Assembly (NCBI RefSeq): GCF_005047355.1 | Contig: NZ_SUMC01000002.1 | Coordinates: forward strand, 186,001-250,000 | Reading direction: 5' to 3' | Source of the DNA: Actinacidiphila oryziradicis | GTDB taxonomy: Bacteria; Actinomycetota; Actinomycetes; Streptomycetales; Streptomycetaceae | DNA length: 64,000 bases | Program-made: the position numbers and the translations under genes | The notes under the pieces: model-generated | Told to the model about the DNA's origin: nothing | Database searches by the model: none | The model's input: the letters and a program-made list of their open reading frames with translations, nothing else | Part shown: positions 1 to 64,000 of the stretch, one piece after another | How the letters are laid out: each line of letters begins with the position of its first letter | How positions within the stretch are numbered: position 1 is the first letter of the stretch

Positions 1-206
1 TCGCGCAGGCCCGCGTGGATGCCGCAGCGGAAGTCCGCTCGCAGGTTTGTGCAGGGCTGCCCGGCGCCCTTGTCGACCGCGAAATCGGCCGAGGCGGCGA
101 AGGGCAGCGCGACACAGCACAGTCCGAAGCAGTTCGCGCAGTCGGCCTGCAGGTTGAGACGGTCCCGGTCGGGGGAAGGGGCTTCGTGCTTCTGGGACAA
201 CGTCAC
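1..206 (-). CDS. Cys-rich pentapeptide-repeat type protein, N-terminal part
   Basis: The first 68 residues are present; the rest lies beyond the window start. The start is the GTG at 206, with GGAG a few bases upstream. The visible part carries cysteine pairs in the context ADCANCFGLCC, then CTNL and FRCGIH, the N-terminal block I associate with Streptomyces pentapeptide-repeat proteins (recalled, not searched). The closely spaced cysteines could bind a metal. No repeat domain is visible in this fragment, so the family name is an inference. Function unknown. Confidence 0.6.
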   Translation of the reverse strand, partial: MTLSQKHEAPSPDRDRLNLQADCANCFGLCCVALPFAASADFAVDKGAGQPCTNLRADFRCGIHAGLR

Positions 207-535
207 TGATCTCCTGCCACAGGGTGAGCACCGCTTCCCCTGCCATGCGGTGGACGAGGACTCCATTCTCTCCGACGGGGAGGGTCCTTCTGGCCGCTGC
301 TTCGTGCCGACCGTGCGCAGCACGGCGAGAACCAGTGCGCGGGTCACTGTGGTCTCCCCGGCATGAACGGCCAATGGGCACCTGGGGAGGCTACGGTCGG
401 TCCTACCGACAATCAATACATGACCCTGGGCGCCGTGGACGCACCGCAGACGCGCTGATTTATATGCCGGCCAGGGGCATCCTGCACCTGGAGCAGGGCA
501 TTCAGCGCGTCCGCGGGACGCCCGTCGCCGCTGTG
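207..535. other. gene-free stretch upstream of the Cys-rich protein
   Basis: About 330 bases between the GTG of the Cys-rich protein and the stop of the decarboxylase gene. Reading frames here have no recognisable protein and no convincing ribosome binding site. It should hold the promoter of the leftward Cys-rich gene, but I could not pick out a convincing -35/-10 pair. Confidence 0.4.
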
Positions 536-991
536 CTACCAGCCCGCGCCGGCGACCTGCTTGGTGGTGGCGTTGAGGCGGTTGAAGAGGTTGCTCACAC
601 CGATCATGAGGATCAGGGCCGCCAGCCCCTGCTCGTCGTAGTGTTTGGCGGCCTCGTCCCAGATCTCGTCCGGTACCGGGTCCGTCCGGTCGCTGAGCCG
701 GGTGGCGGCCTCGGTGAGCGCCAGCGCGGCACGTTCGGCGTCGGTGAAGTAGGGCGCTTCCCGCCAGGCCGCCACCGCGAAGAGCCGCTCGTCGCTCTCG
801 CCTGCCTTCTTGGCGTTGCGCGCTCCCCCGTCGACGCAGACGCTGCAGCCGTTGATCTGGCTCGCGCGCAGGTGGACAAGTTCGAGCGTCGCCTCGGGCA
901 CGCCGCCCTTCTTCGTGGCCTTGAGCACGCCGAGGATGGCGGGCATGGCCTCAGGAATGACCATTGCGGGGTTCTGCATCCGTGCCTGCAT
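536..991 (-). CDS. carboxymuconolactone decarboxylase / AhpD-like protein
   Basis: A 151-residue protein of the carboxymuconolactone decarboxylase (CMD/AhpD) family. The CxxC pair (Cys49-Ser-Val-Cys52) followed by DGG and the helical context LVHLRASQINGCSVC are typical of the peroxidase-like members, where the two cysteines form a redox-active disulfide. The ATG at 991 is chosen because GAGGAGAG lies just upstream; a longer frame adds only low-quality residues. The gene is divergent from an ECF41-type sigma factor, and CMD genes are the classical partners and targets of ECF41 sigma factors. An ECF41-like promoter faces this gene. Substrate unknown; a redox or peroxide role is likely. Confidence 0.9.
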   Translation of the reverse strand: MQARMQNPAMVIPEAMPAILGVLKATKKGGVPEATLELVHLRASQINGCSVCVDGGARNAKKAGESDERLFAVAAWREAPYFTDAERAALALTEAATRLSDRTDPVPDEIWDEAAKHYDEQGLAALILMIGVSNLFNRLNATTKQVAGAGW

Positions 992-1005
992 GGTTGCTCT
1001 CCTCG

Positions 1006-1032
1006 TGTCACATCGGCTGGGATTCATTCGTC
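1006..1032 (+). promoter_or_regulatory. ECF41-like promoter driving the sigma gene
   Basis: TGTCACA at 1006-1012, a 16-nt spacer, then CGTC at 1029-1032. This equals the recalled ECF41 promoter pattern (TGTCACA in the -35, CGTC in the -10). It lies about 37 nt before the sigma ATG, as expected for autoregulation. Confidence 0.75.
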
Positions 1033-1040
1033 ACTGCTCT

Positions 1041-1067
1041 GACGGATCGCGACGAGGGAATGTGACC
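1041..1067 (-). promoter_or_regulatory. ECF41-like promoter driving the decarboxylase gene
   Basis: On the minus strand GGTCACA (1067-1061), exactly 16 nt, then CGTC (1044-1041). There is one mismatch to the ECF41 -35 pattern. It faces the CMD gene, whose ATG is about 50 nt downstream, and is interleaved with the promoter of the sigma gene. Confidence 0.7.
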
Positions 1068-1068
1068 T

Positions 1069-1953
1069 ATGGACGAGCACGATTTTCTGGCCGAACGCTT
1101 CGAGGCACACCGCACCCATCTGCGGGCCGTGGCCTACCGGATGCTCGGCTCGCTGAGCGAGGCGGACGACGCCGTCCAGGAGGGCTGGCTGCGGCTCAGC
1201 CGCTCGGACGCCGGCGAGGTCGAGAACCTGGGCGGATGGCTGACCACCGTCGTCGGCCGGGTCTGTCTGGACATGCTGCGCTCACGCACATCGCGGGGCG
1301 AGGAGTCCCTGGAGGTGCATGTGCCCGACCCGCTCGTGAGCAGCTCGGAGGGGATCGACCCCGAGCACGAGGCGCTGCTTGCCGACTCGGTCGGCCTCGC
1401 GCTGCTCGTGGTGCTGGAGACGCTGGCGCCCGCCGAGCGGCTCGCGTTCGTCCTGCACGACATGTTCTCCGTGCCTTTCGACGAGATCGCTCCCATGGTG
1501 GGACGCACCCCGACCGCGGCGCGGCAGCTCGCCAGCCGCGCCCGCCGCCGGGTGCAGCGGACGGCCTCGGCCCCCGACGCCGATCTCACCCGCCAGCGAG
1601 AAGTCGTGGACGCCTTTCTTGCCGCCTCGCGCGGCGGTGACTTCGACGCGCTGCTCGCGGTGCTCGACCCGGACGTCGTGCTCCGTGCCGACACCGGTGC
1701 CGGGCTTGTGGGCGTATCGCAGGTGCTCCGCGGTTCGCGGGCGGTGGCCGGTCAGGCGCTCGCCTTCCAGAGGTTTTCCGGGTTCGCACGACCGGCACTC
1801 GTCAACGGGGCGGCAGGAGTTGTCACGGCCTTGGACGGACAGCCGCTTGCGGTCATGGGCTTCTCGATCATGCGTGGGAGGATCGTCGAAATCGACATTC
1901 TGGCCGACCCCGAGCGCCTGCGCCGGCTCGACCTGAGGGTCCTCGGCGACTGA
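1069..1953 (+). CDS. sigJ: ECF41-type sigma factor (SigJ family) with SnoaL-like C-terminal domain
   Basis: A 294-residue sigma factor. Residues about 8-75 form region 2 (FEAHRTHLRAVAYRMLGSLSEADD, WL near 45) and about 105-165 form region 4 (LAPAERLAFVLHDMF, then a helix-turn-helix). The extra C-terminal 120 residues are an NTF2/SnoaL-like domain. The chain is thus much longer than a plain ECF factor and typical of ECF41, in which this domain modulates activity in place of an anti-sigma factor. The C-terminal ADPERLRRLDL resembles the family's NPDKL motif and RADTGAG its DGGG motif. The divergent CMD gene and both ECF41-like promoters support the assignment. Confidence 0.92.
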   Translation: MDEHDFLAERFEAHRTHLRAVAYRMLGSLSEADDAVQEGWLRLSRSDAGEVENLGGWLTTVVGRVCLDMLRSRTSRGEESLEVHVPDPLVSSSEGIDPEHEALLADSVGLALLVVLETLAPAERLAFVLHDMFSVPFDEIAPMVGRTPTAARQLASRARRRVQRTASAPDADLTRQREVVDAFLAASRGGDFDALLAVLDPDVVLRADTGAGLVGVSQVLRGSRAVAGQALAFQRFSGFARPALVNGAAGVVTALDGQPLAVMGFSIMRGRIVEIDILADPERLRRLDLRVLGD

Positions 1954-2016
1954 CGAGCCAACCCGGCTGACTTGCCCGCCGGCCGGCCCGCCCCGGGCCA
2001 ACCCGGCTGCCGCTGC

Positions 2017-2409
2017 TCAGCGCGTCGCGAACGGCTGGTCGGAGGGGACGATTTCGCGGCCCAGCGGCATCAGGGAGATCGGGATCAGCTTGAAGTTGGC
2101 GATGCCGAGCGGGATTCCGATGATCGTGACACAGAGGGCGATTCCCGTGATGACATGGCCGATCGCGAGCCAGATGCCGGCGAGGACCAGCCAGATGATG
2201 TTGCCGACGAAGGAGCCGACGCCGGCGTCGCGGCGCTCGACGGTGGTGCGTCCGAAGGGCCACAGGACGTAGTTGGCGATCCGGAGGGACGCGATGCCCC
2301 AGGGAATGGTGATGATGAAGACGAACATCAGCAGGCCCAGCAGGGCGTAGCCGATGGCCATCCACAGGCCGCACAGGACCAGCCAGACCAGATTGAGAAT
2401 CGTTCTCAC
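2017..2409 (-). CDS. yccF: YccF domain inner-membrane protein
   Basis: A 130-residue membrane protein with two copies of the YccF (DUF307) unit. Each has a hydrophobic segment followed by the pattern IPWGIA..I or [10 protein letters not shown] (near residues 35 and 98). Four hydrophobic segments are visible. The ATG at 2409 overlaps the stop of htpX by 4 nt, so the two genes are probably translated from one mRNA. The function of YccF is not known; the linkage suggests a role near membrane protein quality control, which is inference only. Confidence 0.9.
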
Positions 2410-3266
2410 GGGCGGTGACCTGCCATTTCCTCAAGTCGGGCGATGCGCTCGGCCATGGGCGGATGGGTCGAGAAGAACTTGGAGGCGTCGCCGGGGCGGA
2501 ACGGGTTGGCGATCATGAGGTGGCTGGTGGTCTCCAGCCTGGGCTCGGGCGGGAGGGGGAGCTGCTTGGTGCCGATGTCGAGCTTGCGCAGGGCGCTGGC
2601 AAGAGCGAGGGGATCGCCGGTAAGGCGGGCGCCGGAGGCGTCGGCCTCGTATTCGCGGGAGCGGCTGACGGCGAGCTGGATCAGGGAGGCGGCGAGGGGA
2701 CCGAGGATCATCATGAGGAGCATACCCAGGATGCCGGGGCCTTCATCGTCGTCGGAACGGCCGATGGGGATGAGCCAGGCGAAGTTGACGAGGAACATGA
2801 CCGCGGAGGCCAGCGCGCCGGCGACGGAGGAGATGAGGATGTCGCGGTTGTAGACATGGCTGAGCTCGTGGCCGAGGACGCCGCGCAGTTCGCGCTCGGT
2901 GAGGATCTGGAGGATGCCCTCGGTGCAGCAGACGGCGGCGTTGCGCGGATTGCGGCCGGTGGCGAAGGCGTTCGGCGCCGGTGTCGGCGAGATGTAGAGC
3001 CGGGGCATGGGCTGGCGGGCGGCGGTGGAGAGCTCGCGGACGATGCGGTAGAGCTCGGGGGCCTCGAATTCGCTCACGGGCCGGGCGCGCATCGCGCGTA
3101 GAGCGAGCTTGTCGCTGTTCCAGTACGCGTAGGCGTTGGTACCGAGCGCCACGACGAGCGCGATGATCAGTCCCGTACGGCCGAAGAGACTGCCGACGAT
3201 CAGGATGAGTGCGGATAGTCCGCCGAGGAGTACGGCGGTCTTCAACCCGTTGTGCCGGCGGTGCAC
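2406..3266 (-). CDS. htpX: zinc metalloprotease HtpX
   Basis: A 286-residue M48 membrane protease. Two N-terminal transmembrane segments (about 10-45) are followed by the catalytic HELSH motif (residues 133-137: two zinc-binding histidines and the catalytic Glu) and by REYEAD near 204-209, whose Glu is the likely third zinc ligand. HtpX degrades damaged membrane proteins from the cytoplasmic side. The GTG start at 3266 has GGAGGG upstream. It is followed by yccF with a 4-nt overlap. Length and motifs look intact. Confidence 0.95.
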
Positions 3267-3345
3267 GGTGCGCCCTCCAAGGTGTACGTCAGGGGTCCCA
3301 CTTCTCCCCTTTAGGAGAACCTCCTGTACGTGGCAACGCCACCGG

Positions 3346-3363
3346 AAGGGAGTTAGTTCCCTT
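3346..3363 (-). terminator. short hairpin after nuoN2
   Basis: AAGGGA / TCCCTT stem (6 bp) with a 6-nt loop, 9 nt after the nuoN2 stop. No long U-run follows, so termination is uncertain. It also lies upstream of htpX and could be an operator there. Confidence 0.35.
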
Positions 3364-3372
3364 GTGCACCGC

Positions 3373-4875
3373 TCACAGAAGGCTCGCCGCGGCGAAGCGG
3401 AGGACGAGCTGGGGGGCGCCCGAGAGCGCCACGGCGAGGGCCGCGGCCACGGCGATGGCCGCGGTCAGGGGGGCGGGCGTTCGGGTGGCGGGGGCGCTCT
3501 CGCCTTCGGGGCGGACGAAGAGGAGTGCGGTCCAGCGCAGGTAGTAGACGAGCGCGATGACGACATTGACGGCCATGAGAACGGCGAGCCAGCCGAGCCC
3601 GGCGTCCACGGCGGAGGAGAAGACCGCGACCTTGGCGAAGAGGCCGATGATGCCTGGCGGGAGTCCGGCCAGGCAGAGCAGGAAGAAGGCCAGGGAGAGG
3701 GCTGCAAGCGGACGCGTCGTATATAGGCCGCGGTAGTCGGTGAGCCGGTTCGCCTTATATGTGCGCGATACGAGGGCTGCGACGGCGAAGGCGCCGAGGT
3801 TCACGGCCGCGTACATGAGCGCGTAGGCGACGGTGGTGCCGATGTGGTCGGTGGTGGAGTACGCGGAGGCGGCGATCGGGACGAGCAGGTAGCCGGCCTG
3901 GCCGATGGAGGACCAGGCCAGCAGCCGGACGGCGCTGTGCGGGGCGTCGGGGCGCTCGCGGAGGGCGGCGACATTGCCGACGGTCATGGTGAGGGCGGCG
4001 AGGGCGGCGGCGGCCGGGCCCCAGATGGCGTCGTACGGCTTGAAGGCGACGACGGTGACGAGGATGAGGCCGGAGAAGCCGACCGCCTTGCCGACGACGG
4101 AGAGGTAGGCGGCGATGGGCAGCGGGGCGCCCACATAGGTGTCGGGCACCCAGAAGTGGAAGGGCGCGGCGGCCAGTTTGAAGGCGAAGCCGACGAGGGT
4201 GAGGGCGGCGCCGGCCTTGGCGAGGGTGGTGAGCTGCGGATCGACGCCGGGGAGGGCGTGGGCGATGGCGGTGAGATGGAGGGTGCCGGTGGCGGCGTAG
4301 ACGAAGCTGACGCCGAGGAGGGTGACGGCGGTCGCGGCGACGGAGGAGAGGAAGAACTTGAGCGCGGCCTCACTGGAGAGCCGGTCACCGCGCCGGATTC
4401 CGACGAGCGCGAAGGTGGGCAGTGTGGCGACTTCCAGGGCGACGACGAGCGTCGCGAGGTCTCGGGAGGCCGGCAGCAGGGCCGCGCCCGCGACGGCGGA
4501 GAGCAGCAGGAACCAGTACTCCCCGGCGGGCAGCTCGTCCATGGTGTGCATGGACAGCAGGGCGGTGAGCAGTGCGCCGCCGATGACGAGGAGCTGGATG
4601 ACGAGGGTGAAGTGGTCGGCGACGTAGGAGCAGTCGCGGGGGCTGGTGGTGAGGCAGAAGGTGGTGTGGTCGCCGTCGGTGAGCGGGAGCAGCGAAAGCC
4701 CGGCCAGGAGGAGGCCGCCGATGGTGAGCCGGCCGAGCAGTGGTTTGCGCCGGTCGCTGAGGAAGAGGTCGGCGACGAGGACGACGAGTGCCACGACGGC
4801 CGTGATGGTCGGCGGGGCGATCGCGATCCAGTCGACGGACTGGATGACGGAGCCGGAGGCGGCCAGGGTGCTCAT
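3373..4875 (-). CDS. nuoN: complex I subunit N, second (partial) nuo cluster
   Basis: A 500-residue antiporter-like membrane subunit (Mrp/NuoN family), the last gene of the second nuo operon. The chain is almost entirely transmembrane helices, with the family pattern of charged residues inside helices (for example [26 protein letters not shown] in the middle). The ATG at 4875 overlaps the nuoM2 stop by 1 nt (TGATG). NuoN is one of three proton-pumping subunits of the membrane arm. It is a paralogue of the NuoN at 31.7-33.3 kb but clearly diverged. Confidence is high for the family; the pumping role in this partial complex is inferred. Confidence 0.95.
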
Positions 4876-6458
4876 CAGTTTCCTCCGAGGAGGGTACGCA
4901 CGGCCGGGTCGGTGAGGCCGAGGAGGACGGCGGGCCACAGGCCGGCGAGGACGGTGAGGGCGACCAGCGGGGTCCAGGCGGCGAATTCGTAGGTCTGGAT
5001 GTCCGCCAGGACGGGCTGCGGGGCGTCAGCCGTCTCGCGCTCGCCCATGTTGACGCGGCGTACGACGACGAGCAGATACGCGGCGGTGAGCAGCGTCCCG
5101 AAGGCGGCGATCGCGGTGAAGGTGAGGTAGGCGCCCCGGTGGAGCCCGGCGGCGGGCTTGAAGGCGCCGAACATGGCGAGCATCTCGCCCCAGAACCCGG
5201 CGAGGCCGGGCAGACCGAGGGAGGCGACTGCGGCGAAGGCGAGCAGGCCGCCGAGGCGGGGGGCCTTGCCGTAGAGGGCGGCGCCGGTGTGTCCGGCGAG
5301 GGTGTCGAGGTCGCTGGTGCCGTAGCGGTCCTTGAGGGCGCCGACGAGGAAGAAGAGCAGGCCGGTGATGAGGCCGTGGGCGATGTTGGCGAAGAGCGCG
5401 CCGTTGACGCCGGTGGGGGTGAGGGAGGCGATGCCGAGGAGGACGAAGCCCATGTGGCCGACGGAGGAGTAGGCGATCAGCCGTTTGAGGTCGCCGCCGG
5501 AGCCGCCTCGGGCGAGGGCGAGGCAGGCGAGGGAGCCGTAGATGATGCCGATGACGGCGAAGGCGGCGAGGTAGGGCGCGTAGGTGTGGGCGGCGCCGGG
5601 GGTGATGGGCAGGACGATGCGTACGAAGCCGTAGGTGCCCATTTTGAGCAGGACGCCCGCGAGGAGCACGGAGCCGACGGTGGGGGCGGAGGTGTGGGCA
5701 TCGGGGAGCCAGCTGTGCAGCGGCCACATCGGGGCCTTGATCGCGAGGCCGAGGCCGATGGCGAGGGCGGCGATCAGTTGCGTGGTGTGACTGAGGTGTC
5801 GCCCCGCGTGAGAACTGTCAGTGGCGAGTGCGACCATGTCGAATGTGCCCGCCTTCAGCCCGATGAGGAGCAGGCCGAGCAGCATGATAACTGAGCCGAG
5901 GAGGGTGTAGAGGATGAAGCGGAGAGCGGAGCGCTCGCGGCCCGCACCGCCCCAGCGGGCGATGAGGAAGTACATCGGGATGAGGACCATCTCGAAGGCC
6001 AGGAAGAACAGCATCAGGTCGAGCACCGCGAAGGTGGCGAGGGTGCCCGATTCGAGGAGGAGGAGCAGCGCGACAAAGGCTTTGGGGCTTGGGCCTTCCG
6101 GCATTTTGAAGTAGCTGTACAGAGCGCAGAGGAAGGTCAGCAGCGCGGTGAGTACGAGGAGGGGGAGGCTGATGCCGTCGATGCCGAGGTGGATCCGGAT
6201 GCCGAGTGCCGGGATCCAGCTGATGTCGGTGCTGGCCTGCATCTTCGCCGGGTGGCCGTGGTCGAATCCGGCGGCGAGGGCGATCGTGAGGGCGAGCACC
6301 GCGCCGGTGATGGTCACGCCGTGGCGGAGCACCGCCTGGTCGGGGTTCTTGCCCTTCAGACCGGGCGGGGCGGGGAGCAGTGCGCCGCCCGCGCCGAGCA
6401 GCGGCAGCAGGACGACGGCCACGAGGAGGTACTGGAGGACGGTGTCGTTCACGGTCAC
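4875..6458 (-). CDS. nuoM: complex I subunit M, second cluster
   Basis: A 527-residue antiporter-like proton-channel subunit. The conserved helix GLAIKAPMWPLHSWLPDAHTSAP and the LIAYSSVGHMGFVLLGI segment are both present. A GTG start at 6458 (GTGACCGTGAAC) lies 3 nt beyond the nuoL2 stop, and the gene ends in a 1-nt overlap with nuoN2. It shares the membrane-arm function with NuoL and NuoN. No truncation is seen. Confidence 0.95.
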   Translation of the reverse strand: MTVNDTVLQYLLVAVVLLPLLGAGGALLPAPPGLKGKNPDQAVLRHGVTITGAVLALTIALAAGFDHGHPAKMQASTDISWIPALGIRIHLGIDGISLPLLVLTALLTFLCALYSYFKMPEGPSPKAFVALLLLLESGTLATFAVLDLMLFFLAFEMVLIPMYFLIARWGGAGRERSALRFILYTLLGSVIMLLGLLLIGLKAGTFDMVALATDSSHAGRHLSHTTQLIAALAIGLGLAIKAPMWPLHSWLPDAHTSAPTVGSVLLAGVLLKMGTYGFVRIVLPITPGAAHTYAPYLAAFAVIGIIYGSLACLALARGGSGGDLKRLIAYSSVGHMGFVLLGIASLTPTGVNGALFANIAHGLITGLLFFLVGALKDRYGTSDLDTLAGHTGAALYGKAPRLGGLLAFAAVASLGLPGLAGFWGEMLAMFGAFKPAAGLHRGAYLTFTAIAAFGTLLTAAYLLVVVRRVNMGERETADAPQPVLADIQTYEFAAWTPLVALTVLAGLWPAVLLGLTDPAVRTLLGGN

Positions 6459-6461
6459 GGC

Positions 6462-8450
6462 TTACGCTCCGACAGCTACGAGGACGGCGAGTACGACGGA
6501 GCCGGCGAGCAGCACGCTGAGATAGGTCTGCACATTCCCGGTCTGGGCGCGACGGACGGCCGCGCCGAGCAGCCGGGGTCCGGCGCCGGCACCGCTGACG
6601 TATGTCTCGACGACCTCGCGGTCGAGGAAGCGTACGAGGGTGGCCGCGGCGAGCACGGGGCGGACGAAGAGCGCCGCGTAGACGGCGTCGAGGTGGAAGC
6701 CGTGGGCCGCGTGGCGGTGCAGCGGGCCGAGCAGGATCCGGCCGGGGTCGGCGGGGTCGCGGGCGGAGGCGATGTCTCCGTAGACCTGCTGGTGGGTGGC
6801 GATGGCGGCTTCCTCGACGAGGGCGGGCTCGGTCTCCTCCGGCGGAGCGGCGACGACGGCGCCGATGGGCGTGGTGCGGCGGCGGACGGCGGCGGACTGC
6901 CAGGCGCCGTAGGTGGTGAGGACACCGACGAGGGCGAGGCCGGTGCCGAGGATGGAGGTGGTGAGGGTCGGGTTGAGCGAGGTGCCGTCGAACCAGTCCG
7001 GGAGGGCGCCTGCGGTGGCGCCGAAGCCGATGGTGGCGACTGCGAGCACCCACAGGACGGTGGTCATGACGACGGGTTCGCGCCCGTGGTCCTCGACCTC
7101 GACGCCCTGGCCCCGGAAGGCCAGGAGGAAGAGGCGGGTGGCGTAGCTCGCGGTGAGGACGGCGGTGAGGAGTCCGGCCACCAGGACTGTCCAGCCGACG
7201 GCGGACGGGATGTGGTGGGCGTGGCCGCCGGCGGCGTGCTCGGCGGCGCGGAGTACGGATTCCTTGGAGAAGAAGCCGGAGAAGGGGGGTAGCGCGGCGA
7301 GGGCGGCGAGGGCGATGCCCGTGGTCCACATGGTGTCGGGGATGCGCTTTCCGAGACCGCCCATGCGGGACATCGCGGCCAGGGAGTTGGTGCCGGAGGC
7401 GTGGATGACGACGCCAGCGGCGAGGAAGAGCAGTGCCTTGAAGACGCCGTGGGAAAGGAGGTGGAAGATGGCGGCGCTGCGGTCGCCGACGGCCAATGCC
7501 CCGGCCATGTAGCCGAGCTGACCAATGGTCGAGTAGGCGAGGACCCGCTTGATGTCGTCCTGGGCGAGGGCGGCCAGACCTGAGCCGATCATGGTCACGG
7601 CGGCCATGACGGCGAGTACGGCGAGCGCGGCCGCGGAGGAGGTGAAGACCGGCAGCAGGCGTGCGACGAAGTAGATGCCGGCCGCGACCATGGTGGCGGC
7701 GTGGATCAGCGCGGAGACGGGCGTGGGGCCTGCCATCGCGTCGGGCAGCCAGGTGTGCAGCGGGAACTGCGCGGACTTTCCGGCGACTCCGGCGAGCAGC
7801 AGCAGCGCGACCAGGGTCGGGTGGGCGAGCTCGCCGTGGGCGGCGGCGGTGAGGATGCCGTTGATCCGGAAGGTTCCGGCGTCGGTGGCGAGGGCGAAGA
7901 CACCGATCAGGAAGGGGACGTCGCCGAGTTTGGTGACCAGGAACGCCTTGAGCGAGGCGGAGCGGGCAGCCTCGGTCTCCCAGTAGTGGCCGACCAGGAA
8001 GTACGAGCAGATGCCCATGATCTCCCAGCCGACGAGCAGCACCATCAGGTCGCCGGAGTAGACGACCAGGAACATGGCGGCGGTGAAGAGGGAGACAAGG
8101 GCGGCGTAGGAGGGGTAGCGGGGGTCGTCGCGCAGGTAGCCGGTCGAGTAGATCTGGACGCAGGTGGCGACGAGGCCGACAAGGACGGCGATCAGGACGG
8201 CGAAGCCGTCCAGGTGCAGGGCGAGGTCGATCGGCACGGAGCCGGTCGGGGCGAGCCGGTGGGCGGCGTCGGTCGCCGGGCCGGTGCCCTGCCGGGCGGC
8301 GACGATCGCGGCGATCACGAAGGCGGCGGCTGTCGGCAGCACGGCGACCGGTCGTACGAAGCCGGGGGCCCGGCCACCGAGCAGCAACCCGGCGACGGCG
8401 CCGAGGAAGGGAAGGATGGGTACGAGGGCGGCGAGGGTCGTCAGGGTCAC
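6462..8450 (-). CDS. nuoL: complex I subunit L, second cluster
   Basis: A 662-residue subunit: antiporter domain with the [31 protein letters not shown] region and [18 protein letters not shown], plus the long C-terminal extension of NuoL (lateral helix and anchor). The start is the GTG at 8450, overlapping the nuoK2 stop by 4 nt (GTGA). NuoL is the distal proton-pumping subunit. Its presence means this cluster encodes a full-length membrane arm although the NADH-oxidising arm is absent. Confidence 0.95.
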
Positions 8451-8818
8451 GCGGCGGCCTCTGCCTTCTTTTCGGCCTCTTCTGCTTGATCTTCTCGTCC
8501 CGGTCCGCCTGTTCGTTCGGCGAGATCGGTGAGTTTGTCGACATCGGCGGTGCCCCGGTTGCGGTACACGAGCAGCACGATCGCCAGGCCGATGCCGATC
8601 TCGGCGGCGGCGATGACGATCACGAACAGCGTGAGCGCCTGGCCGCTGTGGAGCTTGTCGCGGAGCCAGACGTCGAATGCGACGAGGTTGAGGTTGACCG
8701 CGTTGAGCATCAGCTCGACCGACATCAGCACGAGGATCGCGTTGCGCCTGGCGAGTACCCCGTACAGGCCGATCGAGAAGAGGAGGGCGGCGAGCACGGC
8801 GGGATAGGCGAGGTGCAT
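8447..8818 (-). CDS. nuoK: complex I subunit K, second cluster
   Basis: A 123-residue subunit with three transmembrane helices. It shows the family pattern [24 protein letters not shown], with the membrane glutamate, and [22 protein letters not shown], with the second one. A charged 25-residue tail ([15 protein letters not shown]) extends past the normal end of NuoK, which is usually about 100 residues. The ATG at 8818 overlaps the nuoJ2 stop by 1 nt. It is part of the proton path between the Q site and the antiporter subunits. Confidence 0.95.
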
Positions 8819-9408
8819 CAGCGCGGTGCCCTTCCGTTGGCGGCGGAGGTGGTGGTGGAGGAGGAGGAGGAGGAGGAGGAGCGGCGGGAGAGGACGATGG
8901 CGCCGACGAGCGCGGCGAGGAGCAGTACGGAGAGCGCCTCGAAGGGCAGCACCCAGTGGCTGAAGAGGATCTCGCCGGTGACCTTGGTGGAGCCCTGCGC
9001 GGCGCCGTCCAGATTGATCCAGGTGGCCCGGAAGGCGTCCACGACGACCCAGACGAGGGTGGCCGCGGCGGCGACCGCCACCACGAGCGCTGCCCATCGA
9101 TTGCCGGAATCCGCGTCCGGGGAGCGGCCGATGGGCGCCCTGGTCAGCATCAGCCCGAAGAGGAGGAGCACCACGACGGACCCCACATAGATCAGCACCT
9201 GCACCCACGCGATGAACTCCGCGGTGAGCAGGAGGTACTCCACAGCGAGGCCGCCGAGCGCGACCACCAGCCACAGGGCGGCGTGCACCAGCTGCTTGGT
9301 GGTGACGGTCACCAGTGCCGCGCTGAGCGTCGCGATGCCCACCAGTACGAACGCGATCTCGACGCCGGTCGGGGACAGGAAGCCATGGCTTTGGGCGGCG
9401 AGCGTCAT
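8818..9408 (-). CDS. nuoJ: complex I subunit J, second cluster
   Basis: A 196-residue membrane subunit with five hydrophobic segments and the conserved [25 protein letters not shown] region. The ATG at 9408 overlaps the nuoI2 stop by 4 nt. The C-terminus ends in a run of eight serines and three threonines encoded by a trinucleotide repeat, not part of the family fold. It is shorter than the NuoJ of the complete operon (278 residues), which carries a large soluble tail. Confidence 0.93.
8844..8882. repeat. GGT/GGA trinucleotide repeat at the 3' end of nuoJ2
   Basis: Consecutive GGT then GGA triplets on the plus strand encode Thr and Ser runs at the NuoJ2 C-terminus. Unit length 3 keeps the frame, so slippage would only change tail length. 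Confidence 0.8.
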
Positions 9409-9983
9409 GCGTCGCCCTCCGGCTGCTCCTGGGCGGGCTCCCGCGCGGCGGTGGCAGCGGCTGCTGCGTCGGCCTGCTTCTCGGCGGTCTTGCGGGCGGC
9501 GGCGATCTCCTTGGGCTCCTCCGCGCCGGGGTCCAGCGCCGGGGGTGCGGGCACCGTCCACATCCACTCGCGGAGCTTGTCGCGCTCATGGGTCAGTTCG
9601 AGGATGTCGGTCTCCGCGTACTCGAACTCCGGGGACCAGAAGAGCGCGTCGAAGGGACACACCTCGATACAGATGCCGCAGTACATGCACAGCGAGAAGT
9701 CGATCGCGAAGCGGTCCAGCACATTGCGGCTGCGGTCGCGGCCGCCGGGGACGGAGGCCGGCACTGTCTCCTTGTGGGAGTCGATGTAGATGCACCAGTC
9801 GGGGCATTCCCGCGCGCACAGCATGCAGACCGTGCAGTTCTCCTCGAAGAGCGCGATGACGCCACGGCTGCGGGGCGGCAGTTCGGGCTGTGTCTCCGGG
9901 TACTGCGCGGTGACCGAGCGGCGGGTCATCGTGCGGAGGGTGACGGCGAGGCCCTTGGCCAGGCCGGAACCGGGAATGGCCAT
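9405..9983 (-). CDS. nuoI: complex I subunit I (two 4Fe-4S clusters), second cluster
   Basis: A 192-residue ferredoxin-like subunit. Two complete 4Fe-4S motifs are present, Cys50/53/56/60 ([11 protein letters not shown]) and Cys99/102/105/109 ([11 protein letters not shown]), equivalent to clusters N6a and N6b. The tail is rich in Ala, Glu and Pro. The ATG at 9983 lies 2 nt beyond the nuoH2 stop. In this cluster NuoI is one of only two iron-sulfur subunits left (with NuoB), so it is the plausible entry point for electrons, for example from ferredoxin; the latter is inference. Confidence 0.96.
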
Positions 9984-9985
9984 GA

Positions 9986-10948
9986 TTACTGGATCACCAC
10001 CTTGACGACGCCGGTGAGCGCGATCTGGAGGAGGGAGAGCGGAATGAGGACGGTCCAGGCGAACTTCTGCAGCTGGTCCTCGCGCAGCCGTGGGTACGTC
10101 ACCCGCAGCCAGATGACGACGAAAGCGAGGACCGCCGTTTTGAGCAGGGTCCACAACCAGCCGATGCTGTCGGACCACGGGCCGTGCCAGCCGCCGAGGA
10201 AAAGAACGGTGGTCAGCGCGCAGAGCACGACGATCCCTGCGTACTCGGCGAGGAGGAAGAAGGCGAAGCGCAGGCCGGTGTACTCGGTGTACGCCCCGAA
10301 AATGATCTCCGAGTCGGCGACCGGCATATCGAACGGCGGCCTCTGAAGCTCCGCGAGGCCCGCCGTGAAGAAGATGAACGCCCCGACGATCTGCCACGGC
10401 GTCCACCACCACTGGTACGCCTGGACGATGCCCGGCAGCGAGAGCGTCCCGGCCGCCATCGCGACCGACGCCGCCGCGAGCACCATCGGCAGCTCGTACG
10501 CCATCAGCTGCGCGCCGGTGCGCAGGCCGCCCAGCAGGGAGTACTTGTTCGCCGAGGCCCAGCCCGCCATGAGCGAGCCGAGGACGCCGACGCCCAGCAC
10601 GGCGAGTACGAAGAACAGGCCCGCGTCGATGGCCTGGCCGACGAAGCCGTGCGGGCCGACCGGGATGACGATCAGGACGAGGAGGTACGGCAGGAGCGCC
10701 ACGGCGGGCGCGATCTGGAAGACCTTCCGGTCCGCGTCGGCGGGGACGATGTCTTCCTTCTGTGCGAACTTCACACCGTCCGCGACGAGCTGGGCCCAGC
10801 CGTGGAAGCCGCCCGCGTACATCGGGCCGAGGCGGCCCTGCATGTGGGCCATGACCTTGTGCTCGGTCTGGCCCACGGCCAGCGGGAGTACCAGGAAGGC
10901 GACCAGGACGGCGAGCAGTCGCAGGATGACGTCGAGCACGTCGTTCAC
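9986..10948 (-). CDS. nuoH: complex I subunit H, second cluster
   Basis: A 320-residue membrane subunit that connects the Q site to the membrane arm. It shows the conserved [25 protein letters not shown] segment, a loop with several acidic residues ([24 protein letters not shown]), and the C-terminal [14 protein letters not shown]. The GTG start at 10948 overlaps the nuoC2 stop by 4 nt. It is shorter than the NuoH of the complete operon (463 residues) because it lacks that protein's C-terminal extension. Confidence 0.95.
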
Positions 10949-11790
10949 TGGTTCTCGCCTCCCTCGGTGGTGCCGCCTGCGGCGGGCTTGTCTCCCCCGG
11001 CCTCCTGTGGCTGCTCCCATGGCGCGTCCGGCGTGGGCGGGGCTGCGGGCTGGGCCCGCTGGCTCGCGGAGCCTTCGCTCACGCTGCGGGCGCGCCGGGC
11101 GGGGCGCTCGCCGGACGCAGCGCCTGCCGCACCCGCCGCACCCGCCGCGCGGGGAGTGCGGGCGGCACGGGACGGGGCGGGGGGAAGTTGGCCTTTGAGG
11201 GGGCCCCATTCGTTGGGGTCGGGGACGCCCGGGGGGAGCATCTGGCGGCGCTTGGGGCCGCCGGACGCCCCTCCCACCGCAGGTTCCCCCGGCTCCTTGG
11301 CGCCGGGCCAGGCCTTGGCGACGCGCGCGGCCAGGATGAAGTCCTTGCGCAGGGGATGGCCCTCGAAGCCTTCGGGGAGAAGGAGCGGCACGAGGTGCGG
11401 GTGGCCGGTGAAGGCGATGCCGAACATCTCGTACGTCTCACGCTCGTGCCAGGCGGCACCGGCGTAGACGCCGGTGGCGGTGGGCAGGGCGGGTCCCTCG
11501 TGCGGGAGGGCGGTGCGCACCAGAAGCCGGCGGACGGCCAAGCCGCCGGACGGATCCGGGAGCGCGACGACATGGGCGCAGACGCGGAAGCCGGTGCCGG
11601 GCTCGTCGACGGCGCTGAGCCAGTCGAAAAAGGTGCAGCCGAGGGTGGAGCGGGCGGTCTCCAGGGCTGCGGTCCACGATCCGGCGGGGACGTCGATGGT
11701 GAGCAGGCCGTACGCCTCCTCGCCCGTCGCCTCCTCGCCGAAGAGTTCGGTGACGGCCGTGGGCAGCCAGCCGATGGCGGTACCGGTCAC
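10945..11790 (-). CDS. nuoC: complex I subunit C, second cluster, with Pro/Ala-rich tail
   Basis: A 281-residue protein. Residues 1-170 are the 30-kDa NuoC fold, with the signatures [13 protein letters not shown] and [10 protein letters not shown]. The last 110 residues are low-complexity Pro/Ala/Glu/Arg sequence. NuoC normally pairs with NuoD, but no NuoD follows; nuoH2 starts directly by a GTGA overlap. NuoC2 must therefore either borrow NuoD from the complete operon or work without it. The GTG at 11790 overlaps the nuoB2 stop by 4 nt. It is much more diverged than NuoC of the main operon. Confidence 0.9.
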
Positions 11791-12416
11791 TGCCTGCCCT
11801 CCGGTGCCGCGACCAGGCCGCTCTGCAGGGCGGCGGCGGGCGGGCGGGCCGCGCCGGAGGCGGCGTAGCGGTCGCCGAGCGATTCCCGGGCGATCTTCTC
11901 CTGGAGCTTGAGAATGCCCTGGAGCAGCGCTTCGGGCCGGGGCGGGCAGCCGGGTACGTAGACATCCACGGGGATGATCTGGTCGACGCCCTTGGTGACG
12001 GAGTACGAGTCCCAGTAGGGCCCGCCGCAGTTGGAGCAGGCACCGAAGGAGATCACGTACTTGGGCTCGGGCATCTGCTCGTAGAGCCGCTTGACGGCCG
12101 GGGCCATTTTGTCGGTGACCGTGCCGGAGACGATCATGAGGTCGGCCTGGCGCGGCCCGGGCGCGAAGGGGATGACGCCGAGCCTGATGAAGTCGTGCCG
12201 GGCCATGGAGGCGGCGATGAATTCGATGGCGCAGCAGGCCAGCCCGAAGTTGAAGACCCACAGGCTGTAGCGGCGGCCCCAGTTGAGGACCACCTTCATC
12301 GGCTCGGGGGCCAGACGGGACAGTGTGCCGAGGCGGCGCGGCTCCGGCAGGTCCACGGGTACTGCGGGCACGGCGGGCTCCACGGCGTTCACGGAGTCCA
12401 CAGGGTTCACGTCCAT
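11787..12416 (-). CDS. nuoB: complex I subunit B (cluster N2), second cluster
   Basis: A 209-residue NuoB. All four ligands of the terminal cluster N2 are present: Cys61-Cys62 (LACCAIEF), Cys127 (GACSNCGG) and Cys157 (VPGCPPRPE). N- and C-terminal extensions of about 35 and 30 residues are specific to this copy. The ATG at 12416 lies within the end of nuoA2 (10-nt overlap). With N2 intact, electrons could reach quinone if a NuoD partner is present. Confidence 0.96.
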
Positions 12417-12775
12417 TCGAGGACGCCCTTCTTCCAGGCGTACAGCAGACCGACAGCGAGGAAGCCGAGGAAGACGAACATCTCCACCAGTGTCGCGCCG
12501 CCGTATCCCTTGGCGGCGAAGACCGTCGCCCAGGGGAAGAGGAAGATCGAGTCCACCGCGAAGACCACGTAGAGGAAGGAGTACACGTAGTAGCGGATCT
12601 GGGTGTGCGCCCAGCCCTCACCCACCGGGTCGACCCCGCATTCGTAGGTAAGCAGCTTCTCCGGCGTCGGCACGACAGGGCGGAGCAGCCGCCCGGCCCC
12701 GAAGGCCACGGCGACAAAGAGCACTCCGACCACCGCGACCAGGCCGACGACCGAGTAGCCGTGGAAGTAGTCCAC
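12407..12775 (-). CDS. nuoA: complex I subunit A, first gene of the second nuo cluster
   Basis: A 122-residue, three-helix membrane subunit with the family motif [14 protein letters not shown] and the [14 protein letters not shown] helix. The GTG start at 12775 heads the operon, and the promoter must lie in the 192-nt gap to the divergent sensor-kinase gene. All ten genes of the operon are packed with overlaps or gaps of 3 nt or less. Confidence 0.95.
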
Positions 12776-12967
12776 GTCCGTCCGCCCCTTTACTACCTCG
12801 TGTCCAGCGATCCCGGTGGATCTTTAGACGATCTGTACGGAGGGGAGTCTAGGCCCTGCCTATGAAGAGGGAAGCAACCGCGTTCGACAGCGGTCGGGAT
12901 AACCCCACCTTGTCCAGTCCTGCGGGCTCCATGGCGCGACCGGGCCGTCCGGCGGCAGGCTGGGCCC

Positions 12968-14140
12968 ATGATTGCCCGCGCCGATACTCCTGCGCCCGAA
13001 GACGCCGCTGCGCTGCCGCCCCTCCGGCCACCGCTGTCGGCGGCTACCTGGAAGGAGATCAGCTTTCTGCTGACAAACCTACCGGTGGATCTGGTCGGCT
13101 TCATCTATGTCGTGATCCTGTTGACGCTGGGCATCGGCCTCTCCTTCACCGTGGTCGGCCTGCCCGTGCTGGCCACCGGTCTGATCGGCTGCCGCTTCCT
13201 CGGCCGGCTCGAGCGCGGGCGGGCGCGGGCACTGCTCGGCGTGCACGTCGACCGGCCGACGCCGTGGCGGCGCCGGACGCTCGGCTTTCTGCCGTGGCTG
13301 TGGGCGTCGCTGAAAGACCCGGTGGCGTGGCGGCACGCCCTGTACTTCTTCATACGGCTGCCATGGGGCATCGCCACCTTCACCGTAATACTCGTGTCGC
13401 TTTTCGTGGCATGGCCGGTGCTGCCCTGGCTGGCGCGCGGGCTGGCCAACGCCGACCGCGCGATGGTGCTTGGGCTGCTGTCGCCGTCGAACGAGCTGGA
13501 GCGGCGGATAGCCGAGCTGGAGTCCGACAGGGGGGTCGTCGTCGACACGGTCGCCGCCGATCTGCGGCGGATCGAGCGCGATCTGCACGACGGGGCGCAG
13601 GCGCGGCTGGTCGCCCTTGCCATGGACCTCGGGCTGGCGAAGGAGAAGCTGCTGGACGGCCAGGCCGACGAAACCGTGGCCAAGATGATCGACGACGCCC
13701 ATGGGGAGGTCAAGCTGGCCCTTCAGGAGCTGCGCGATCTGGCGCGCGGCATCCATCCGGCGATCCTGACCGACCGGGGGCTGGACGCCGCGCTGTCCTC
13801 GGTCGCGGCCCGGTGCACCGTGCCGGTGGCCGTTGCGGTGGATCTGGCGTCCCGGCCCGCTGCCGCGATCGAGGGGATCGCGTACTTCACCGTCTCGGAG
13901 CTGCTGCAGAACGTCAGCAAGCACAGCGGCGCGGCGACCGCCGGCGTGGAGCTCTGGCGGTCCGGCGACCGCCTGATGATCCAGGTCCGGGACGACGGGC
14001 GCGGCGGCGCCGAAGCCGCCTGCGGTACGGGGCTGGCCGGCCTGGCGGCGCGGCTCGGGGCGGTCGACGGGCTGCTCGTCGTCGCCTCCCCCGTCGGCGG
14101 GCCGACCACGGTCACCGCCGAGCTCCCCTGGCGCGCGTAG
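12968..14140 (+). CDS. sensor histidine kinase (HisKA_3 type), first of a tandem pair
   Basis: A 390-residue membrane sensor kinase. The N-terminal half carries about four transmembrane segments in the 'putative sensor' arrangement of Streptomyces kinases (TWKEISFLLTNLPVDLVGFIY; WRHALYFFIRLPWG). A coiled linker (ELERRIAELESDRG) leads to the HisKA_3 dimerisation domain with His207 (RIERDLHDGAQARL), then a HATPase_c domain with the N-box Asn315 (ELLQNVSKHSG) and DDGRGG. It is divergent from nuoA2. The kinase core is nearly the same as in the next gene, so the pair arose by duplication. It presumably phosphorylates the regulator two genes downstream. Confidence 0.93.
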   Translation: MIARADTPAPEDAAALPPLRPPLSAATWKEISFLLTNLPVDLVGFIYVVILLTLGIGLSFTVVGLPVLATGLIGCRFLGRLERGRARALLGVHVDRPTPWRRRTLGFLPWLWASLKDPVAWRHALYFFIRLPWGIATFTVILVSLFVAWPVLPWLARGLANADRAMVLGLLSPSNELERRIAELESDRGVVVDTVAADLRRIERDLHDGAQARLVALAMDLGLAKEKLLDGQADETVAKMIDDAHGEVKLALQELRDLARGIHPAILTDRGLDAALSSVAARCTVPVAVAVDLASRPAAAIEGIAYFTVSELLQNVSKHSGAATAGVELWRSGDRLMIQVRDDGRGGAEAACGTGLAGLAARLGAVDGLLVVASPVGGPTTVTAELPWRA

Positions 14141-14251
14141 AGGTAGGGATATCCCCCGGCCGAAGAGGCCGATCGGCACCATGGGCGGGCAAGCGATGTT
14201 CCGGGACGCTGAAAGCGCAAAGCCCACCGCTCATGAGGGACGGTCGCGATC

Positions 14252-15592
14252 ATGGACTACGGCGACAACGACGCCTACGGCTTCCCGTCGGAGACACGGC
14301 GGCACCGCCTGCCGGCGGTATTGCGCGCTCCGGTGGAGGCCCGTACCTGGCGGGAGTTCCTGTACCTGCTGCTGAATCTCCCGATGGGGATCGTGGGCTT
14401 CGTCTACGCCGTGACGATGCTGTCGCTGGGCGCGGGCCTGCTGGTCACGTTCCTGGGGGTGCCGGTGCTGGGGGCGCTGCTGGCCGGGTGCCGCGGCCTC
14501 GGCATCGTGGAGCGGGCACGGGCGCGCAAGCTGCTGCGGCACGATGTGCCGGAGCCGGCGCGGACGCCGGGGCGGGGGCAGGGGTTCATGGCGTGGCTGG
14601 GGGCGCAGTTCAGGAGCGGGGTGTCGTGGCGGCATGTGCTGTACTGCCTCGCGCACTTCCCGTGGGGGGTGTTCAGCTTCGTCCTGTCGGTCACCCTCTT
14701 CACATACGGCTGGGGCGCCTTCACGTACCCGCTGTGGAAGTGGGTCTTCCCGGCCTACCTCGGCCAGCCCGGCGTGCAGTTGTACGGAGACGGGCACGGC
14801 CGGAGCTGGTACCTGGACTCGCCGCTGGAGCAGTTGGCCACGTCCGGCATCGGGCTGGTGATGGTGCTGGGCACGCCGTGGGTGATCCGGGGCATGGCGT
14901 ACGTCGACCGGGGGCTGGTGTCGGGGCTGCTCGGTCCGGCGGGGCCGACGGCGCTGGCCACGCGGGTGACCGAGCTGGAGTCGGACCGTGGGGTCGTCGT
15001 CGACACGGCGGCGGCGGACCTGCGGCGCATCGAGCGGGACCTCCATGACGGGGCACAGGCACGGCTGGTGGCCCTTGCCATGGACCTGGGCCTGGCAAAG
15101 GAGAAGCTGACGGAGGACCCGGAGGCGGCGGCGAAGATGGTCGGCGAGGCACACGGGGAGGTGAAGCTGGCCCTTCAGGAGCTGCGGGACCTGGCGCGTG
15201 GCATCCACCCGGCGGTACTGACGGACCGGGGCCTGGACGCGGCACTGTCGTCGCTGGCGGCGCGGTGCACGATGCCGGTGTCGGTGGAGGTGGACCTGCC
15301 GGCCCGGCCGGTGCCGGCGATCGAGGGGATCGCGTACTTCACGGTCTCGGAGCTGCTGCAGAACGTCAGCAAGCACAGTGGGGGTTCGCGGGCGACGGTG
15401 GATGTCTGGCGGGCGGCGGACCGCCTCATGATCCATGTGAGCGACAACGGGCGCGGTGGCGCGAGCGCGGACGCCGGTTCCGGGCTGGCGGGGCTCACGG
15501 AGCGTCTCGGCGCGGTGGACGGGGTGCTGGCGGTGGACTCCCCGCCGGGCGGCCCGACCAGGATCGCGGCGGAGCTGCCCTGGCGCGTGTAA
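14252..15592 (+). CDS. sensor histidine kinase, second of the tandem pair
   Basis: A 446-residue paralogue of the preceding kinase. The same sensor helices (TWREFLYLLLNLPMGIVGFVY) and the same catalytic core are present: His265 in RIERDLHDGAQARLV, the ELLQNVSKHSG N-box near 373, and SDNGRGG. It differs by an insertion of about 50 residues in the extracytoplasmic/sensor part (about 160-210, with YGDGHGRSWYLDSPLEQL), which could give a different input. The ATG at 14252 lies 111 nt after the first kinase, and the response regulator follows. Confidence 0.93.
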   Translation: MDYGDNDAYGFPSETRRHRLPAVLRAPVEARTWREFLYLLLNLPMGIVGFVYAVTMLSLGAGLLVTFLGVPVLGALLAGCRGLGIVERARARKLLRHDVPEPARTPGRGQGFMAWLGAQFRSGVSWRHVLYCLAHFPWGVFSFVLSVTLFTYGWGAFTYPLWKWVFPAYLGQPGVQLYGDGHGRSWYLDSPLEQLATSGIGLVMVLGTPWVIRGMAYVDRGLVSGLLGPAGPTALATRVTELESDRGVVVDTAAADLRRIERDLHDGAQARLVALAMDLGLAKEKLTEDPEAAAKMVGEAHGEVKLALQELRDLARGIHPAVLTDRGLDAALSSLAARCTMPVSVEVDLPARPVPAIEGIAYFTVSELLQNVSKHSGGSRATVDVWRAADRLMIHVSDNGRGGASADAGSGLAGLTERLGAVDGVLAVDSPPGGPTRIAAELPWRV

Positions 15593-15695
15593 GAGGCCGC
15601 ACAGGACCGGAAGGCGTTGACGACCCGGCGCGCCCGGGCCCCGAAGCTGGAATGCTGGGGGGAGGGGTCGGATCAACGGGTGGGGGATCAGCGCC

Positions 15696-16415
15696 GTGGA
15701 GCGTCTGGAACGTACGGATGGTGCGGGCCGTGCGGAACGTGTGGAGGACGGCAAGGTGCGGGTAGTCATCGCTGAGGACTCGGTGCTGCTCCGGGACGGC
15801 CTGACCCGGCTGCTGACCGACCGGGGGCATGACGTGGTCGCGGGGGTGGGCGACGCGGTGGCGCTGGTCAGGGTGGTCGGCGAGATGGCGCGGGAGGGCT
15901 CGATGCCGGATGTGGTGGTGGCGGACGTACGCATGCCGCCGACGCATACGGACGAGGGTGTGCGGGCGGCGGTCCAGCTGCGCCGGGACCACCCGGAGCT
16001 GGGGGTGCTGGTGCTGTCGCAGTACGTGGAGGAGCGGTACGCGACCGAGCTGCTGGCCGGCAGCAGCCGAGGCGTCGGGTATCTGCTGAAGGACCGGGTG
16101 GCCGAAGTCCGGGAGTTCGTGGACGCGGTGGTGCGGGTGGCGGCCGGCGGGACCGCGCTGGACCCGGAGGTGGTGGCGCAGTTGCTCGGGCGCAGCCGTA
16201 AGCAGTATGTGCTGGCGGGGCTGACGCCGAGGGAGCGGGAGGTCCTGGGGCTGATGGCGGAGGGGCGGACGAACTCGGCGGTCGCGAAGCAGCTGGTGGT
16301 GAGCGACGGGGCGGTCGAGAAGCACGTCAGCAATATCTTCCTGAAGCTGGGGCTGGCGCCGAGCGAGGGGGACCACCGGCGGGTGCTGGCCGTGCTCACG
16401 TATCTCAATTCATGA
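15696..16415 (+). CDS. LuxR/NarL-family response regulator
   Basis: A 239-residue regulator. The receiver domain begins at about residue 21 (VRVVIAEDSVLLRDGL), with the phospho-acceptor Asp77 in VVVADVRMPP; the HTH is near 172-230 (LTPREREVLGLMAEGRTNSAVAKQL). A second possible start, GTG at 15756, lies just before the receiver domain and has GGAGG upstream. It may be the true start, because the first 20 residues are low-complexity. It probably receives phosphate from both upstream kinases. Targets are unknown; nuo2 and korAB are the obvious neighbours. Confidence 0.93.
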   Translation: MERLERTDGAGRAERVEDGKVRVVIAEDSVLLRDGLTRLLTDRGHDVVAGVGDAVALVRVVGEMAREGSMPDVVVADVRMPPTHTDEGVRAAVQLRRDHPELGVLVLSQYVEERYATELLAGSSRGVGYLLKDRVAEVREFVDAVVRVAAGGTALDPEVVAQLLGRSRKQYVLAGLTPREREVLGLMAEGRTNSAVAKQLVVSDGAVEKHVSNIFLKLGLAPSEGDHRRVLAVLTYLNS

Positions 16416-16446
16416 CGGTGACAGCCCCGGGGGTCAGCCCAGGGCC

Positions 16447-16486
16447 CGAGCACAGGACCAGGACTACGAGCACAGGACCAGGACTA
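16447..16486. repeat. perfect 20-bp tandem duplication
   Basis: CGAGCACAGGACCAGGACTA occurs twice in tandem with no mismatch in the region between the response regulator and korA. Only two units, so not a CRISPR array. Confidence 0.9.
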
Positions 16487-16506
16487 AAGGACCACTGAGG
16501 CGCACC

Positions 16507-16543
16507 TTGCGCTGCAAGCGCAACAGGGGTGGCAAACCGCCAC
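16507..16543 (+). terminator. two small hairpins between the response regulator and korA
   Basis: TTGCGC/GCGCAA (16507-16523, 5-nt loop) followed by GTGGC/GCCAC (16529-16543). They lie about 90 nt after the regulator stop and 145 nt before korA. They could terminate the upstream mRNA or structure the korA leader. No U-run. Confidence 0.35.
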
Positions 16544-16687
16544 AAAACATGGCAGACGGGGGGCTCGACGTGGCGCCTGCAATGCGAAATAGCCAGGGAA
16601 GGCGACCCTTACCGACGTACGATGGCGCGTGGGACAGAAGGTCACGACCAGGGTCGTGTGCCGCCGCCTCTAAGGAGGTCCGATTCA

Positions 16688-19703
<3,016 letters not shown>

Positions 19704-19737
19704 CCGCCGGTACAAGCCGGTAAGGGTGGCGTACGGG

Positions 19738-19775
19738 TGCCCGGCCGGGGAGTCTGACGACACCCGGGCCGGGCA
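19738..19775 (+). terminator. hairpin after korB
   Basis: TGCCCGGCC / GGCCGGGCA stem of 9 bp with a 20-nt loop, 35 nt after the korB stop. It lies between korB and the next gene. No U-run, which is common in Streptomyces terminators. Confidence 0.5.
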
Positions 19776-19792
19776 GCCGTTCTGCTAGGGGT

Positions 19793-21775
19793 ATGGCCGC
19801 CACCACCAGCAAGTCCGAGACCCTCCGCGACCCGCTGTCGTACCGCCTCAAACTGCTGCTGCTCGGACCGCCGCTGGTCTCCGAGCGGCTGAAGCACGAG
19901 AAGCTCAGCAACCCCATGGCGCTGGGGGTGCTCGCCTCCGACTGCGTCTCGTCGACCGCGTACGGCACCGAGGAGATGCTCCGCATCCTCGTGCCGGTTG
20001 TCGGGGTGGCGGCCTTCACCCTCGTGCTGCCGGTGACCGGGGCGATCCTGCTGGTCCTGCTGCTGCTCACGCTCTCCTACAGCGACGTCGTGATGATCTA
20101 CACCCGGGCGGGCGGCTCGTATGTCGTCGCCCGCGAGAACTTCGGGCCGGACATCGCGCAGATCGCCTCCGTGGCGCTGCTCGTCGACTACATCGTCACC
20201 GTCGCCGTCCAGGTCTCGGCGGGCACGAACGCGCTGATCTCGCTCGCCCATCTGCTCGGCGACTACTCCCCCCGCCTCGACCGGTTCCAGCTTCCGGTCA
20301 GCGCCGCCGTCATCGTCCTGCTCGCCTACGGCAACCTGCGCGGAATCCGCGAGGCCGGCCGGGTCTTCGCGCTTCCCGCCTATCTCTTCATCGCCGGCGC
20401 CGGATCGATGCTGCTGGTCGGCGCCGTGCGCTGGGCCACCGGCGGCCTGCCGCACGCCGAAATCCACACCCCCGGCGCCATCCCCCTCGGCCATCCGGGC
20501 AACGGCTGGCTGTACGGCGCCTCCCTGTTCATGGTGCTGCGGTCCTTCGCCAACGGCGGCTCGTCACTCACCGGCCTGGAGGCCATCTCCAACGGCATCT
20601 CCGCCTTCCGCGAGCCCCAGGGCCTCAACGCCCGCCGCACCCTCATCGCCATGAGCTGCATCCTCGGCGTCCTGGTGCTCGGAGTGTCCGTGCTGGCCCA
20701 CCTCACCCACGCCATCCCGTACCGGGCCGGCACGCCCACCGTGATCGCCCAGGAGGCCCACCTCGTCTTCGGCCACGGCTGGATCGGCCAGGCCGCGCTG
20801 GTCTTCATGCAGCTCGCCACGGCGCTCATCCTCTACACCGGCGCCAACACCCCCTTCACCGGCTTTCCCTACCTGGCCAGCTTTATCGCCGAGGACCGTT
20901 TCCTGCCGCGCTGGCTCACCCGGCGCGGACACCGGCTCGCCTTCTCCAACGGGATCATCGCGCTGTCCACGGTCTCGATGGCCCTGCTGCTGGTCACCCG
21001 CGCCAATGTCGACAAGCTGGTCGCGCTGTACGCCATCGGCGTCTTCACCGCCTTCACCATGGCCGGCGCCGGGCTGACCGCCTACCACCTGCGACGGCGC
21101 GAGCGAGGGCGCCGCTGGAAGCTCGGCGTCAACGCGGCGTCGGCCGTCGTCTCCGCCCTGGTCGTGGTCATCTTCGCGATCACGAAATTCACCGAGGGGG
21201 CCTGGCTGGTCGTTGTGATCTTCCCGCTCGGGGTGTGGGCGCTGATGCGAATCAACCGCGAGTACCGCCTGGAGGCCGCCGCCCTGGAGTCGTTCTCCGT
21301 CGTGGGCGAGCGCGAGCTGCCGGTCTGGCGGCGCCACATCATCTACGTACTCGTGGACGCCCTGGACCTGGCGACCGTCAAGGCACTGCGCTACGCCCAC
21401 GCCGTCAACCCGGACTCGGTCCGGGCCGTGCACTTCGTCATCGACGAGCCCCGCGCCAAGCTCCTGGCGCGGCGCTGGCAGGACTCCCCCAGCACCACCG
21501 TCCCGCTGGAACTGGTCGACTGCCCGGACCGGCGGCTGCGGCACGCGGTGGTCGAGTTCGCCGCCAGGGCCACCGAGGACGCGGACACAGCGCTGACGCT
21601 GCTGGTGCCTCGCCGGGCGTATCCACCACTGATCGGCTTTCTGCTGCACCGGGGGACGGGTGAGGTGCTGGCCAAGGCGCTGGACCATCTGCCGGATGTG
21701 GCGGTGACGATCCTGCCGTTCGACGTGGCCCGGGCGATCCGTGAGCTCCAGGCCGGCCGGCGGCCGAGGCCGTGA
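19793..21775 (+). CDS. APC-superfamily permease (KimA-like)
   Basis: A 660-residue transporter with about 12 transmembrane segments up to residue 490, then a 160-residue cytoplasmic domain. The segment LASDCVSSTAYGTEEML at the first helix and the soluble tail resemble the KimA-type potassium/proton branch of the APC superfamily. An amino-acid permease is the alternative. The ATG at 19793 has only a weak TAGGGG ahead. It is separated from korB by a hairpin and probably forms its own unit. Substrate not provable from sequence. Confidence 0.85.
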   Translation: MAATTSKSETLRDPLSYRLKLLLLGPPLVSERLKHEKLSNPMALGVLASDCVSSTAYGTEEMLRILVPVVGVAAFTLVLPVTGAILLVLLLLTLSYSDVVMIYTRAGGSYVVARENFGPDIAQIASVALLVDYIVTVAVQVSAGTNALISLAHLLGDYSPRLDRFQLPVSAAVIVLLAYGNLRGIREAGRVFALPAYLFIAGAGSMLLVGAVRWATGGLPHAEIHTPGAIPLGHPGNGWLYGASLFMVLRSFANGGSSLTGLEAISNGISAFREPQGLNARRTLIAMSCILGVLVLGVSVLAHLTHAIPYRAGTPTVIAQEAHLVFGHGWIGQAALVFMQLATALILYTGANTPFTGFPYLASFIAEDRFLPRWLTRRGHRLAFSNGIIALSTVSMALLLVTRANVDKLVALYAIGVFTAFTMAGAGLTAYHLRRRERGRRWKLGVNAASAVVSALVVVIFAITKFTEGAWLVVVIFPLGVWALMRINREYRLEAAALESFSVVGERELPVWRRHIIYVLVDALDLATVKALRYAHAVNPDSVRAVHFVIDEPRAKLLARRWQDSPSTTVPLELVDCPDRRLRHAVVEFAARATEDADTALTLLVPRRAYPPLIGFLLHRGTGEVLAKALDHLPDVAVTILPFDVARAIRELQAGRRPRP

Positions 21776-22281
21776 GTGCCAATCGGCTCAGCCGTCCGCG
21801 GGACCCTCGGCGGAGACCTCCCCGATGCCCGCCGCGCCCACTCCTCCTGCATCGCGTACAGGCGCAGGCCGTACTCGAGGGCGAGTCGGCCGTTGGTGGT
21901 CAGCATGTCTTGAGCGCCCCGTACCTGACCTACCATCGCGCCGACGCCGGCGGCGAACTCACCGTCACCCGTCCCATCCACGTAGCCGCGCCCACGATGA
22001 TCTCCCCCGCCGGCTTCCACGGCAACTGGCTCCCCGACGCCTGACCGAATACCGACCGCTTGCGGTGTCGACGGCGCGGGCGACCACCAGCACCGGAACG
22101 CTTGCCAGCCGCAGGAGGCCTTGGTGGAGGTCGGCGCGGCGCTCCGACCCCTCGGGTCTGCCCGGACCGGGCCACACCCTTGCGCAGCACATTCAGGACC
22201 TTTCCGGCCTGAGCCCCCGGACTGAACCAGCGCCATGCGCCACGGTCGCAGCGGGGGGACAAGAGGCCATTGACCCAAGGG
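21776..22281. other. gene-free, apparently degenerate region
   Basis: About 500 bases between the permease stop and the HxlR gene. Short frames in several phases show fragments with protein-like composition (for example minus-strand LALEYGLRLYAMQEEW near 21.8-21.9 kb) but no intact start-to-stop gene with a ribosome binding site. Probably decayed coding DNA; I could not name the parent gene. Confidence 0.4.
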
Positions 22282-22677
22282 CTAGCTCCGCGCCTTGAGC
22301 GTGTCGTATTCCTCGCGGGCGGCGGCGATATCCGGGGCGTGGCCCTCTACCCAGCGGGCCAGGGCCCAGACCTGCCGGGCGGCACCCTCACCGAGCGGGG
22401 TGAGCGAGTACTCGACGCGCGGGGGGATGACGGGGTACGCCTCGCGGCGTACGAGGCCGTCCCGCTCCAGGGTCTGGAGGGTCTGGGCGAGCATCTTCTC
22501 GCTCACCCCGCTGACCCGGCGACGCAGCTCGCTGAAGCGGTGGGTGCCTTCGAGCAGCACGGCAAGCACAAGCACGCCCCAGCGGCTGGTGATGTGTTCG
22601 AGCATGACGCGCGAGGGACAGGCGGCGGCGTTGACATCCGCGTTGATCCCGGGCAGGAGTGTCTCGCTTACGTCCAT
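22282..22677 (-). CDS. HxlR-family transcriptional regulator
   Basis: A 131-residue winged-helix regulator of the HxlR (DUF24) family. Cys20 sits in the family's N-terminal position (ACPSRVMLEHITSRWGVLVL), then FSELRRRVSGVSEKMLAQTLQTLERDGLV forms the recognition helix, and RVEYSLTPLGEG the wing. Such regulators often sense electrophiles or redox stress through the N-terminal cysteine. It is divergent from an NAD(P)-binding oxidoreductase with an inverted repeat between them, the usual layout for a local repressor-target pair. Confidence 0.93.
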   Translation of the reverse strand: MDVSETLLPGINADVNAAACPSRVMLEHITSRWGVLVLAVLLEGTHRFSELRRRVSGVSEKMLAQTLQTLERDGLVRREAYPVIPPRVEYSLTPLGEGAARQVWALARWVEGHAPDIAAAREEYDTLKARS

Positions 22678-22702
22678 GGCAGTACCTTACTTCAAAGTCG
22701 GT

Positions 22703-22719
22703 ACTAACGCATGGTTAGT
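22703..22719. promoter_or_regulatory. likely HxlR operator
   Basis: Inverted repeat ACTAAC-GCATG-GTTAGT, with a further GGTTAGTAA copy at 22731. It lies in the 97-bp divergent region 26 bp upstream of the hxlR start and about 55 bp before the oxidoreductase ATG. A palindrome of this size fits a dimeric HxlR regulator. Confidence 0.6.
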
Positions 22720-22774
22720 GCACGCCTTATGGTTAGTAATGCATCCGCAATCGAGGAACCCAGGAGCAGAGCCC

Positions 22775-23632
22775 ATGAGCATCGTTGTCGCCGGAGCCAC
22801 CGGACACCTCGGCCAACTCGTCATCGAGGAACTGCTGACCAGCGTCCCGGCCGGGCAGGTCGCCGCCGTCGTGCGGGACGCGGAGAAGGCCGCCGGGATC
22901 GCGGCGCGCGGCGTCGAGCTCCGGATCGCCGACTACAGCGCGCCGGAGACGCTCAAGGACGCCTTCCACGCGGGCGACATCGTGCTGCTGATCTCCGGCA
23001 GCGAGGTCGGCCGGCGCGTCGCGCAGCACACCGCCGTCGTCAACGCCGCCAAGGAGGGGGGCGTCGCCCGGATCGCCTACACCGGTGTCCTCGGCGGTCC
23101 GGCGGCCGACTTCCTGCTTGCCGCCGAGCACAAGGTCACCGAGCAGGCCATCCTCGACTCCGGCCTGACGTACACCTTCCTCCGCAACGGCTGGTACACC
23201 GAGAACTACACCGCGCAGATCCCCGTCCAGCTGGAGCACGGCGTCGTCGGCAGCGCCGGTGACGGCAGGGTCGGTTCCGCCTCGCGAGCCGACTACGCCG
23301 CCGCCGCTGCTGCCGTCCTGACCGGCGAGGGCCACGAGAACAAGGCGTACGAGCTCAGCGGCGACAGTGCCTGGACCCTCACGGAGTACGCGGCCGAGCT
23401 GTCGAAGCAGTCCGGCAAGGAGGTCACCTACACCGATGTGCCCGGCGAGGCGCTCAAGGGCATCCTGCTCGGCGCCGGCCTTCCCGAGCCGCTCGTCGAC
23501 ATCCTGGTCGACGTCGATGTGTCCGGCATCTCGCGGGGCCTTCTGACCGGCGGCAGCGGCGACCTGTCCCGGCTCATCGGCCGCCCGGCCACCCCGCTCG
23601 CCGACACGATCGTGGCGGCACTCAACGCCTGA
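22775..23632 (+). CDS. NAD(P)-binding oxidoreductase (NmrA/QorB-like SDR)
   Basis: A 285-residue atypical short-chain dehydrogenase with the NAD(P)-binding motif GATGHLG (residues 7-13), the conserved HKVTEQAILDSGLTYTFLRNGWYTEN segment, and a C-terminal ASRADYAAAAAAVLTG block. It matches the NmrA/QOR2 group that reduces quinones or acts as a redox sensor. The ATG at 22775 has AGGAG upstream. It is divergent from the HxlR regulator and probably controlled by it. The natural substrate is unknown. Confidence 0.92.
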   Translation: MSIVVAGATGHLGQLVIEELLTSVPAGQVAAVVRDAEKAAGIAARGVELRIADYSAPETLKDAFHAGDIVLLISGSEVGRRVAQHTAVVNAAKEGGVARIAYTGVLGGPAADFLLAAEHKVTEQAILDSGLTYTFLRNGWYTENYTAQIPVQLEHGVVGSAGDGRVGSASRADYAAAAAAVLTGEGHENKAYELSGDSAWTLTEYAAELSKQSGKEVTYTDVPGEALKGILLGAGLPEPLVDILVDVDVSGISRGLLTGGSGDLSRLIGRPATPLADTIVAALNA

Positions 23633-23768
23633 TCCGCCCCTCCGCACCTCGCGTTTCCCATGTCATGACCGTCATGCGGAAAGCAGATGACGGATACCCT
23701 CCCCGCGCGCTACGGTCGCCCGGACAGGGCCTAGATTGCCAACCGCGTCCGCGTCCAAGGAGGATCCG

Positions 23769-24752
23769 TTGAACGACCAGGGGGACAGCCAGGGGGACAG
23801 CCAGCGTGCCGGGTTCGCGTACGGAGTCGCGGCCTACGGCCTGTGGGGCATCTTCCCGCTCTACTTCCCCCTCCTCGAACCGGCCGGCCCGCTGGAGATC
23901 CTCGCGCACCGGATGATCTGGTCACTGGTCGTCGTCGCCGTCGTGCTCCTGGTGCTGCGCCGCTGGGCCTGGATACCCGAGCTGCTCCGGCAGCCCAAGC
24001 GTCTCGGCCTGATCGCCCTCGCCGCCCTCGTCATCTCCGTCAACTGGGGCACGTACATCTGGGGCGTCAACTCCGGCCATGTCGTGGAGACCTCCCTGGG
24101 GTACTTCATCAACCCGCTGGTGACCATCGCTCTCGGCGTCATCGTCCTCCACGAGCGGCTGCGCCCCGCCCAATGGGCCGCTGTCGGCATCGGCGTCACC
24201 GCCGTACTCGTCCTGGCCATCGGCTCCGGGCGGCCGCCCTGGATCGCCCTCACCCTCGCCTTCTCCTTCGGCAGCTACGGCTTCATCAAGAAGAAGGTCA
24301 ACCTGGGCGGCCTCGAATCCCTCGCCGCCGAGACCTCGGTCCAGTTCCTCCCTGCCCTCCTCTTCCTCATCGTCCTGGGCGTCCGCGGCGACTCGACCTT
24401 CGCGACCCACGGGCCCGCCCACGCCTCGCTCCTCGCAGCCTCCGGCGTCATCACCGCCATTCCCCTCGTCGCCTTCGGCGCCGCCGCCATCCGCATCCCG
24501 CTGAGCACGATGGGCCTGCTGCAGTACCTCGCCCCGGTGTTCCAGTTCCTGCTCGGGCTCACCTATTTCCACGAGTCCATGTCCCCGGCGCGCTGGGCCG
24601 GCTTCGCCCTCGTCTGGGCCGCCCTGACCCTGATGACCGGCGACGCCCTCCGCACCGCCCGCCGCACCCGGATCGCCCTGCGCGCCGCCGCGGCCGACAC
24701 CCCGCCCCGGTCCGTGCTCCCAGGCCCCGGCGGTACGCCCGCCCGGCACTGA
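23769..24752 (+). CDS. rarD: EamA-family transporter RarD
   Basis: A 327-residue membrane protein with ten transmembrane helices in two EamA halves. The RarD signature is seen in VNWGTYIWGVNSGHVVETSLGYFINPL, and ERLRPAQWAAVGIGV follows. A TTG start at 23769 is chosen because AAGGAGGA lies 6 nt upstream and no better codon follows. RarD is a predicted metabolite exporter (chloramphenicol-sensitivity family) of unknown substrate. The stop is only 19 nt from the convergent ABC permease. Confidence 0.93.
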   Translation: MNDQGDSQGDSQRAGFAYGVAAYGLWGIFPLYFPLLEPAGPLEILAHRMIWSLVVVAVVLLVLRRWAWIPELLRQPKRLGLIALAALVISVNWGTYIWGVNSGHVVETSLGYFINPLVTIALGVIVLHERLRPAQWAAVGIGVTAVLVLAIGSGRPPWIALTLAFSFGSYGFIKKKVNLGGLESLAAETSVQFLPALLFLIVLGVRGDSTFATHGPAHASLLAASGVITAIPLVAFGAAAIRIPLSTMGLLQYLAPVFQFLLGLTYFHESMSPARWAGFALVWAALTLMTGDALRTARRTRIALRAAAADTPPRSVLPGPGGTPARH

Positions 24753-24771
24753 GCGTTCCGCTGCCCGCCGC

Positions 24772-25674
24772 TCAGACGGTGATGTCCCGGGTGGTGAACC
24801 GCGCCCAGGCGGCAGAGCCGAAGACGACGGCGTAGACGGCCTGCAGGATGAGGTTGCTGCGGAGGTCGTCCCAGTAGACGGGGTCGCGGAGGATGTCGGC
24901 GAAGCTCAGCCAGTAGTGCGTGAAGAGGTACGGCTGCACCGCCTGGAGCTGGGGGATGGTGTCGACGATCTGGACGGTGATGAGCAGGCCGATCGTCGTG
25001 GCCATGGCGGCGATGCCGCTATTGGTGAGCGTCGATACGAAGAGGCCCAGCGCGGCGATGCCGACGAGGGAGGCCGCGACGGCGACGGCGATCAGCAGGG
25101 CCCGCAGCAGGCCTTCGGAGAACGGGACCGTCGTGCCGGACAGCAGGGTCACGTCGCCCAGCGGGAAGAGGATCGCGCCGACGAGGAGCGCGCAGGCGGC
25201 GACCACGAGGGTCGCGGCGAGGCAGAAGGCCAGTACGGAGACGTACTTGGCAAGGAGCAGGCGAGTGCGCCCGGCCGGGGCCACCAGGAGATAGCGCAGG
25301 GTGCCCGAACTGGCCTCGCCGGCGATCGAGTCGCCCGCGACGACGCCGATGGCCATGGGAAGGAAGATGGGCAGGGTCACGGCGAGGGAGGTGAAAACCA
25401 GGAAAAGGCCGTTGTTGGTGACCTGGGTGATGAAGGCGGGGCCGCCGCCCCGGCCTCCGTCGACCGATCCGCCGCCGCTGGACTCGATCTTCACGGCGAT
25501 CCCGATGAGGATGGGGACTGCGGCGAGTACGGCGAAGAGGGCGAGGGTGCGCCAGCGGCGGAAGACGATGACCGCTTCGCTGCGGAAGAGGCCCAGGGTC
25601 CAGCTGAGCCTTACCGGCCTCGGCGGTGTTGCCGTCCCTGCCGCCGCGTCCGCCGCCGCCTCAGCCCGCGACAT
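24772..25674 (-). CDS. ABC-2 type transporter permease
   Basis: A 300-residue membrane protein with six predicted transmembrane segments and the ABC-2 pattern GDSIAGEASSGTLRYLLVAPAGRTRLLLAKY after the second helix. Its start overlaps the stop of the ATPase gene by 14 nt, so the two are co-translated. It is probably the channel for an exported lipid, peptide or drug; cargo unknown. The LolA-like protein encoded upstream in the same operon may be functionally linked. Confidence 0.93.
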   Translation of the reverse strand: MSRAEAAADAAAGTATPPRPVRLSWTLGLFRSEAVIVFRRWRTLALFAVLAAVPILIGIAVKIESSGGGSVDGGRGGGPAFITQVTNNGLFLVFTSLAVTLPIFLPMAIGVVAGDSIAGEASSGTLRYLLVAPAGRTRLLLAKYVSVLAFCLAATLVVAACALLVGAILFPLGDVTLLSGTTVPFSEGLLRALLIAVAVAASLVGIAALGLFVSTLTNSGIAAMATTIGLLITVQIVDTIPQLQAVQPYLFTHYWLSFADILRDPVYWDDLRSNLILQAVYAVVFGSAAWARFTTRDITV

Positions 25675-26641
25675 CGAAGCCCTCCCCCGTCAGGCTTACG
25701 AACACATCCTCCAGCGAGGCCCGTTCGACCCCGAAGGCCCGGACCCTTACGCCGGCGGTGACGAGGGCGGCGTTGATGTCGGCCAGGTCGGGCGGATCGG
25801 AGGCGGGGAGCTCTCCGGTGACCTTGTCGTCGAGGGTGGTCAGATCCGTGACTCCGTGTTCCTTGAGGACCCGGGTGGCATCCGCGGGATCCGGGGTGGT
25901 CACCGCGAGACGGCTGCGGGCAGCGAGTGCGTCGACCGTGCCCTGGGTGATGAGACGGCCGCGGGACATGACCGCGGCATGGGTGCAGACCTGCTCGATC
26001 TCGTCGAGGAGGTGCGAGGAGAGGAAGACGGTGGTGCCGTCGGCCGCCAGCTCGCGCACCAGGGATCTGATCTCGCGCATGCCCTGCGGGTCCAGGCCGT
26101 TGGTCGGCTCGTCGAGGATCAGCAGCTCCCGCGGCTGGAGCAGGGCGGCGGCCAGCCCGAGGCGCTGCTTCATCCCCAGCGAGTACGCCCGGGCCTTCTT
26201 GCCGGCCGCCGCCGCCAGCCCGACCCTGGCCAGCGCCTCGCCGACCCGGGCCGCTCTGGTGCGCGGGTCGGCGGTCGGGTCGACGGCGTCGTAGCGGAGC
26301 AGATTGTCGCGGCCGGAGAGGAACCCGTAGAGCGCCGGTCCCTCGATGAGGGCGCCGACACGGGGCAGTACGGTGCGGACGGCGCGCGGCATGGGCTCGC
26401 CGAGGAGCCGGGCGGTGCCGGAGGTCGGCTCGATCAGGCCCATGAGCATGCGGATGGTCGTCGTCTTGCCCGAGCCGTTGGGGCCCAGGAAGCCGAAGAC
26501 GCTGCCGCGCGGCACCGTGAGGTCGAGCCCGTCGACGGCGAGCGTGCCGCGGTAGCGCTTCACGAGGCCGCGGGTGACGATCACCGGGCCGCCCCCGCCC
26601 GGCCCTTCCGCCCCGTCGGCCTCCGGCACCTGCTCCTCCAT
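25661..26641 (-). CDS. ABC transporter ATP-binding protein
   Basis: A 326-residue ATPase with Walker A GPNGSGKTT (53-61), the signature YSLGMKQRL, Walker B LLILDEPTNGLDPQG and the H-loop SSHLLDE. The C-terminal 90 residues are the extension typical of CcmA/DrrA-like export ATPases. The ATG at 26641 has GGGAGC nearby; longer frames add low-complexity sequence. It lies 31 nt after the LolA-like gene and overlaps the permease start, so it forms an operon with both. Confidence 0.94.
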   Translation of the reverse strand: MEEQVPEADGAEGPGGGGPVIVTRGLVKRYRGTLAVDGLDLTVPRGSVFGFLGPNGSGKTTTIRMLMGLIEPTSGTARLLGEPMPRAVRTVLPRVGALIEGPALYGFLSGRDNLLRYDAVDPTADPRTRAARVGEALARVGLAAAAGKKARAYSLGMKQRLGLAAALLQPRELLILDEPTNGLDPQGMREIRSLVRELAADGTTVFLSSHLLDEIEQVCTHAAVMSRGRLITQGTVDALAARSRLAVTTPDPADATRVLKEHGVTDLTTLDDKVTGELPASDPPDLADINAALVTAGVRVRAFGVERASLEDVFVSLTGEGFDVAG

Positions 26642-26672
26642 CGTGCTCCCGGTTGCTTCGGTTGCCTGGCTG

Positions 26673-27917
26673 CTACTTGGCGGCGTTGGCGGCCTTGACA
26701 AGGGCGTCCTGGCTGACAGCGCCGACGAAGACCGTGCCCTTGTCGGTGATGAGGGCATTGACCAGGCGGGTGCTGACCAGGGTGCCGGAGCCGAAGTTGC
26801 CGTGGACGGCCTTGCCGAAGTCGCTCAGCATGGAATTGCTCGTGCTGCCGGACGCCGAAGTCCCGGTGCCGGACTTGAGCTCGGCGATGGAACTCCAGCC
26901 CTGGCCGAGGACATTGAGGCCGGAGAGGGCGTCCTGGGCGGTGCGCTGGTTGTTCTTCTGGGCGTCCTTGAGCGCGGAGGTGCCGGCCTTCTCGGTCGTC
27001 ACCTTGGCGCCCTTGGGCGCGGTGAAGGCGAAGGTGCCGGCCGCGGGCTTGCCGAAGTCCACCTTGGTGAAGCCGACGTCGACCACCGCTTTTCCACCGC
27101 TCGCGGGGAGCAGGGTGAACTTCAGCGGGACACCGGTGGCGGAATCGACCGCGATACGCACCGACCCGACCGTGGTGCCGGACTGCTTGGGCTTGATCAG
27201 CAGCTGGTACGCGTCCCGGCCCGCGACCTTGGCGGTGCCGTCGACCGAGACCGCCGTGGTGCTGTCGACGGCCTTGAGGGCCTGCTGAGCGGCTTCCTGC
27301 GGGGTGCTGGGCAGGCCCGAGGAGGGCGTCTGCTTCTGCTGGGCCTTGGAGGTGCCCTTGGGCGCGGTGGCGTGGTACGCCTCGTTGGTCTTGCTGTCGT
27401 AGGCCCACGTCTCGTCGCCGTTGTGGATGAGGCTGTACTCGGCGGCGTTCTCGATGATGGACACCTTCTGCTTCTGCGGCCCGTCGGCCGCGACCTGCAG
27501 GGTGTGGGTTCCGGACAGCAGCTGGACGAGCTGCTGCTGCGGGTCGGCGGCCGAGCTGCCGCTCTTGCCGTTCGTGGCGGCGCTCGCGGCGCCGGCGAAC
27601 GGGCTTGTGCCGCTGCCCGAGGCGGCGCTGGTGAGAAGGGAGGGCAGCCCGAGGTCGGTGGTGAACCTCACCGTGCCCGTCACCGTCTGGGTGTCGGAGG
27701 CCGCGATCTTCTCGATCAACTTCTGTGCCGTGATGCCGGGAAGGCTGGGGCTGCCCGCGCTGGCCAGAGCGGGGACCAGCCCGACGGTCGCCGCGGCGAC
27801 CCCGGCCGCAACCACCGGAACGGCGAAACGCACCGCCTTGCTGCGTGCGCTGTTGCGGCGGCTGTCCTGCGGGTCCCCGTTGTCCCCTGTGAGATGTACC
27901 GGTTCGATCCTTGTCAT
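26673..27917 (-). CDS. LolA/RseB-like exported carrier protein (DUF2092 type)
   Basis: A 414-residue exported protein. A cytoplasmic start with KAVRF is followed by a single hydrophobic segment (residues about 28-52, ending ALASAG) that could be a signal anchor. The long beta-rich part (ITAQKLIEKIAASDTQTVTGTVRFTTDLGLP, GDETWAYDSKTNEAYH, GRDAYQLLIKPKQSGTTVGSVRIAVDSATGVPL) has the half-barrel pattern of LolA/RseB-type proteins. It is the first gene of the operon with the ABC exporter. Gram-positive LolA-like proteins are thought to bind lipids or sense envelope state; the role here is inferred. Confidence 0.85.
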   Translation of the reverse strand: MTRIEPVHLTGDNGDPQDSRRNSARSKAVRFAVPVVAAGVAAATVGLVPALASAGSPSLPGITAQKLIEKIAASDTQTVTGTVRFTTDLGLPSLLTSAASGSGTSPFAGAASAATNGKSGSSAADPQQQLVQLLSGTHTLQVAADGPQKQKVSIIENAAEYSLIHNGDETWAYDSKTNEAYHATAPKGTSKAQQKQTPSSGLPSTPQEAAQQALKAVDSTTAVSVDGTAKVAGRDAYQLLIKPKQSGTTVGSVRIAVDSATGVPLKFTLLPASGGKAVVDVGFTKVDFGKPAAGTFAFTAPKGAKVTTEKAGTSALKDAQKNNQRTAQDALSGLNVLGQGWSSIAELKSGTGTSASGSTSNSMLSDFGKAVHGNFGSGTLVSTRLVNALITDKGTVFVGAVSQDALVKAANAAK

Positions 27918-28323
27918 CGTCTACCTGCCTCCGTCGGTACGGCGGTTCCACCCATTGTCCACCCGGTCCGCCGTCTGGTGGTGTGTCAATCACATCAAAA
28001 CAACCGCTCCGGCACATCAGCCGACGGGATCAACCCGGTGTACGCCGCCGGGATGACAGACCCCGAGGCGTGTACGGGTGGTGCGGCTTCGGTTCCGCTC
28101 CATCGGTTCGGGGTACTTCGCCGCGTGACGTTATTCATAGCGGGCCCCTCCCATGGCGGATCCGGGTGCTTCTTGTGCAGGACATGTGACGGCACTGTGG
28201 TGAGATTCACCCCGGATTCGGGATGTATGTCATGCACGGATGTTTGAACACTCTTCGATGCCGAACATGTTTGTCCATTTGGCGGTCTCGACCTGGAGGT
28301 TCGACGTAGGCGAAGATGCGGTG
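27918..28323. other. divergent regulatory region
   Basis: About 400 bases between the LolA-like gene (leftward) and the ECF sigma gene (rightward). It must contain both promoters. The composition is less GC-rich than the genes. I found no secure promoter pair or operator. Confidence 0.4.
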
Positions 28324-28803
28324 GTGACCGAATCTCGTCACGGCGCGGACCCAGACGAGCAGCTGATCCGCACCCTTCACCGGGAACATGCCGGCCCCTT
28401 GCTCACGTACGTCATGCAGTTAGTGGACGGCGATCGGCAGCGTGCCGAGTACGTCGTCCAGGAGACCCTCCTGCACGCCTGGCGCAGCGGCGTAACCGGG
28501 CCCGTCCGGCCCTGGCTCGTCACCGTCGCGCGGCGGATGGTCTACGGCGGCGCGCCCCCACGCCTGACTGCCGTCGACGACCAGGTCGGCAATGTCCTGC
28601 GTCTCATGTCCGCCTCCGACGCCATGGAGGCGCTGAGCGCGGAACACCGCACGGTGCTCACCGAGACGTATCTGCGACGCCGTACGGTCAACGAGGCAGC
28701 CGCCGCCCTGGGGCTGCCGCCCGCCACTGTCCGGACACGGATCTTCTACGCCATGCGCTCATTGAAGCTCGCCCTCGAGGAGCGGGGCGTGACCACCTCA
28801 TGA
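28324..28803 (+). CDS. ECF sigma factor
   Basis: An ECF sigma factor of about 159 residues. Region 2 (DEQLIRTLHREHAGPLLTYVMQLVDGDRQRAEYVVQETLLHAWRS) and region 4 (LSAEHRTVLTETYLRRRTVNEAAAALGLPPATVRTRIFYAMRSL) are intact. The start is unsure. GTG at 28324 gives the normal N-terminus, while an ATG at 28240 or 28258 would add 22-28 residues. The stop overlaps the zinc-finger anti-sigma gene by 4 nt, so activity is controlled by that partner. Confidence 0.9.
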   Translation: MTESRHGADPDEQLIRTLHREHAGPLLTYVMQLVDGDRQRAEYVVQETLLHAWRSGVTGPVRPWLVTVARRMVYGGAPPRLTAVDDQVGNVLRLMSASDAMEALSAEHRTVLTETYLRRRTVNEAAAALGLPPATVRTRIFYAMRSLKLALEERGVTTS

Positions 28804-29543
28804 CCGGCCCCGGCCCCTACGACCCTTTCCACAATTCAGTCCCTTCCGCATCGCCCTACTGCGACTCCGTCGGTGCCTATCTGCTCGGCGTCCTGGACGA
28901 CGCCGACGCCACCCGCTTCGAGTTCCATCTCGCCGACTGCGACGCCTGTGGCGCCGAGCTCGACTCCCTCTCCGGGCTCGGGCCGCTCCTCGCCGAGTAC
29001 GCGGCCGGGGTGGCCGATCCGATGGCCTCGCCGAGCCCGGATCTGCTCGAGCGGCTCATGCGGGAGGTTTCCGAGGAGCGTGCCCGTAAGCGGCGCAAAC
29101 GTTTCGTGCTGGTCGCCGCGGCCGCCGCACTGATCATCGGCGGGCCGGTCATCGCGGCCTCCGTCAGCTCCTCCGGCTCCCCTTCCGGCTCCGGCTCCAC
29201 CGTCTCCGCCGCCACCCCGAGTGCGGCGGCCGTCGCGAGGGCCGCTGACGTCGCGTCAGGGGCGGTCGCTGTCGTCAGCATGGTCGACAAGGGCTGGGGT
29301 ACCGACGTCAGCCTGACGCTGCGCGGCGCCAAGGGGCCGCAGAAGTGCTATCTCGTCGCCGTGTCGAAGGACGGCGAGCAGGAGACCGTCTCCACCTGGT
29401 CGGTACCCGCGGCCGGTTACGGCGTGCCGGGCCATCCGGACCCGCTCGTCGTGGAGGGCGGCACCGGCTTCGCGCGCAAGGACATCGCCCATTTCGAGGT
29501 CCGTACGTCGACCGGGACGACTCTGGTGACCGTCGACACCTGA
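28800..29543 (+). CDS. zinc-finger anti-sigma factor, membrane-bound
   Basis: A 247-residue anti-sigma factor. The N-terminal ZAS domain has an early Cys (YCDSVGAY) and the HxxxCxxC motif HLADCDAC near residue 42. A single transmembrane segment (about 101-122, VLVAAAAALIIGGPVIAASV) is followed by an extracytoplasmic domain of about 120 residues with WGTDVSLTLRG and KCYLVAVSKDG. The ATG overlaps the sigma stop (ATGA). It should hold the ECF factor at the membrane until an envelope or redox signal arrives; the signal is unknown. Confidence 0.92.
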   Translation: MTGPGPYDPFHNSVPSASPYCDSVGAYLLGVLDDADATRFEFHLADCDACGAELDSLSGLGPLLAEYAAGVADPMASPSPDLLERLMREVSEERARKRRKRFVLVAAAAALIIGGPVIAASVSSSGSPSGSGSTVSAATPSAAAVARAADVASGAVAVVSMVDKGWGTDVSLTLRGAKGPQKCYLVAVSKDGEQETVSTWSVPAAGYGVPGHPDPLVVEGGTGFARKDIAHFEVRTSTGTTLVTVDT

Positions 29544-29549
29544 CGGTCA

Positions 29550-29569
29550 CCGGAGCCGGCCCGCTCCGG
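29550..29569. terminator. hairpin between convergent genes
   Basis: CCGGAGC / GCTCCGG stem with a 6-nt loop in the 73-bp gap between the convergent anti-sigma and polyprenyl synthase genes. It could serve both directions. Confidence 0.5.
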
Positions 29570-29616
29570 CCGGTCACCCCGGCGCCCAGCCCCGCAGCCC
29601 CCCGGGCGGCAGCCCG

Positions 29617-30624
29617 TCAGCCCGCGCGGTGCACCACGGCGTCGCACAGGCCCTCCAGGGCCTGCTTCGCCGGGCACGACGGCAGTGGCACCAGGGACGC
29701 CCGCGCCTCGTCCGCGTAGCGCACGGTGTCCCTGCGGGCCTGTTCCAACGCCGGGTGGGCTCTCAGCAACCGCAGCGCCTCCGCGTGGCGGCCGTCGTCC
29801 GTGAGGTCGCCGTCCAGCAGCTCCCGCAGCCGCTGGTCGTCGGCGGTGGAGGGCGCCGACGCGCGCAGGTGCAGTACCGGCAGCGTCGGGATGCCCTCCC
29901 GCAGGTCCGTTCCCGGCGTCTTGCCGGACTCGTGGCTGTCGCTCGCGATGTCCAGGACGTCGTCCGCCAGTTGGAAGGCCGTCCCGAGCCGTTCCGCGTA
30001 CTGCGTCAGGATGTCGACGACCGTCTCGTCCGCGCCGGACATCATCGCCCCGAAGCGGGCCGCCACGGCGATCAGCGAGCTCGTCTTGCCCGCGATCACT
30101 TCCAGGTAGTGCTCGATGTGGTCGCGGCCGTCGCGCGGGCCGACCGTCTCCAGGATCTGGCCGGTCACCAGCCGCTCGAACGCCTGAGCCTGGATCCGTA
30201 CGGCTTCCGGGCCCAGGTCGGCCAGGATCTGCGAGGCCTTGGAGAAGAGGAAGTCACCGGTCAGCACGGCAACGGAATTGTCCCAGCGGGCATTCGCGCT
30301 GGGCACTCCGCGCCGTACGTCCGCCTCGTCCATCACATCGTCGTGGTAGAGCGTCGCCAGATGCGTCAGCTCCACAACCACGGCGGCGGGTACGAGACCC
30401 GGCGCGTACGGGTCACCGAACTGCGCCGCCAGCATCACCAGCATCGGCCGGAGCCGCTTGCCACCGGCCTGCATGAGATGCCGGGCGGCCTCGGTAATGA
30501 AGGGCACATCGCTCTTGGTGGCCTCCAACAGGCCTTCCTCGACGGCTGACAGACCGGCTAGGACGTCGGCCTCAAGTGCCGGGTCCCGCACGCTCAGCCC
30601 GAAGGGCCCGACGACGGTCGTCAC
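29617..30624 (-). CDS. long-chain polyprenyl diphosphate synthase
   Basis: A 335-residue trans-prenyltransferase. The first aspartate-rich motif is DDVMD at residues 95-99, the second DDVLD at 221-225, with GGKRLRP at 54-60. Small residues before the first motif favour long products, so a heptaprenyl- to nonaprenyl-diphosphate synthase for the menaquinone side chain is likely. The GTG at 30624 is chosen because AGGAG lies 8 nt upstream. The nearby nuo and menaquinone genes fit this role, though the chain length cannot be read from sequence. Confidence 0.9.
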   Translation of the reverse strand: MTTVVGPFGLSVRDPALEADVLAGLSAVEEGLLEATKSDVPFITEAARHLMQAGGKRLRPMLVMLAAQFGDPYAPGLVPAAVVVELTHLATLYHDDVMDEADVRRGVPSANARWDNSVAVLTGDFLFSKASQILADLGPEAVRIQAQAFERLVTGQILETVGPRDGRDHIEHYLEVIAGKTSSLIAVAARFGAMMSGADETVVDILTQYAERLGTAFQLADDVLDIASDSHESGKTPGTDLREGIPTLPVLHLRASAPSTADDQRLRELLDGDLTDDGRHAEALRLLRAHPALEQARRDTVRYADEARASLVPLPSCPAKQALEGLCDAVVHRAG

Positions 30625-30726
30625 GAGGGGTACTCCTGTTCTGCGGACGATCACCTGGAATGTCGATGTGTCGCTGTCACCGGAGGCAGCCTATCCGGTC
30701 CTCCCTGGATCACAGTGGGCGCGTAC

Positions 30727-30750
30727 CCTCTGCCCACCTCTGGGCAGAGG
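30727..30750. promoter_or_regulatory. perfect 10-bp inverted repeat upstream of the polyprenyl synthase
   Basis: CCTCTGCCCA-CCTC-TGGGCAGAGG, 103 bp upstream of the GTG of the synthase gene. It may be an operator, or a hairpin ending transcription of the decayed gene upstream. Confidence 0.45.
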
Positions 30751-30882
30751 TGGCTTGATTGCGCGGCCGGCACCGGTTCGGCACGCGGTCCCCCGGGGCG
30801 GTCGCGCGCCGGTGAGGGCCGCATCAGCGCGCCTGCCCAGCCCGGCGGCCACGAAGCACCTCCCCTGGCCCGAAATGCCCTG

Positions 30883-31040
30883 ACGTCGTCAAGGGTGGTG
30901 GCGACCATGATGAGAGACGGATGGGTGAACGCCGGCGGGAAATTGCCCAGTTGCTCGCCGCTGGGGCCGATCTCCCTGGCGAACAGGCCGACATGGTTGG
31001 CATAGGCGTGCGTCTTCTCGAACGCGTAGCGGGCCGGACG
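30883..31040 (-). pseudogene. C-terminal fragment of a GH15 glycosidase
   Basis: The minus strand reads [20 protein letters not shown], then [18 protein letters not shown] and a short tail. This is the characteristic C-terminal end of glycoside hydrolase family 15 (glucoamylase/trehalase-like) proteins: a '[26 protein letters not shown]' block. Only about 50 residues survive, with no start codon and no catalytic domain; the sequence begins right after the stop of the DUF7144 gene. It is therefore the stump of a deleted gene. Confidence 0.75.
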
Positions 31041-31046
31041 GCGGCA

Positions 31047-31478
31047 TCAGACCTGCGCGTCTGTCCTCGGGGCGCACAGGGCCCAGATGATGAAGGCGTC
31101 CACCGCGATCAACACGATGGCCCAGACCGGGGCATACGGCAGCCACATGAAGTTGGCGAGCATGCTGAGCCCGGCGAGCACTACGCCGACCACCCGCGCC
31201 CACAGCATCCCGCTGAGCAGCGCGAACCCGGCGACGGCGACCAGAGCGCCGAGGACGATGTGGATGAAGCCCCAGCTGGTCAGGTTGAACTGGAAGGTGT
31301 AGTTGGGCGTGGCGATGAAGACAGCGTCCTTGGCGATCGCGGCGACGCCCTCGAAAATCGCCATGATGCCGCCGAAGATCATCAGAACCGCCGCGACCAC
31401 GGTCCACCCGGCCGCGAACTCTGTGCGTGTGGTCCTCGGGGCGTGGCCTCTGCCCGTACCGCTGATGTGACTGGTCAT
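31047..31478 (-). CDS. DUF7144 family membrane protein
   Basis: A 143-residue protein with four transmembrane helices. A short polar N-terminus (TSHISGTGRGHAPRTTRTEF) is followed by AAGWTVVAAVLMIFGGIMAIFEGVAAI, the W-G-F-I-H motif of helix 2, and a C-terminal helix ending ALCAPRTDAQV. This matches the DUF7144 group found widely in actinomycetes. The ATG at 31478 has AAGGAG six bases upstream. No function is known for the family. It stands alone, downstream of the nuo operon's terminator hairpins. Confidence 0.85.
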   Translation of the reverse strand: MTSHISGTGRGHAPRTTRTEFAAGWTVVAAVLMIFGGIMAIFEGVAAIAKDAVFIATPNYTFQFNLTSWGFIHIVLGALVAVAGFALLSGMLWARVVGVVLAGLSMLANFMWLPYAPVWAIVLIAVDAFIIWALCAPRTDAQV

Positions 31479-31620
31479 GTCGGGCTCCTTCCGGAAGGAG
31501 ACCCGCCGTTCTGGCCGGAGAGCCAGATCGACGGCTTCCGAATTCCACGCTTCCACTACTTCCCCGGTACGGCACCTCAGGCCCGGCGCCACCGCGACCC
31601 GTCACCTCGGCCTCATCGAC

Positions 31621-31677
31621 CCCGTTTCGCCACGGAAACGGGCGCCCCGGGACCGACCGATCCGGTCCTGGGGCACC
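31621..31677. terminator. double hairpin ending the nuoA-N operon
   Basis: Two adjacent stems lie just past the nuoN1 stop at 31692. One is GGCGCCCCGGGACCG against CGGTCCTGGGGCACC (31641-31677, 15 bp with two non-Watson-Crick positions). The other is CCCGTTTC/GAAACGGG (31621-31642, 8 bp). Confidence 0.65.
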
Positions 31678-31691
31678 GCCACCCGCAGCGG

Positions 31692-33350
31692 TCACCGCAC
31701 GAAGACCCCAGCCTGCCCTGCCAGGTCCAGGAAGTACTGCGGTGCGACACCGAGCACCAGCGTCACCGCGACCCCGATCCCGATGGCCGTGTACGTCAGC
31801 GGGCTCGCGACCGCCACTGTCGGACCGTCGGCCTTCGGCTCGCTGAAGAACATCAGCACGATCACCCGGATGTAGAAGAACGCGGCGATGGCCGACGAGA
31901 TCACACCGACGATCACCAGGGGCATCGCCCCGCCCTCCGCCGCCGCCTTGAAGACCGCGAACTTTCCGGCGAAGCCGCTGGTCAGCGGGATACCGGCAAA
32001 GGCCAGCAGGAACACCGCGAACACGGCCGCGACCAGCGGCGAACGCCGCCCGAGCCCGGCCCAGCGCGAAAGGTGGGTCGCCTCGCCATCGGCGTCGCGG
32101 ACCAGCGTCACCACGGCGAAGGCGCCCAGCGTCACAAACGAGTACGCCGCCAGGTAGAAGAGCACCGACGAGACGCCGTCCTCCGAAGTCGCGATGACCC
32201 CGGAGAGGATGAAGCCCGCGTGCGCGATGGAGGAGTACGCGAGGAGCCGTTTCACATCGGTCTGCGTCACGGCGACGATCGCGCCGAGCAGCATCGTGAG
32301 TATGGCGACGCCCCACATCACCGGCCGCCAGTCCCACCTCAGCCCCGGGAGGACGACGTAGAGCAGCCTCAGCAGCGCACCGAACGCGGCCACCTTGGTC
32401 GCCGCCGCCATGAAGCCGGTGACGGGCGTGGGGGCGCCCTGGTAGACATCCGGCGTCCACATGTGGAAGGGGACGGCACCGACCTTGAAGAGCAGGCCCA
32501 TCACGACGAGCGCGGCGCCGATCAGCAGCAGCGCGTCGTTGCCGGTCGTGGCGGCGAGCGCCGGGGTGAGCTTGGCGGAGCCGTCGATGACGTCGGCGAT
32601 GCCGGAGTAGGTGACGGTGCCGGAATAGCCGTACAGCAGAGCGATGCCGAAGAGCAGGAAGGCGGAGGAGAAGGCGCCGAGGAGGAAGTACTTGACCGCG
32701 GCCTCCTGGGACAGCACCCGCCGGCGCCGCGCCAGCGCGCACAGCAGGTAGAGCGGCAGGGAGAAGACCTCAAGGGCGATGAAGAGCGTCAGCAGATCGT
32801 TCGCCGCCGGGAAGATCAGCATGCCGCCGATGGCGAAGAGCAGCAGCGGGAAGACCTCGGTGGTGGTGAAGCCGGCCTTCACGGCGACTTTCTCGGCGTC
32901 GCCGCCGGGAATCGCGGAGCCCTGGGCGGCGAAGGAGTCGACGTGCCGGCCGTGCGCCTTGGGGTCGAGGCGGCGCTCGGCGAAGGTGAAGACCCCGACG
33001 AGGCCGACCAGCAGGATCGTGCCCTGCAGGAAGAGCGCCGGGCCGTCGACGGCCACGGCGCCCATGGCGGCGATATGGGCCTTGGTGGAGGCGTAACCAT
33101 CGGCGGCCAGAGCGATGACGGCGGCAAAGGCGGCGGCCAGACCGACCACGCTCACGCCCAGTTGGGCGAGATAGCGGGAGCGGCGGGGCAGGAAGGCCTC
33201 CAGGAGGATCCCGAGGACCGCCGCGCCGAAGACGATCAGGGTCGGGGCGAGCTGGGCGTACTCGATCTTCGGCGGAGTGATCTTGTCGGCGGCGGGAGTC
33301 GCTGCCGCGCTTGTCCACAGGCTGTGGACAATTGTTCCCGTGGCGCTCAC
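31692..33350 (-). CDS. nuoN: NADH-quinone oxidoreductase subunit N
   Basis: A 552-residue antiporter-like subunit, last gene of the complete 14-gene operon. It shows the LFKVGAVPFHMWTPDVYQGAPTPVTGFMAAATKVAAF helix pair and DVKRLLAYSSIAHAGFILSG. The GTG at 33350 overlaps the nuoM1 stop by 4 nt. It pumps protons as part of the membrane arm. Strong double hairpins follow the stop. It is about 50 residues longer than the second-cluster copy, with a different N-terminal segment. Confidence 0.97.
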   Translation of the reverse strand: MSATGTIVHSLWTSAAATPAADKITPPKIEYAQLAPTLIVFGAAVLGILLEAFLPRRSRYLAQLGVSVVGLAAAFAAVIALAADGYASTKAHIAAMGAVAVDGPALFLQGTILLVGLVGVFTFAERRLDPKAHGRHVDSFAAQGSAIPGGDAEKVAVKAGFTTTEVFPLLLFAIGGMLIFPAANDLLTLFIALEVFSLPLYLLCALARRRRVLSQEAAVKYFLLGAFSSAFLLFGIALLYGYSGTVTYSGIADVIDGSAKLTPALAATTGNDALLLIGAALVVMGLLFKVGAVPFHMWTPDVYQGAPTPVTGFMAAATKVAAFGALLRLLYVVLPGLRWDWRPVMWGVAILTMLLGAIVAVTQTDVKRLLAYSSIAHAGFILSGVIATSEDGVSSVLFYLAAYSFVTLGAFAVVTLVRDADGEATHLSRWAGLGRRSPLVAAVFAVFLLAFAGIPLTSGFAGKFAVFKAAAEGGAMPLVIVGVISSAIAAFFYIRVIVLMFFSEPKADGPTVAVASPLTYTAIGIGVAVTLVLGVAPQYFLDLAGQAGVFVR

Positions 33351-34942
33351 TTCACAGCCTCCACAGCGGGCTTGGGGTCGGTCTTGTGCACATCGGAGAG
33401 GGTCTGCTTGACCGCCGGATTCACGATGTCGGTCACCGGCTTCGGGTAAACGCCCAGGAAGAGCAGCAGCGCGATCAGCGGTGCCACCACGAGCAGTTCC
33501 CGGACCCGCAGATCCGGCATGCCGTGGATGCCCGCCTTCACCGGGCCGGTCATCGTCCGCTGATAGAGGATCAGTACATAGAGTGCCGCCAGCACGATGC
33601 CCGCTGTGGCGACGATCCCGAGCGCCGGGTAACGGCTGAAGGTGCCGACCAGGACGAGGAATTCACTGACGAAGGGCGCCAGCCCGGGCAGCGAGAGGGT
33701 GGCGAGCCCACCGACCAGGAAGGTGCCCGCCAGGACCGGCGCCACCTTCTGCACACCGCCGAAGTCGGCGATGAGCCGCGAGCCGCGCCGGCCGATCAGG
33801 AAGCCGGCCACCAGCATCAGGGCGGCGGTCGAGATCCCGTGGTTGACCATGTAGAGCGTGGCCCCGGCCTGGCCCTGGGTGGTCATCACGAAGATGCCCA
33901 GGATGATGAAGCCGAAGTGCGAGATCGACGCATAGGCGACCAGCCGTTTGATGTCCCGCTGACCGATCGCGAGCAGCGCCCCGTAGATGATGCCGATCAC
34001 CGCCAGCACCACGATCACCGGTGTCGCCCACTTGCTCGCCTCCGGGAAGAGCTGGAGGCAGTAGCGAAGCATCGCGAAGGTGCCGACCTTGTCGACGACC
34101 GCCGTGATCAGCACGGCCACCGGCGCCGTCGACTCCCCCATCGCGTTCGGCAGCCAGGTGTGCAGCGGCCACAGCGGCGCCTTCACCGCGAAGGCGAAGA
34201 AGAAGCCCAGGAAGAGCCACCGCTCGGTGGTCGTCGCGAAGTGCAGCTTGCCGGCCGCCCGCGCCTGCAGGATCTCCTGGAGGGAGAAGGTGCCGGTGCC
34301 GAGCTGGTGGGCAGTGGCCGCGTACAGGCCGATGACGGCGGCCAGCATGATCAGGCCGCCGACCAGGTTGTAGAGCAGGAACTTCACGGCGGCGTAGCTG
34401 CGCTGGCGCGCCGCCTCCTCCTCGCCGTGCGCATGGGCACGGTCCCCGAAGCCGCCGATGAGGAAGTACATCGGGATGAGCATGGCCTCGAAGAAGATGT
34501 AGAAGAGGAAGACATCGGTGGCCTCGAAGGAGAGCACCACCATCGCCTCCACGCCCAGGATCAGCGCGAAGAAGCCCTGCGTCGGCCGCCAGCGGCGGTT
34601 GGGGTTGACGTCTTCCAACGGGTCCGCGTCATGCCAGCCCGCGGCGATGATGAACGGGATCAGCAGTGCCGTCAGCCCGATCAGCGCGACAGCGATGCCG
34701 TCCACACCCAGCTCGTAGCGGACCCCGAAGTCCTTGATCCAGGCGTGCGATTCGGTGAGCTGATACCGCTCGCCGCCCGGATCGAACCGTACGACGATGA
34801 TCGCAGCCAGGACGAGCGTCGCCAGGGAGAAGCCGAGCGCCAGCCACTTGGCGCCGGTACGGCGGGCGGCCGGGACGGCGGCGGTGACGATCGCGCCGAC
34901 CGCAGGCAGCACGGCCGTCGCGGTAAGGAGAGGAAAGCTCAT
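33347..34942 (-). CDS. nuoM: NADH-quinone oxidoreductase subunit M
   Basis: A 531-residue proton-pumping subunit with FAVKAPLWPLHTWLPNAMGESTAPVAVLITAVVDKVGTF and DIKRLVAYASISHFGFIILG. A His/Glu-rich loop (RAHAHGEEEAARQRSYAAVK) lies near residue 180. The start ATG is 70 nt downstream of nuoL1, the only gap above 20 nt apart from that before nuoH, and the gap contains a 21-bp tandem repeat. Confidence 0.97.
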   Translation of the reverse strand: MSFPLLTATAVLPAVGAIVTAAVPAARRTGAKWLALGFSLATLVLAAIIVVRFDPGGERYQLTESHAWIKDFGVRYELGVDGIAVALIGLTALLIPFIIAAGWHDADPLEDVNPNRRWRPTQGFFALILGVEAMVVLSFEATDVFLFYIFFEAMLIPMYFLIGGFGDRAHAHGEEEAARQRSYAAVKFLLYNLVGGLIMLAAVIGLYAATAHQLGTGTFSLQEILQARAAGKLHFATTTERWLFLGFFFAFAVKAPLWPLHTWLPNAMGESTAPVAVLITAVVDKVGTFAMLRYCLQLFPEASKWATPVIVVLAVIGIIYGALLAIGQRDIKRLVAYASISHFGFIILGIFVMTTQGQAGATLYMVNHGISTAALMLVAGFLIGRRGSRLIADFGGVQKVAPVLAGTFLVGGLATLSLPGLAPFVSEFLVLVGTFSRYPALGIVATAGIVLAALYVLILYQRTMTGPVKAGIHGMPDLRVRELLVVAPLIALLLFLGVYPKPVTDIVNPAVKQTLSDVHKTDPKPAVEAVK

Positions 34943-34960
34943 CGTTGACCGACCGCCCTC

Positions 34961-35002
34961 GTCGTGGGACTCGTCGTGAGAGTCGTGGAACTCGTCGTGA
35001 GA
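34961..35002. repeat. 21-bp tandem repeat between nuoL1 and nuoM1
   Basis: Two copies of a 21-nt unit beginning GTCGTGG and ending CTCGTCGTGAGA, with one mismatch. They lie in the only short spacer between these two genes. Confidence 0.85.
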
Positions 35003-35012
35003 TGGGAACGCT

Positions 35013-36956
35013 TCATGACACCGACCTCATGAGGAGAGTCGCCGCGACCAGGACCGCCGCACCGCCGAGCATCGAGACCGCGTAGGAGCGGACGTAGCCG
35101 TTCTGCAGCCGGCGCATCCGGCCCGACAGACCACCGACAGCGGCCGCCGTGCCGTTGACCACCCCGTCGACGACCGAGTGGTCGAGGTACACCAGGCCCC
35201 GGGTGAGGTACTCACCGGGCAGGACCAGCGCCACATGGTTGAAGTCGTCCTGAAGCAGGTCACGCCGGGCCGCGCGGGTCAGCAGGCTCCCGCGCGGGGC
35301 GGTCGCCGGTACGGGGTTGCGTCCGTAGACGGCCCAGGCAAGTCCCGCGCCGAGGAGCAGCACGACCATGGTGGCCGCCGTGACGGTCCCGGCGCCGACC
35401 GGCGAATTGCCCTCGGTGTGGCCGGTGACCGGCTCCAGCCACTTCACGAAGGCACTGTTGATGCTGAAAAGCCCACCGGCGAAGACGGAGCCGAAAGCGA
35501 GGACGATCATCGGGATGGTCATCGACTTCGGCGACTCGTGCGGATGCGGCACGGCGTGCTCGCCACGGGTCCCGGCCGCCGGCTCCGCGCTCGGCGCGTC
35601 CGGCGACGGCGTCGTACGCCACCGTTCCTCGCCGAAGAAGGTCATCAGCATCACGCGGGTCATATAGAAGGCGGTGATGGCCGCGCCCAGCAGAGCCGCG
35701 CCGCCGAGGACCCAGCCCTCGGTGCCGCCCTTGGCGAAGGCAGCCTCGATGATCTTGTCCTTGGAGAAGAAGCCGGACAGCCCCGGGAAGCCGATGATGG
35801 CGAGATAGCCGAGCCCGAACGTCACAAAAGTGACCGGCATGTACTTGCGCAGGCCCCCGTACTTGCGCATGTCGACCTCGTCGTTCATGCCGTGCATGAC
35901 CGAACCGGCACCCAGGAAGAGCCCGGCCTTGAAGAAGCCGTGGGTGACCAGGTGCATGATCGCGAAGACATAGCCGATCGGTCCGAGCCCTGCCGCGAGG
36001 ATCATGTAGCCGATCTGCGACATCGTGGAACCGGCGAGCGCCTTCTTGATGTCGTCCTTCGCGCAACCGACGATCGCGCCGAAGAGCAGCGTGACCGCGC
36101 CCACGGTCACCACCGCCATCTGTGCGTCCGGCGAGGCGTTGAAGATCGCCCCGGACCGGGTGATCAGATACACCCCGGCGGTCACCATCGTCGCCGCGTG
36201 GATCAGCGCCGAGACGGGGGTCGGGCCCTCCATCGCGTCACCGAGCCAGCTCTGCAGCGGCACCTGGGCCGACTTGCCGCAGGCGGCGAGCAGAAGCATG
36301 AAACCAATACCGGTGACCGTGGCGTGCTTGGCCTCACCGACGTGTGAGAGCACCGGGCCGAAGGCGAAGGTCCCGAAGGTGGTGAACATCAGCATGATCG
36401 CGATCGACAGGCCCACATCGCCGACGCGGTTGACGATGAACGCCTTCTTGGCAGCCGTCGCGGCGCTCGGCTTGTGCTGCCAGAAGCCGATCAGCAGATA
36501 GGAGGCGAGGCCGACGCCCTCCCAGCCGACGTACAGCAGCAGGTAGTTGTCCGCGAGGACGAGCAGCAGCATCGCCGCGAGAAAGAGGTTGAGGTAGCCG
36601 AAGAAGCGGCGGCGGCGCTCGTCGTGCTCCATGTAGCCGATCGAATAGATGTGGATCAGCGTGCCCACACCGGTGATCAGCAGCACGAATGTCATCGACA
36701 ATTGGTCCAGCTGGAAGGCGACATCCGCCCGGAAGCCGCCGACCGGCACCCAGCTGAAGAGGTGGGAGTGCAGCGCCCGGTTCTCCCCGGAGCGGCCCAG
36801 CATGCCGGCGAAGAGCACCACGGCGAGGACGAAGGAGACACCCGCGAACAGGGTGCCGATCCAGTGCCCGGCGCGGTCCAGCCGCCGGCCGCCGGTCAGC
36901 AGGACGCCCGAGCCCAGCAGTGGCGCCAGGACGAGCAATCCGATGAGAGTTGACAC
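35013..36956 (-). CDS. nuoL: NADH-quinone oxidoreductase subunit L
   Basis: A 647-residue subunit, the largest antiporter-like protein of complex I. It shows [37 protein letters not shown] and [21 protein letters not shown], then a cytoplasmic loop rich in Pro and Ala (about 440-475) and the C-terminal lateral helix region. The GTG at 36956 follows the nuoK1 stop by 12 nt, with AAGGGG in between. Confidence 0.97.
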
Positions 36957-36968
36957 AGGTTCGACCCC

Positions 36969-37268
36969 TTACAGCTTCATCAGGCTGGCGTCGTCGACCG
37001 AAGCCGAGTGACGGGAGCGGAAGATCGTCACAATGATCGCCAGGCCGACGACCACCTCGGCGGCGGCGACAACCATCGTGAAGAAGGCGATGACCTGGCC
37101 GTCGAGATTGCCGTGCAGCCGGGAGAAAGTGACAAACGCCAGATTGCACGCGTTCAGCATCAGCTCGACGCACATGAAGACGACGATCGCATTTCGCCGG
37201 ATCAGCACCCCGGCCGCGCCGATGCTGAACAGCAGCGCCGACAGATACACGTAGTTGACCGGATTCAC
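36969..37268 (-). CDS. nuoK: NADH-quinone oxidoreductase subunit K
   Basis: A 99-residue, three-helix subunit of standard length. The two membrane glutamates are in [21 protein letters not shown] and in [19 protein letters not shown]. The GTG start at 37268 overlaps the nuoJ1 stop (GTGA). It lacks the charged tail seen in the second-cluster copy. Confidence 0.97.
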
Positions 37269-38101
37269 TTCGCTCCCTCCTCCGCCTCGGTGTGGACCCG
37301 TTCCAGCCAGTTGTGCGCGCGCGTTTCGAGCTCGGCGACGCCGGTCAGGGGCTCGCCCGACACATCACGGATCTGGCCGCGTCCGCGCAGCGTGGCATTG
37401 ACGGTCAACTCGGACGGGGTGCCGTCGGGCAGCAGGCCGGGGATGTCCACCGCGTTGTGCCGTGCGTACACGCCGGGCGCGGGCAGCGGGGGGACCTGGA
37501 TGTTCTCGCGCACCCGCAGCTCGGCGAGCTCGCGCTGGGTCTGACGCTCCTCGGTCCGCTCGCGGTGGGTGAGGACCATCGCCCCGACCGCCGCGGTGAT
37601 CAGCAGGGCGCCGGTGATCTCGAAGGCCCATACGTACTTGGTGAAGATCAGGGCGGCCAGGCCCTGGACATTGCCGCCCGCATTGGCCTGGCCGAGTCCG
37701 GCGAAGGTGTTCAGCTTGGCGTTGCCGATGCCGGCGATCAGCAGGATCCCGAAACCGACGCCGCATGCGGCGGCCAGCCAGCGCTGGCCCTTTAGGGTCT
37801 CCTTGAGCGAGTCGGCGGCGGTGATGCCGACCAGCATGACCACGAAGAGGAAGAGCATCATGATCGCGCCGGTGTAGACGACGATCTGCACGATGCCGAG
37901 GAAGTACGCGCCTTCCGCGAGATAGAAGACGGCCAGCACGATCATCGTCCCGGCCAGCGACAGCGCGCTGTGCACGGCCCTCTTCATCAGTACCGTACCG
38001 AGCGCGCCCAGCACGGCGACGGTCCCGAGCAGCCAGAACTGCACCGCTTCGCCGGTCGAGGTGGTGCTCGCTACCGCTGCGAGCGTCGCGGTGGTGCTCA
38101 T
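37265..38101 (-). CDS. nuoJ: NADH-quinone oxidoreductase subunit J
   Basis: A 278-residue subunit. Five transmembrane helices include [27 protein letters not shown]. They are followed by a soluble tail of about 100 residues, beginning [15 protein letters not shown], with a conserved-looking [19 protein letters not shown] segment. This tail is absent from the second copy. The ATG at 38101 overlaps the nuoI1 stop by 4 nt. Confidence 0.97.
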
Positions 38102-38775
38102 GCCTCGCCTCCTGTCCCGGCGGGCGCCGCGCCCCCGGTGGGCGGAACGCGCACGCCCGGCTCGGCCCCGGCCGCGGGCTCGGATTCGGGCACTTCGCCC
38201 TTGCTCCACGCCACCTGGCGCACCGTGCCGGGGGCGGCCTCGGTGACCAGGCCGCGGTAATAGTCCTGCTCGTCCATCCCGGGGTAAATGGCGTGGGGCG
38301 AGTCGACCATGGTCTCCTCCAGCCCGGCGAGCAGCTGCTCCTTCGTGAAGATCAGCGATTCGCGGCTGCTGTCGGCGAGTTCGTACTCATTCGTCATCGT
38401 CAGCGCCCGGGTCGGGCACGCTTCGATGCACAGCCCGCACAGAATGCAGCGCGCGTAGTTGATCTGGTAGACCCGGCCGTACCGCTCGCCGGGGGAGTAA
38501 CGCTCCTCTTCCGTGTTGTCGGCGCCCTCGACATAGATCGCATCGGCCGGGCAGGCCCAGGCACACAGCTCGCAGCCGATGCACTTCTCCAGCCCGTCCG
38601 GGTGCCGGTTGAGCTGGTGGCGGCCGTGGAAGCGGGGAGCGGTGGGCTTCTTCACCTCGGGGTACTGCTCGGTCAGCCGCTTCTTGAACATGGCCTTGAA
38701 GGTCACGCCGAAGCCCGCGACCGGGCCAAGCAGGGGGGGCCGGGGGGGCTTCCCCGGGACAGTACCGTCAGGCAT
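38098..38775 (-). CDS. nuoI: NADH-quinone oxidoreductase subunit I
   Basis: A 225-residue subunit with two 4Fe-4S motifs: Cys65/68/71/75 ([11 protein letters not shown]) and Cys110/113/116/120 ([11 protein letters not shown]), clusters N6a and N6b. It passes electrons from NuoG to NuoB. The C-terminal tail is Pro/Ala/Gly-rich. The ATG at 38775 lies inside the end of nuoH1 (8-nt overlap), with AAAGGAGG upstream. Confidence 0.97.
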
Positions 38776-40159
38776 CGTCGGCCTCCTTTCCGTCACTGTC
38801 AGTATTGGGGCCACCACTGACAATCAGCTCGCGATCATGGCGGGAACGACGTCGGGGCACCGGCGGCAGCGTCTGGCCGGGCAGCGGTGGCACGGGGAAG
38901 CCGCCCGCCATCGGGTCGAACTCGACCGGTGGCGCGAGCTTCTCGGCCGCCTCGCGCTCCTTCTCCTCGCGGTCCCGGAAGACATCGACGATGAGGGAGA
39001 TGAGCAGCAGCCCTAGAACCGCCCCGCCGACGTAGAGCAGGATCGACTGGAAGTTGTAGTTCTCGTTCCGCAACGCCCGGACCGTGGCGACCAGCATCAG
39101 CCAGACCACCGAGACCGGGATGAGGACCTTCCAGCCCAGCTTCATCAGCTGGTCGTACCGCACCCTTGGGAGGGTGCCGCGCAGCCAGATGAAGAAGAAG
39201 AGCAGCAGCTGCACCTTGATGACGAACCACAGCATCGGCCACCAACCGTGGTTCGCGCCCTCCCAGAAGGTGCTGATGGGCCACGGGGCCCGCCAGCCGC
39301 CCAGGAAGAGGGTGGTCGCGACCGCCGAGACGGTGACCATGTTGACGTACTCGGCGAGCATGAACAGCGCGAACTTGATCGACGAGTACTCGGTGTTGAA
39401 GCCGCCGACCAGGTCGCCCTCGGACTCCGGCATGTCGAAGGGGGCGCGGTTGGTCTCGCCGACCATCGTGGCGATGTAGATGAGGAAGGAGACCGGGAGC
39501 AGCACGATGTACCAGCGGTTCTGCTGCGCCTCGACGATCGTCGAGGTCGACATCGAGCCGGAGTAGAGGAAGACCGACGCGAAGGCGACACCCATCGCGA
39601 TCTCGTACGAGATCATCTGGGCGCAGGAGCGCAGTCCGCCCAGGAGCGGGTACGTCGAGCCGGACGACCAGCCGGCCAGCACGATGCCGTAGATGCCGAT
39701 GGACGCGGTGGCCAGGATGTAGAGGATGCCGATCGGCAGATCGGTCAGCTGCATCGGGGTGCGGTGCCCGAAGATCGAGACCTCGTTGTCGGACGGCCCG
39801 AAGGGGATCACCGCGATCGCCATGAAGGCCGGGACGGCCGCCACGATCGGCGCGAGGACGTAGACCAGCTTGTCGGCCCGCCTGACGACGATGTCTTCCT
39901 TCAGCATCAGCTTGATGCCGTCGGCGAGCGACTGGAGCATGCCCCAGGGGCCGTGCCGGTTGGGGCCGATCCGCAGCTGCATCCAGGCGACGACCTTGCG
40001 TTCCCAGACGATCGAGAAGAGCACGGTCAGCATCAGGAACGCGAAGCAGAAGACCGCCTTCAGCAGGATCAGCCACCACGGATCCCGCCCGAACGCCGAC
40101 AGGTCGTCGGCCGCGAGGTGATTCAGGCCCACGGTCTGAACCGTTGAGATGGCGCTCAT
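38768..40159 (-). CDS. nuoH: NADH-quinone oxidoreductase subunit H
   Basis: A 463-residue membrane subunit at the Q-site/membrane-arm junction. It shows [27 protein letters not shown], the acidic loop [26 protein letters not shown], and the C-terminal [15 protein letters not shown], then an extra C-terminal region with a further membrane helix and a charged tail of about 90 residues. The ATG at 40159 has GGAGG upstream. It is preceded by a 59-codon frame that overlaps both this start and the nuoG stop. Confidence 0.97.
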
Positions 40160-40335
40160 GGCCGCACCTCCATGGCCTCGAAGTTTGTTCCGGCCACGCA
40201 ACCCAACTGGCTACTGCCGGTTCCGCACCGCCGGACGACGCCGTTTCGCCTCGCGCCGTGGCGGCGGGAGATACGTGCCGGAACCGTCCGGCGGTATTGA
40301 GCCGATCTCAGCCCATGGGGCAGGAGCGTGGTCAC
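40156..40335 (-). CDS. possible 59-residue coupled small ORF between nuoG and nuoH
   Basis: A GTG at 40335 overlaps the nuoG stop as GTGA, preceded by GGAGG 9-10 nt upstream. The frame runs 59 codons and its TGA overlaps the nuoH ATG as ATGA. The predicted product is basic (many Arg), with three cysteines, and has no match I recognise. Its third-position GC is about 76%, below normal for the genes around it. The perfect fit at both ends suggests translation that couples nuoG to nuoH, but this could be a neutral spacer that happens to be open. Confidence 0.4.
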
Positions 40336-42802
40336 TGGGCCACCTCCTTCGCGGCTGCGGCGATCCTGACCACCTGGCCGGGCCCGGCGCCCAAGTCGTC
40401 CGGCACGCCGCCGCCCGTGGAGTTGAGCGGCAGCCATACGACCCTGTCGGGCATCGGCGTGATTTGGAGCGGCAGCCGTACGGAGCCGGCCGGGCCGGTG
40501 ACCTCGATCTCCGCGCCGTCCGGCAGGCCGGCTTCGGCCGCAGTGGTGGCGGAGAGCCGGGCGACGGCGGGATGACGGGTGCCGGAGAGGGCCTCGTCGC
40601 CGTCCTGGAGGCGGCCCTGGTCGAGCAGGAGCCGGTGGCCGGCGAGAACGGCCTCGCCGCGTTCGGGGTGGGGCAGGCGGCGGGCGATGCCGAACGGCGG
40701 GGAGGCGTGCGGGCCGCTGTAGGTGGCGAGTTGGTTCAGCTCGCGCCGGGCGGCCGCCACATCGACGAGGCCGAGGCTGACACCGAGCGCGTCGGCCAGC
40801 ATCGTGAGCACCCTGGCGTCCGGCAGCTGGTGGCGGGTGACCGTCTGGTCGGGCTTGAGGGCGGCCTCGAAGAGCCGGGCGCGGCCCTCCCAGTTGAGGA
40901 AGGTGCCCGGCTTCTCGGCGACGGCGGCGACAGGGAGGACGACATCGGCCCGGTCGGTGACCTCGCTCGGCCGCTGCTCCAGGCTGACGACGAAGCCGAC
41001 CGCGTCCAGCGCCTCACGGGCCCTGCCGGGGTCGGGCAGGTCCGCGAGTTCGACACCGCCGATGAGCAGGGCGGCGAGCCCGCCGTCGAGCGCGGCGTCG
41101 AGGATCTCGCCGGTGTCGCGGCCGGGGCGGTGCGGGAGACCGGAGACGCCCCAGACCTCGGCTACGCCGGTTCGAGCCCCGGGGTCGGTGACGGGGCGGC
41201 CGCCGGGCAGCAGCCCGGGGAGGGCGCCCGCCTCGACCGCGCCCCGCTCGCCCGCCCGGCGCGGGATCCACGCCAGGCGTGCGCCGGTCGCGGCGGCGAG
41301 CGCAAGCGCGCTGGTCAGCCCGCCGGGTACGGTCGCGAGCCGTTCCCCGACCAGGATGACCGAGCCGTCGGCACGCAGTGCCTCGGTCACTTCCCGGCCC
41401 TCGGGGCGGTCCCCGGCGGTCAGCGCGTCGAGCCATTCGGACTCGGTGCCGGGCGCGGCCGGCAGCAGGGTGCCGCCCGCCTTTTTCAGGCCCGGGGTGG
41501 TGAAGGGCGCGAGCGCGAAGGTGCGCTGGCGGCGCTTGCGGTTGGCCTTGCGGAGCCGCAGGAAGACGCCGGGCGCCTCCTCTTCCGCCTCCAGCGCGAC
41601 GAGCAGCACCACCGGGGCCTTTTCCAGCAGGGCGTACGTGACTCCGGTGCCGTCCAGGTCCCGGCCGCGGCCTGCGACAGCCGCAGCGAGGAAGTCCGCC
41701 TCCTCGGCGGAGTGCGGACGGGCCCGGAAGTCCACATCATTGGTGTCGAGGGCGACGCGGGCGAACTTGGCGTACGCGTAGGCGTCCTCGACCGTCAGCC
41801 GCCCGCCGGGCAGAACGCCGGTACGGCCGCGGGCCAGGCCGCGTGCGGCGGCCTCCAGCGCCTCCGGCCAGCTCGCCGGTTCCAGGACGCCTTCGGCATT
41901 GCGCACCAGCGGGTGCGTCAGCCGGTCGGGGCGCTGGGCGTAGCGGAAGCCGAAGCGCCCCTTGTCGCAGATCCACTCCTCGTTGACCTCGGGGTCGTCC
42001 GCCGCGAGCCGCCGCATGACCTTGCCGCGCCGGTGGTCGGTGCGGGTGGCGCAGCCGCCGCTGCAGTGTTCGCAGATGCTCGGTGAGGAGACCAGGTCGA
42101 AGGGGCGTGAGCGGAAGCGGTAGGCAGCCGAGGTGAGCGCGCCGACCGGGCAGATCTGGATGGTGTTGCCGGAGAAGTACGAATGGAAGGCGTCGCCCTC
42201 CCCCGTACCGACCTGCTCCAGCGCGCCGCGCTCCAGCAGCTCGATGAAGGGGTCCCCGGCGATCTGCTGCGAGAAGCGGGTGCAGCGGGCGCAGAGCACG
42301 CACCGCTCGCGGTCGAGCAGCACCTGTGTGCTGATCGGAACCGGCTTCTCATATGTGCGTTTTTGGCCTTCGAACCGTGTGTCGGACTGTCCGGCGCTCA
42401 TCGCCTGGTTCTGCAGCGGGCATTCGCCGCCCTTGTCGCAGACGGGGCAGTCGAGCGGGTGGTTGATGAGCAGCAGCTCCATCACACCGCGCTGCGCCTT
42501 CTCTGCGACCGGCGAGGTGAGCTGGGTCTTCACCACCATGCCGTCGGTGCAGGTGATGGTGCATGACGCCATGGGCTTGCGCTGGCCCTCGACTTCGACG
42601 ATGCACTGGCGGCAGGCGCCGACCGGGTCGAGGAGCGGGTGGTCGCAGAAGCGCGGGATCTCGATGCCCAGCAGTTCAGCCGCGCGGATGACGAGGGTGC
42701 CCTTGGGGACGGAGATCTCGATGCCGTCGATGGTGACGGAGACGAGATCCTCCGGGGGCAGCGCCGCCTCTCCGCCTCCGGAGGGTGCGTTGGTAGTGAC
42801 AG

Positions 42803-42806
<4 letters not shown>
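40332..42806 (-). CDS. nuoG: NADH-quinone oxidoreductase subunit G
   Basis: An 824-residue iron-sulfur subunit. In order: a 2Fe-2S ferredoxin domain ([15 protein letters not shown]), the His-Cys3 motif ([14 protein letters not shown]), a further 4Fe-4S motif (CVLCARC), and a molybdopterin-type 4Fe-4S motif CEHCSGGC...C with 27 residues before the last Cys (cluster N7). The rest is the degenerate molybdopterin domain. The GTG at 42806 overlaps the nuoF stop by 4 nt. N7 is present, as in the bacterial type-I enzymes that keep it. Confidence 0.96.
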
Positions 42807-44136
<1,330 letters not shown>

Positions 44137-44140
<4 letters not shown>

Positions 44141-44982
44141 TCCCCCTCCTCGCCTTCCGGACGTCCCGACGGGTGGTCGGCGTCCGAGGCAGAGGTCTCC
44201 ATAGGTGCGTCGTGGGAGCTGAGATGTTCGGCGCCCGGCTGGGGCGGCTCGTCGTGCGGGGGTTCCCGGCGCGGCGATACGACCCTGGCCGGCGGCGCCT
44301 CGCCCTTGTGCAGGCGCAGGCCGGCGAGCGAGGCGGGGCCCGCGCCGCCGCTCGCCTCGACCGCACCGGGGCGTCGGTCCGGGAACCCGGCGAGGATTCT
44401 GGACGTCTCCTTATATGTGCACAGTGGAGCGCCCCGGGTCGGTTCGACGGTCCGCCCTGCCCGCAGGTCGTCGACGAGGCGCTTGGCCGATCCGGGCGTC
44501 TGGTTGTCGAAGAACTCCCAGTTGACCATCACGACGGGTGCGAAGTCACAGGCCGCGTTGCACTCGATGTGCTCCAGGGTGACCTTGCCGTCCTCCGTCG
44601 TCTCGCCGTTGCCGACGCCGAGGTGCTGCCTCAGCTCGTCGAAGATCGCGTCGCCGCCCATGACCGCGCACAGGGTGTTGGTGCAGACCCCGACCTGGTA
44701 CTCACCACTCGGCCCGCGCCGGTACATGGAGTAGAAGGTGACGACCGCGGTGACCTCGGCTGTCGTCAGGTCCAGCAGCTCGGCGCAGAAGCGGACGCCG
44801 GTGCGGGTGACGTACCCCTCCTCGGCCTGGACGAGGTGCAGCAGCGGCAGCAGGGCGCTGCGGCTGTCGGGATAGCGGGAGATGATCTCGCGGGCGTCCG
44901 GCTCCAGCCGCTGCCGTACGCCGGCCGGGTACTCCGGCGCGGGCAGCTGGGGCATGCCCAGGTTTGTCGCAGTGTCTGTCAC
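44137..44982 (-). CDS. nuoE: NADH-quinone oxidoreductase subunit E with long C-terminal tail
   Basis: A 281-residue protein. Residues 25-180 are the thioredoxin-like 2Fe-2S domain, with Cys100/105 and Cys141/145 (CTNTLC; ECNAAC) as ligands of cluster N1a. The final 100 residues are Pro/Arg/Glu-rich and not part of the fold; NuoE is usually about 160-180 residues. The GTG at 44982 overlaps the nuoD stop (GTGA). The tail may be a Streptomyces addition. Confidence 0.96.
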
Positions 44983-46316
44983 CGGTCGACGCCTCCCATC
45001 ACGGGGTCGATGGACGCCACGGCGACGATGACATCGGCGACCTGGCCGCCCTCGCACATCGCCGCCATGGCCTGGAGATTGGTGAAGGACGGATCGCGGA
45101 AGTGCACCCTGAAGGGCCGGGTGCCGCCGTCGCTGACCGCGTGCACCCCGAGCTCGCCCTTCGCCGACTCCACGGCCACGTATGCCTGGCCGGCCGGGAC
45201 CCGGAAGCCCTCGGTGACCAGCTTGAAGTGGTGGATGAGGGCCTCCATCGAGGTGCCCATGATCTTCTTGATGTGGTCCAGTGAATTGCCGAGCCCGTCC
45301 GGCCCGAGCGCCAGCTGCGCGGGCCAGGCGATCTTCTTGTCCTCGACCATCACCGGGCCCGGCTCCAGCCGGTCCAGGCACTGCTCCACGATCCGCAGGC
45401 TCTGCCGCATCTCCTCCAGACGGACGAGGAAGCGGCCGTAGGAGTCGCAGCTGTCGGCGGTCGGCACGTCGAACTCGTAGTTCTCGTATCCGCAGTACGG
45501 CTGCGCCTTGCGCAGGTCGTGCGGGAGGCCGGCGGAGCGGAGGATCGGGCCGGTGGCGCCGAGCGCCATGCAGCCGGCCAGGTCCAGATAGCCGACGTCC
45601 TGCATACGGCCCTTGAAGATGGGGTTGCCGGTGGCGAGCTTGTCGTACTCCGGCAAGTTCTTCCGGAGTGTTTTCACCAGCTCGCGGACCTGGTCGACGG
45701 CGCCCGGCGGGAGGTCCTGGGCGAGGCCGCCGGGGCGGACGTAGGCGTGGTTCATCCGCAGGCCGGTGATCAGCTCGAAGATATCGAGAATGTATTCACG
45801 ATCCCGGAAGCCGTAGATCATGATCGTGGTCGCGCCGAGCTCCATGCCGCCGGTGGCGATACAGACCAGGTGCGAGGAGATCCGGTTCAGCTCCATGAGC
45901 AGGACCCGGATGACGGTGGCCCGGTCCGGGATCTGGCCGGTGATGCCGAGCAGCTTCTCGACGGCCAGGCAGTACGCCGTCTCGTTGAAGAGCGGCGTCA
46001 GGTAGTCCATGCGCGTCACGAAGGTGGAGCCCTGGGTCCAGTTCCGGAACTCCATGTTCTTCTCGATGCCGGTGTGGAGATATCCGATGCCGCAGCGGGC
46101 TTCGGTCACCGTCTCGCCGTCGATCTCCAGGATGAGGCGGAGCACGCCGTGGGTGGACGGGTGCTGCGGGCCCATGTTGACGACGATCCGCTCGTCATCG
46201 GTCCTGCCGACGGTCTCGGCGAGCTCGTCCCAGTCGCCGCCGGTGACGGTGAAGACCCGGCCCTCGGTGGTCTCGCGCTCCTCCGCCTGGTGGGGCGCTG
46301 CGTAGCCGTTGGTCAT
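44979..46316 (-). CDS. nuoD: NADH-quinone oxidoreductase subunit D (quinone site)
   Basis: A 445-residue 49-kDa subunit, with [21 protein letters not shown], the quinone-pocket and hinge helix, and the C-terminal [13 protein letters not shown]. The His in GPQHPSTHG and the Tyr of the conserved ETAYC segment help form the quinone site in well-studied enzymes. It is the only NuoD in the window, so it would have to serve both nuo clusters if the second complex contains one. The ATG at 46316 overlaps the nuoC1 stop by 4 nt. Confidence 0.97.
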
Positions 46317-47047
46317 GAGTACGACCTCCGCTGGTCGGGAGCGGGAATCTGGGCGCCCTTGTACTCGACGGGGATGCCGCCGAGTGGATAGTCCTTGCGC
46401 TGCGGGTGCCCCTGCCAGTCGTCCGGCATCATGATCCGGGTGAGCGCGGGGTGGCCGTCGAAGACGATCCCGAAGAAGTCGTACGCCTCGCGCTCGTGCC
46501 AGTCGTTGGTCGGGTAGACCGCGACGACCGACGGAATGTGCGGGTCGGCGTCGGGGGCGCTGACTTCGAGCCGGATCAGCCGGTTGTGGGTGATCGAGCG
46601 CAGGTGGTACACGGCATGCAGCTCTCGGCCCCTGTCCTCCGGGAAGTGGACGCCGCTCACGCCCGTACAGAGCTCGAAGCGCAGCGCCGGGTCGTCGCGA
46701 AGCGTCCGGGCCACGGTGGGCAGGTGCTCACGGGCGATGTGGAAGGTCAGCTCGTCCCGGTCGACGACGGTCTTCTCGATCGCGTTGGCCGGCAGCAGGT
46801 CCTGCTCCTCCAGGGCGCCTTCGAGCTCGTCCGCGACCTCGTCGAACCAGCCGCCGTACGGGCGCGATGACGCACCCGGCAGCCTTACGGTGCGGACCAG
46901 CCCGCCGTAGCCGGAGGTGTCACCGCCGTTCTTGGCGCCGAACATGCCGCGCTGGACGCGGATGGCCTCGCTGCTGTCACCGCGCGGGACCGGTGCTTGG
47001 CCGTTGTGGCCGTTGTGGCCGTTGTGGCCGTTCTGCTCGCCGCTCAC
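46313..47047 (-). CDS. nuoC: NADH-quinone oxidoreductase subunit C
   Basis: A 244-residue NuoC. The fold covers about residues 75-230, with the signature [22 protein letters not shown] and [15 protein letters not shown]. The first 60 residues are an extension that starts with an NGH tripeptide repeat encoded by a 9-bp tandem repeat (about 46.99-47.04 kb). The GTG at 47047 overlaps the nuoB1 stop by 4 nt. Confidence 0.96.
47003..47029. repeat. 9-bp tandem repeat encoding NGH units in NuoC1
   Basis: About three in-frame copies of a 9-nt unit (GTTGTGGCC on the plus strand) give the N-terminal [12 protein letters not shown] of NuoC1. Copy number could vary without a frameshift. Confidence 0.85.
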
Positions 47048-47598
47048 CGCAGCAGCCCCTTCATCTCGATGGTGGGGAGCGCCTTGAGCGCCGCTTCCTC
47101 CGCCTCGCGGGCCGCCTGCTCGCGGTTGACGCCGAGCTTCTCGTGCCTGACCTTCTCGTGGAGCTTGAGGATCGCGTCCATCAGCATCTCGGGCCGGGGC
47201 GGACAGCCGGGCAGATAGATATCGACCGGGACGATGTGGTCGACGCCCTGCACGATCGCGTAGTTGTTGAACATGCCGCCCGAGGAGGCGCAAACGCCCA
47301 TCGAGATCACCCACTTGGGGTTCGGCATCTGGTCGTAGACCTGGCGCAGCACCGGGGCCATCTTCTGGCTGACCCGTCCGGCGACGATCATCAGGTCCGC
47401 CTGCCGCGGCGAGCCGCGGAACACCTCCATACCGAACCGGGCCAGGTCGTAGCGCCCGGCTCCGGTGGTCATCATCTCGATGGCGCAGCACGCGAGGCCG
47501 AAGGTCGCCGGGAACATGGACGACTTCCGTACCCAGCCGGCCGCTGTCTCGACCGACGTCAGCAGGAACCCGCTCGGCAGCTTCTCTTCAATACCCAT
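47044..47598 (-). CDS. nuoB: NADH-quinone oxidoreductase subunit B (cluster N2)
   Basis: A 184-residue NuoB with all N2 ligands: Cys37-Cys38 (ACCAIEMM), Cys103 (GVCASSGG) and Cys132 (LPGCPPRPE). It carries the final electron step to menaquinone, together with NuoD. The ATG at 47598 lies 15 nt after the nuoA stop. It lacks the N-terminal extension seen in the second-cluster NuoB. Confidence 0.97.
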
Positions 47599-47613
47599 GG
47601 CGTTTATCCGCCC

Positions 47614-47973
47614 CTAGTCCCATTCCAGGCCGCCGCGGCGCCATACGTAGGCGTATGCGACGAAGACGGTGAGCACGAAGAGCAGCATCTCCACGAGCCC
47701 GAAGATCCCCAGGGAGTCGAAGGTGACGGCCCAGGGGTAGAGGAAGACGATCTCGATGTCGAAGACGATGAAGAGCATCGCCGTCAGGTAGTACTTGATC
47801 GGGAAGCGGCCCCCGCCGGCTGGCTGCGGAGTGGGCTCGATGCCGCACTCGTACGCGTCTAGTTTGGCCCGATTGTAACGTTTTGGGCCGATCAACGATG
47901 CCATGACCACGGAGAAGATTGCGAAGCCGGCCGCAAGGCCGCCCAGCACAAAGATGGGCGCGTAGGCGTTCAC
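47614..47973 (-). CDS. nuoA: NADH-quinone oxidoreductase subunit A, first gene of the operon
   Basis: A 119-residue, three-helix subunit with DAYECGIEPTPQPAGGGRFPIKYYL and IVFDIEIVFLYPWAV. The GTG at 47973 has AAGGAG about 9 nt upstream; a longer frame begins in the leader. It heads the 14-gene operon, and the upstream region contains a Rex-like site and two CRP-like sites. Confidence 0.96.
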   Translation of the reverse strand: MNAYAPIFVLGGLAAGFAIFSVVMASLIGPKRYNRAKLDAYECGIEPTPQPAGGGRFPIKYYLTAMLFIVFDIEIVFLYPWAVTFDSLGIFGLVEMLLFVLTVFVAYAYVWRRGGLEWD

Positions 47974-48061
47974 CGTCCCCGCTCCTTCCAGTCGACTCTG
48001 ACTGATGACGGCCGCGCCCGGAGCTGCGTCCCACATGACACACCACCTGAAGATCGTGCGT

Positions 48062-48079
48062 ATGTGAGGCAGTTCACAA
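48062..48079 (-). promoter_or_regulatory. Rex-like operator upstream of nuoA
   Basis: On the plus strand ATGTGAG-GCAG-TTCACAA. The right half equals, and the left half matches at 5 of 7 positions, the recalled Rex operator TTGTGAA-N4-TTCACAA. It lies about 90 bp upstream of the nuoA start. Rex is known to bind upstream of the nuo operon in Streptomyces coelicolor. Confidence 0.65.
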
Positions 48080-48110
48080 GCCCGAACCGCCTGCATCTTA
48101 TGCCTCCCGG

Positions 48111-48160
48111 TCTGTGATCTGCGACACGGGGTACGCCAGGACCTTTGTGATCTACAACAC
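48111..48160. promoter_or_regulatory. pair of CRP-like GTG-N8-CAC direct repeats
   Basis: TGTGATCTGCGACAC (starting 48113) and TGTGATCTACAACAC (starting 48146), 33 nt apart, i.e. about three helical turns. Both have GTG-N8-CAC; the first also fits the recalled Streptomyces Crp pattern GTG-N6-GNCAC. They face the nuoA promoter region. The factor is not proven. Confidence 0.5.
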
Positions 48161-48550
48161 CTGACGAATGATCATGAAGTCCGATGAGCGCAGATCCGAC
48201 TACGCATTCCGCAGTATCAGCCCACCCTGGGTGACTGCTGCCCGCATTGTCGCTGGCCGGAGGCTTTCTTGCATTATCAAGCACAAGGCGTCCGAATCAA
48301 ATTGGCATTGGGCGAAAGCTCGTGGTAGCCATCCGGGGACCCTCGCCCGGCAAGGCCCGCCGAGACGGTGAACGCCCCGCTGACAGCAAGTGAACGCGTG
48401 CACGAACATCCGTGACCGGGTGCCCCATTCGTCCCGCGTAAGGAAGATCGCGACAGTGGAAATCGGGCACTCTACATGTCAACCCCCGTTTTTTGTGGCG
48501 GATCCCACCTTTCTTGAGCCGGACCCCCGCCAACTGATAGCCAAGACCCC

Positions 48551-49378
48551 ATGCCCCTTCAGACCGACACCGAGACCGAGACCGAGCAGCCCTCGTATAT
48601 ACGCCGTCGGCGACACGCCACGCAGCCCGACAACCCGCACTGGGTGCGCCGCGCTGGAGTCGCCGGCGGCGTCATAGGCACGCTCGCACTGTCCGGCGTA
48701 TCCGCCGCGAGCGCCGCCGACACGACGGCCCCCTCCCCGGCCGAGACCACAGCCGGGATCCCCGTTCTCAATACGGCCACCACCGCCGCACAGGCCGCCG
48801 AAGCCGTCGACCAGAGCGCCGTCGAGATCCAGCTCCAGGCCCACCAGGACGCCGCGGACGCGGCCGCTCTGAAGACCGCCAAGGAGCAGGCCCTCCGGGC
48901 CGCCGCAGCGAAGGCCGCCGCAGCGAAGAAGGCCGCCGCAGAGCGCAAGGCCACCACGCAGGCCGCGTCCCGCTCCTCCGCCCGCACGACGCTCTCCTCC
49001 TCGACGTCCACCTCCACCGCGAGCGGCAGCGTCGCCTCCGTCATCAACTTCCTGAAGTCCCAGGTCGGCAAGGCCTACGTCTACGGCGCCACCGGCCCCA
49101 GCGCCTACGACTGCTCCGGCCTCACCCAGGCCGCCTTCAGGACCATCGGTGTCGATCTCCCCCGCACCTCCGAGGCCCAGTCCACCTTCGGCACGCCCGT
49201 GTCCGTCAGCAACGTGCAGGTGGGCGACCTGCTCTTCTGGGGCGGTGCCGGCTCGGCGTACCATGTCGCCGTATATGTCGGTAACGGCCAGTATCTGGAC
49301 GCCGCCAACCCCGGCAAGGGTGTCGTCATCCAGCAGATGTCGAACTACATGCCGACGTCCGCGGTGCGCGTGGCCTGA
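48551..49378 (+). CDS. secreted NlpC/P60 peptidoglycan hydrolase
   Basis: A 275-residue exported C40 peptidase. A long twin-basic N-region (residues 18-35) and hydrophobic segment (about 36-56, ending SAASAAD) form the signal peptide. An Ala/Lys/Glu-rich coiled-coil linker (80-140) precedes the catalytic domain with Cys188 (AYDCSGL) and His238 (AYHVAVYVG). It cleaves peptide stems in the cell wall. It is divergent from nuoA with a long leader, as for other Streptomyces cell-wall hydrolases controlled by leader RNAs. Confidence 0.93.
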   Translation: MPLQTDTETETEQPSYIRRRRHATQPDNPHWVRRAGVAGGVIGTLALSGVSAASAADTTAPSPAETTAGIPVLNTATTAAQAAEAVDQSAVEIQLQAHQDAADAAALKTAKEQALRAAAAKAAAAKKAAAERKATTQAASRSSARTTLSSSTSTSTASGSVASVINFLKSQVGKAYVYGATGPSAYDCSGLTQAAFRTIGVDLPRTSEAQSTFGTPVSVSNVQVGDLLFWGGAGSAYHVAVYVGNGQYLDAANPGKGVVIQQMSNYMPTSAVRVA

Positions 49379-49404
49379 TCCCGTCCCCGTAAAGCGGCGG
49401 AGTC

Positions 49405-49427
49405 GCCGGCCCGAGCGGGAGGCCGGC
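49405..49427 (+). terminator. hairpin after the hydrolase gene
   Basis: GCCGGCC / GGCCGGC stem with a 9-nt loop, 27 nt downstream of the stop. GC-rich, no U-run. Confidence 0.4.
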
Positions 49428-49509
49428 GGCCCGCCGTCCGCGATGCGCCGCCCCCGCCCGTGCGTGATGCTGGTTAGACAGGCCACTTCGGCACTGTCGG
49501 GAGGCGTTC

Positions 49510-50619
49510 ATGCGCATCACAGACCTGACGTCCGACACACTCGCCGCACTGCGGGCACCACGGCCCTACCCCGCCGTCACGGTCGCGCTGCCGACCCATC
49601 GCCGCAACCCCCTGAGCCAGGAGGATCCGGTCCGGCTGCGCAATCTGGTCACCCAGGCCAAGCAACGCCTGGAGACCGACCCGGCGGTGACCAGGGAGGC
49701 CCGGTTCGAGGTCAGCGGGCAACTCGACCAAGCCGCGGCCGAAGTGGACTTCCGGCACACCCTCGACGGGCTGCTGATCTTCGCCGCCCAGGGCGAGCAC
49801 CAGGTCTGGGACTCGCCCCGTTCCGTGCCCGAGCGCATCGTCTTCAGCGACACCTACGAGACCCGCAATCTCGTCGCCGCCCGCAAACGGGCCCAGCCGT
49901 ACTGGGTGCTCGCCGTCGCCCTCGATCGTACGACCCTCTGGAGCGGAACCGACGATTCCGTAACCGAGGCCCCCGGCCAAGGCTTCCCCATGGAACCCGA
50001 CCGCCCCGACCCCGACCCGGAAAACCTGGAGAGGGCCGGCGAACGGCTCGACCCCCTCCGCGGCGAAACCGCCCGCCGCTACTTCCGCCAGGTCGACAAT
50101 GCCCTCCAACAGGTCCTCGCCGAGGACCCCCGGCCGCTGTACCTCGTCGGCCTCCCCCAGGAGCTCAGTCTCCTGGACGACGTCGGCACCGCCGTCAAGG
50201 ACGCCACCGACCGCGTCCACGTCGGCGGCCTCGCCCACGGCCCCGGCTCCGCCCTCGCCGCCGAGCTGCGCCCGGCATTCGAGGCCCAGGTCCAGCGCGA
50301 CCTGCAACGCGTCGCCCAACGCTTCGAGGAAGCCCGCAATCGCAAGACCTTCACCACCGGCCTCGACGAGGTCTGGCAGACCGTCCAGGAAGGCCGTATC
50401 GACCTCCTCGCGGTCGAGGACAGCTTCGAGGTCGCCGCCTGCATCTCCGGCGGCCATCTCATCCCCGTCGACTCCGAGGCCGCCACCGGACTCGTCGTGC
50501 GCGAGGACACCGTCGACGAGATCATCGAACGCACCCTCGACTTCGGCGGCGAGGTCGTCTTCGTCCCCGACGGCGTCCTCGCCGCCCACGACCGCATCGC
50601 GGCGGCGCTGCGCTACTGA
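49510..50619 (+). CDS. baeRF-type (bacterial release-factor-like) protein
   Basis: A 369-residue protein resembling the bacterial archaeo-eukaryotic release factor (baeRF) group. The N-terminal part has VTVALPTHRRNPLSQEDPVRLRNLV, a central RNase-H-like block (PYWVLAVALDRTTLWSG), and the C-terminal TVDEIIERTLDFGGEVVFVPDGVL that resembles the eRF1-like third domain. Such proteins are proposed to act on stalled or hibernating ribosomes; no experimental role is known to me for this one. The ATG at 49510 follows GGGAGG. It is a single-gene unit. Confidence 0.8.
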   Translation: MRITDLTSDTLAALRAPRPYPAVTVALPTHRRNPLSQEDPVRLRNLVTQAKQRLETDPAVTREARFEVSGQLDQAAAEVDFRHTLDGLLIFAAQGEHQVWDSPRSVPERIVFSDTYETRNLVAARKRAQPYWVLAVALDRTTLWSGTDDSVTEAPGQGFPMEPDRPDPDPENLERAGERLDPLRGETARRYFRQVDNALQQVLAEDPRPLYLVGLPQELSLLDDVGTAVKDATDRVHVGGLAHGPGSALAAELRPAFEAQVQRDLQRVAQRFEEARNRKTFTTGLDEVWQTVQEGRIDLLAVEDSFEVAACISGGHLIPVDSEAATGLVVREDTVDEIIERTLDFGGEVVFVPDGVLAAHDRIAAALRY

Positions 50620-50698
50620 GGCGGGCGCGGGCCGATATGTACGCCGACGTCGGCGGTCGTTACCCTGGGAGTCATCGGTCGCACGGGGGAGGCATTGT

Positions 50699-51064
50699 AT
50701 GGGTGGCTGGATCTGGTGGGTGATCCCCGCCGTGCTCATAGGCGTTGGCCGTGGCAGCGAGAGCGTCCGAAGGGCTTTGAAGACTCGCCACAAGCGGAAG
50801 CTGGAGCTGCTCAAGGCGGCCGAAGCGCAGCAGCTCGTACTGCTCGCGGCGAACCAGCCACCCGAACCCGTCTGCGGTTGCACCCACCACCTCGCCAAGC
50901 ACGACAGCAGCGGCAAGTGCCATGAGACGGTCGAGGCCCCGACCGCCTGGGACGCCGAACGCAAGCCTCTGCGGTACGAAGCCAAGCCCTGCAACTGCCA
51001 GCAGTACATCGGCCCCGAACCGCTCGGGCTGGTGTACGCCCCCAAGATCGTCGACCCGCGCTAG
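50699..51064 (+). CDS. Cys/His-rich small protein with N-terminal membrane anchor
   Basis: A 121-residue protein I recognise only as a conserved-type Streptomyces hypothetical. Residues 1-20 are a hydrophobic, Trp-rich anchor (GGWIWWVIPAVLIGVG), then a basic helix (RRALKTRHKRKLELLKAAEAQQLVLL). The C-terminal half has the metal-binding pattern CGCTHHLAKHDSSGKC and CNCQQY, likely a zinc site. The ATG at 50699 has GGGGGAGG upstream. Function unknown. Confidence 0.8.
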   Translation: MGGWIWWVIPAVLIGVGRGSESVRRALKTRHKRKLELLKAAEAQQLVLLAANQPPEPVCGCTHHLAKHDSSGKCHETVEAPTAWDAERKPLRYEAKPCNCQQYIGPEPLGLVYAPKIVDPR

Positions 51065-51194
51065 GTTACGTCCAGGTCGTGTTCTAAAGGTCGCCTTCAC
51101 ACCTTGCCTCGCGCCGCCGGCCATGACGACATTCACCTTGTCGCCGACGGCAGTTGTCGGCCCCCGGCCTTCGTCCTGAGTGCCGGACGCGGTC

Positions 51195-51897
51195 TCACAC
51201 GGTCAGGCGACGGATGGTGGCGAAGCCGCCAGCGAGCATGACAGCGACGACGACAGCGAGGGCGCCAGTGACTCCGGTGGCGGTGAGGGCGGTGAGGAAG
51301 CGGCCGATGTTCCCCCAGCCGTGCGCCCATGTCGTGATGATCGCGGCGAGGGCCAGCGCGCCGAGTTGTGTCGCGCCGAAGATCGACGTGCCGGGTAGCC
51401 CGGCGCGACGGTAGATCAGGCCGTACAACATCCCGTAAACGAACAAGAGGGCGAACATGGTCGTCGCGGTGAGCCACGACAGGTACCAGGGGCCGTCGAG
51501 GAGGTAGGGGATGCGGAAGTAGGCCATGTTCGTTCATGCCCCATCCGCCGGTCGCGCGTTCGAGGGTCTGGCCGACGGCGAGTACGAGCCCGAAGCACAC
51601 GGCCAGGGCGACGGCCAGTGAGGTGACACCGAGGAAGTAGGTGCGTCGGCTGACCCCGAGGGTGAGGGCGAACGGCAGTGCGCGGGCGACGGACTGCACG
51701 CCCACGACGAACATGACGAGGAAGACCCCGGCCAGGCCGCCGACCCAGCGGTGGTCGCTGTGGCCGGCCGGGGTGAGTTGCAGGATCACCACATCGAGGA
51801 TGAAGCCGAAGGCCGCCCACGCCCAGGGCAGTACGAGGTAGGTGACACGGTCGAGGAGCAGATAGCGGGCGACGGTGACGATCGGGGTGGGGCGCAT
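51195..51897 (-). pseudogene. ABC transporter permease, frameshifted by a 4-bp duplication
   Basis: Two overlapping frames encode the halves of one membrane protein. Frame one starts at the ATG at 51897, reads RYLLLDRVTYLVLPWAWAAFGF and continues to GGWGMN. Frame two goes on with MAYFRIPYLLDGPWYLSWLT to IRRLTV at 51195. At the junction the minus strand has GAAC repeated in tandem (51528-51535); removing one copy restores a single open frame of about 230 residues. So the permease is broken, or the duplication is a sequencing error or a phase switch. The ATPase and regulator upstream look intact. Confidence 0.8.
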
Positions 51898-52796
51898 CAG
51901 GATGCCCTCGCTGGTGTGAGTCCGGACTGGGTGTCGTGCCCGGCTGCGTAGACCGCGAGCTGCTGAAGAGTGACACGCTCCAGGCGCAGGCGCAGGTGGT
52001 CGGCGACTTCGCGGTCGCGTTCGTCGAGCCGGCCGACCATCACCGCCTGGGTCTGCGTGCCCATCGTGCGCCGGCTCAGTGTCGCGCGGCCGGCGACGAA
52101 CCGCTCCACGCAGTCGGCCGGGCCGGTCACGATCGTGGCGGTGCCACGCAGGTCCTCGGCGAGCGCGTCGAGGACCAGCTTGCCGTGGTCGAGGACCAGG
52201 ACACGGTCGAGGAGTTCGTCGGCCTCGTCGATGAGGTGGGTCGAGAGCACGATGCATCGCGGGTGGGCGGTGTAGTCGGCCAGCAGTTGATCGTAGAAGA
52301 GCATGCGGGCGACCGCGTCCAGGCCCGCATACGGCTCGTCGAACAGGGTGATTTCGGCGCGGGCGGCCAGCCCGATGACGATGCCGAGCGCGGTCCGCAT
52401 GCCGCGCGACAGCTTTTTGATCGGTCGGTTCGGCGGCAGCTCGTAGAGGTCCAGCAGCGTGCCGGCCAGGTCGGTGTCCCAGTTCGGGTACAGCAGCGAT
52501 GCTGCTGTGATCGCGTGCCGAACCCGCAGGTCGGGGTAGATCTGGTCCTCCCGGATGAGGATCATCCGGCGCAACACCGCATCATTCTCCAGCGGCCCGG
52601 CCCCGAACACGTGCACGCGCCCGGAGGTGGCGAACTCCTGGCCGGCCAGGATGCGCAGCAGCGTGGTTTTCCCGGCGCCGTTGCGGCCCAGCAGTCCGGT
52701 GATGGACGGCGTGTCGATCTCGAAGGTGACATCGGTCAGCGCCTGGTGGCCTCGGTAGCGGCACTCGACCCCGGCTACCGAGATCGCCGGCGTCAT
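51897..52796 (-). CDS. ABC transporter ATP-binding protein (GntR-linked cassette)
   Basis: A 299-residue ATPase with Walker A GRNGAGKTT (37-45), the degenerate signature LSRGMRTAL, Walker B ITLFDEPYAGLD and the H-loop STHLIDE. The C-terminal half resembles the YtrB-like ATPases of small GntR-controlled operons. The ATG overlaps the GntR stop by 4 nt, and its own stop overlaps the permease start by 1 nt. Its partner permease is frameshifted, so the transporter may be non-functional. Confidence 0.92.
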   Translation of the reverse strand: MTPAISVAGVECRYRGHQALTDVTFEIDTPSITGLLGRNGAGKTTLLRILAGQEFATSGRVHVFGAGPLENDAVLRRMILIREDQIYPDLRVRHAITAASLLYPNWDTDLAGTLLDLYELPPNRPIKKLSRGMRTALGIVIGLAARAEITLFDEPYAGLDAVARMLFYDQLLADYTAHPRCIVLSTHLIDEADELLDRVLVLDHGKLVLDALAEDLRGTATIVTGPADCVERFVAGRATLSRRTMGTQTQAVMVGRLDERDREVADHLRLRLERVTLQQLAVYAAGHDTQSGLTPARAS

Positions 52797-53185
52797 GCCC
52801 CTCCTCCCGTCGTCACCTCGACCGAGGCCAGCTCCTCGCGTACCAGCCCGAGCAGTGGCTCCAGCCCGATCCCGAGCCGTGCCGCCTCGACCACCAGCGG
52901 CCGTACGTATCGGTCCGCGAAGCGGCGCCGCCGGGCCTGTACGAGCCGGTCCCGCGCGCCCGCCGCGACGAACATGCCGACGCCTCGCCGCTTTTCCACC
53001 AGTCCCTCGTCCGAGAGCACGGTGAGGCTGCGCGCCGCTGTGGCCGGGTTGACCCGGTAGAACGCCGCGAGTTCGTTGCTTGACGCGACGCGTTCTCCCT
53101 CGCCCACCGTGCCGTCGGCGATCTGGTTCGCTAGCTCGGCGGCGATCTGGGCGAAGATCGGCCCGCCGTCATCGAGGAGTGACAT
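52793..53185 (-). CDS. GntR-family regulator (YtrA type)
   Basis: A 130-residue short GntR regulator. The winged helix covers residues about 5-75 (PIFAQIAAELANQIADGTVGEGERVASSNELAAFYRVNPATAARSL, VEKRRGVGMFV). The small C-terminal dimerisation region is typical of the YtrA subgroup. The ATG at 53185, just after GGAGG, is preferred over one six codons upstream, because that codon lies inside a long perfect palindrome that is probably the operator. Confidence 0.93.
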   Translation of the reverse strand: MSLLDDGGPIFAQIAAELANQIADGTVGEGERVASSNELAAFYRVNPATAARSLTVLSDEGLVEKRRGVGMFVAAGARDRLVQARRRRFADRYVRPLVVEAARLGIGLEPLLGLVREELASVEVTTGGGA

Positions 53186-53200
53186 CCTGCCTCCATTGCT

Positions 53201-53234
53201 CAACTGGTTCCCTATCTTAGTAGGGAACCAGTTG
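53201..53234. promoter_or_regulatory. perfect 14-bp inverted repeat, likely GntR operator
   Basis: CAACTGGTTCCCTA, 6-nt spacer, TAGGGAACCAGTTG: 14 bp each side, no mismatch. It lies 16 bp ahead of the GntR ATG. The minus strand has a -10-like TAAGAT inside it (53219-53214), with TTGTTC 18 nt upstream, so a bound repressor would block RNA polymerase. Confidence 0.8.
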
Positions 53235-53409
53235 GCCGAACAAGGGAGTGGAGGGCCTGAGCATCGAGTCCGGACCCGCTGGCGCCGCCCAGCGATGATC
53301 CCGGATCAGACAACGAGCAGGTGACGAAGCTCGGTGAGTGGGTGGGAATCGACGCGAGCAGGTCTGCCCCATCCCGTAGCACGAGATGGGGACTTTCAAC
53401 GAGCGCCAT

Positions 53410-53466
53410 CAGCCAAACGCACCCGCCACATCACCCACGCCGGAATGGCGGGACCGGCAACCCCGG
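53410..53466 (+). repeat. dispersed repeat, copy 1
   Basis: AGCCAAACGCACCCGCCACA followed by CCCACGCCGGAATGGCGGGA. The same block recurs inverted at 56283-56343 and in direct orientation, more diverged, at 57436-57493. Confidence 0.75.
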
Positions 53467-53479
53467 CACCGGGCCACCC

Positions 53480-53575
53480 GGCAGGGGCCACGGCAAGCTC
53501 GACGCAATCATCGAGGTCTCCGGTCCCGGTGAAGCTCGACCTCCACTGGGTCAGGTCCGGCGAACGCTGCCCCTC
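53480..53575 (-). pseudogene. decayed tandem copy of the DUF397 gene
   Basis: Directly after the intact DUF397 gene the minus strand reads SPDLTQWRSSFTGTGDLDDC and then VELAVAPAG. This aligns without gaps to the N-terminus of its neighbour (TDLAWQKSSFSGTGTSNDCLEVATAPDG). Even the ribosome binding stretch TGTGAGGGG is copied, but the start codon position now reads TCG and the C-terminal half is lost in repeat sequence. A non-functional duplicate. Confidence 0.7.
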
Positions 53576-53768
53576 ACAGATCGAATTCGCCAGCCTTGAT
53601 GCCCTTGACGAAGACGTCCCACTGGGCGGGGACCGTGGTCACCACTGCGGCGGGCTGGTCGCCCTCGCGGAGGCGGAGCAGCCCGTCGGGGGCGGTCGCG
53701 ACTTCCAGACAGTCGTTGGATGTTCCGGTCCCGCTGAAGCTGGACTTCTGCCAAGCCAGATCCGTCAT
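53574..53768 (-). CDS. DUF397 protein of a WhiJ-like locus
   Basis: A 64-residue small acidic protein with the DUF397 pattern WQKSSFSG...DCLEVA, VVTTVPAQWDVFVKGIKAGEFDL. The ATG at 53768 has GAGGGGAA upstream. It follows the XRE regulator by 10 nt. DUF397 proteins act as partners of such regulators in the WhiJ family, modulating development and antibiotic production in Streptomyces. Confidence 0.92.
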   Translation of the reverse strand: MTDLAWQKSSFSGTGTSNDCLEVATAPDGLLRLREGDQPAAVVTTVPAQWDVFVKGIKAGEFDL

Positions 53769-53778
53769 GGTGTTCCCC

Positions 53779-54669
53779 TCACAAGACATAGAGCAGATGC
53801 TGGACCAGACCCAACGAGTCCTTCTTGGCAGAGAACATGGACTCTGGCTGGGGGTCCAGCGGTGGCAAGGCCACCGTACTCAGGGTCTCAAACGTCGCTC
53901 TGAACTGTGCCAGTTGAGCCTGCTCGCCAAGAAACAGCGGGGAGACCGGGTGCTCCACATATACGGTTCCGAGCTCAGGTACAGACGGCTCAAAGATCAC
54001 GAAGGGTGTGCCAAAATCAGCGGGATACGCCCGCCCGGCGAACGGCATAATCTGGATGCAAACGTTGGGCAGCCTGGCCATCTCCACCAGGTGCTCGATC
54101 TGCTGGCGCATGATCTCGGCGCTGACGAGGCGCATGTGCAGCGCGGCTTCGTGGATCACTGCGTGGAATCGCAGCGGGGACGTGCCCTTGAGGACTTCCT
54201 GCCGTCGCAGCCGGAACTCCACCCCCCTGTCCAATTCCCCGAGTGTGGCGTCGGGCTGCCCGGCCTCGAACAAGGCACGCATGTAATCGGGGGTCTGGAG
54301 CAAGCCATGGACGTACACCCACTGAAAGCTCCGATGCGCCGTGTTTGCCGCCTCCAGCTCGGCGAGATCGAGCACTGAACTGGACTGGGTGTCCCGATAG
54401 TCCGACCACCACCCCCTACCTGTCGACTCCCCCATCACGACGAGTGCGTCGATCAGCCCCTGACTGTTGCAACCGTACGCGCGTACTAGCGCGCGCAACT
54501 TGTCCTCCGGGATAGCCGTGCGCCCCATCTCAATGTGGCTCATATGGGCGCGCCCCAGCCCGGCGAGAGCACCGGCATCCGTCGCGGACATACCGCTCAA
54601 CTCGCGGAGCCGACGTAGCTCCGCGCCCAAACGACGCTGGCGCTGTGACGGATTGGACCTCAGTCCCAT
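53779..54669 (-). CDS. XRE-family regulator with DUF5753 domain (WhiJ-like)
   Basis: A 296-residue regulator. The N-terminal helix-turn-helix is at about 12-70 (LGAELRRLRELSGMSATDAGALAGLGRAHMSHIEMGR), and the rest is a DUF5753 domain (VYVHGLLQTPDYMRALFEAG, IQIMPFAGRAYPADFGTPFVIFE). It is paired with DUF397 downstream and, divergently, with a HATPase protein, the usual WhiJ-type trio. It probably represses or activates a small local regulon through the DUF397 partner. The ligand is unknown. Confidence 0.93.
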   Translation of the reverse strand: MGLRSNPSQRQRRLGAELRRLRELSGMSATDAGALAGLGRAHMSHIEMGRTAIPEDKLRALVRAYGCNSQGLIDALVVMGESTGRGWWSDYRDTQSSSVLDLAELEAANTAHRSFQWVYVHGLLQTPDYMRALFEAGQPDATLGELDRGVEFRLRRQEVLKGTSPLRFHAVIHEAALHMRLVSAEIMRQQIEHLVEMARLPNVCIQIMPFAGRAYPADFGTPFVIFEPSVPELGTVYVEHPVSPLFLGEQAQLAQFRATFETLSTVALPPLDPQPESMFSAKKDSLGLVQHLLYVL

Positions 54670-54833
54670 GACGACCTCCTACGTGAATCACGGGCAGTCT
54701 GCCGGGCAGGCCGGGGCCGGGTCCACTCGATAGGGGCAACTCGCCGATACAGGTTGCAACTGCTAAAGGTCACCCCTTACCGTCGAGAGAACTTGACTCT
54801 GTGTCACCAACCCGCCACCGGAGGCAAACCGCC

Positions 54834-55280
54834 ATGCCCGGAATCGACTTCTCCATCGTGTTCGCGCCGAACCCCGCGTGGGTCCGTTCCGTCCGCGAAT
54901 CCGTCCGGACCATGCTCACGATCCACCGCCGGGAAGACCTCATCGACACCGCACTCCTCCTCACCTCGGAAGCCGTGACGAACGCGATCAACGCCTGCCT
55001 GCGCAGCGGCTGCTCATCCCCCGTCACCGTCTTCGCCGAATTCGCGGCTTCGACCAACGCCTTCCGCGTCCTGGTCGAGGACGACGCTCCCGGAATCCCC
55101 CGCCGCCACTGCGCCAGCGGCAGCGACGAATCGGGCCGGGGCCTGCCGATTCTGGACGCGTGTGCCACCTCCTGGGGCATCTGCCTCCGCACGGCGGCGG
55201 CCCCCGGCAAAACCGTATGGTTCGAGCTCGATGGGAAGCCCGATGGGAAGCCCGACGGGAGGGCGGCGAATGGACATTGA
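54834..55280 (+). CDS. ATP-binding protein (RsbW/SpoIIAB-like kinase fold)
   Basis: A 148-residue GHKL ATPase with the N-box EAVTNAINACL, EDDAPGIPRR and GRGLPILDACA. Such single-domain proteins in Streptomyces act as anti-sigma or anti-anti-sigma kinases in WhiJ-type loci. The ATG at 54834 has CGGAGG about 10 nt upstream; a GTG at 54801 is the alternative. The end contains a 12-bp repeat (GKPDGKPDG) and overlaps the next, broken gene. Confidence 0.85.
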   Translation: MPGIDFSIVFAPNPAWVRSVRESVRTMLTIHRREDLIDTALLLTSEAVTNAINACLRSGCSSPVTVFAEFAASTNAFRVLVEDDAPGIPRRHCASGSDESGRGLPILDACATSWGICLRTAAAPGKTVWFELDGKPDGKPDGRAANGH

Positions 55281-56276
55281 CGCGTACGTCAGCGAGGTCC
55301 GCGACCACGACCACTTCCCCTCCCTCGACGAGCTGGACGACGCGCTCGCCGCCATCCCCGGCTGGCACACCACCATCGGCACCAGCCGCCTCGGCGAACC
55401 GCTGCGCCTGCTCTCCATCGGAACCGGCAGCCGCGACGTCCTCTTGCTCGGCGGCCCCCACCCGAACGAACCGGTCGGCTTCCTGACTGTCCTGGAGACC
55501 GCCCGCATCATCTCCGAGGCGCCCGAGCTCGCTGACGGGGCCGACTGCACCTGGCATTTCGTGCCGTGCATCGATCCGGACGCCGCCCGTCTGAACGAGG
55601 GCTGGTACGGGCAGCGGCCACTCACCCTCCCCACCTACCTCCACCACTTCCACCGGCCCGCCCTCGCCCACCAGCCGGAGTGGACCTTCCCGCTCCCCCT
55701 CGCCCCCGCTCCGCTCCCCGAGACCCGGGCCCTGATGCGGCTGATCGACGCCCTCCGCCCCCACGTTCAGCTCTCCTCCACAACGCCGACTTCGACGGCG
55801 CCCACTTCGTCCTGAGCCGCGCCCTACCGGACCTCGCGGAACAGTTGGCCGACGCCGCAGCCCGGCGCGGCATCCCGATGGAGGCCCGGCCCGCCGACTG
55901 CGCCGGCTGGGCCAGCCTCCGCGAGGGCGTCTTCGTCATGCCGCCTGCCACCCCGACCCGCCGCCACGGTGCCTCCAGCGCGCTACGCGACTCGGCACGG
56001 CGCGCTCACGGTCACCCCGGCGGTCCCGCTCTTCCGTATCCGCGCACCCTCCCACCCTCGCCCGCCTCCGCCGCCGCCGAGCTCGAAGCCGCCCTGGACC
56101 GCGTCTCGCCCGGCCTGACCCTCCTCACCCCCTTCAAAGCCACCGCCCTTGATGCCCTCCTCGCCGACTGGTCCGCCAACGCCCAGGCCCACACCGGCGC
56201 CGAGCCCCACCCCATCCGCGATCTGGTCGCCATCCAGACGGAGGCCGCCCTGCGCGCGGCCGCCCTGAACCGCTGA
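55270..56276 (+). pseudogene. M14-family zinc carboxypeptidase, multiple frameshifts
   Basis: The frame starting at the ATG at 55270 gives an M14 N-terminus with the zinc motif HPNEP (LLLGGPHPNEPVGFLTVLE). After LRPHVQLS it shifts; one missing C in the C-run near 55774 would restore the expected SLHNADFDGAHFVLSR, which carries the third zinc ligand. A second pair of compensating shifts (about 55.98 and 56.05 kb) hides the segment TRHGALTVTPAVPLFRI, where the expected catalytic Glu appears to be Ala. The protein ends at 56276. It is almost certainly dead. Confidence 0.8.
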
Positions 56277-56282
56277 CGGCGA

Positions 56283-56343
56283 GCCCGGAGGTTGTCCCGG
56301 TCCCGCCATTTCGGCGTGGGAGGTGTGGCGGGTGCGTTTGGCT
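56283..56343 (-). repeat. dispersed repeat, copy 2
   Basis: Reverse complement of the 53410 repeat (CAAACGCACCCGCCACACCT then CCCACGCCGAAATGGCGGGA). It forms the outer end of the left arm of the long inverted repeat. Confidence 0.75.
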
Positions 56344-56579
56344 CCCTTCGGTCGCGAAGATCAAAGGCGCTAACTGCGGAGGGGGAGGAGGGGGGCTTGT
56401 CTTGTCGGTTGGCTCCCGGGTGGGTGGGCGGCGGGCGTCAAGGCGGCTTGCGCGGCATCGGTTCGGTGGGTGTCTGGGGTCTCGTTGCCGGATCCTGGTA
56501 GAGATGGTCGGTGGCGACGCCTGTTGTCCGTGGGGGGTTGGACTGCCGTAACCGGCGGCTGACGGGTGCTTGGTGGCTT
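56290..56579 (+). repeat. left arm of a 290-bp inverted repeat
   Basis: It pairs with 57201-57488. By eye the arms are about 85-90% identical, with a perfect 65-bp stretch (56473-56537 against 57243-57307). No gene is seen in the arm. It starts 14 bp after the broken M14 gene. Confidence 0.9.
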
Positions 56580-56883
56580 GGCCCCGGGGCGGGGGAAGTG
56601 AGCGGGGGCCCGGTGGCTGCCCTCCCGGCCGGTGGGTGGGGGTCCAGGCGCGGGGGTGCAGAAACGTTCCGGCGGAGGGCGGGTGGCTCTCCTCCGGGTT
56701 CGGGGCAGGAACGTTTTTGCGGGGGATCGGGACGTCAGGTACCCGAATGGGACACTCTCACGGCCCCCGCTCGTAGTGTCGCTGTCTCATCGGGGCACCT
56801 CATGGATCCGCCCCGCCGCAGAATCGTTTCAGCGGGAGCCGCGAAGCCTTCCCGTGTCCGGCATATCGGTTAATTCCTCTCGT

Positions 56884-56966
56884 GCCTGCGTGCACTTCAG
56901 TCCTTGCTTGCGTACACCCCCGCCACACCGGGGTGTACGCAGGCATGGGTGGAAGTGCACGCAGGC
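56884..56966. repeat. nested double hairpin
   Basis: Outer arms GCCTGCGTGCACTTC / GAAGTGCACGCAGGC (15 bp, perfect). Inner arms GCTTGCGTACACCCC / GGGGTGTACGCAGGC (15 bp, one mismatch) with a 9-nt loop. Inner and outer arms share the GCxTGCGTrCAC core. Confidence 0.9.
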
Positions 56967-56982
56967 GGCCTCACTCGGGCCG

Positions 56983-57043
56983 AATGACGGGGCCCTTATG
57001 ACCACTTGGATCGATTCAAAGTGGTCATAAGGCCCCCGTCATT
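56983..57043. repeat. 25-bp stem, 11-nt loop palindrome
   Basis: AATGACGGGGCCCTTATGAC followed by CACTT pairs with the reverse-complementary arm AAGTGG...CGTCATT, with one mismatch. The loop is GGATCGATTCA. Each arm starts a short frame beginning MTT. Confidence 0.9.
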
Positions 57044-57200
57044 TCCGGTCACGGCGCATTGAGCCCGGGCCCACCCCGCAGCCCAGCAGAAACCTTTCCG
57101 CACCCCCCGGCCGCCTCTGCATCCGGCGGGCGAGCTCCACCACCCCCCGCTCCTGGCCCGGCAAGAGGCGGCCCCCAACGGCGCAGGCCGTGGAGGAGGT

Positions 57201-57488
57201 AAGCCACCAAGCACCTGTCAGCCGCCGGTTACGGCAGTCCAGCCCCCCACGGACAACAGGCGTCGCCACCGACCATCTCTACCAGGATCCGGCAACGAGA
57301 CCCCAGATACCCACCGAACCGATGCCGCACAAGCCGCCTTGACCCCCGCGACCCACCGGGCCGGCGGCCGACCGACAACCGGAACCCCCCTCCTCCCCAT
57401 CCGCAGTTAGCGCCTTTGATCCTTGCGACCGAAGGGAGCCAAACGCACCCGCACCCGGCCAATCAGAAATGGCGAGACCGGGACAACC
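57201..57488 (-). repeat. right arm of the 290-bp inverted repeat
   Basis: Reverse complement of 56290-56579. It ends about 77 bp before the stop of the geranylgeranyl reductase gene. No clear target-site duplication at the outer ends. Confidence 0.9.
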
Positions 57489-57493
57489 CCGGC
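57436..57493 (+). repeat. dispersed repeat, copy 3
   Basis: AGCCAAACGCACCCGCACCC with a more diverged middle, then AAATGGCGAGACCGGGACAA. It is the outer end of the right arm; compare 53410 and 56283. Confidence 0.75.
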
Positions 57494-57565
57494 GCCGCGC
57501 CCAGCGGACAAGAGCCCGCCAGCCACCAGCCACCAGCCGCCGGCCACCAACCGCCCGGCAGGCGT

Positions 57566-58852
57566 TCAGGCCTTGGGGGCGATTTTCGACAGGCCGTTGA
57601 TGATCCGGTCCATCGCGTCGCCGCCGACCGGGTCGGTGAGGTTGGCGAGCATCTTGAGGGTGAAGCGCATCAGCAGCGGGTGGGTGAGGCCGCGTTCCGT
57701 GGCGAGCTTCATGATCTTGGGGTTGCCGATGAGCTTCACGAAGGCGCGGCCGAGGTTGTAGTAGCCGCCGTAGGTGTCCTTGAGGATGCGGGGGTAGGCC
57801 TGGAGGGCGAGTTCGCGCTGGGCGGCGGTCTGGCGGGCGTGGGCCTGGACGATGACGTCGGCGGCGATCTGGCCGGACTCCATCGCATAGGCGATGCCCT
57901 CGCCGTTGAAGGGGTTGACGAGGCCTCCGGCGTCGCCGACCAGCAACAGGCCCTTGAAGAAGTGCGGCTGCCGGTTGAAGGCCATGGGGAGGGCGGCACC
58001 TCGGATGGCGCCGATCTGGTTCTCGTCGGTGTAGCCCCAGTCGGCGGGCATGGAGGCGCACCAGGCCTTGAGGACCTCGCGCCAGTCGAGCTCCTTAAAG
58101 GCGGAGGAGGAGTTGAGGATGCCGAGGCCGACGTTGGACGTGCCGTCGCCCATGCCGAAGATCCAGCCGTAGCCGGGAAGGAGGCGGTCCTGGGGGCCGC
58201 GCTTGTCCCAGAGCTCGAGCCAGGATTCGAGGTAGTCGTCCTCATGGCGCGGCGAGGTGAAGTAGGTGCGCACGGCGATGCCCATGGGGCGGTCGTCGCG
58301 CCGGTGCAGGCCCATCGCGATGGACAGCCGGGTGGAGTTGCCGTCGGCGGCGACGACGAGCGGGGCATGGAAGGTGACCGGGGTCTTCTCCTCGCCGAGC
58401 TTGGCCTCGACGCCGGTGATCCGGCCCGTACGGCTGTCGCGGATCGGGCCGGAGACGTTGCAGCGCTCGTAGAGCCGGGCGCCGGCCTTCTCGGCCTGGC
58501 GGGCGAGGACTTCGTCGAAGTCCTCGCGCTTGCGGACGAGTCCGTAGTCGGGGAAGGAGGCTAGGTCGGGCCAGTCGAGCTGGAGGCGGACGCCGCCCGC
58601 GATGATGCGGAGCCCCTTGTTGCGGAGCCAGCCGGCCTCCTCGGAGATGTCGATGCCCATGCCGACCAGCTGCTTGGTGGCGCGCGGGGTGAGGCCGTCG
58701 CCGCACACCTTCTCTCGGGGGAAGGTGGTCTTCTCCAGGAGCAGGACGTCCAGTCCGGCCTTCGCCAGGTAGTACGCGGTCGTTGAACCGGCGGGCCCGG
58801 CCCCGACAACGATCACATCGGCGCTGCGCTCGGAAGCGACGGTTTCTGTCAC
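57566..58852 (-). CDS. geranylgeranyl reductase family protein, likely menaquinone reductase (MenJ-like)
   Basis: A 428-residue FAD-dependent reductase. The dinucleotide-binding motif VIVVGAGPAGSTTAYYLAKAG (13-33) is followed by FPREKVCGDGLTPRA, the family signature, and GDAGGLVNPFNGEGIAYAMESG near 300. This family hydrogenates isoprenoid double bonds. Beside menG, mqnC and mqnA, the likely substrate is the menaquinone side chain, giving the partly saturated menaquinones typical of Streptomyces. It is upstream of nothing on its own strand but a long gene-free element. Confidence 0.9.
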   Translation of the reverse strand: MTETVASERSADVIVVGAGPAGSTTAYYLAKAGLDVLLLEKTTFPREKVCGDGLTPRATKQLVGMGIDISEEAGWLRNKGLRIIAGGVRLQLDWPDLASFPDYGLVRKREDFDEVLARQAEKAGARLYERCNVSGPIRDSRTGRITGVEAKLGEEKTPVTFHAPLVVAADGNSTRLSIAMGLHRRDDRPMGIAVRTYFTSPRHEDDYLESWLELWDKRGPQDRLLPGYGWIFGMGDGTSNVGLGILNSSSAFKELDWREVLKAWCASMPADWGYTDENQIGAIRGAALPMAFNRQPHFFKGLLLVGDAGGLVNPFNGEGIAYAMESGQIAADVIVQAHARQTAAQRELALQAYPRILKDTYGGYYNLGRAFVKLIGNPKIMKLATERGLTHPLLMRFTLKMLANLTDPVGGDAMDRIINGLSKIAPKA

Positions 58853-58916
58853 GGTCGCGGTCTCCCGTTCTCAGTTACGCTCGGTCATGCTGGAGTCATG
58901 CTCAGTTATGGACTCG

Positions 58917-59609
58917 TTATGGCTTGGTGGCGCGGTGCAGGGCGACGATGCCGCCCGTGAGGTTGCGCCAGGCGACCTTCGACCAGCCCGCCTGCTGGAG
59001 CCTGGCTGCCAGCGCGGGCTGGTCGGGCCAGGCCCGGATGGATTCGGCGAGGTAGACGTACGCGTCGGGATTGCTGCTCACGGCGGTGGCGACCGGCGGG
59101 AGAGCACGCATCAGGTACTCGGTATACACCGTGCGGAACGCCTTGAGGGTGGGGTGGCTGAACTCGCAGATCACCACCCGGCCGCCGGGCCTGGTGACCC
59201 GGAGCATCTCGCGCAGCGCGGCGTCCGTGTCGTGGACGTTGCGGAGTGCGAAGGAGATCGTGACCGCGTCGAACACCCCGTCGGCGAAGGGCAGCCGGGT
59301 CGCGTCCCCGGCGGTGAGCGGGAGGAACGGGCTGCGCTTCTTGCCCTCGCGCAGCATGCCGAGCGAGAAGTCGCACGGCACGACACGGGCGCCTGCGGCG
59401 GCGAAGGGGAGGGAGGAGGTGCCGGTCCCGGCGCCGAGGTCCAGGACCCGCTCCCCGGGGCTTACAGCCAGGGACTGGGCGACGGCCTTGCGCCAGAGGC
59501 GGGTCTGGCCGAGCGAGAGCACGTCGTTGGTGAGGTCGTACTTGGCCGCGACATCGTCGAACATCGCGGCGACTTCGTGCGGCTGCTTGTCCAGAGAGGC
59601 TCGGGTCAC
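58917..59609 (-). CDS. menG: demethylmenaquinone methyltransferase (MenG/UbiE)
   Basis: A 230-residue SAM-dependent methyltransferase. Motif I is [28 protein letters not shown], the family signatures [10 protein letters not shown] and [30 protein letters not shown] are present, and the C-terminus has [14 protein letters not shown]. It adds the 2-methyl group to demethylmenaquinol, the last ring step of menaquinone synthesis. It is encoded between the reductase and the mini-amidohydrolase, all on the minus strand. Confidence 0.95.
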
Positions 59610-59651
59610 GGTCCCATTCTTGCCTGTGCGTGTGGCGCTCCCGCGCCAGGG

Positions 59652-60050
59652 TCATGCGCGGCGGTGCACCAGCCGTCCGGCGAGGACCGTGGCGACGCAC
59701 TCGCCGCTCGCGTCGATCACAGCGAGATCCGCCCGTGCCCCCGGCGCCAGCCTGGCCCGGTTCCGGGCCACCGCTGCCCTCTTCAGCGCCTCGCGCAACG
59801 CCGGGTCCGCCGGCAGGTCGGTAATGGCGGTCACCCCGCGCCGCAGTAGCGCGTGCACGCGCTCGCGCGGGCTCGGCGCGTCCGGCAGCGGGCCGCTGTG
59901 CGCCAACCCCGGGCCTACGGTGCCGGGCCACTGGCGCACCCGCGCCCGGGGGTGCGCTTCGCGCAGCGCGGCGAGCGGGGCGAGGGCGGCGATGCGGTCG
60001 CCCTCGACCAGGACGGCTGCTCCGTTGGCCCCGGCGTGGATGGTGAGCAT
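59652..60050 (-). CDS. mini-amidohydrolase (imidazolonepropionase-like domain) without a catalytic barrel
   Basis: A 132-residue protein that starts like the N-terminal composite domain of amidohydrolases (MLTIHAGANGAAVLVEGDRIAALAPLAAL) and ends like their C-terminal strand pair (LAPGARADLAVIDASGECVATVLAGRLVHRR). The metal-binding TIM-barrel that should lie between is reduced to about 60 residues. The usual HxH site appears as PGLAHSG, with a single His. The start is the ATG at 60050; no strong ribosome binding site is visible. Lying between mqnC and menG it may have a binding role in menaquinone synthesis; this is inference. Confidence 0.75.
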   Translation of the reverse strand: MLTIHAGANGAAVLVEGDRIAALAPLAALREAHPRARVRQWPGTVGPGLAHSGPLPDAPSPRERVHALLRRGVTAITDLPADPALREALKRAAVARNRARLAPGARADLAVIDASGECVATVLAGRLVHRRA

Positions 60051-60206
60051 GCGGCCATGATGCCTGGCGCCTCCGGCGCGGGCTCGTCCCGCCCCGGGCT
60101 CCGGGCACGTGCGGGCCGGTGGTCGGGTTGTGCCCACCCTCCCCCAGCTTTCGGCCGGGAGGTGCCCCCATCTCGCTCCGCTCGCCTTGCGGAACACCTG
60201 CCCAAC

Positions 60207-61421
60207 TTAGTTGGCGTCGATCAGCTTCAGCTCGGGGTGCGCGGTGCCGCCCTCGATCGCGGTGGAGGAGAGGTGGGAGACGACCTGGTCGTTGACGGGG
60301 TCGTTGGCCGGGTCGTCGTGGATGACGAGGTGCTCGTAGGTGGTGGCGCGCTGCGCCGGGACACGTCCGGCCGAGCGGATGAGGTGGATGAGCTCCATGC
60401 GGTTGGAGCGGTGCTTGGCGCCCGCCGACGAGACGACGTTCTCCTCCAGCATGACGGACCCGAGGTCGTCGGCACCGTAGTGCAGGGAGAGTTGCCCGGC
60501 CTCCTTGCCGACCGTCAGCCAGGAGCCCTGGATGTGGGCGACGTTGTCCAGGAAGAGCCGGGCGACGGCGATCAACCGCAGGTACTCGAAGATCGTGGCC
60601 TGCGTCTGGCCCTTGAGGTGGTTGTTCTCGGGCTGGTAGGTGTACGGGATGAAGGCGCGGAAGCCGCCCGTACGGTCCTGGACGTCGCGGATCATGCGGA
60701 GGTGCTCGATGCGCTCGGCGTTGGTCTCCCCCGTACCCATGAGCATGGTGGAGGTGGATTCGACGCCGAGACCATGTGCGATCTCCATGATCTCCAGCCA
60801 GCGCTCGCCGGACTCCTTCAAGGGCGCGATGGCCTTGCGCGGGCGCTCCGGCAGGAGTTCCGCGCCGGCGCCGGCGAAGGAGTCGAGCCCGGCGGCGTGG
60901 ATGCGGCGGATGGCCTCCTCGGCGGAGACGCCGGAGATCCGGGACATGTGCTCGACCTCGGAGGCACCGAGGGAGTGGATGACCAGCTGCGGATAGGCCG
61001 CCTTGATGGCCGCGAAGTGCTCTTCGTAGTACTCGACGCCGTAGTCGGGGTGGTGGCCGCCCTGGAACATGATCTGGGTGCCGCCGAGTTCGACGGTCTC
61101 GGCGCAGCGGCGGAGGATGTCGTCGAGGCCGCGGGACCAGCCTTTTTCCGTGTCCTTCGGGGCGGCGTAGAAGGCGCAGAACTTGCAAGCGGTGACGCAG
61201 ACGTTGGTGTAGTTGATGTTGCGTTCGATGATGTACGTCGCGATGTGCTCGGTGCCGGCGTAGCGGCGGCGGCGTACGGCGTCGGCGGCGCCGCCGAGGG
61301 CATGCAGAGGGGCGGAGCGGTAGAGGTCCAGGGCCTCCTCTGGGGTGATCCGGCCGCCGGCGGCTGCACGGTCGAGGACGGCTGCGTAATCAGCTGACGC
61401 GAGCTCGGCGTTCTCGGGCAC
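60207..61421 (-). CDS. mqnC: cyclic dehypoxanthine futalosine synthase (MqnC)
   Basis: A 404-residue radical-SAM enzyme of the futalosine pathway. The cluster motif is CX3CX2C at Cys75/79/82 (NVCVTACKFC). Further signatures are GGHHPDYGVEYYEEHFAAIKAAYP and YTYQPENNHLKGQTQATIFEYL. It cyclises dehypoxanthine futalosine to the naphthalene-type precursor. The GTG at 61421 has AAGGA about 10 nt upstream; longer frames begin in the non-coding gap. mqnA lies upstream on the same strand but is separated by a hairpin. Confidence 0.95.
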   Translation of the reverse strand: MPENAELASADYAAVLDRAAAGGRITPEEALDLYRSAPLHALGGAADAVRRRRYAGTEHIATYIIERNINYTNVCVTACKFCAFYAAPKDTEKGWSRGLDDILRRCAETVELGGTQIMFQGGHHPDYGVEYYEEHFAAIKAAYPQLVIHSLGASEVEHMSRISGVSAEEAIRRIHAAGLDSFAGAGAELLPERPRKAIAPLKESGERWLEIMEIAHGLGVESTSTMLMGTGETNAERIEHLRMIRDVQDRTGGFRAFIPYTYQPENNHLKGQTQATIFEYLRLIAVARLFLDNVAHIQGSWLTVGKEAGQLSLHYGADDLGSVMLEENVVSSAGAKHRSNRMELIHLIRSAGRVPAQRATTYEHLVIHDDPANDPVNDQVVSHLSSTAIEGGTAHPELKLIDAN

Positions 61422-61554
61422 CGGGGCTGTTCCTTCCGGGGGGACGCAAGTGGACCTGCTCAGCGTACGCCAGGGGTTCGGCGGCCCGGCTTTGCGAGGT
61501 GGCCCTCGGAATTGCCGGCCGGTGGGTGTTGCTTCCACGCGGCTCCATGACGGG

Positions 61555-61612
61555 CCGGCTCAAAGGCCGCATCGACCGGCTCAGAGGCCGCATCGATCAG
61601 AGGCCGCGTCAA
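61555..61612. repeat. 21-bp tandem repeats between mqnA and mqnC
   Basis: CCGGCTCAAAGGCCGCATCGA and a second copy with one change (61576-61596), followed by a partial third copy. The unit contains GGCCGC. Confidence 0.85.
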
Positions 61613-61614
61613 TA

Positions 61615-61640
61615 GGTGGGGCGGCTGCGGGCGCCCCACC
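61615..61640 (-). terminator. hairpin after mqnA
   Basis: GGTGGGGCG / CGCCCCACC perfect 9-bp stem with an 8-nt loop, 5 nt past the mqnA stop. Probably ends the mqnA message. Confidence 0.65.
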
Positions 61641-61645
61641 GTGCC

Positions 61646-62819
<1,174 letters not shown>

Positions 62820-63023
62820 ATGGCTACCGGAACCGTCAAGTGGTTCAACGCCGAAAAGGGCTTCGGCTTCATCGCCCAGGACGGCGGCGGACCCGACGTC
62901 TTCGTCCACTACTCCGCGATCAACGCCTCCGGCTTCCGCTCCCTTGAGGAGAACCAGCCGGTGAGCTTCGACGTCACGCAGGGCCCGAAGGGCCCGCAGG
63001 CGGAGAACGTCACCCCGAACTAA
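62820..63023 (+). CDS. cold-shock protein, CspA family
   Basis: A 67-residue single cold-shock domain. RNP1 is KGFGFI (residues 14-19) and RNP2 VFVHYS, preceded by [11 protein letters not shown]. The ATG at 62820 has AAGGAGG upstream. It binds single-stranded RNA/DNA as a chaperone. A long leader with a terminator-like hairpin precedes it and a strong terminator follows. Confidence 0.96.
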
Positions 63024-63065
63024 TCCCCTCGGGTCTGGCATTCGCGATCGACTTGTAACACCCAA

Positions 63066-63096
63066 GGAGCCCTGCACCCGACCGGTGCGGGGCTCC
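63066..63096 (+). terminator. terminator of the csp gene
   Basis: GGAGCCCTGCACC / GGTGCGGGGCTCC stem (13 bp with one G-U), 5-nt loop, followed by TGCCTTTC, 42 nt after the stop. Confidence 0.85.
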
Positions 63097-63178
63097 TGCC
63101 TTTCGCTCGCCGCCGGGCCGCCCCGGCGCGGGCAGCCCGGGGCGCGCCGTTTTCCAGGCCGCCCGGCGGCGTTCGCAG

Positions 63179-64000
63179 TCAGGGCTTGGTGTAGAGGGCC
63201 TCGATCTCCTTGGCGAAGTCGGCAGCCACAGCGGAGCGTCGTAGCTTCATGGACGGGGTGAGGTGGCCGTCGGCCTCGGTGAGGTCGACCGGCAGAACCG
63301 CGAAGCGGCGGATGGACTCCGCCCGCGACACCGTGGCGTTGGCGTCGTCGACGGCGTGCTGGATGTCGGCGAGGAGTTCGGGGTCCTCGGCGAGGGCGGC
63401 GCGGCGGGCGGATTCCTTGTGGTGGATGCGCTTCCAGTGGCTGAGGCCGTCGGGGTCCAGGGTGACGAGGGCAGCGACGTAGGAGCGGTGCTCGCCGACG
63501 ACCATGCACTGGCCGACGAGGGGGTGGGCGCGGAGCCGGTCCTCCAGGGGTGCGGGGGCGACGTTCTTGCCGCCGGCGGTGATGATCATTTCCTTCTTGC
63601 GGCCGGTGATGGTGAGGTAGCCGTCCTCGTCGAGCTCTCCGATGTCGCCGGTGGCGAACCAGCCCTGGTGGAGGGCCGGCTCGGCGCCGACGGAGGAGTT
63701 CCAGTAGCCGGTGAAGACCTGGCCGCCGCTGATCAGCACCTCTCCGTCGGGCGCGATACGGACGGCGGTGCCGGGCAACGGCCAGCCGACGGTGCCGAGC
63801 CGGGGCCGCAGCGGCGGGGTGACGGTGGCGGCGGCGGTGGTCTCCGTCAGGCCGTAGCCCTCGAAGATCTCGACGCCGATGCCGGTGTAGAAGGCGGCGA
63901 GGCTGCGGCCGAGGGGCGAGCCACCGCAGATGACGTGGCGCACCCGGCCGCCGAGGGCGGCGCGGATGCGGCGGTAGACCAGCGGCTCGTAGAGCCGGTG
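63179..64000 (-). CDS. AMP-dependent long-chain acyl-CoA synthetase, C-terminal part
   Basis: A 274-residue C-terminal part; the N-terminus runs past the window end. The adenylate-forming motif EGYGLTETTAAATVTP is near the cut, then GWFATGDIGELDEDGYLTITGRKKEMIITAGGKNVAP covers the hinge and catalytic Asp/Lys region. This is the FACL type (FadD15-like) long-chain fatty-acyl-CoA ligase. It is convergent with the csp terminator. Substrate chain length is not readable from this part. Confidence 0.93.
   Translation of the reverse strand, partial: HRLYEPLVYRRIRAALGGRVRHVICGGSPLGRSLAAFYTGIGVEIFEGYGLTETTAAATVTPPLRPRLGTVGWPLPGTAVRIAPDGEVLISGGQVFTGYWNSSVGAEPALHQGWFATGDIGELDEDGYLTITGRKKEMIITAGGKNVAPAPLEDRLRAHPLVGQCMVVGEHRSYVAALVTLDPDGLSHWKRIHHKESARRAALAEDPELLADIQHAVDDANATVSRAESIRRFAVLPVDLTEADGHLTPSMKLRRSAVAADFAKEIEALYTKP

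Follow-up and report, generated by a model that had tools for sequence, protein, structure and literature searches.

A large and very probably mobile family of gene-free, foldback-like palindromes in the genus Actinacidiphila

Foldback transposons, known from eukaryotes, have a short non-coding core enclosed by inverted arms of great length. Bacterial MITEs span 50-500 bp and descend from a transposon whose termini they share (review PMC10969869). The R0/R2/R200-type repeats of Pseudomonas fluorescens measure 50-352 bp and have inverted repeats of 11-43 bp; their reported tail-repeat-tail bias has been attributed to such positions doing the least harm (PMC2718517). REP, BIME and REPIN sequences, which are moved by TnpA-REP, are characterised in PMC2817692 and PMC8266576 as extragenic, palindromic, often arranged in inverted pairs and present in high copy, and PMC3733652 gives REPs as palindromes of 20-40 bp.

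Here we analysed a stretch of 64,000 nucleotides from Actinacidiphila oryziradicis (the window), which contains a 1.2-kb inverted-repeat element. We regard this element as very probably a member of a family of large, non-autonomous mobile repeats of foldback/MITE-like type, restricted to Actinacidiphila among the genomes searched. By anatomy only, it can be likened to foldback transposons in its long inverted arms and short non-coding core; unlike in those, no target duplication is seen in the family. With bacterial MITEs it shares terminal inverted repeats, the lack of a transposase gene, multiple dispersed intergenic copies and an occupied/empty polymorphism between relatives. It differs from them (PMC10969869) in a length of 0.43-1.2 kb (1.2 kb in the genome of the window and 430-727 bp for inserts in A. 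glaucinigra, against about 50-500 bp), in arms of 230-290 bp, in the missing target duplication and in that no parent element was found among the termini scored. Moreover, unlike in MITEs or classical transposon termini, the inner arm blocks are more conserved than the tips. An earlier note on this DNA had proposed a large MITE-like element without transposase. As an account of how the element behaves, this is well founded on the dispersed copies, the empty sites and the absence of genes, but the size exceeds that of MITEs and neither a target duplication nor, among the termini scored, an autonomous partner was found; on account of the size and the target duplication, we do not file the family as a MITE. 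The cassette remnant offered as another option found no support.

Compared by description, the family resembles the P. fluorescens repeats in being multicopy and intergenic, patchy in relatives and biased towards convergent genes, but those repeats are shorter and have shorter inverted repeats (PMC2718517). Extragenic location, palindromic form, inverted pairs and high copy number are features in common with REP, BIME and REPIN sequences as these papers portray them. Identity with REP or BIME was rejected, as the arms conserve a unit of about 235 bp against 20-40 bp and no ends are shared with the Y1 loci examined. Among non-autonomous bacterial repeats, we describe the family as a new variant that is large and foldback-like; we found no published description of it in the open-access literature, which is not proof of its being undescribed.

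Within the window, a repeat search places arms of 252 nt at 56328-56579 and 57201-57452, 92% complementary and ungapped, and an outer collinear block of 37 nt (56283-56319 and 57459-57495, 81%) extends each arm to about 290 bp. When the element was compared with its own genome by BLAST, the left arm matched the right at E ~5e-107, far above chance. This confirms the inverted repeat that had been described before. The perfect 65-bp arm identity of that description was also located, as were two strong nested hairpins in the core. Codon-usage gene calling found no ORF with coding signal in the element, whose core measures 621 bp. A single strand folds over nearly the full length, with an MFE of -983.5 kcal/mol as a raw value without shuffled baseline. 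The family-wide outer end is probably CCGGT at 56297-56301 in the left arm and ACCGG at 57477-57481 in the right. By window coordinates, the features are:

56283-56579, plus strand: inverted arm on the left, of end type Q; the arm model matches 56331-56572 at 162.8 bits
57201-57495, minus strand: inverted arm on the right, of end type P; the arm model matches 57208-57449 at 162.4 bits
56580-57200, no strand: gene-free core (repeat search and gene calling)
56340-56360, plus strand: left-arm conserved subterminal block, GGCTCCCTTCGGTCGC-AAGA, which recurs inverted at 57420-57440
57420-57440, minus strand: conserved subterminal block of the right arm
56473-56537, plus strand: left copy of the 65-bp stretch common to both arms and without mismatch between them, containing GGTCTCGTTGCCG-N6-GGTA-N-AGATGG, which is conserved in A. 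glaucinigra
57243-57307, minus strand: right-arm copy of the 65-bp stretch
56545-56561, plus strand: inner conserved block GCCGTAACCGGCGGCTG of the left arm
57219-57235, minus strand: inner conserved block GCCGTAACCGGCGGCTG of the right arm
56884-56966, no strand: core hairpin 1, with 37-nt arms (86%), present at further loci of the same genome
56983-57043, no strand: core hairpin 2, with 28-nt arms (93%)
53411-53466, minus strand: stray terminal arm fragment of the same family (BLAST in the same genome)

Core hairpin 2 is a small palindrome dispersed over about nine loci of its own genome, and it was found in 0 of 100 other family genomes searched. A piece of core without arms, 68 bp long and 97% identical to window positions 56575-56642, lies 44 kb away (L017, about 2449-2515; C112:286948-287015).

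The window element lies between convergent genes. On one side, at most 10 bp separate its start from the stop codon of a gene that is frameshifted and whose upstream part matches Peptidase_M14. On the other, about 70 bp lie between its end and the stop of an opposite-strand gene of geranylgeranyl-reductase type (menJ-like). As the gene beside menJ varies among species, menJ synteny gave no clean empty site for this copy in other species. Directly after the menJ stop, two other species (G021, L139; G020, L142) carry short MITE-like repeats of a different kind that have terminal inverted repeats (...GTGTCTGACACA... and ...TTTCGAAA...); since these repeats occupy the same position, the spot seems open to repeated insertion.

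The earlier note had allowed that the element might be confined to a single locus without homologues. Instead, dispersed copies occur both in the genome of the window and in Actinacidiphila glaucinigra CGMCC 4.1858. By BLAST, the former has about 10 copies on many contigs, six of them with both arms (A, which is the window copy, B, C, in which one arm is truncated, E, F and G); the solo or partial copies are D, H, I and J, and there are small fragments at other places. A. glaucinigra has at least 31 diverged copies, and where its DNA matches the window copy the identity is about 66-77%. An arm model matched at least 62 times in A. glaucinigra and 17 times in the genome of the window. Three further Actinacidiphila species hold traces only (G025 with two matches, G029 and G016 with a single one), and the remaining 30 genus genomes gave no match. 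Among 150 family genomes from 17 genera, Actinacidiphila was the sole genus matching, the 16 other genera of Streptomycetaceae sampled giving none, and in a class-wide sample of 148 genomes from 82 genera the window's own genome matched and the 147 others did not; both searches used stricter filters, with which weak matches can be lost. Plasmid and phage collections yielded no match to the element.

Fourteen A. glaucinigra copies between convergent genes were compared with the orthologous gene in a close relative, G025, with aligned flanks about 85-96% identical. Thirteen of the 14 orthologous sites lack the element. At sites L081, L090, L054 and L099 the flanks are 1-4 bp apart in G025 versus 536-727 bp in A. 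glaucinigra, and at such tight sites the inserted DNA stops where the element stops, with no neighbouring DNA co-duplicated. Sites L052 and L087 are empty in more distant species too, and thus insertion at these two took place in the A. glaucinigra lineage. In the genome of the window, the gap holding copy D spans 1,327 bp versus 327 bp in G013, and about 1,500 versus 235 bp in the comparison with G020. Occupied and empty sites, which had been suggested as a check, therefore exist for both carriers. One site is filled in both A. glaucinigra (L097) and G025 (L160), with arms that are not mutually closest: the L160 arm is nearer to other A. glaucinigra copies than to its positional counterpart, perhaps through independent insertion or arm exchange.

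The copies are not placed evenly with respect to genes. Of 46 copies or arm remnants, 26 lie between convergent genes, versus 10 of 89 other neighbouring gene pairs at the same loci (p = 5e-8), while 15 lie between tandem and five between divergent genes; the genes were called with a codon-usage script and individual cases may be wrong. The distance to a stop codon is often 13-60 bp. Location and predicted hairpin are compatible with a putative bidirectional terminator, and selection could keep the palindromes as functional two-way terminators or 3'-end RNA elements, which would stop convergent transcription or protect 3' ends, with spread being secondary. The convergent preference, the closeness to stop codons, the very stable fold and the conserved blocks all speak for this explanation, but the same gene pairs lack the element in most related species, and the tandem and divergent copies do not suit it. 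Nor is pairing maintained in A. glaucinigra, where the median arm identity is 0.783 within an element versus 0.788 between elements, which argues against both pairing selection and continuing conversion there. Some arm pairs in the genome of the window are closer (98% in copy E, 92% in copy A). A single arm also has no consensus structure and belongs to no Rfam family. We therefore consider a terminator or RNA function unlikely to explain the family. A structured non-coding RNA was rejected as an identity for the element: Rfam returned sub-threshold hairpin hits only and none at gathering scores, the alifold consensus was weak and no single-arm structure was credible.

The arms themselves carry a record of rearrangement. 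A. glaucinigra has end types T1 (CCGGTGGGTGGGTGCGGGTTCGTCTCGC) and T2 (CCGGTGGTTCGGCTGTCCCGCCGTCTCGC), and the genome of the window has Q and P; most elements have one end of each type, and T1/T1 was not seen. Inner arm types X and Y are likewise present almost always once each per element. About 12 A. glaucinigra elements read T1-X...Y-T2 versus about six T1-Y...X-T2, as typed by simple sequence patterns and by eye with some ends unassigned, so that about one third of typed copies have a core that is inverted with respect to their ends. Copies A and B in the genome of the window show the same difference. These flips indicate that arms recombine, and inversion by recombination between the inverted arms would generate both core orientations.

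Per-column arm conservation is correlated between the two genomes (Spearman 0.46, p ~6e-16). The main conserved blocks are the subterminal CTCCCTTCGGTCGCAAAG (with variants), the motif within the 65-bp stretch and GCCGTAACCGGCG; the best-conserved parts are the innermost blocks rather than the tips, in a conserved unit of about 235 bp within arms of about 230-290 bp in the two species. In copy B, neither arm departs from the 65-bp stretch of the window copy, which is also almost invariant in the other arms of that genome. This is family-wide conservation, and a recent duplication, gene conversion or selection at the window copy, as had been proposed, finds no support.

Flanking target-site duplications, also anticipated earlier, do not rise above chance. 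The longest flanking direct repeat is no better than in permuted pairs (p = 0.10), and the flanks overlap at 0 of 11 inspected junctions. As A. glaucinigra arms are about 79% identical, the burst is old and short target duplications could have decayed. All 40 scored A. glaucinigra termini, among the matches listed, lie in known gene-free copies, and no transposase or autonomous copy with family ends was found among these best 40 termini or at the Y1 loci examined. Of 35 genus genomes, 7 have a Y1/IS200 transposase, and these overlap with the carriers of the family, which mostly belong to one clade; it was rejected as the driver, because arms and ends match none of four genus Y1 loci. Copy J and the C279 fragment were rejected as ends of a larger transposon, their neighbours being ordinary genes.

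Four A. glaucinigra solo arms (L056, L084, L094 and L104) sit within another palindromic family, whose ends resemble GTGTGCGGGTTGTTTGCGCCTGCGGCGGGC. This second family is gene-free and about 1.1-1.2 kb long, and its four dispersed copies contain the galK 3' end together with one arm of the first family. In two of the four, the galK segment is 162-163 bp and 97-98% identical to the native galK locus; the other two have a continuous match of 493-495 bp, at 86-87%, to that locus. At the native locus, an element of the first family lies directly beside galK. Since the galK end is joined to an arm at four loci, family sequence and adjoining host DNA were spread together by another repeat; the direction and mechanism of this capture are inferred.

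That another repeat can carry family sequence with host DNA, that arms clearly recombine and that neither enzyme nor target duplication was found would all suit a spread by ectopic recombination or segmental duplication, with no transposition enzyme. At the tight sites, however, the empty flanks are separated by a few base pairs and nothing beside the element was co-duplicated, and the same two ends are common to copies. This route is, in our view, very unlikely. Palindromes are difficult to assemble and the genome of the window is a 389-contig draft, but an assembly artefact has a negligible chance of being the explanation, given that the arms are non-identical, the flanks unique, the copy inside a 330-kb contig and the architecture repeated in this genome, at five further loci with paired arms, and at many loci in an independent assembly of another species.

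Collectively, we favour a non-autonomous mobile family, which the restricted and patchy distribution, the stray fragments and the decayed copies also support. Several results speak against it: no transposase or autonomous copy with these ends was found among the termini and loci examined, no target duplication exceeds chance, conservation is highest in the innermost arm blocks, the window copy has no clean empty site, and the arms at the one site filled in both species are not mutually closest. We propose that an enzyme supplied in trans would recognise the arm blocks, and that whole copies would be inserted without lasting target-site duplication. Arm-arm recombination would then invert the core and mix arm variants, and survival would be mainly between convergent genes, where a huge terminator-like hairpin may be least harmful. 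More tentatively, and with considerable doubt on our part, the family might represent an undescribed mobilisation route, in which whole asymmetric palindromes of 0.5-1.2 kb, read via several deep arm blocks, are inserted beside gene 3' ends without target duplication, accompanied by a related gene-free palindromic family of A. glaucinigra that carries and spreads a captured galK 3' end and the adjoining arm.

These repeats form a dispersed class of unusual size and anatomy in an antibiotic-producer lineage, and their arms are hot spots of inversion. With natural pairs of filled and empty sites at hand, both the insertion rule and the missing enzyme can be put to the test. The convergent bias echoes the Pseudomonas repeat pattern in another phylum and, if true, it would be uncommon for a gene-free palindrome of bacteria to spread a captured host gene end.
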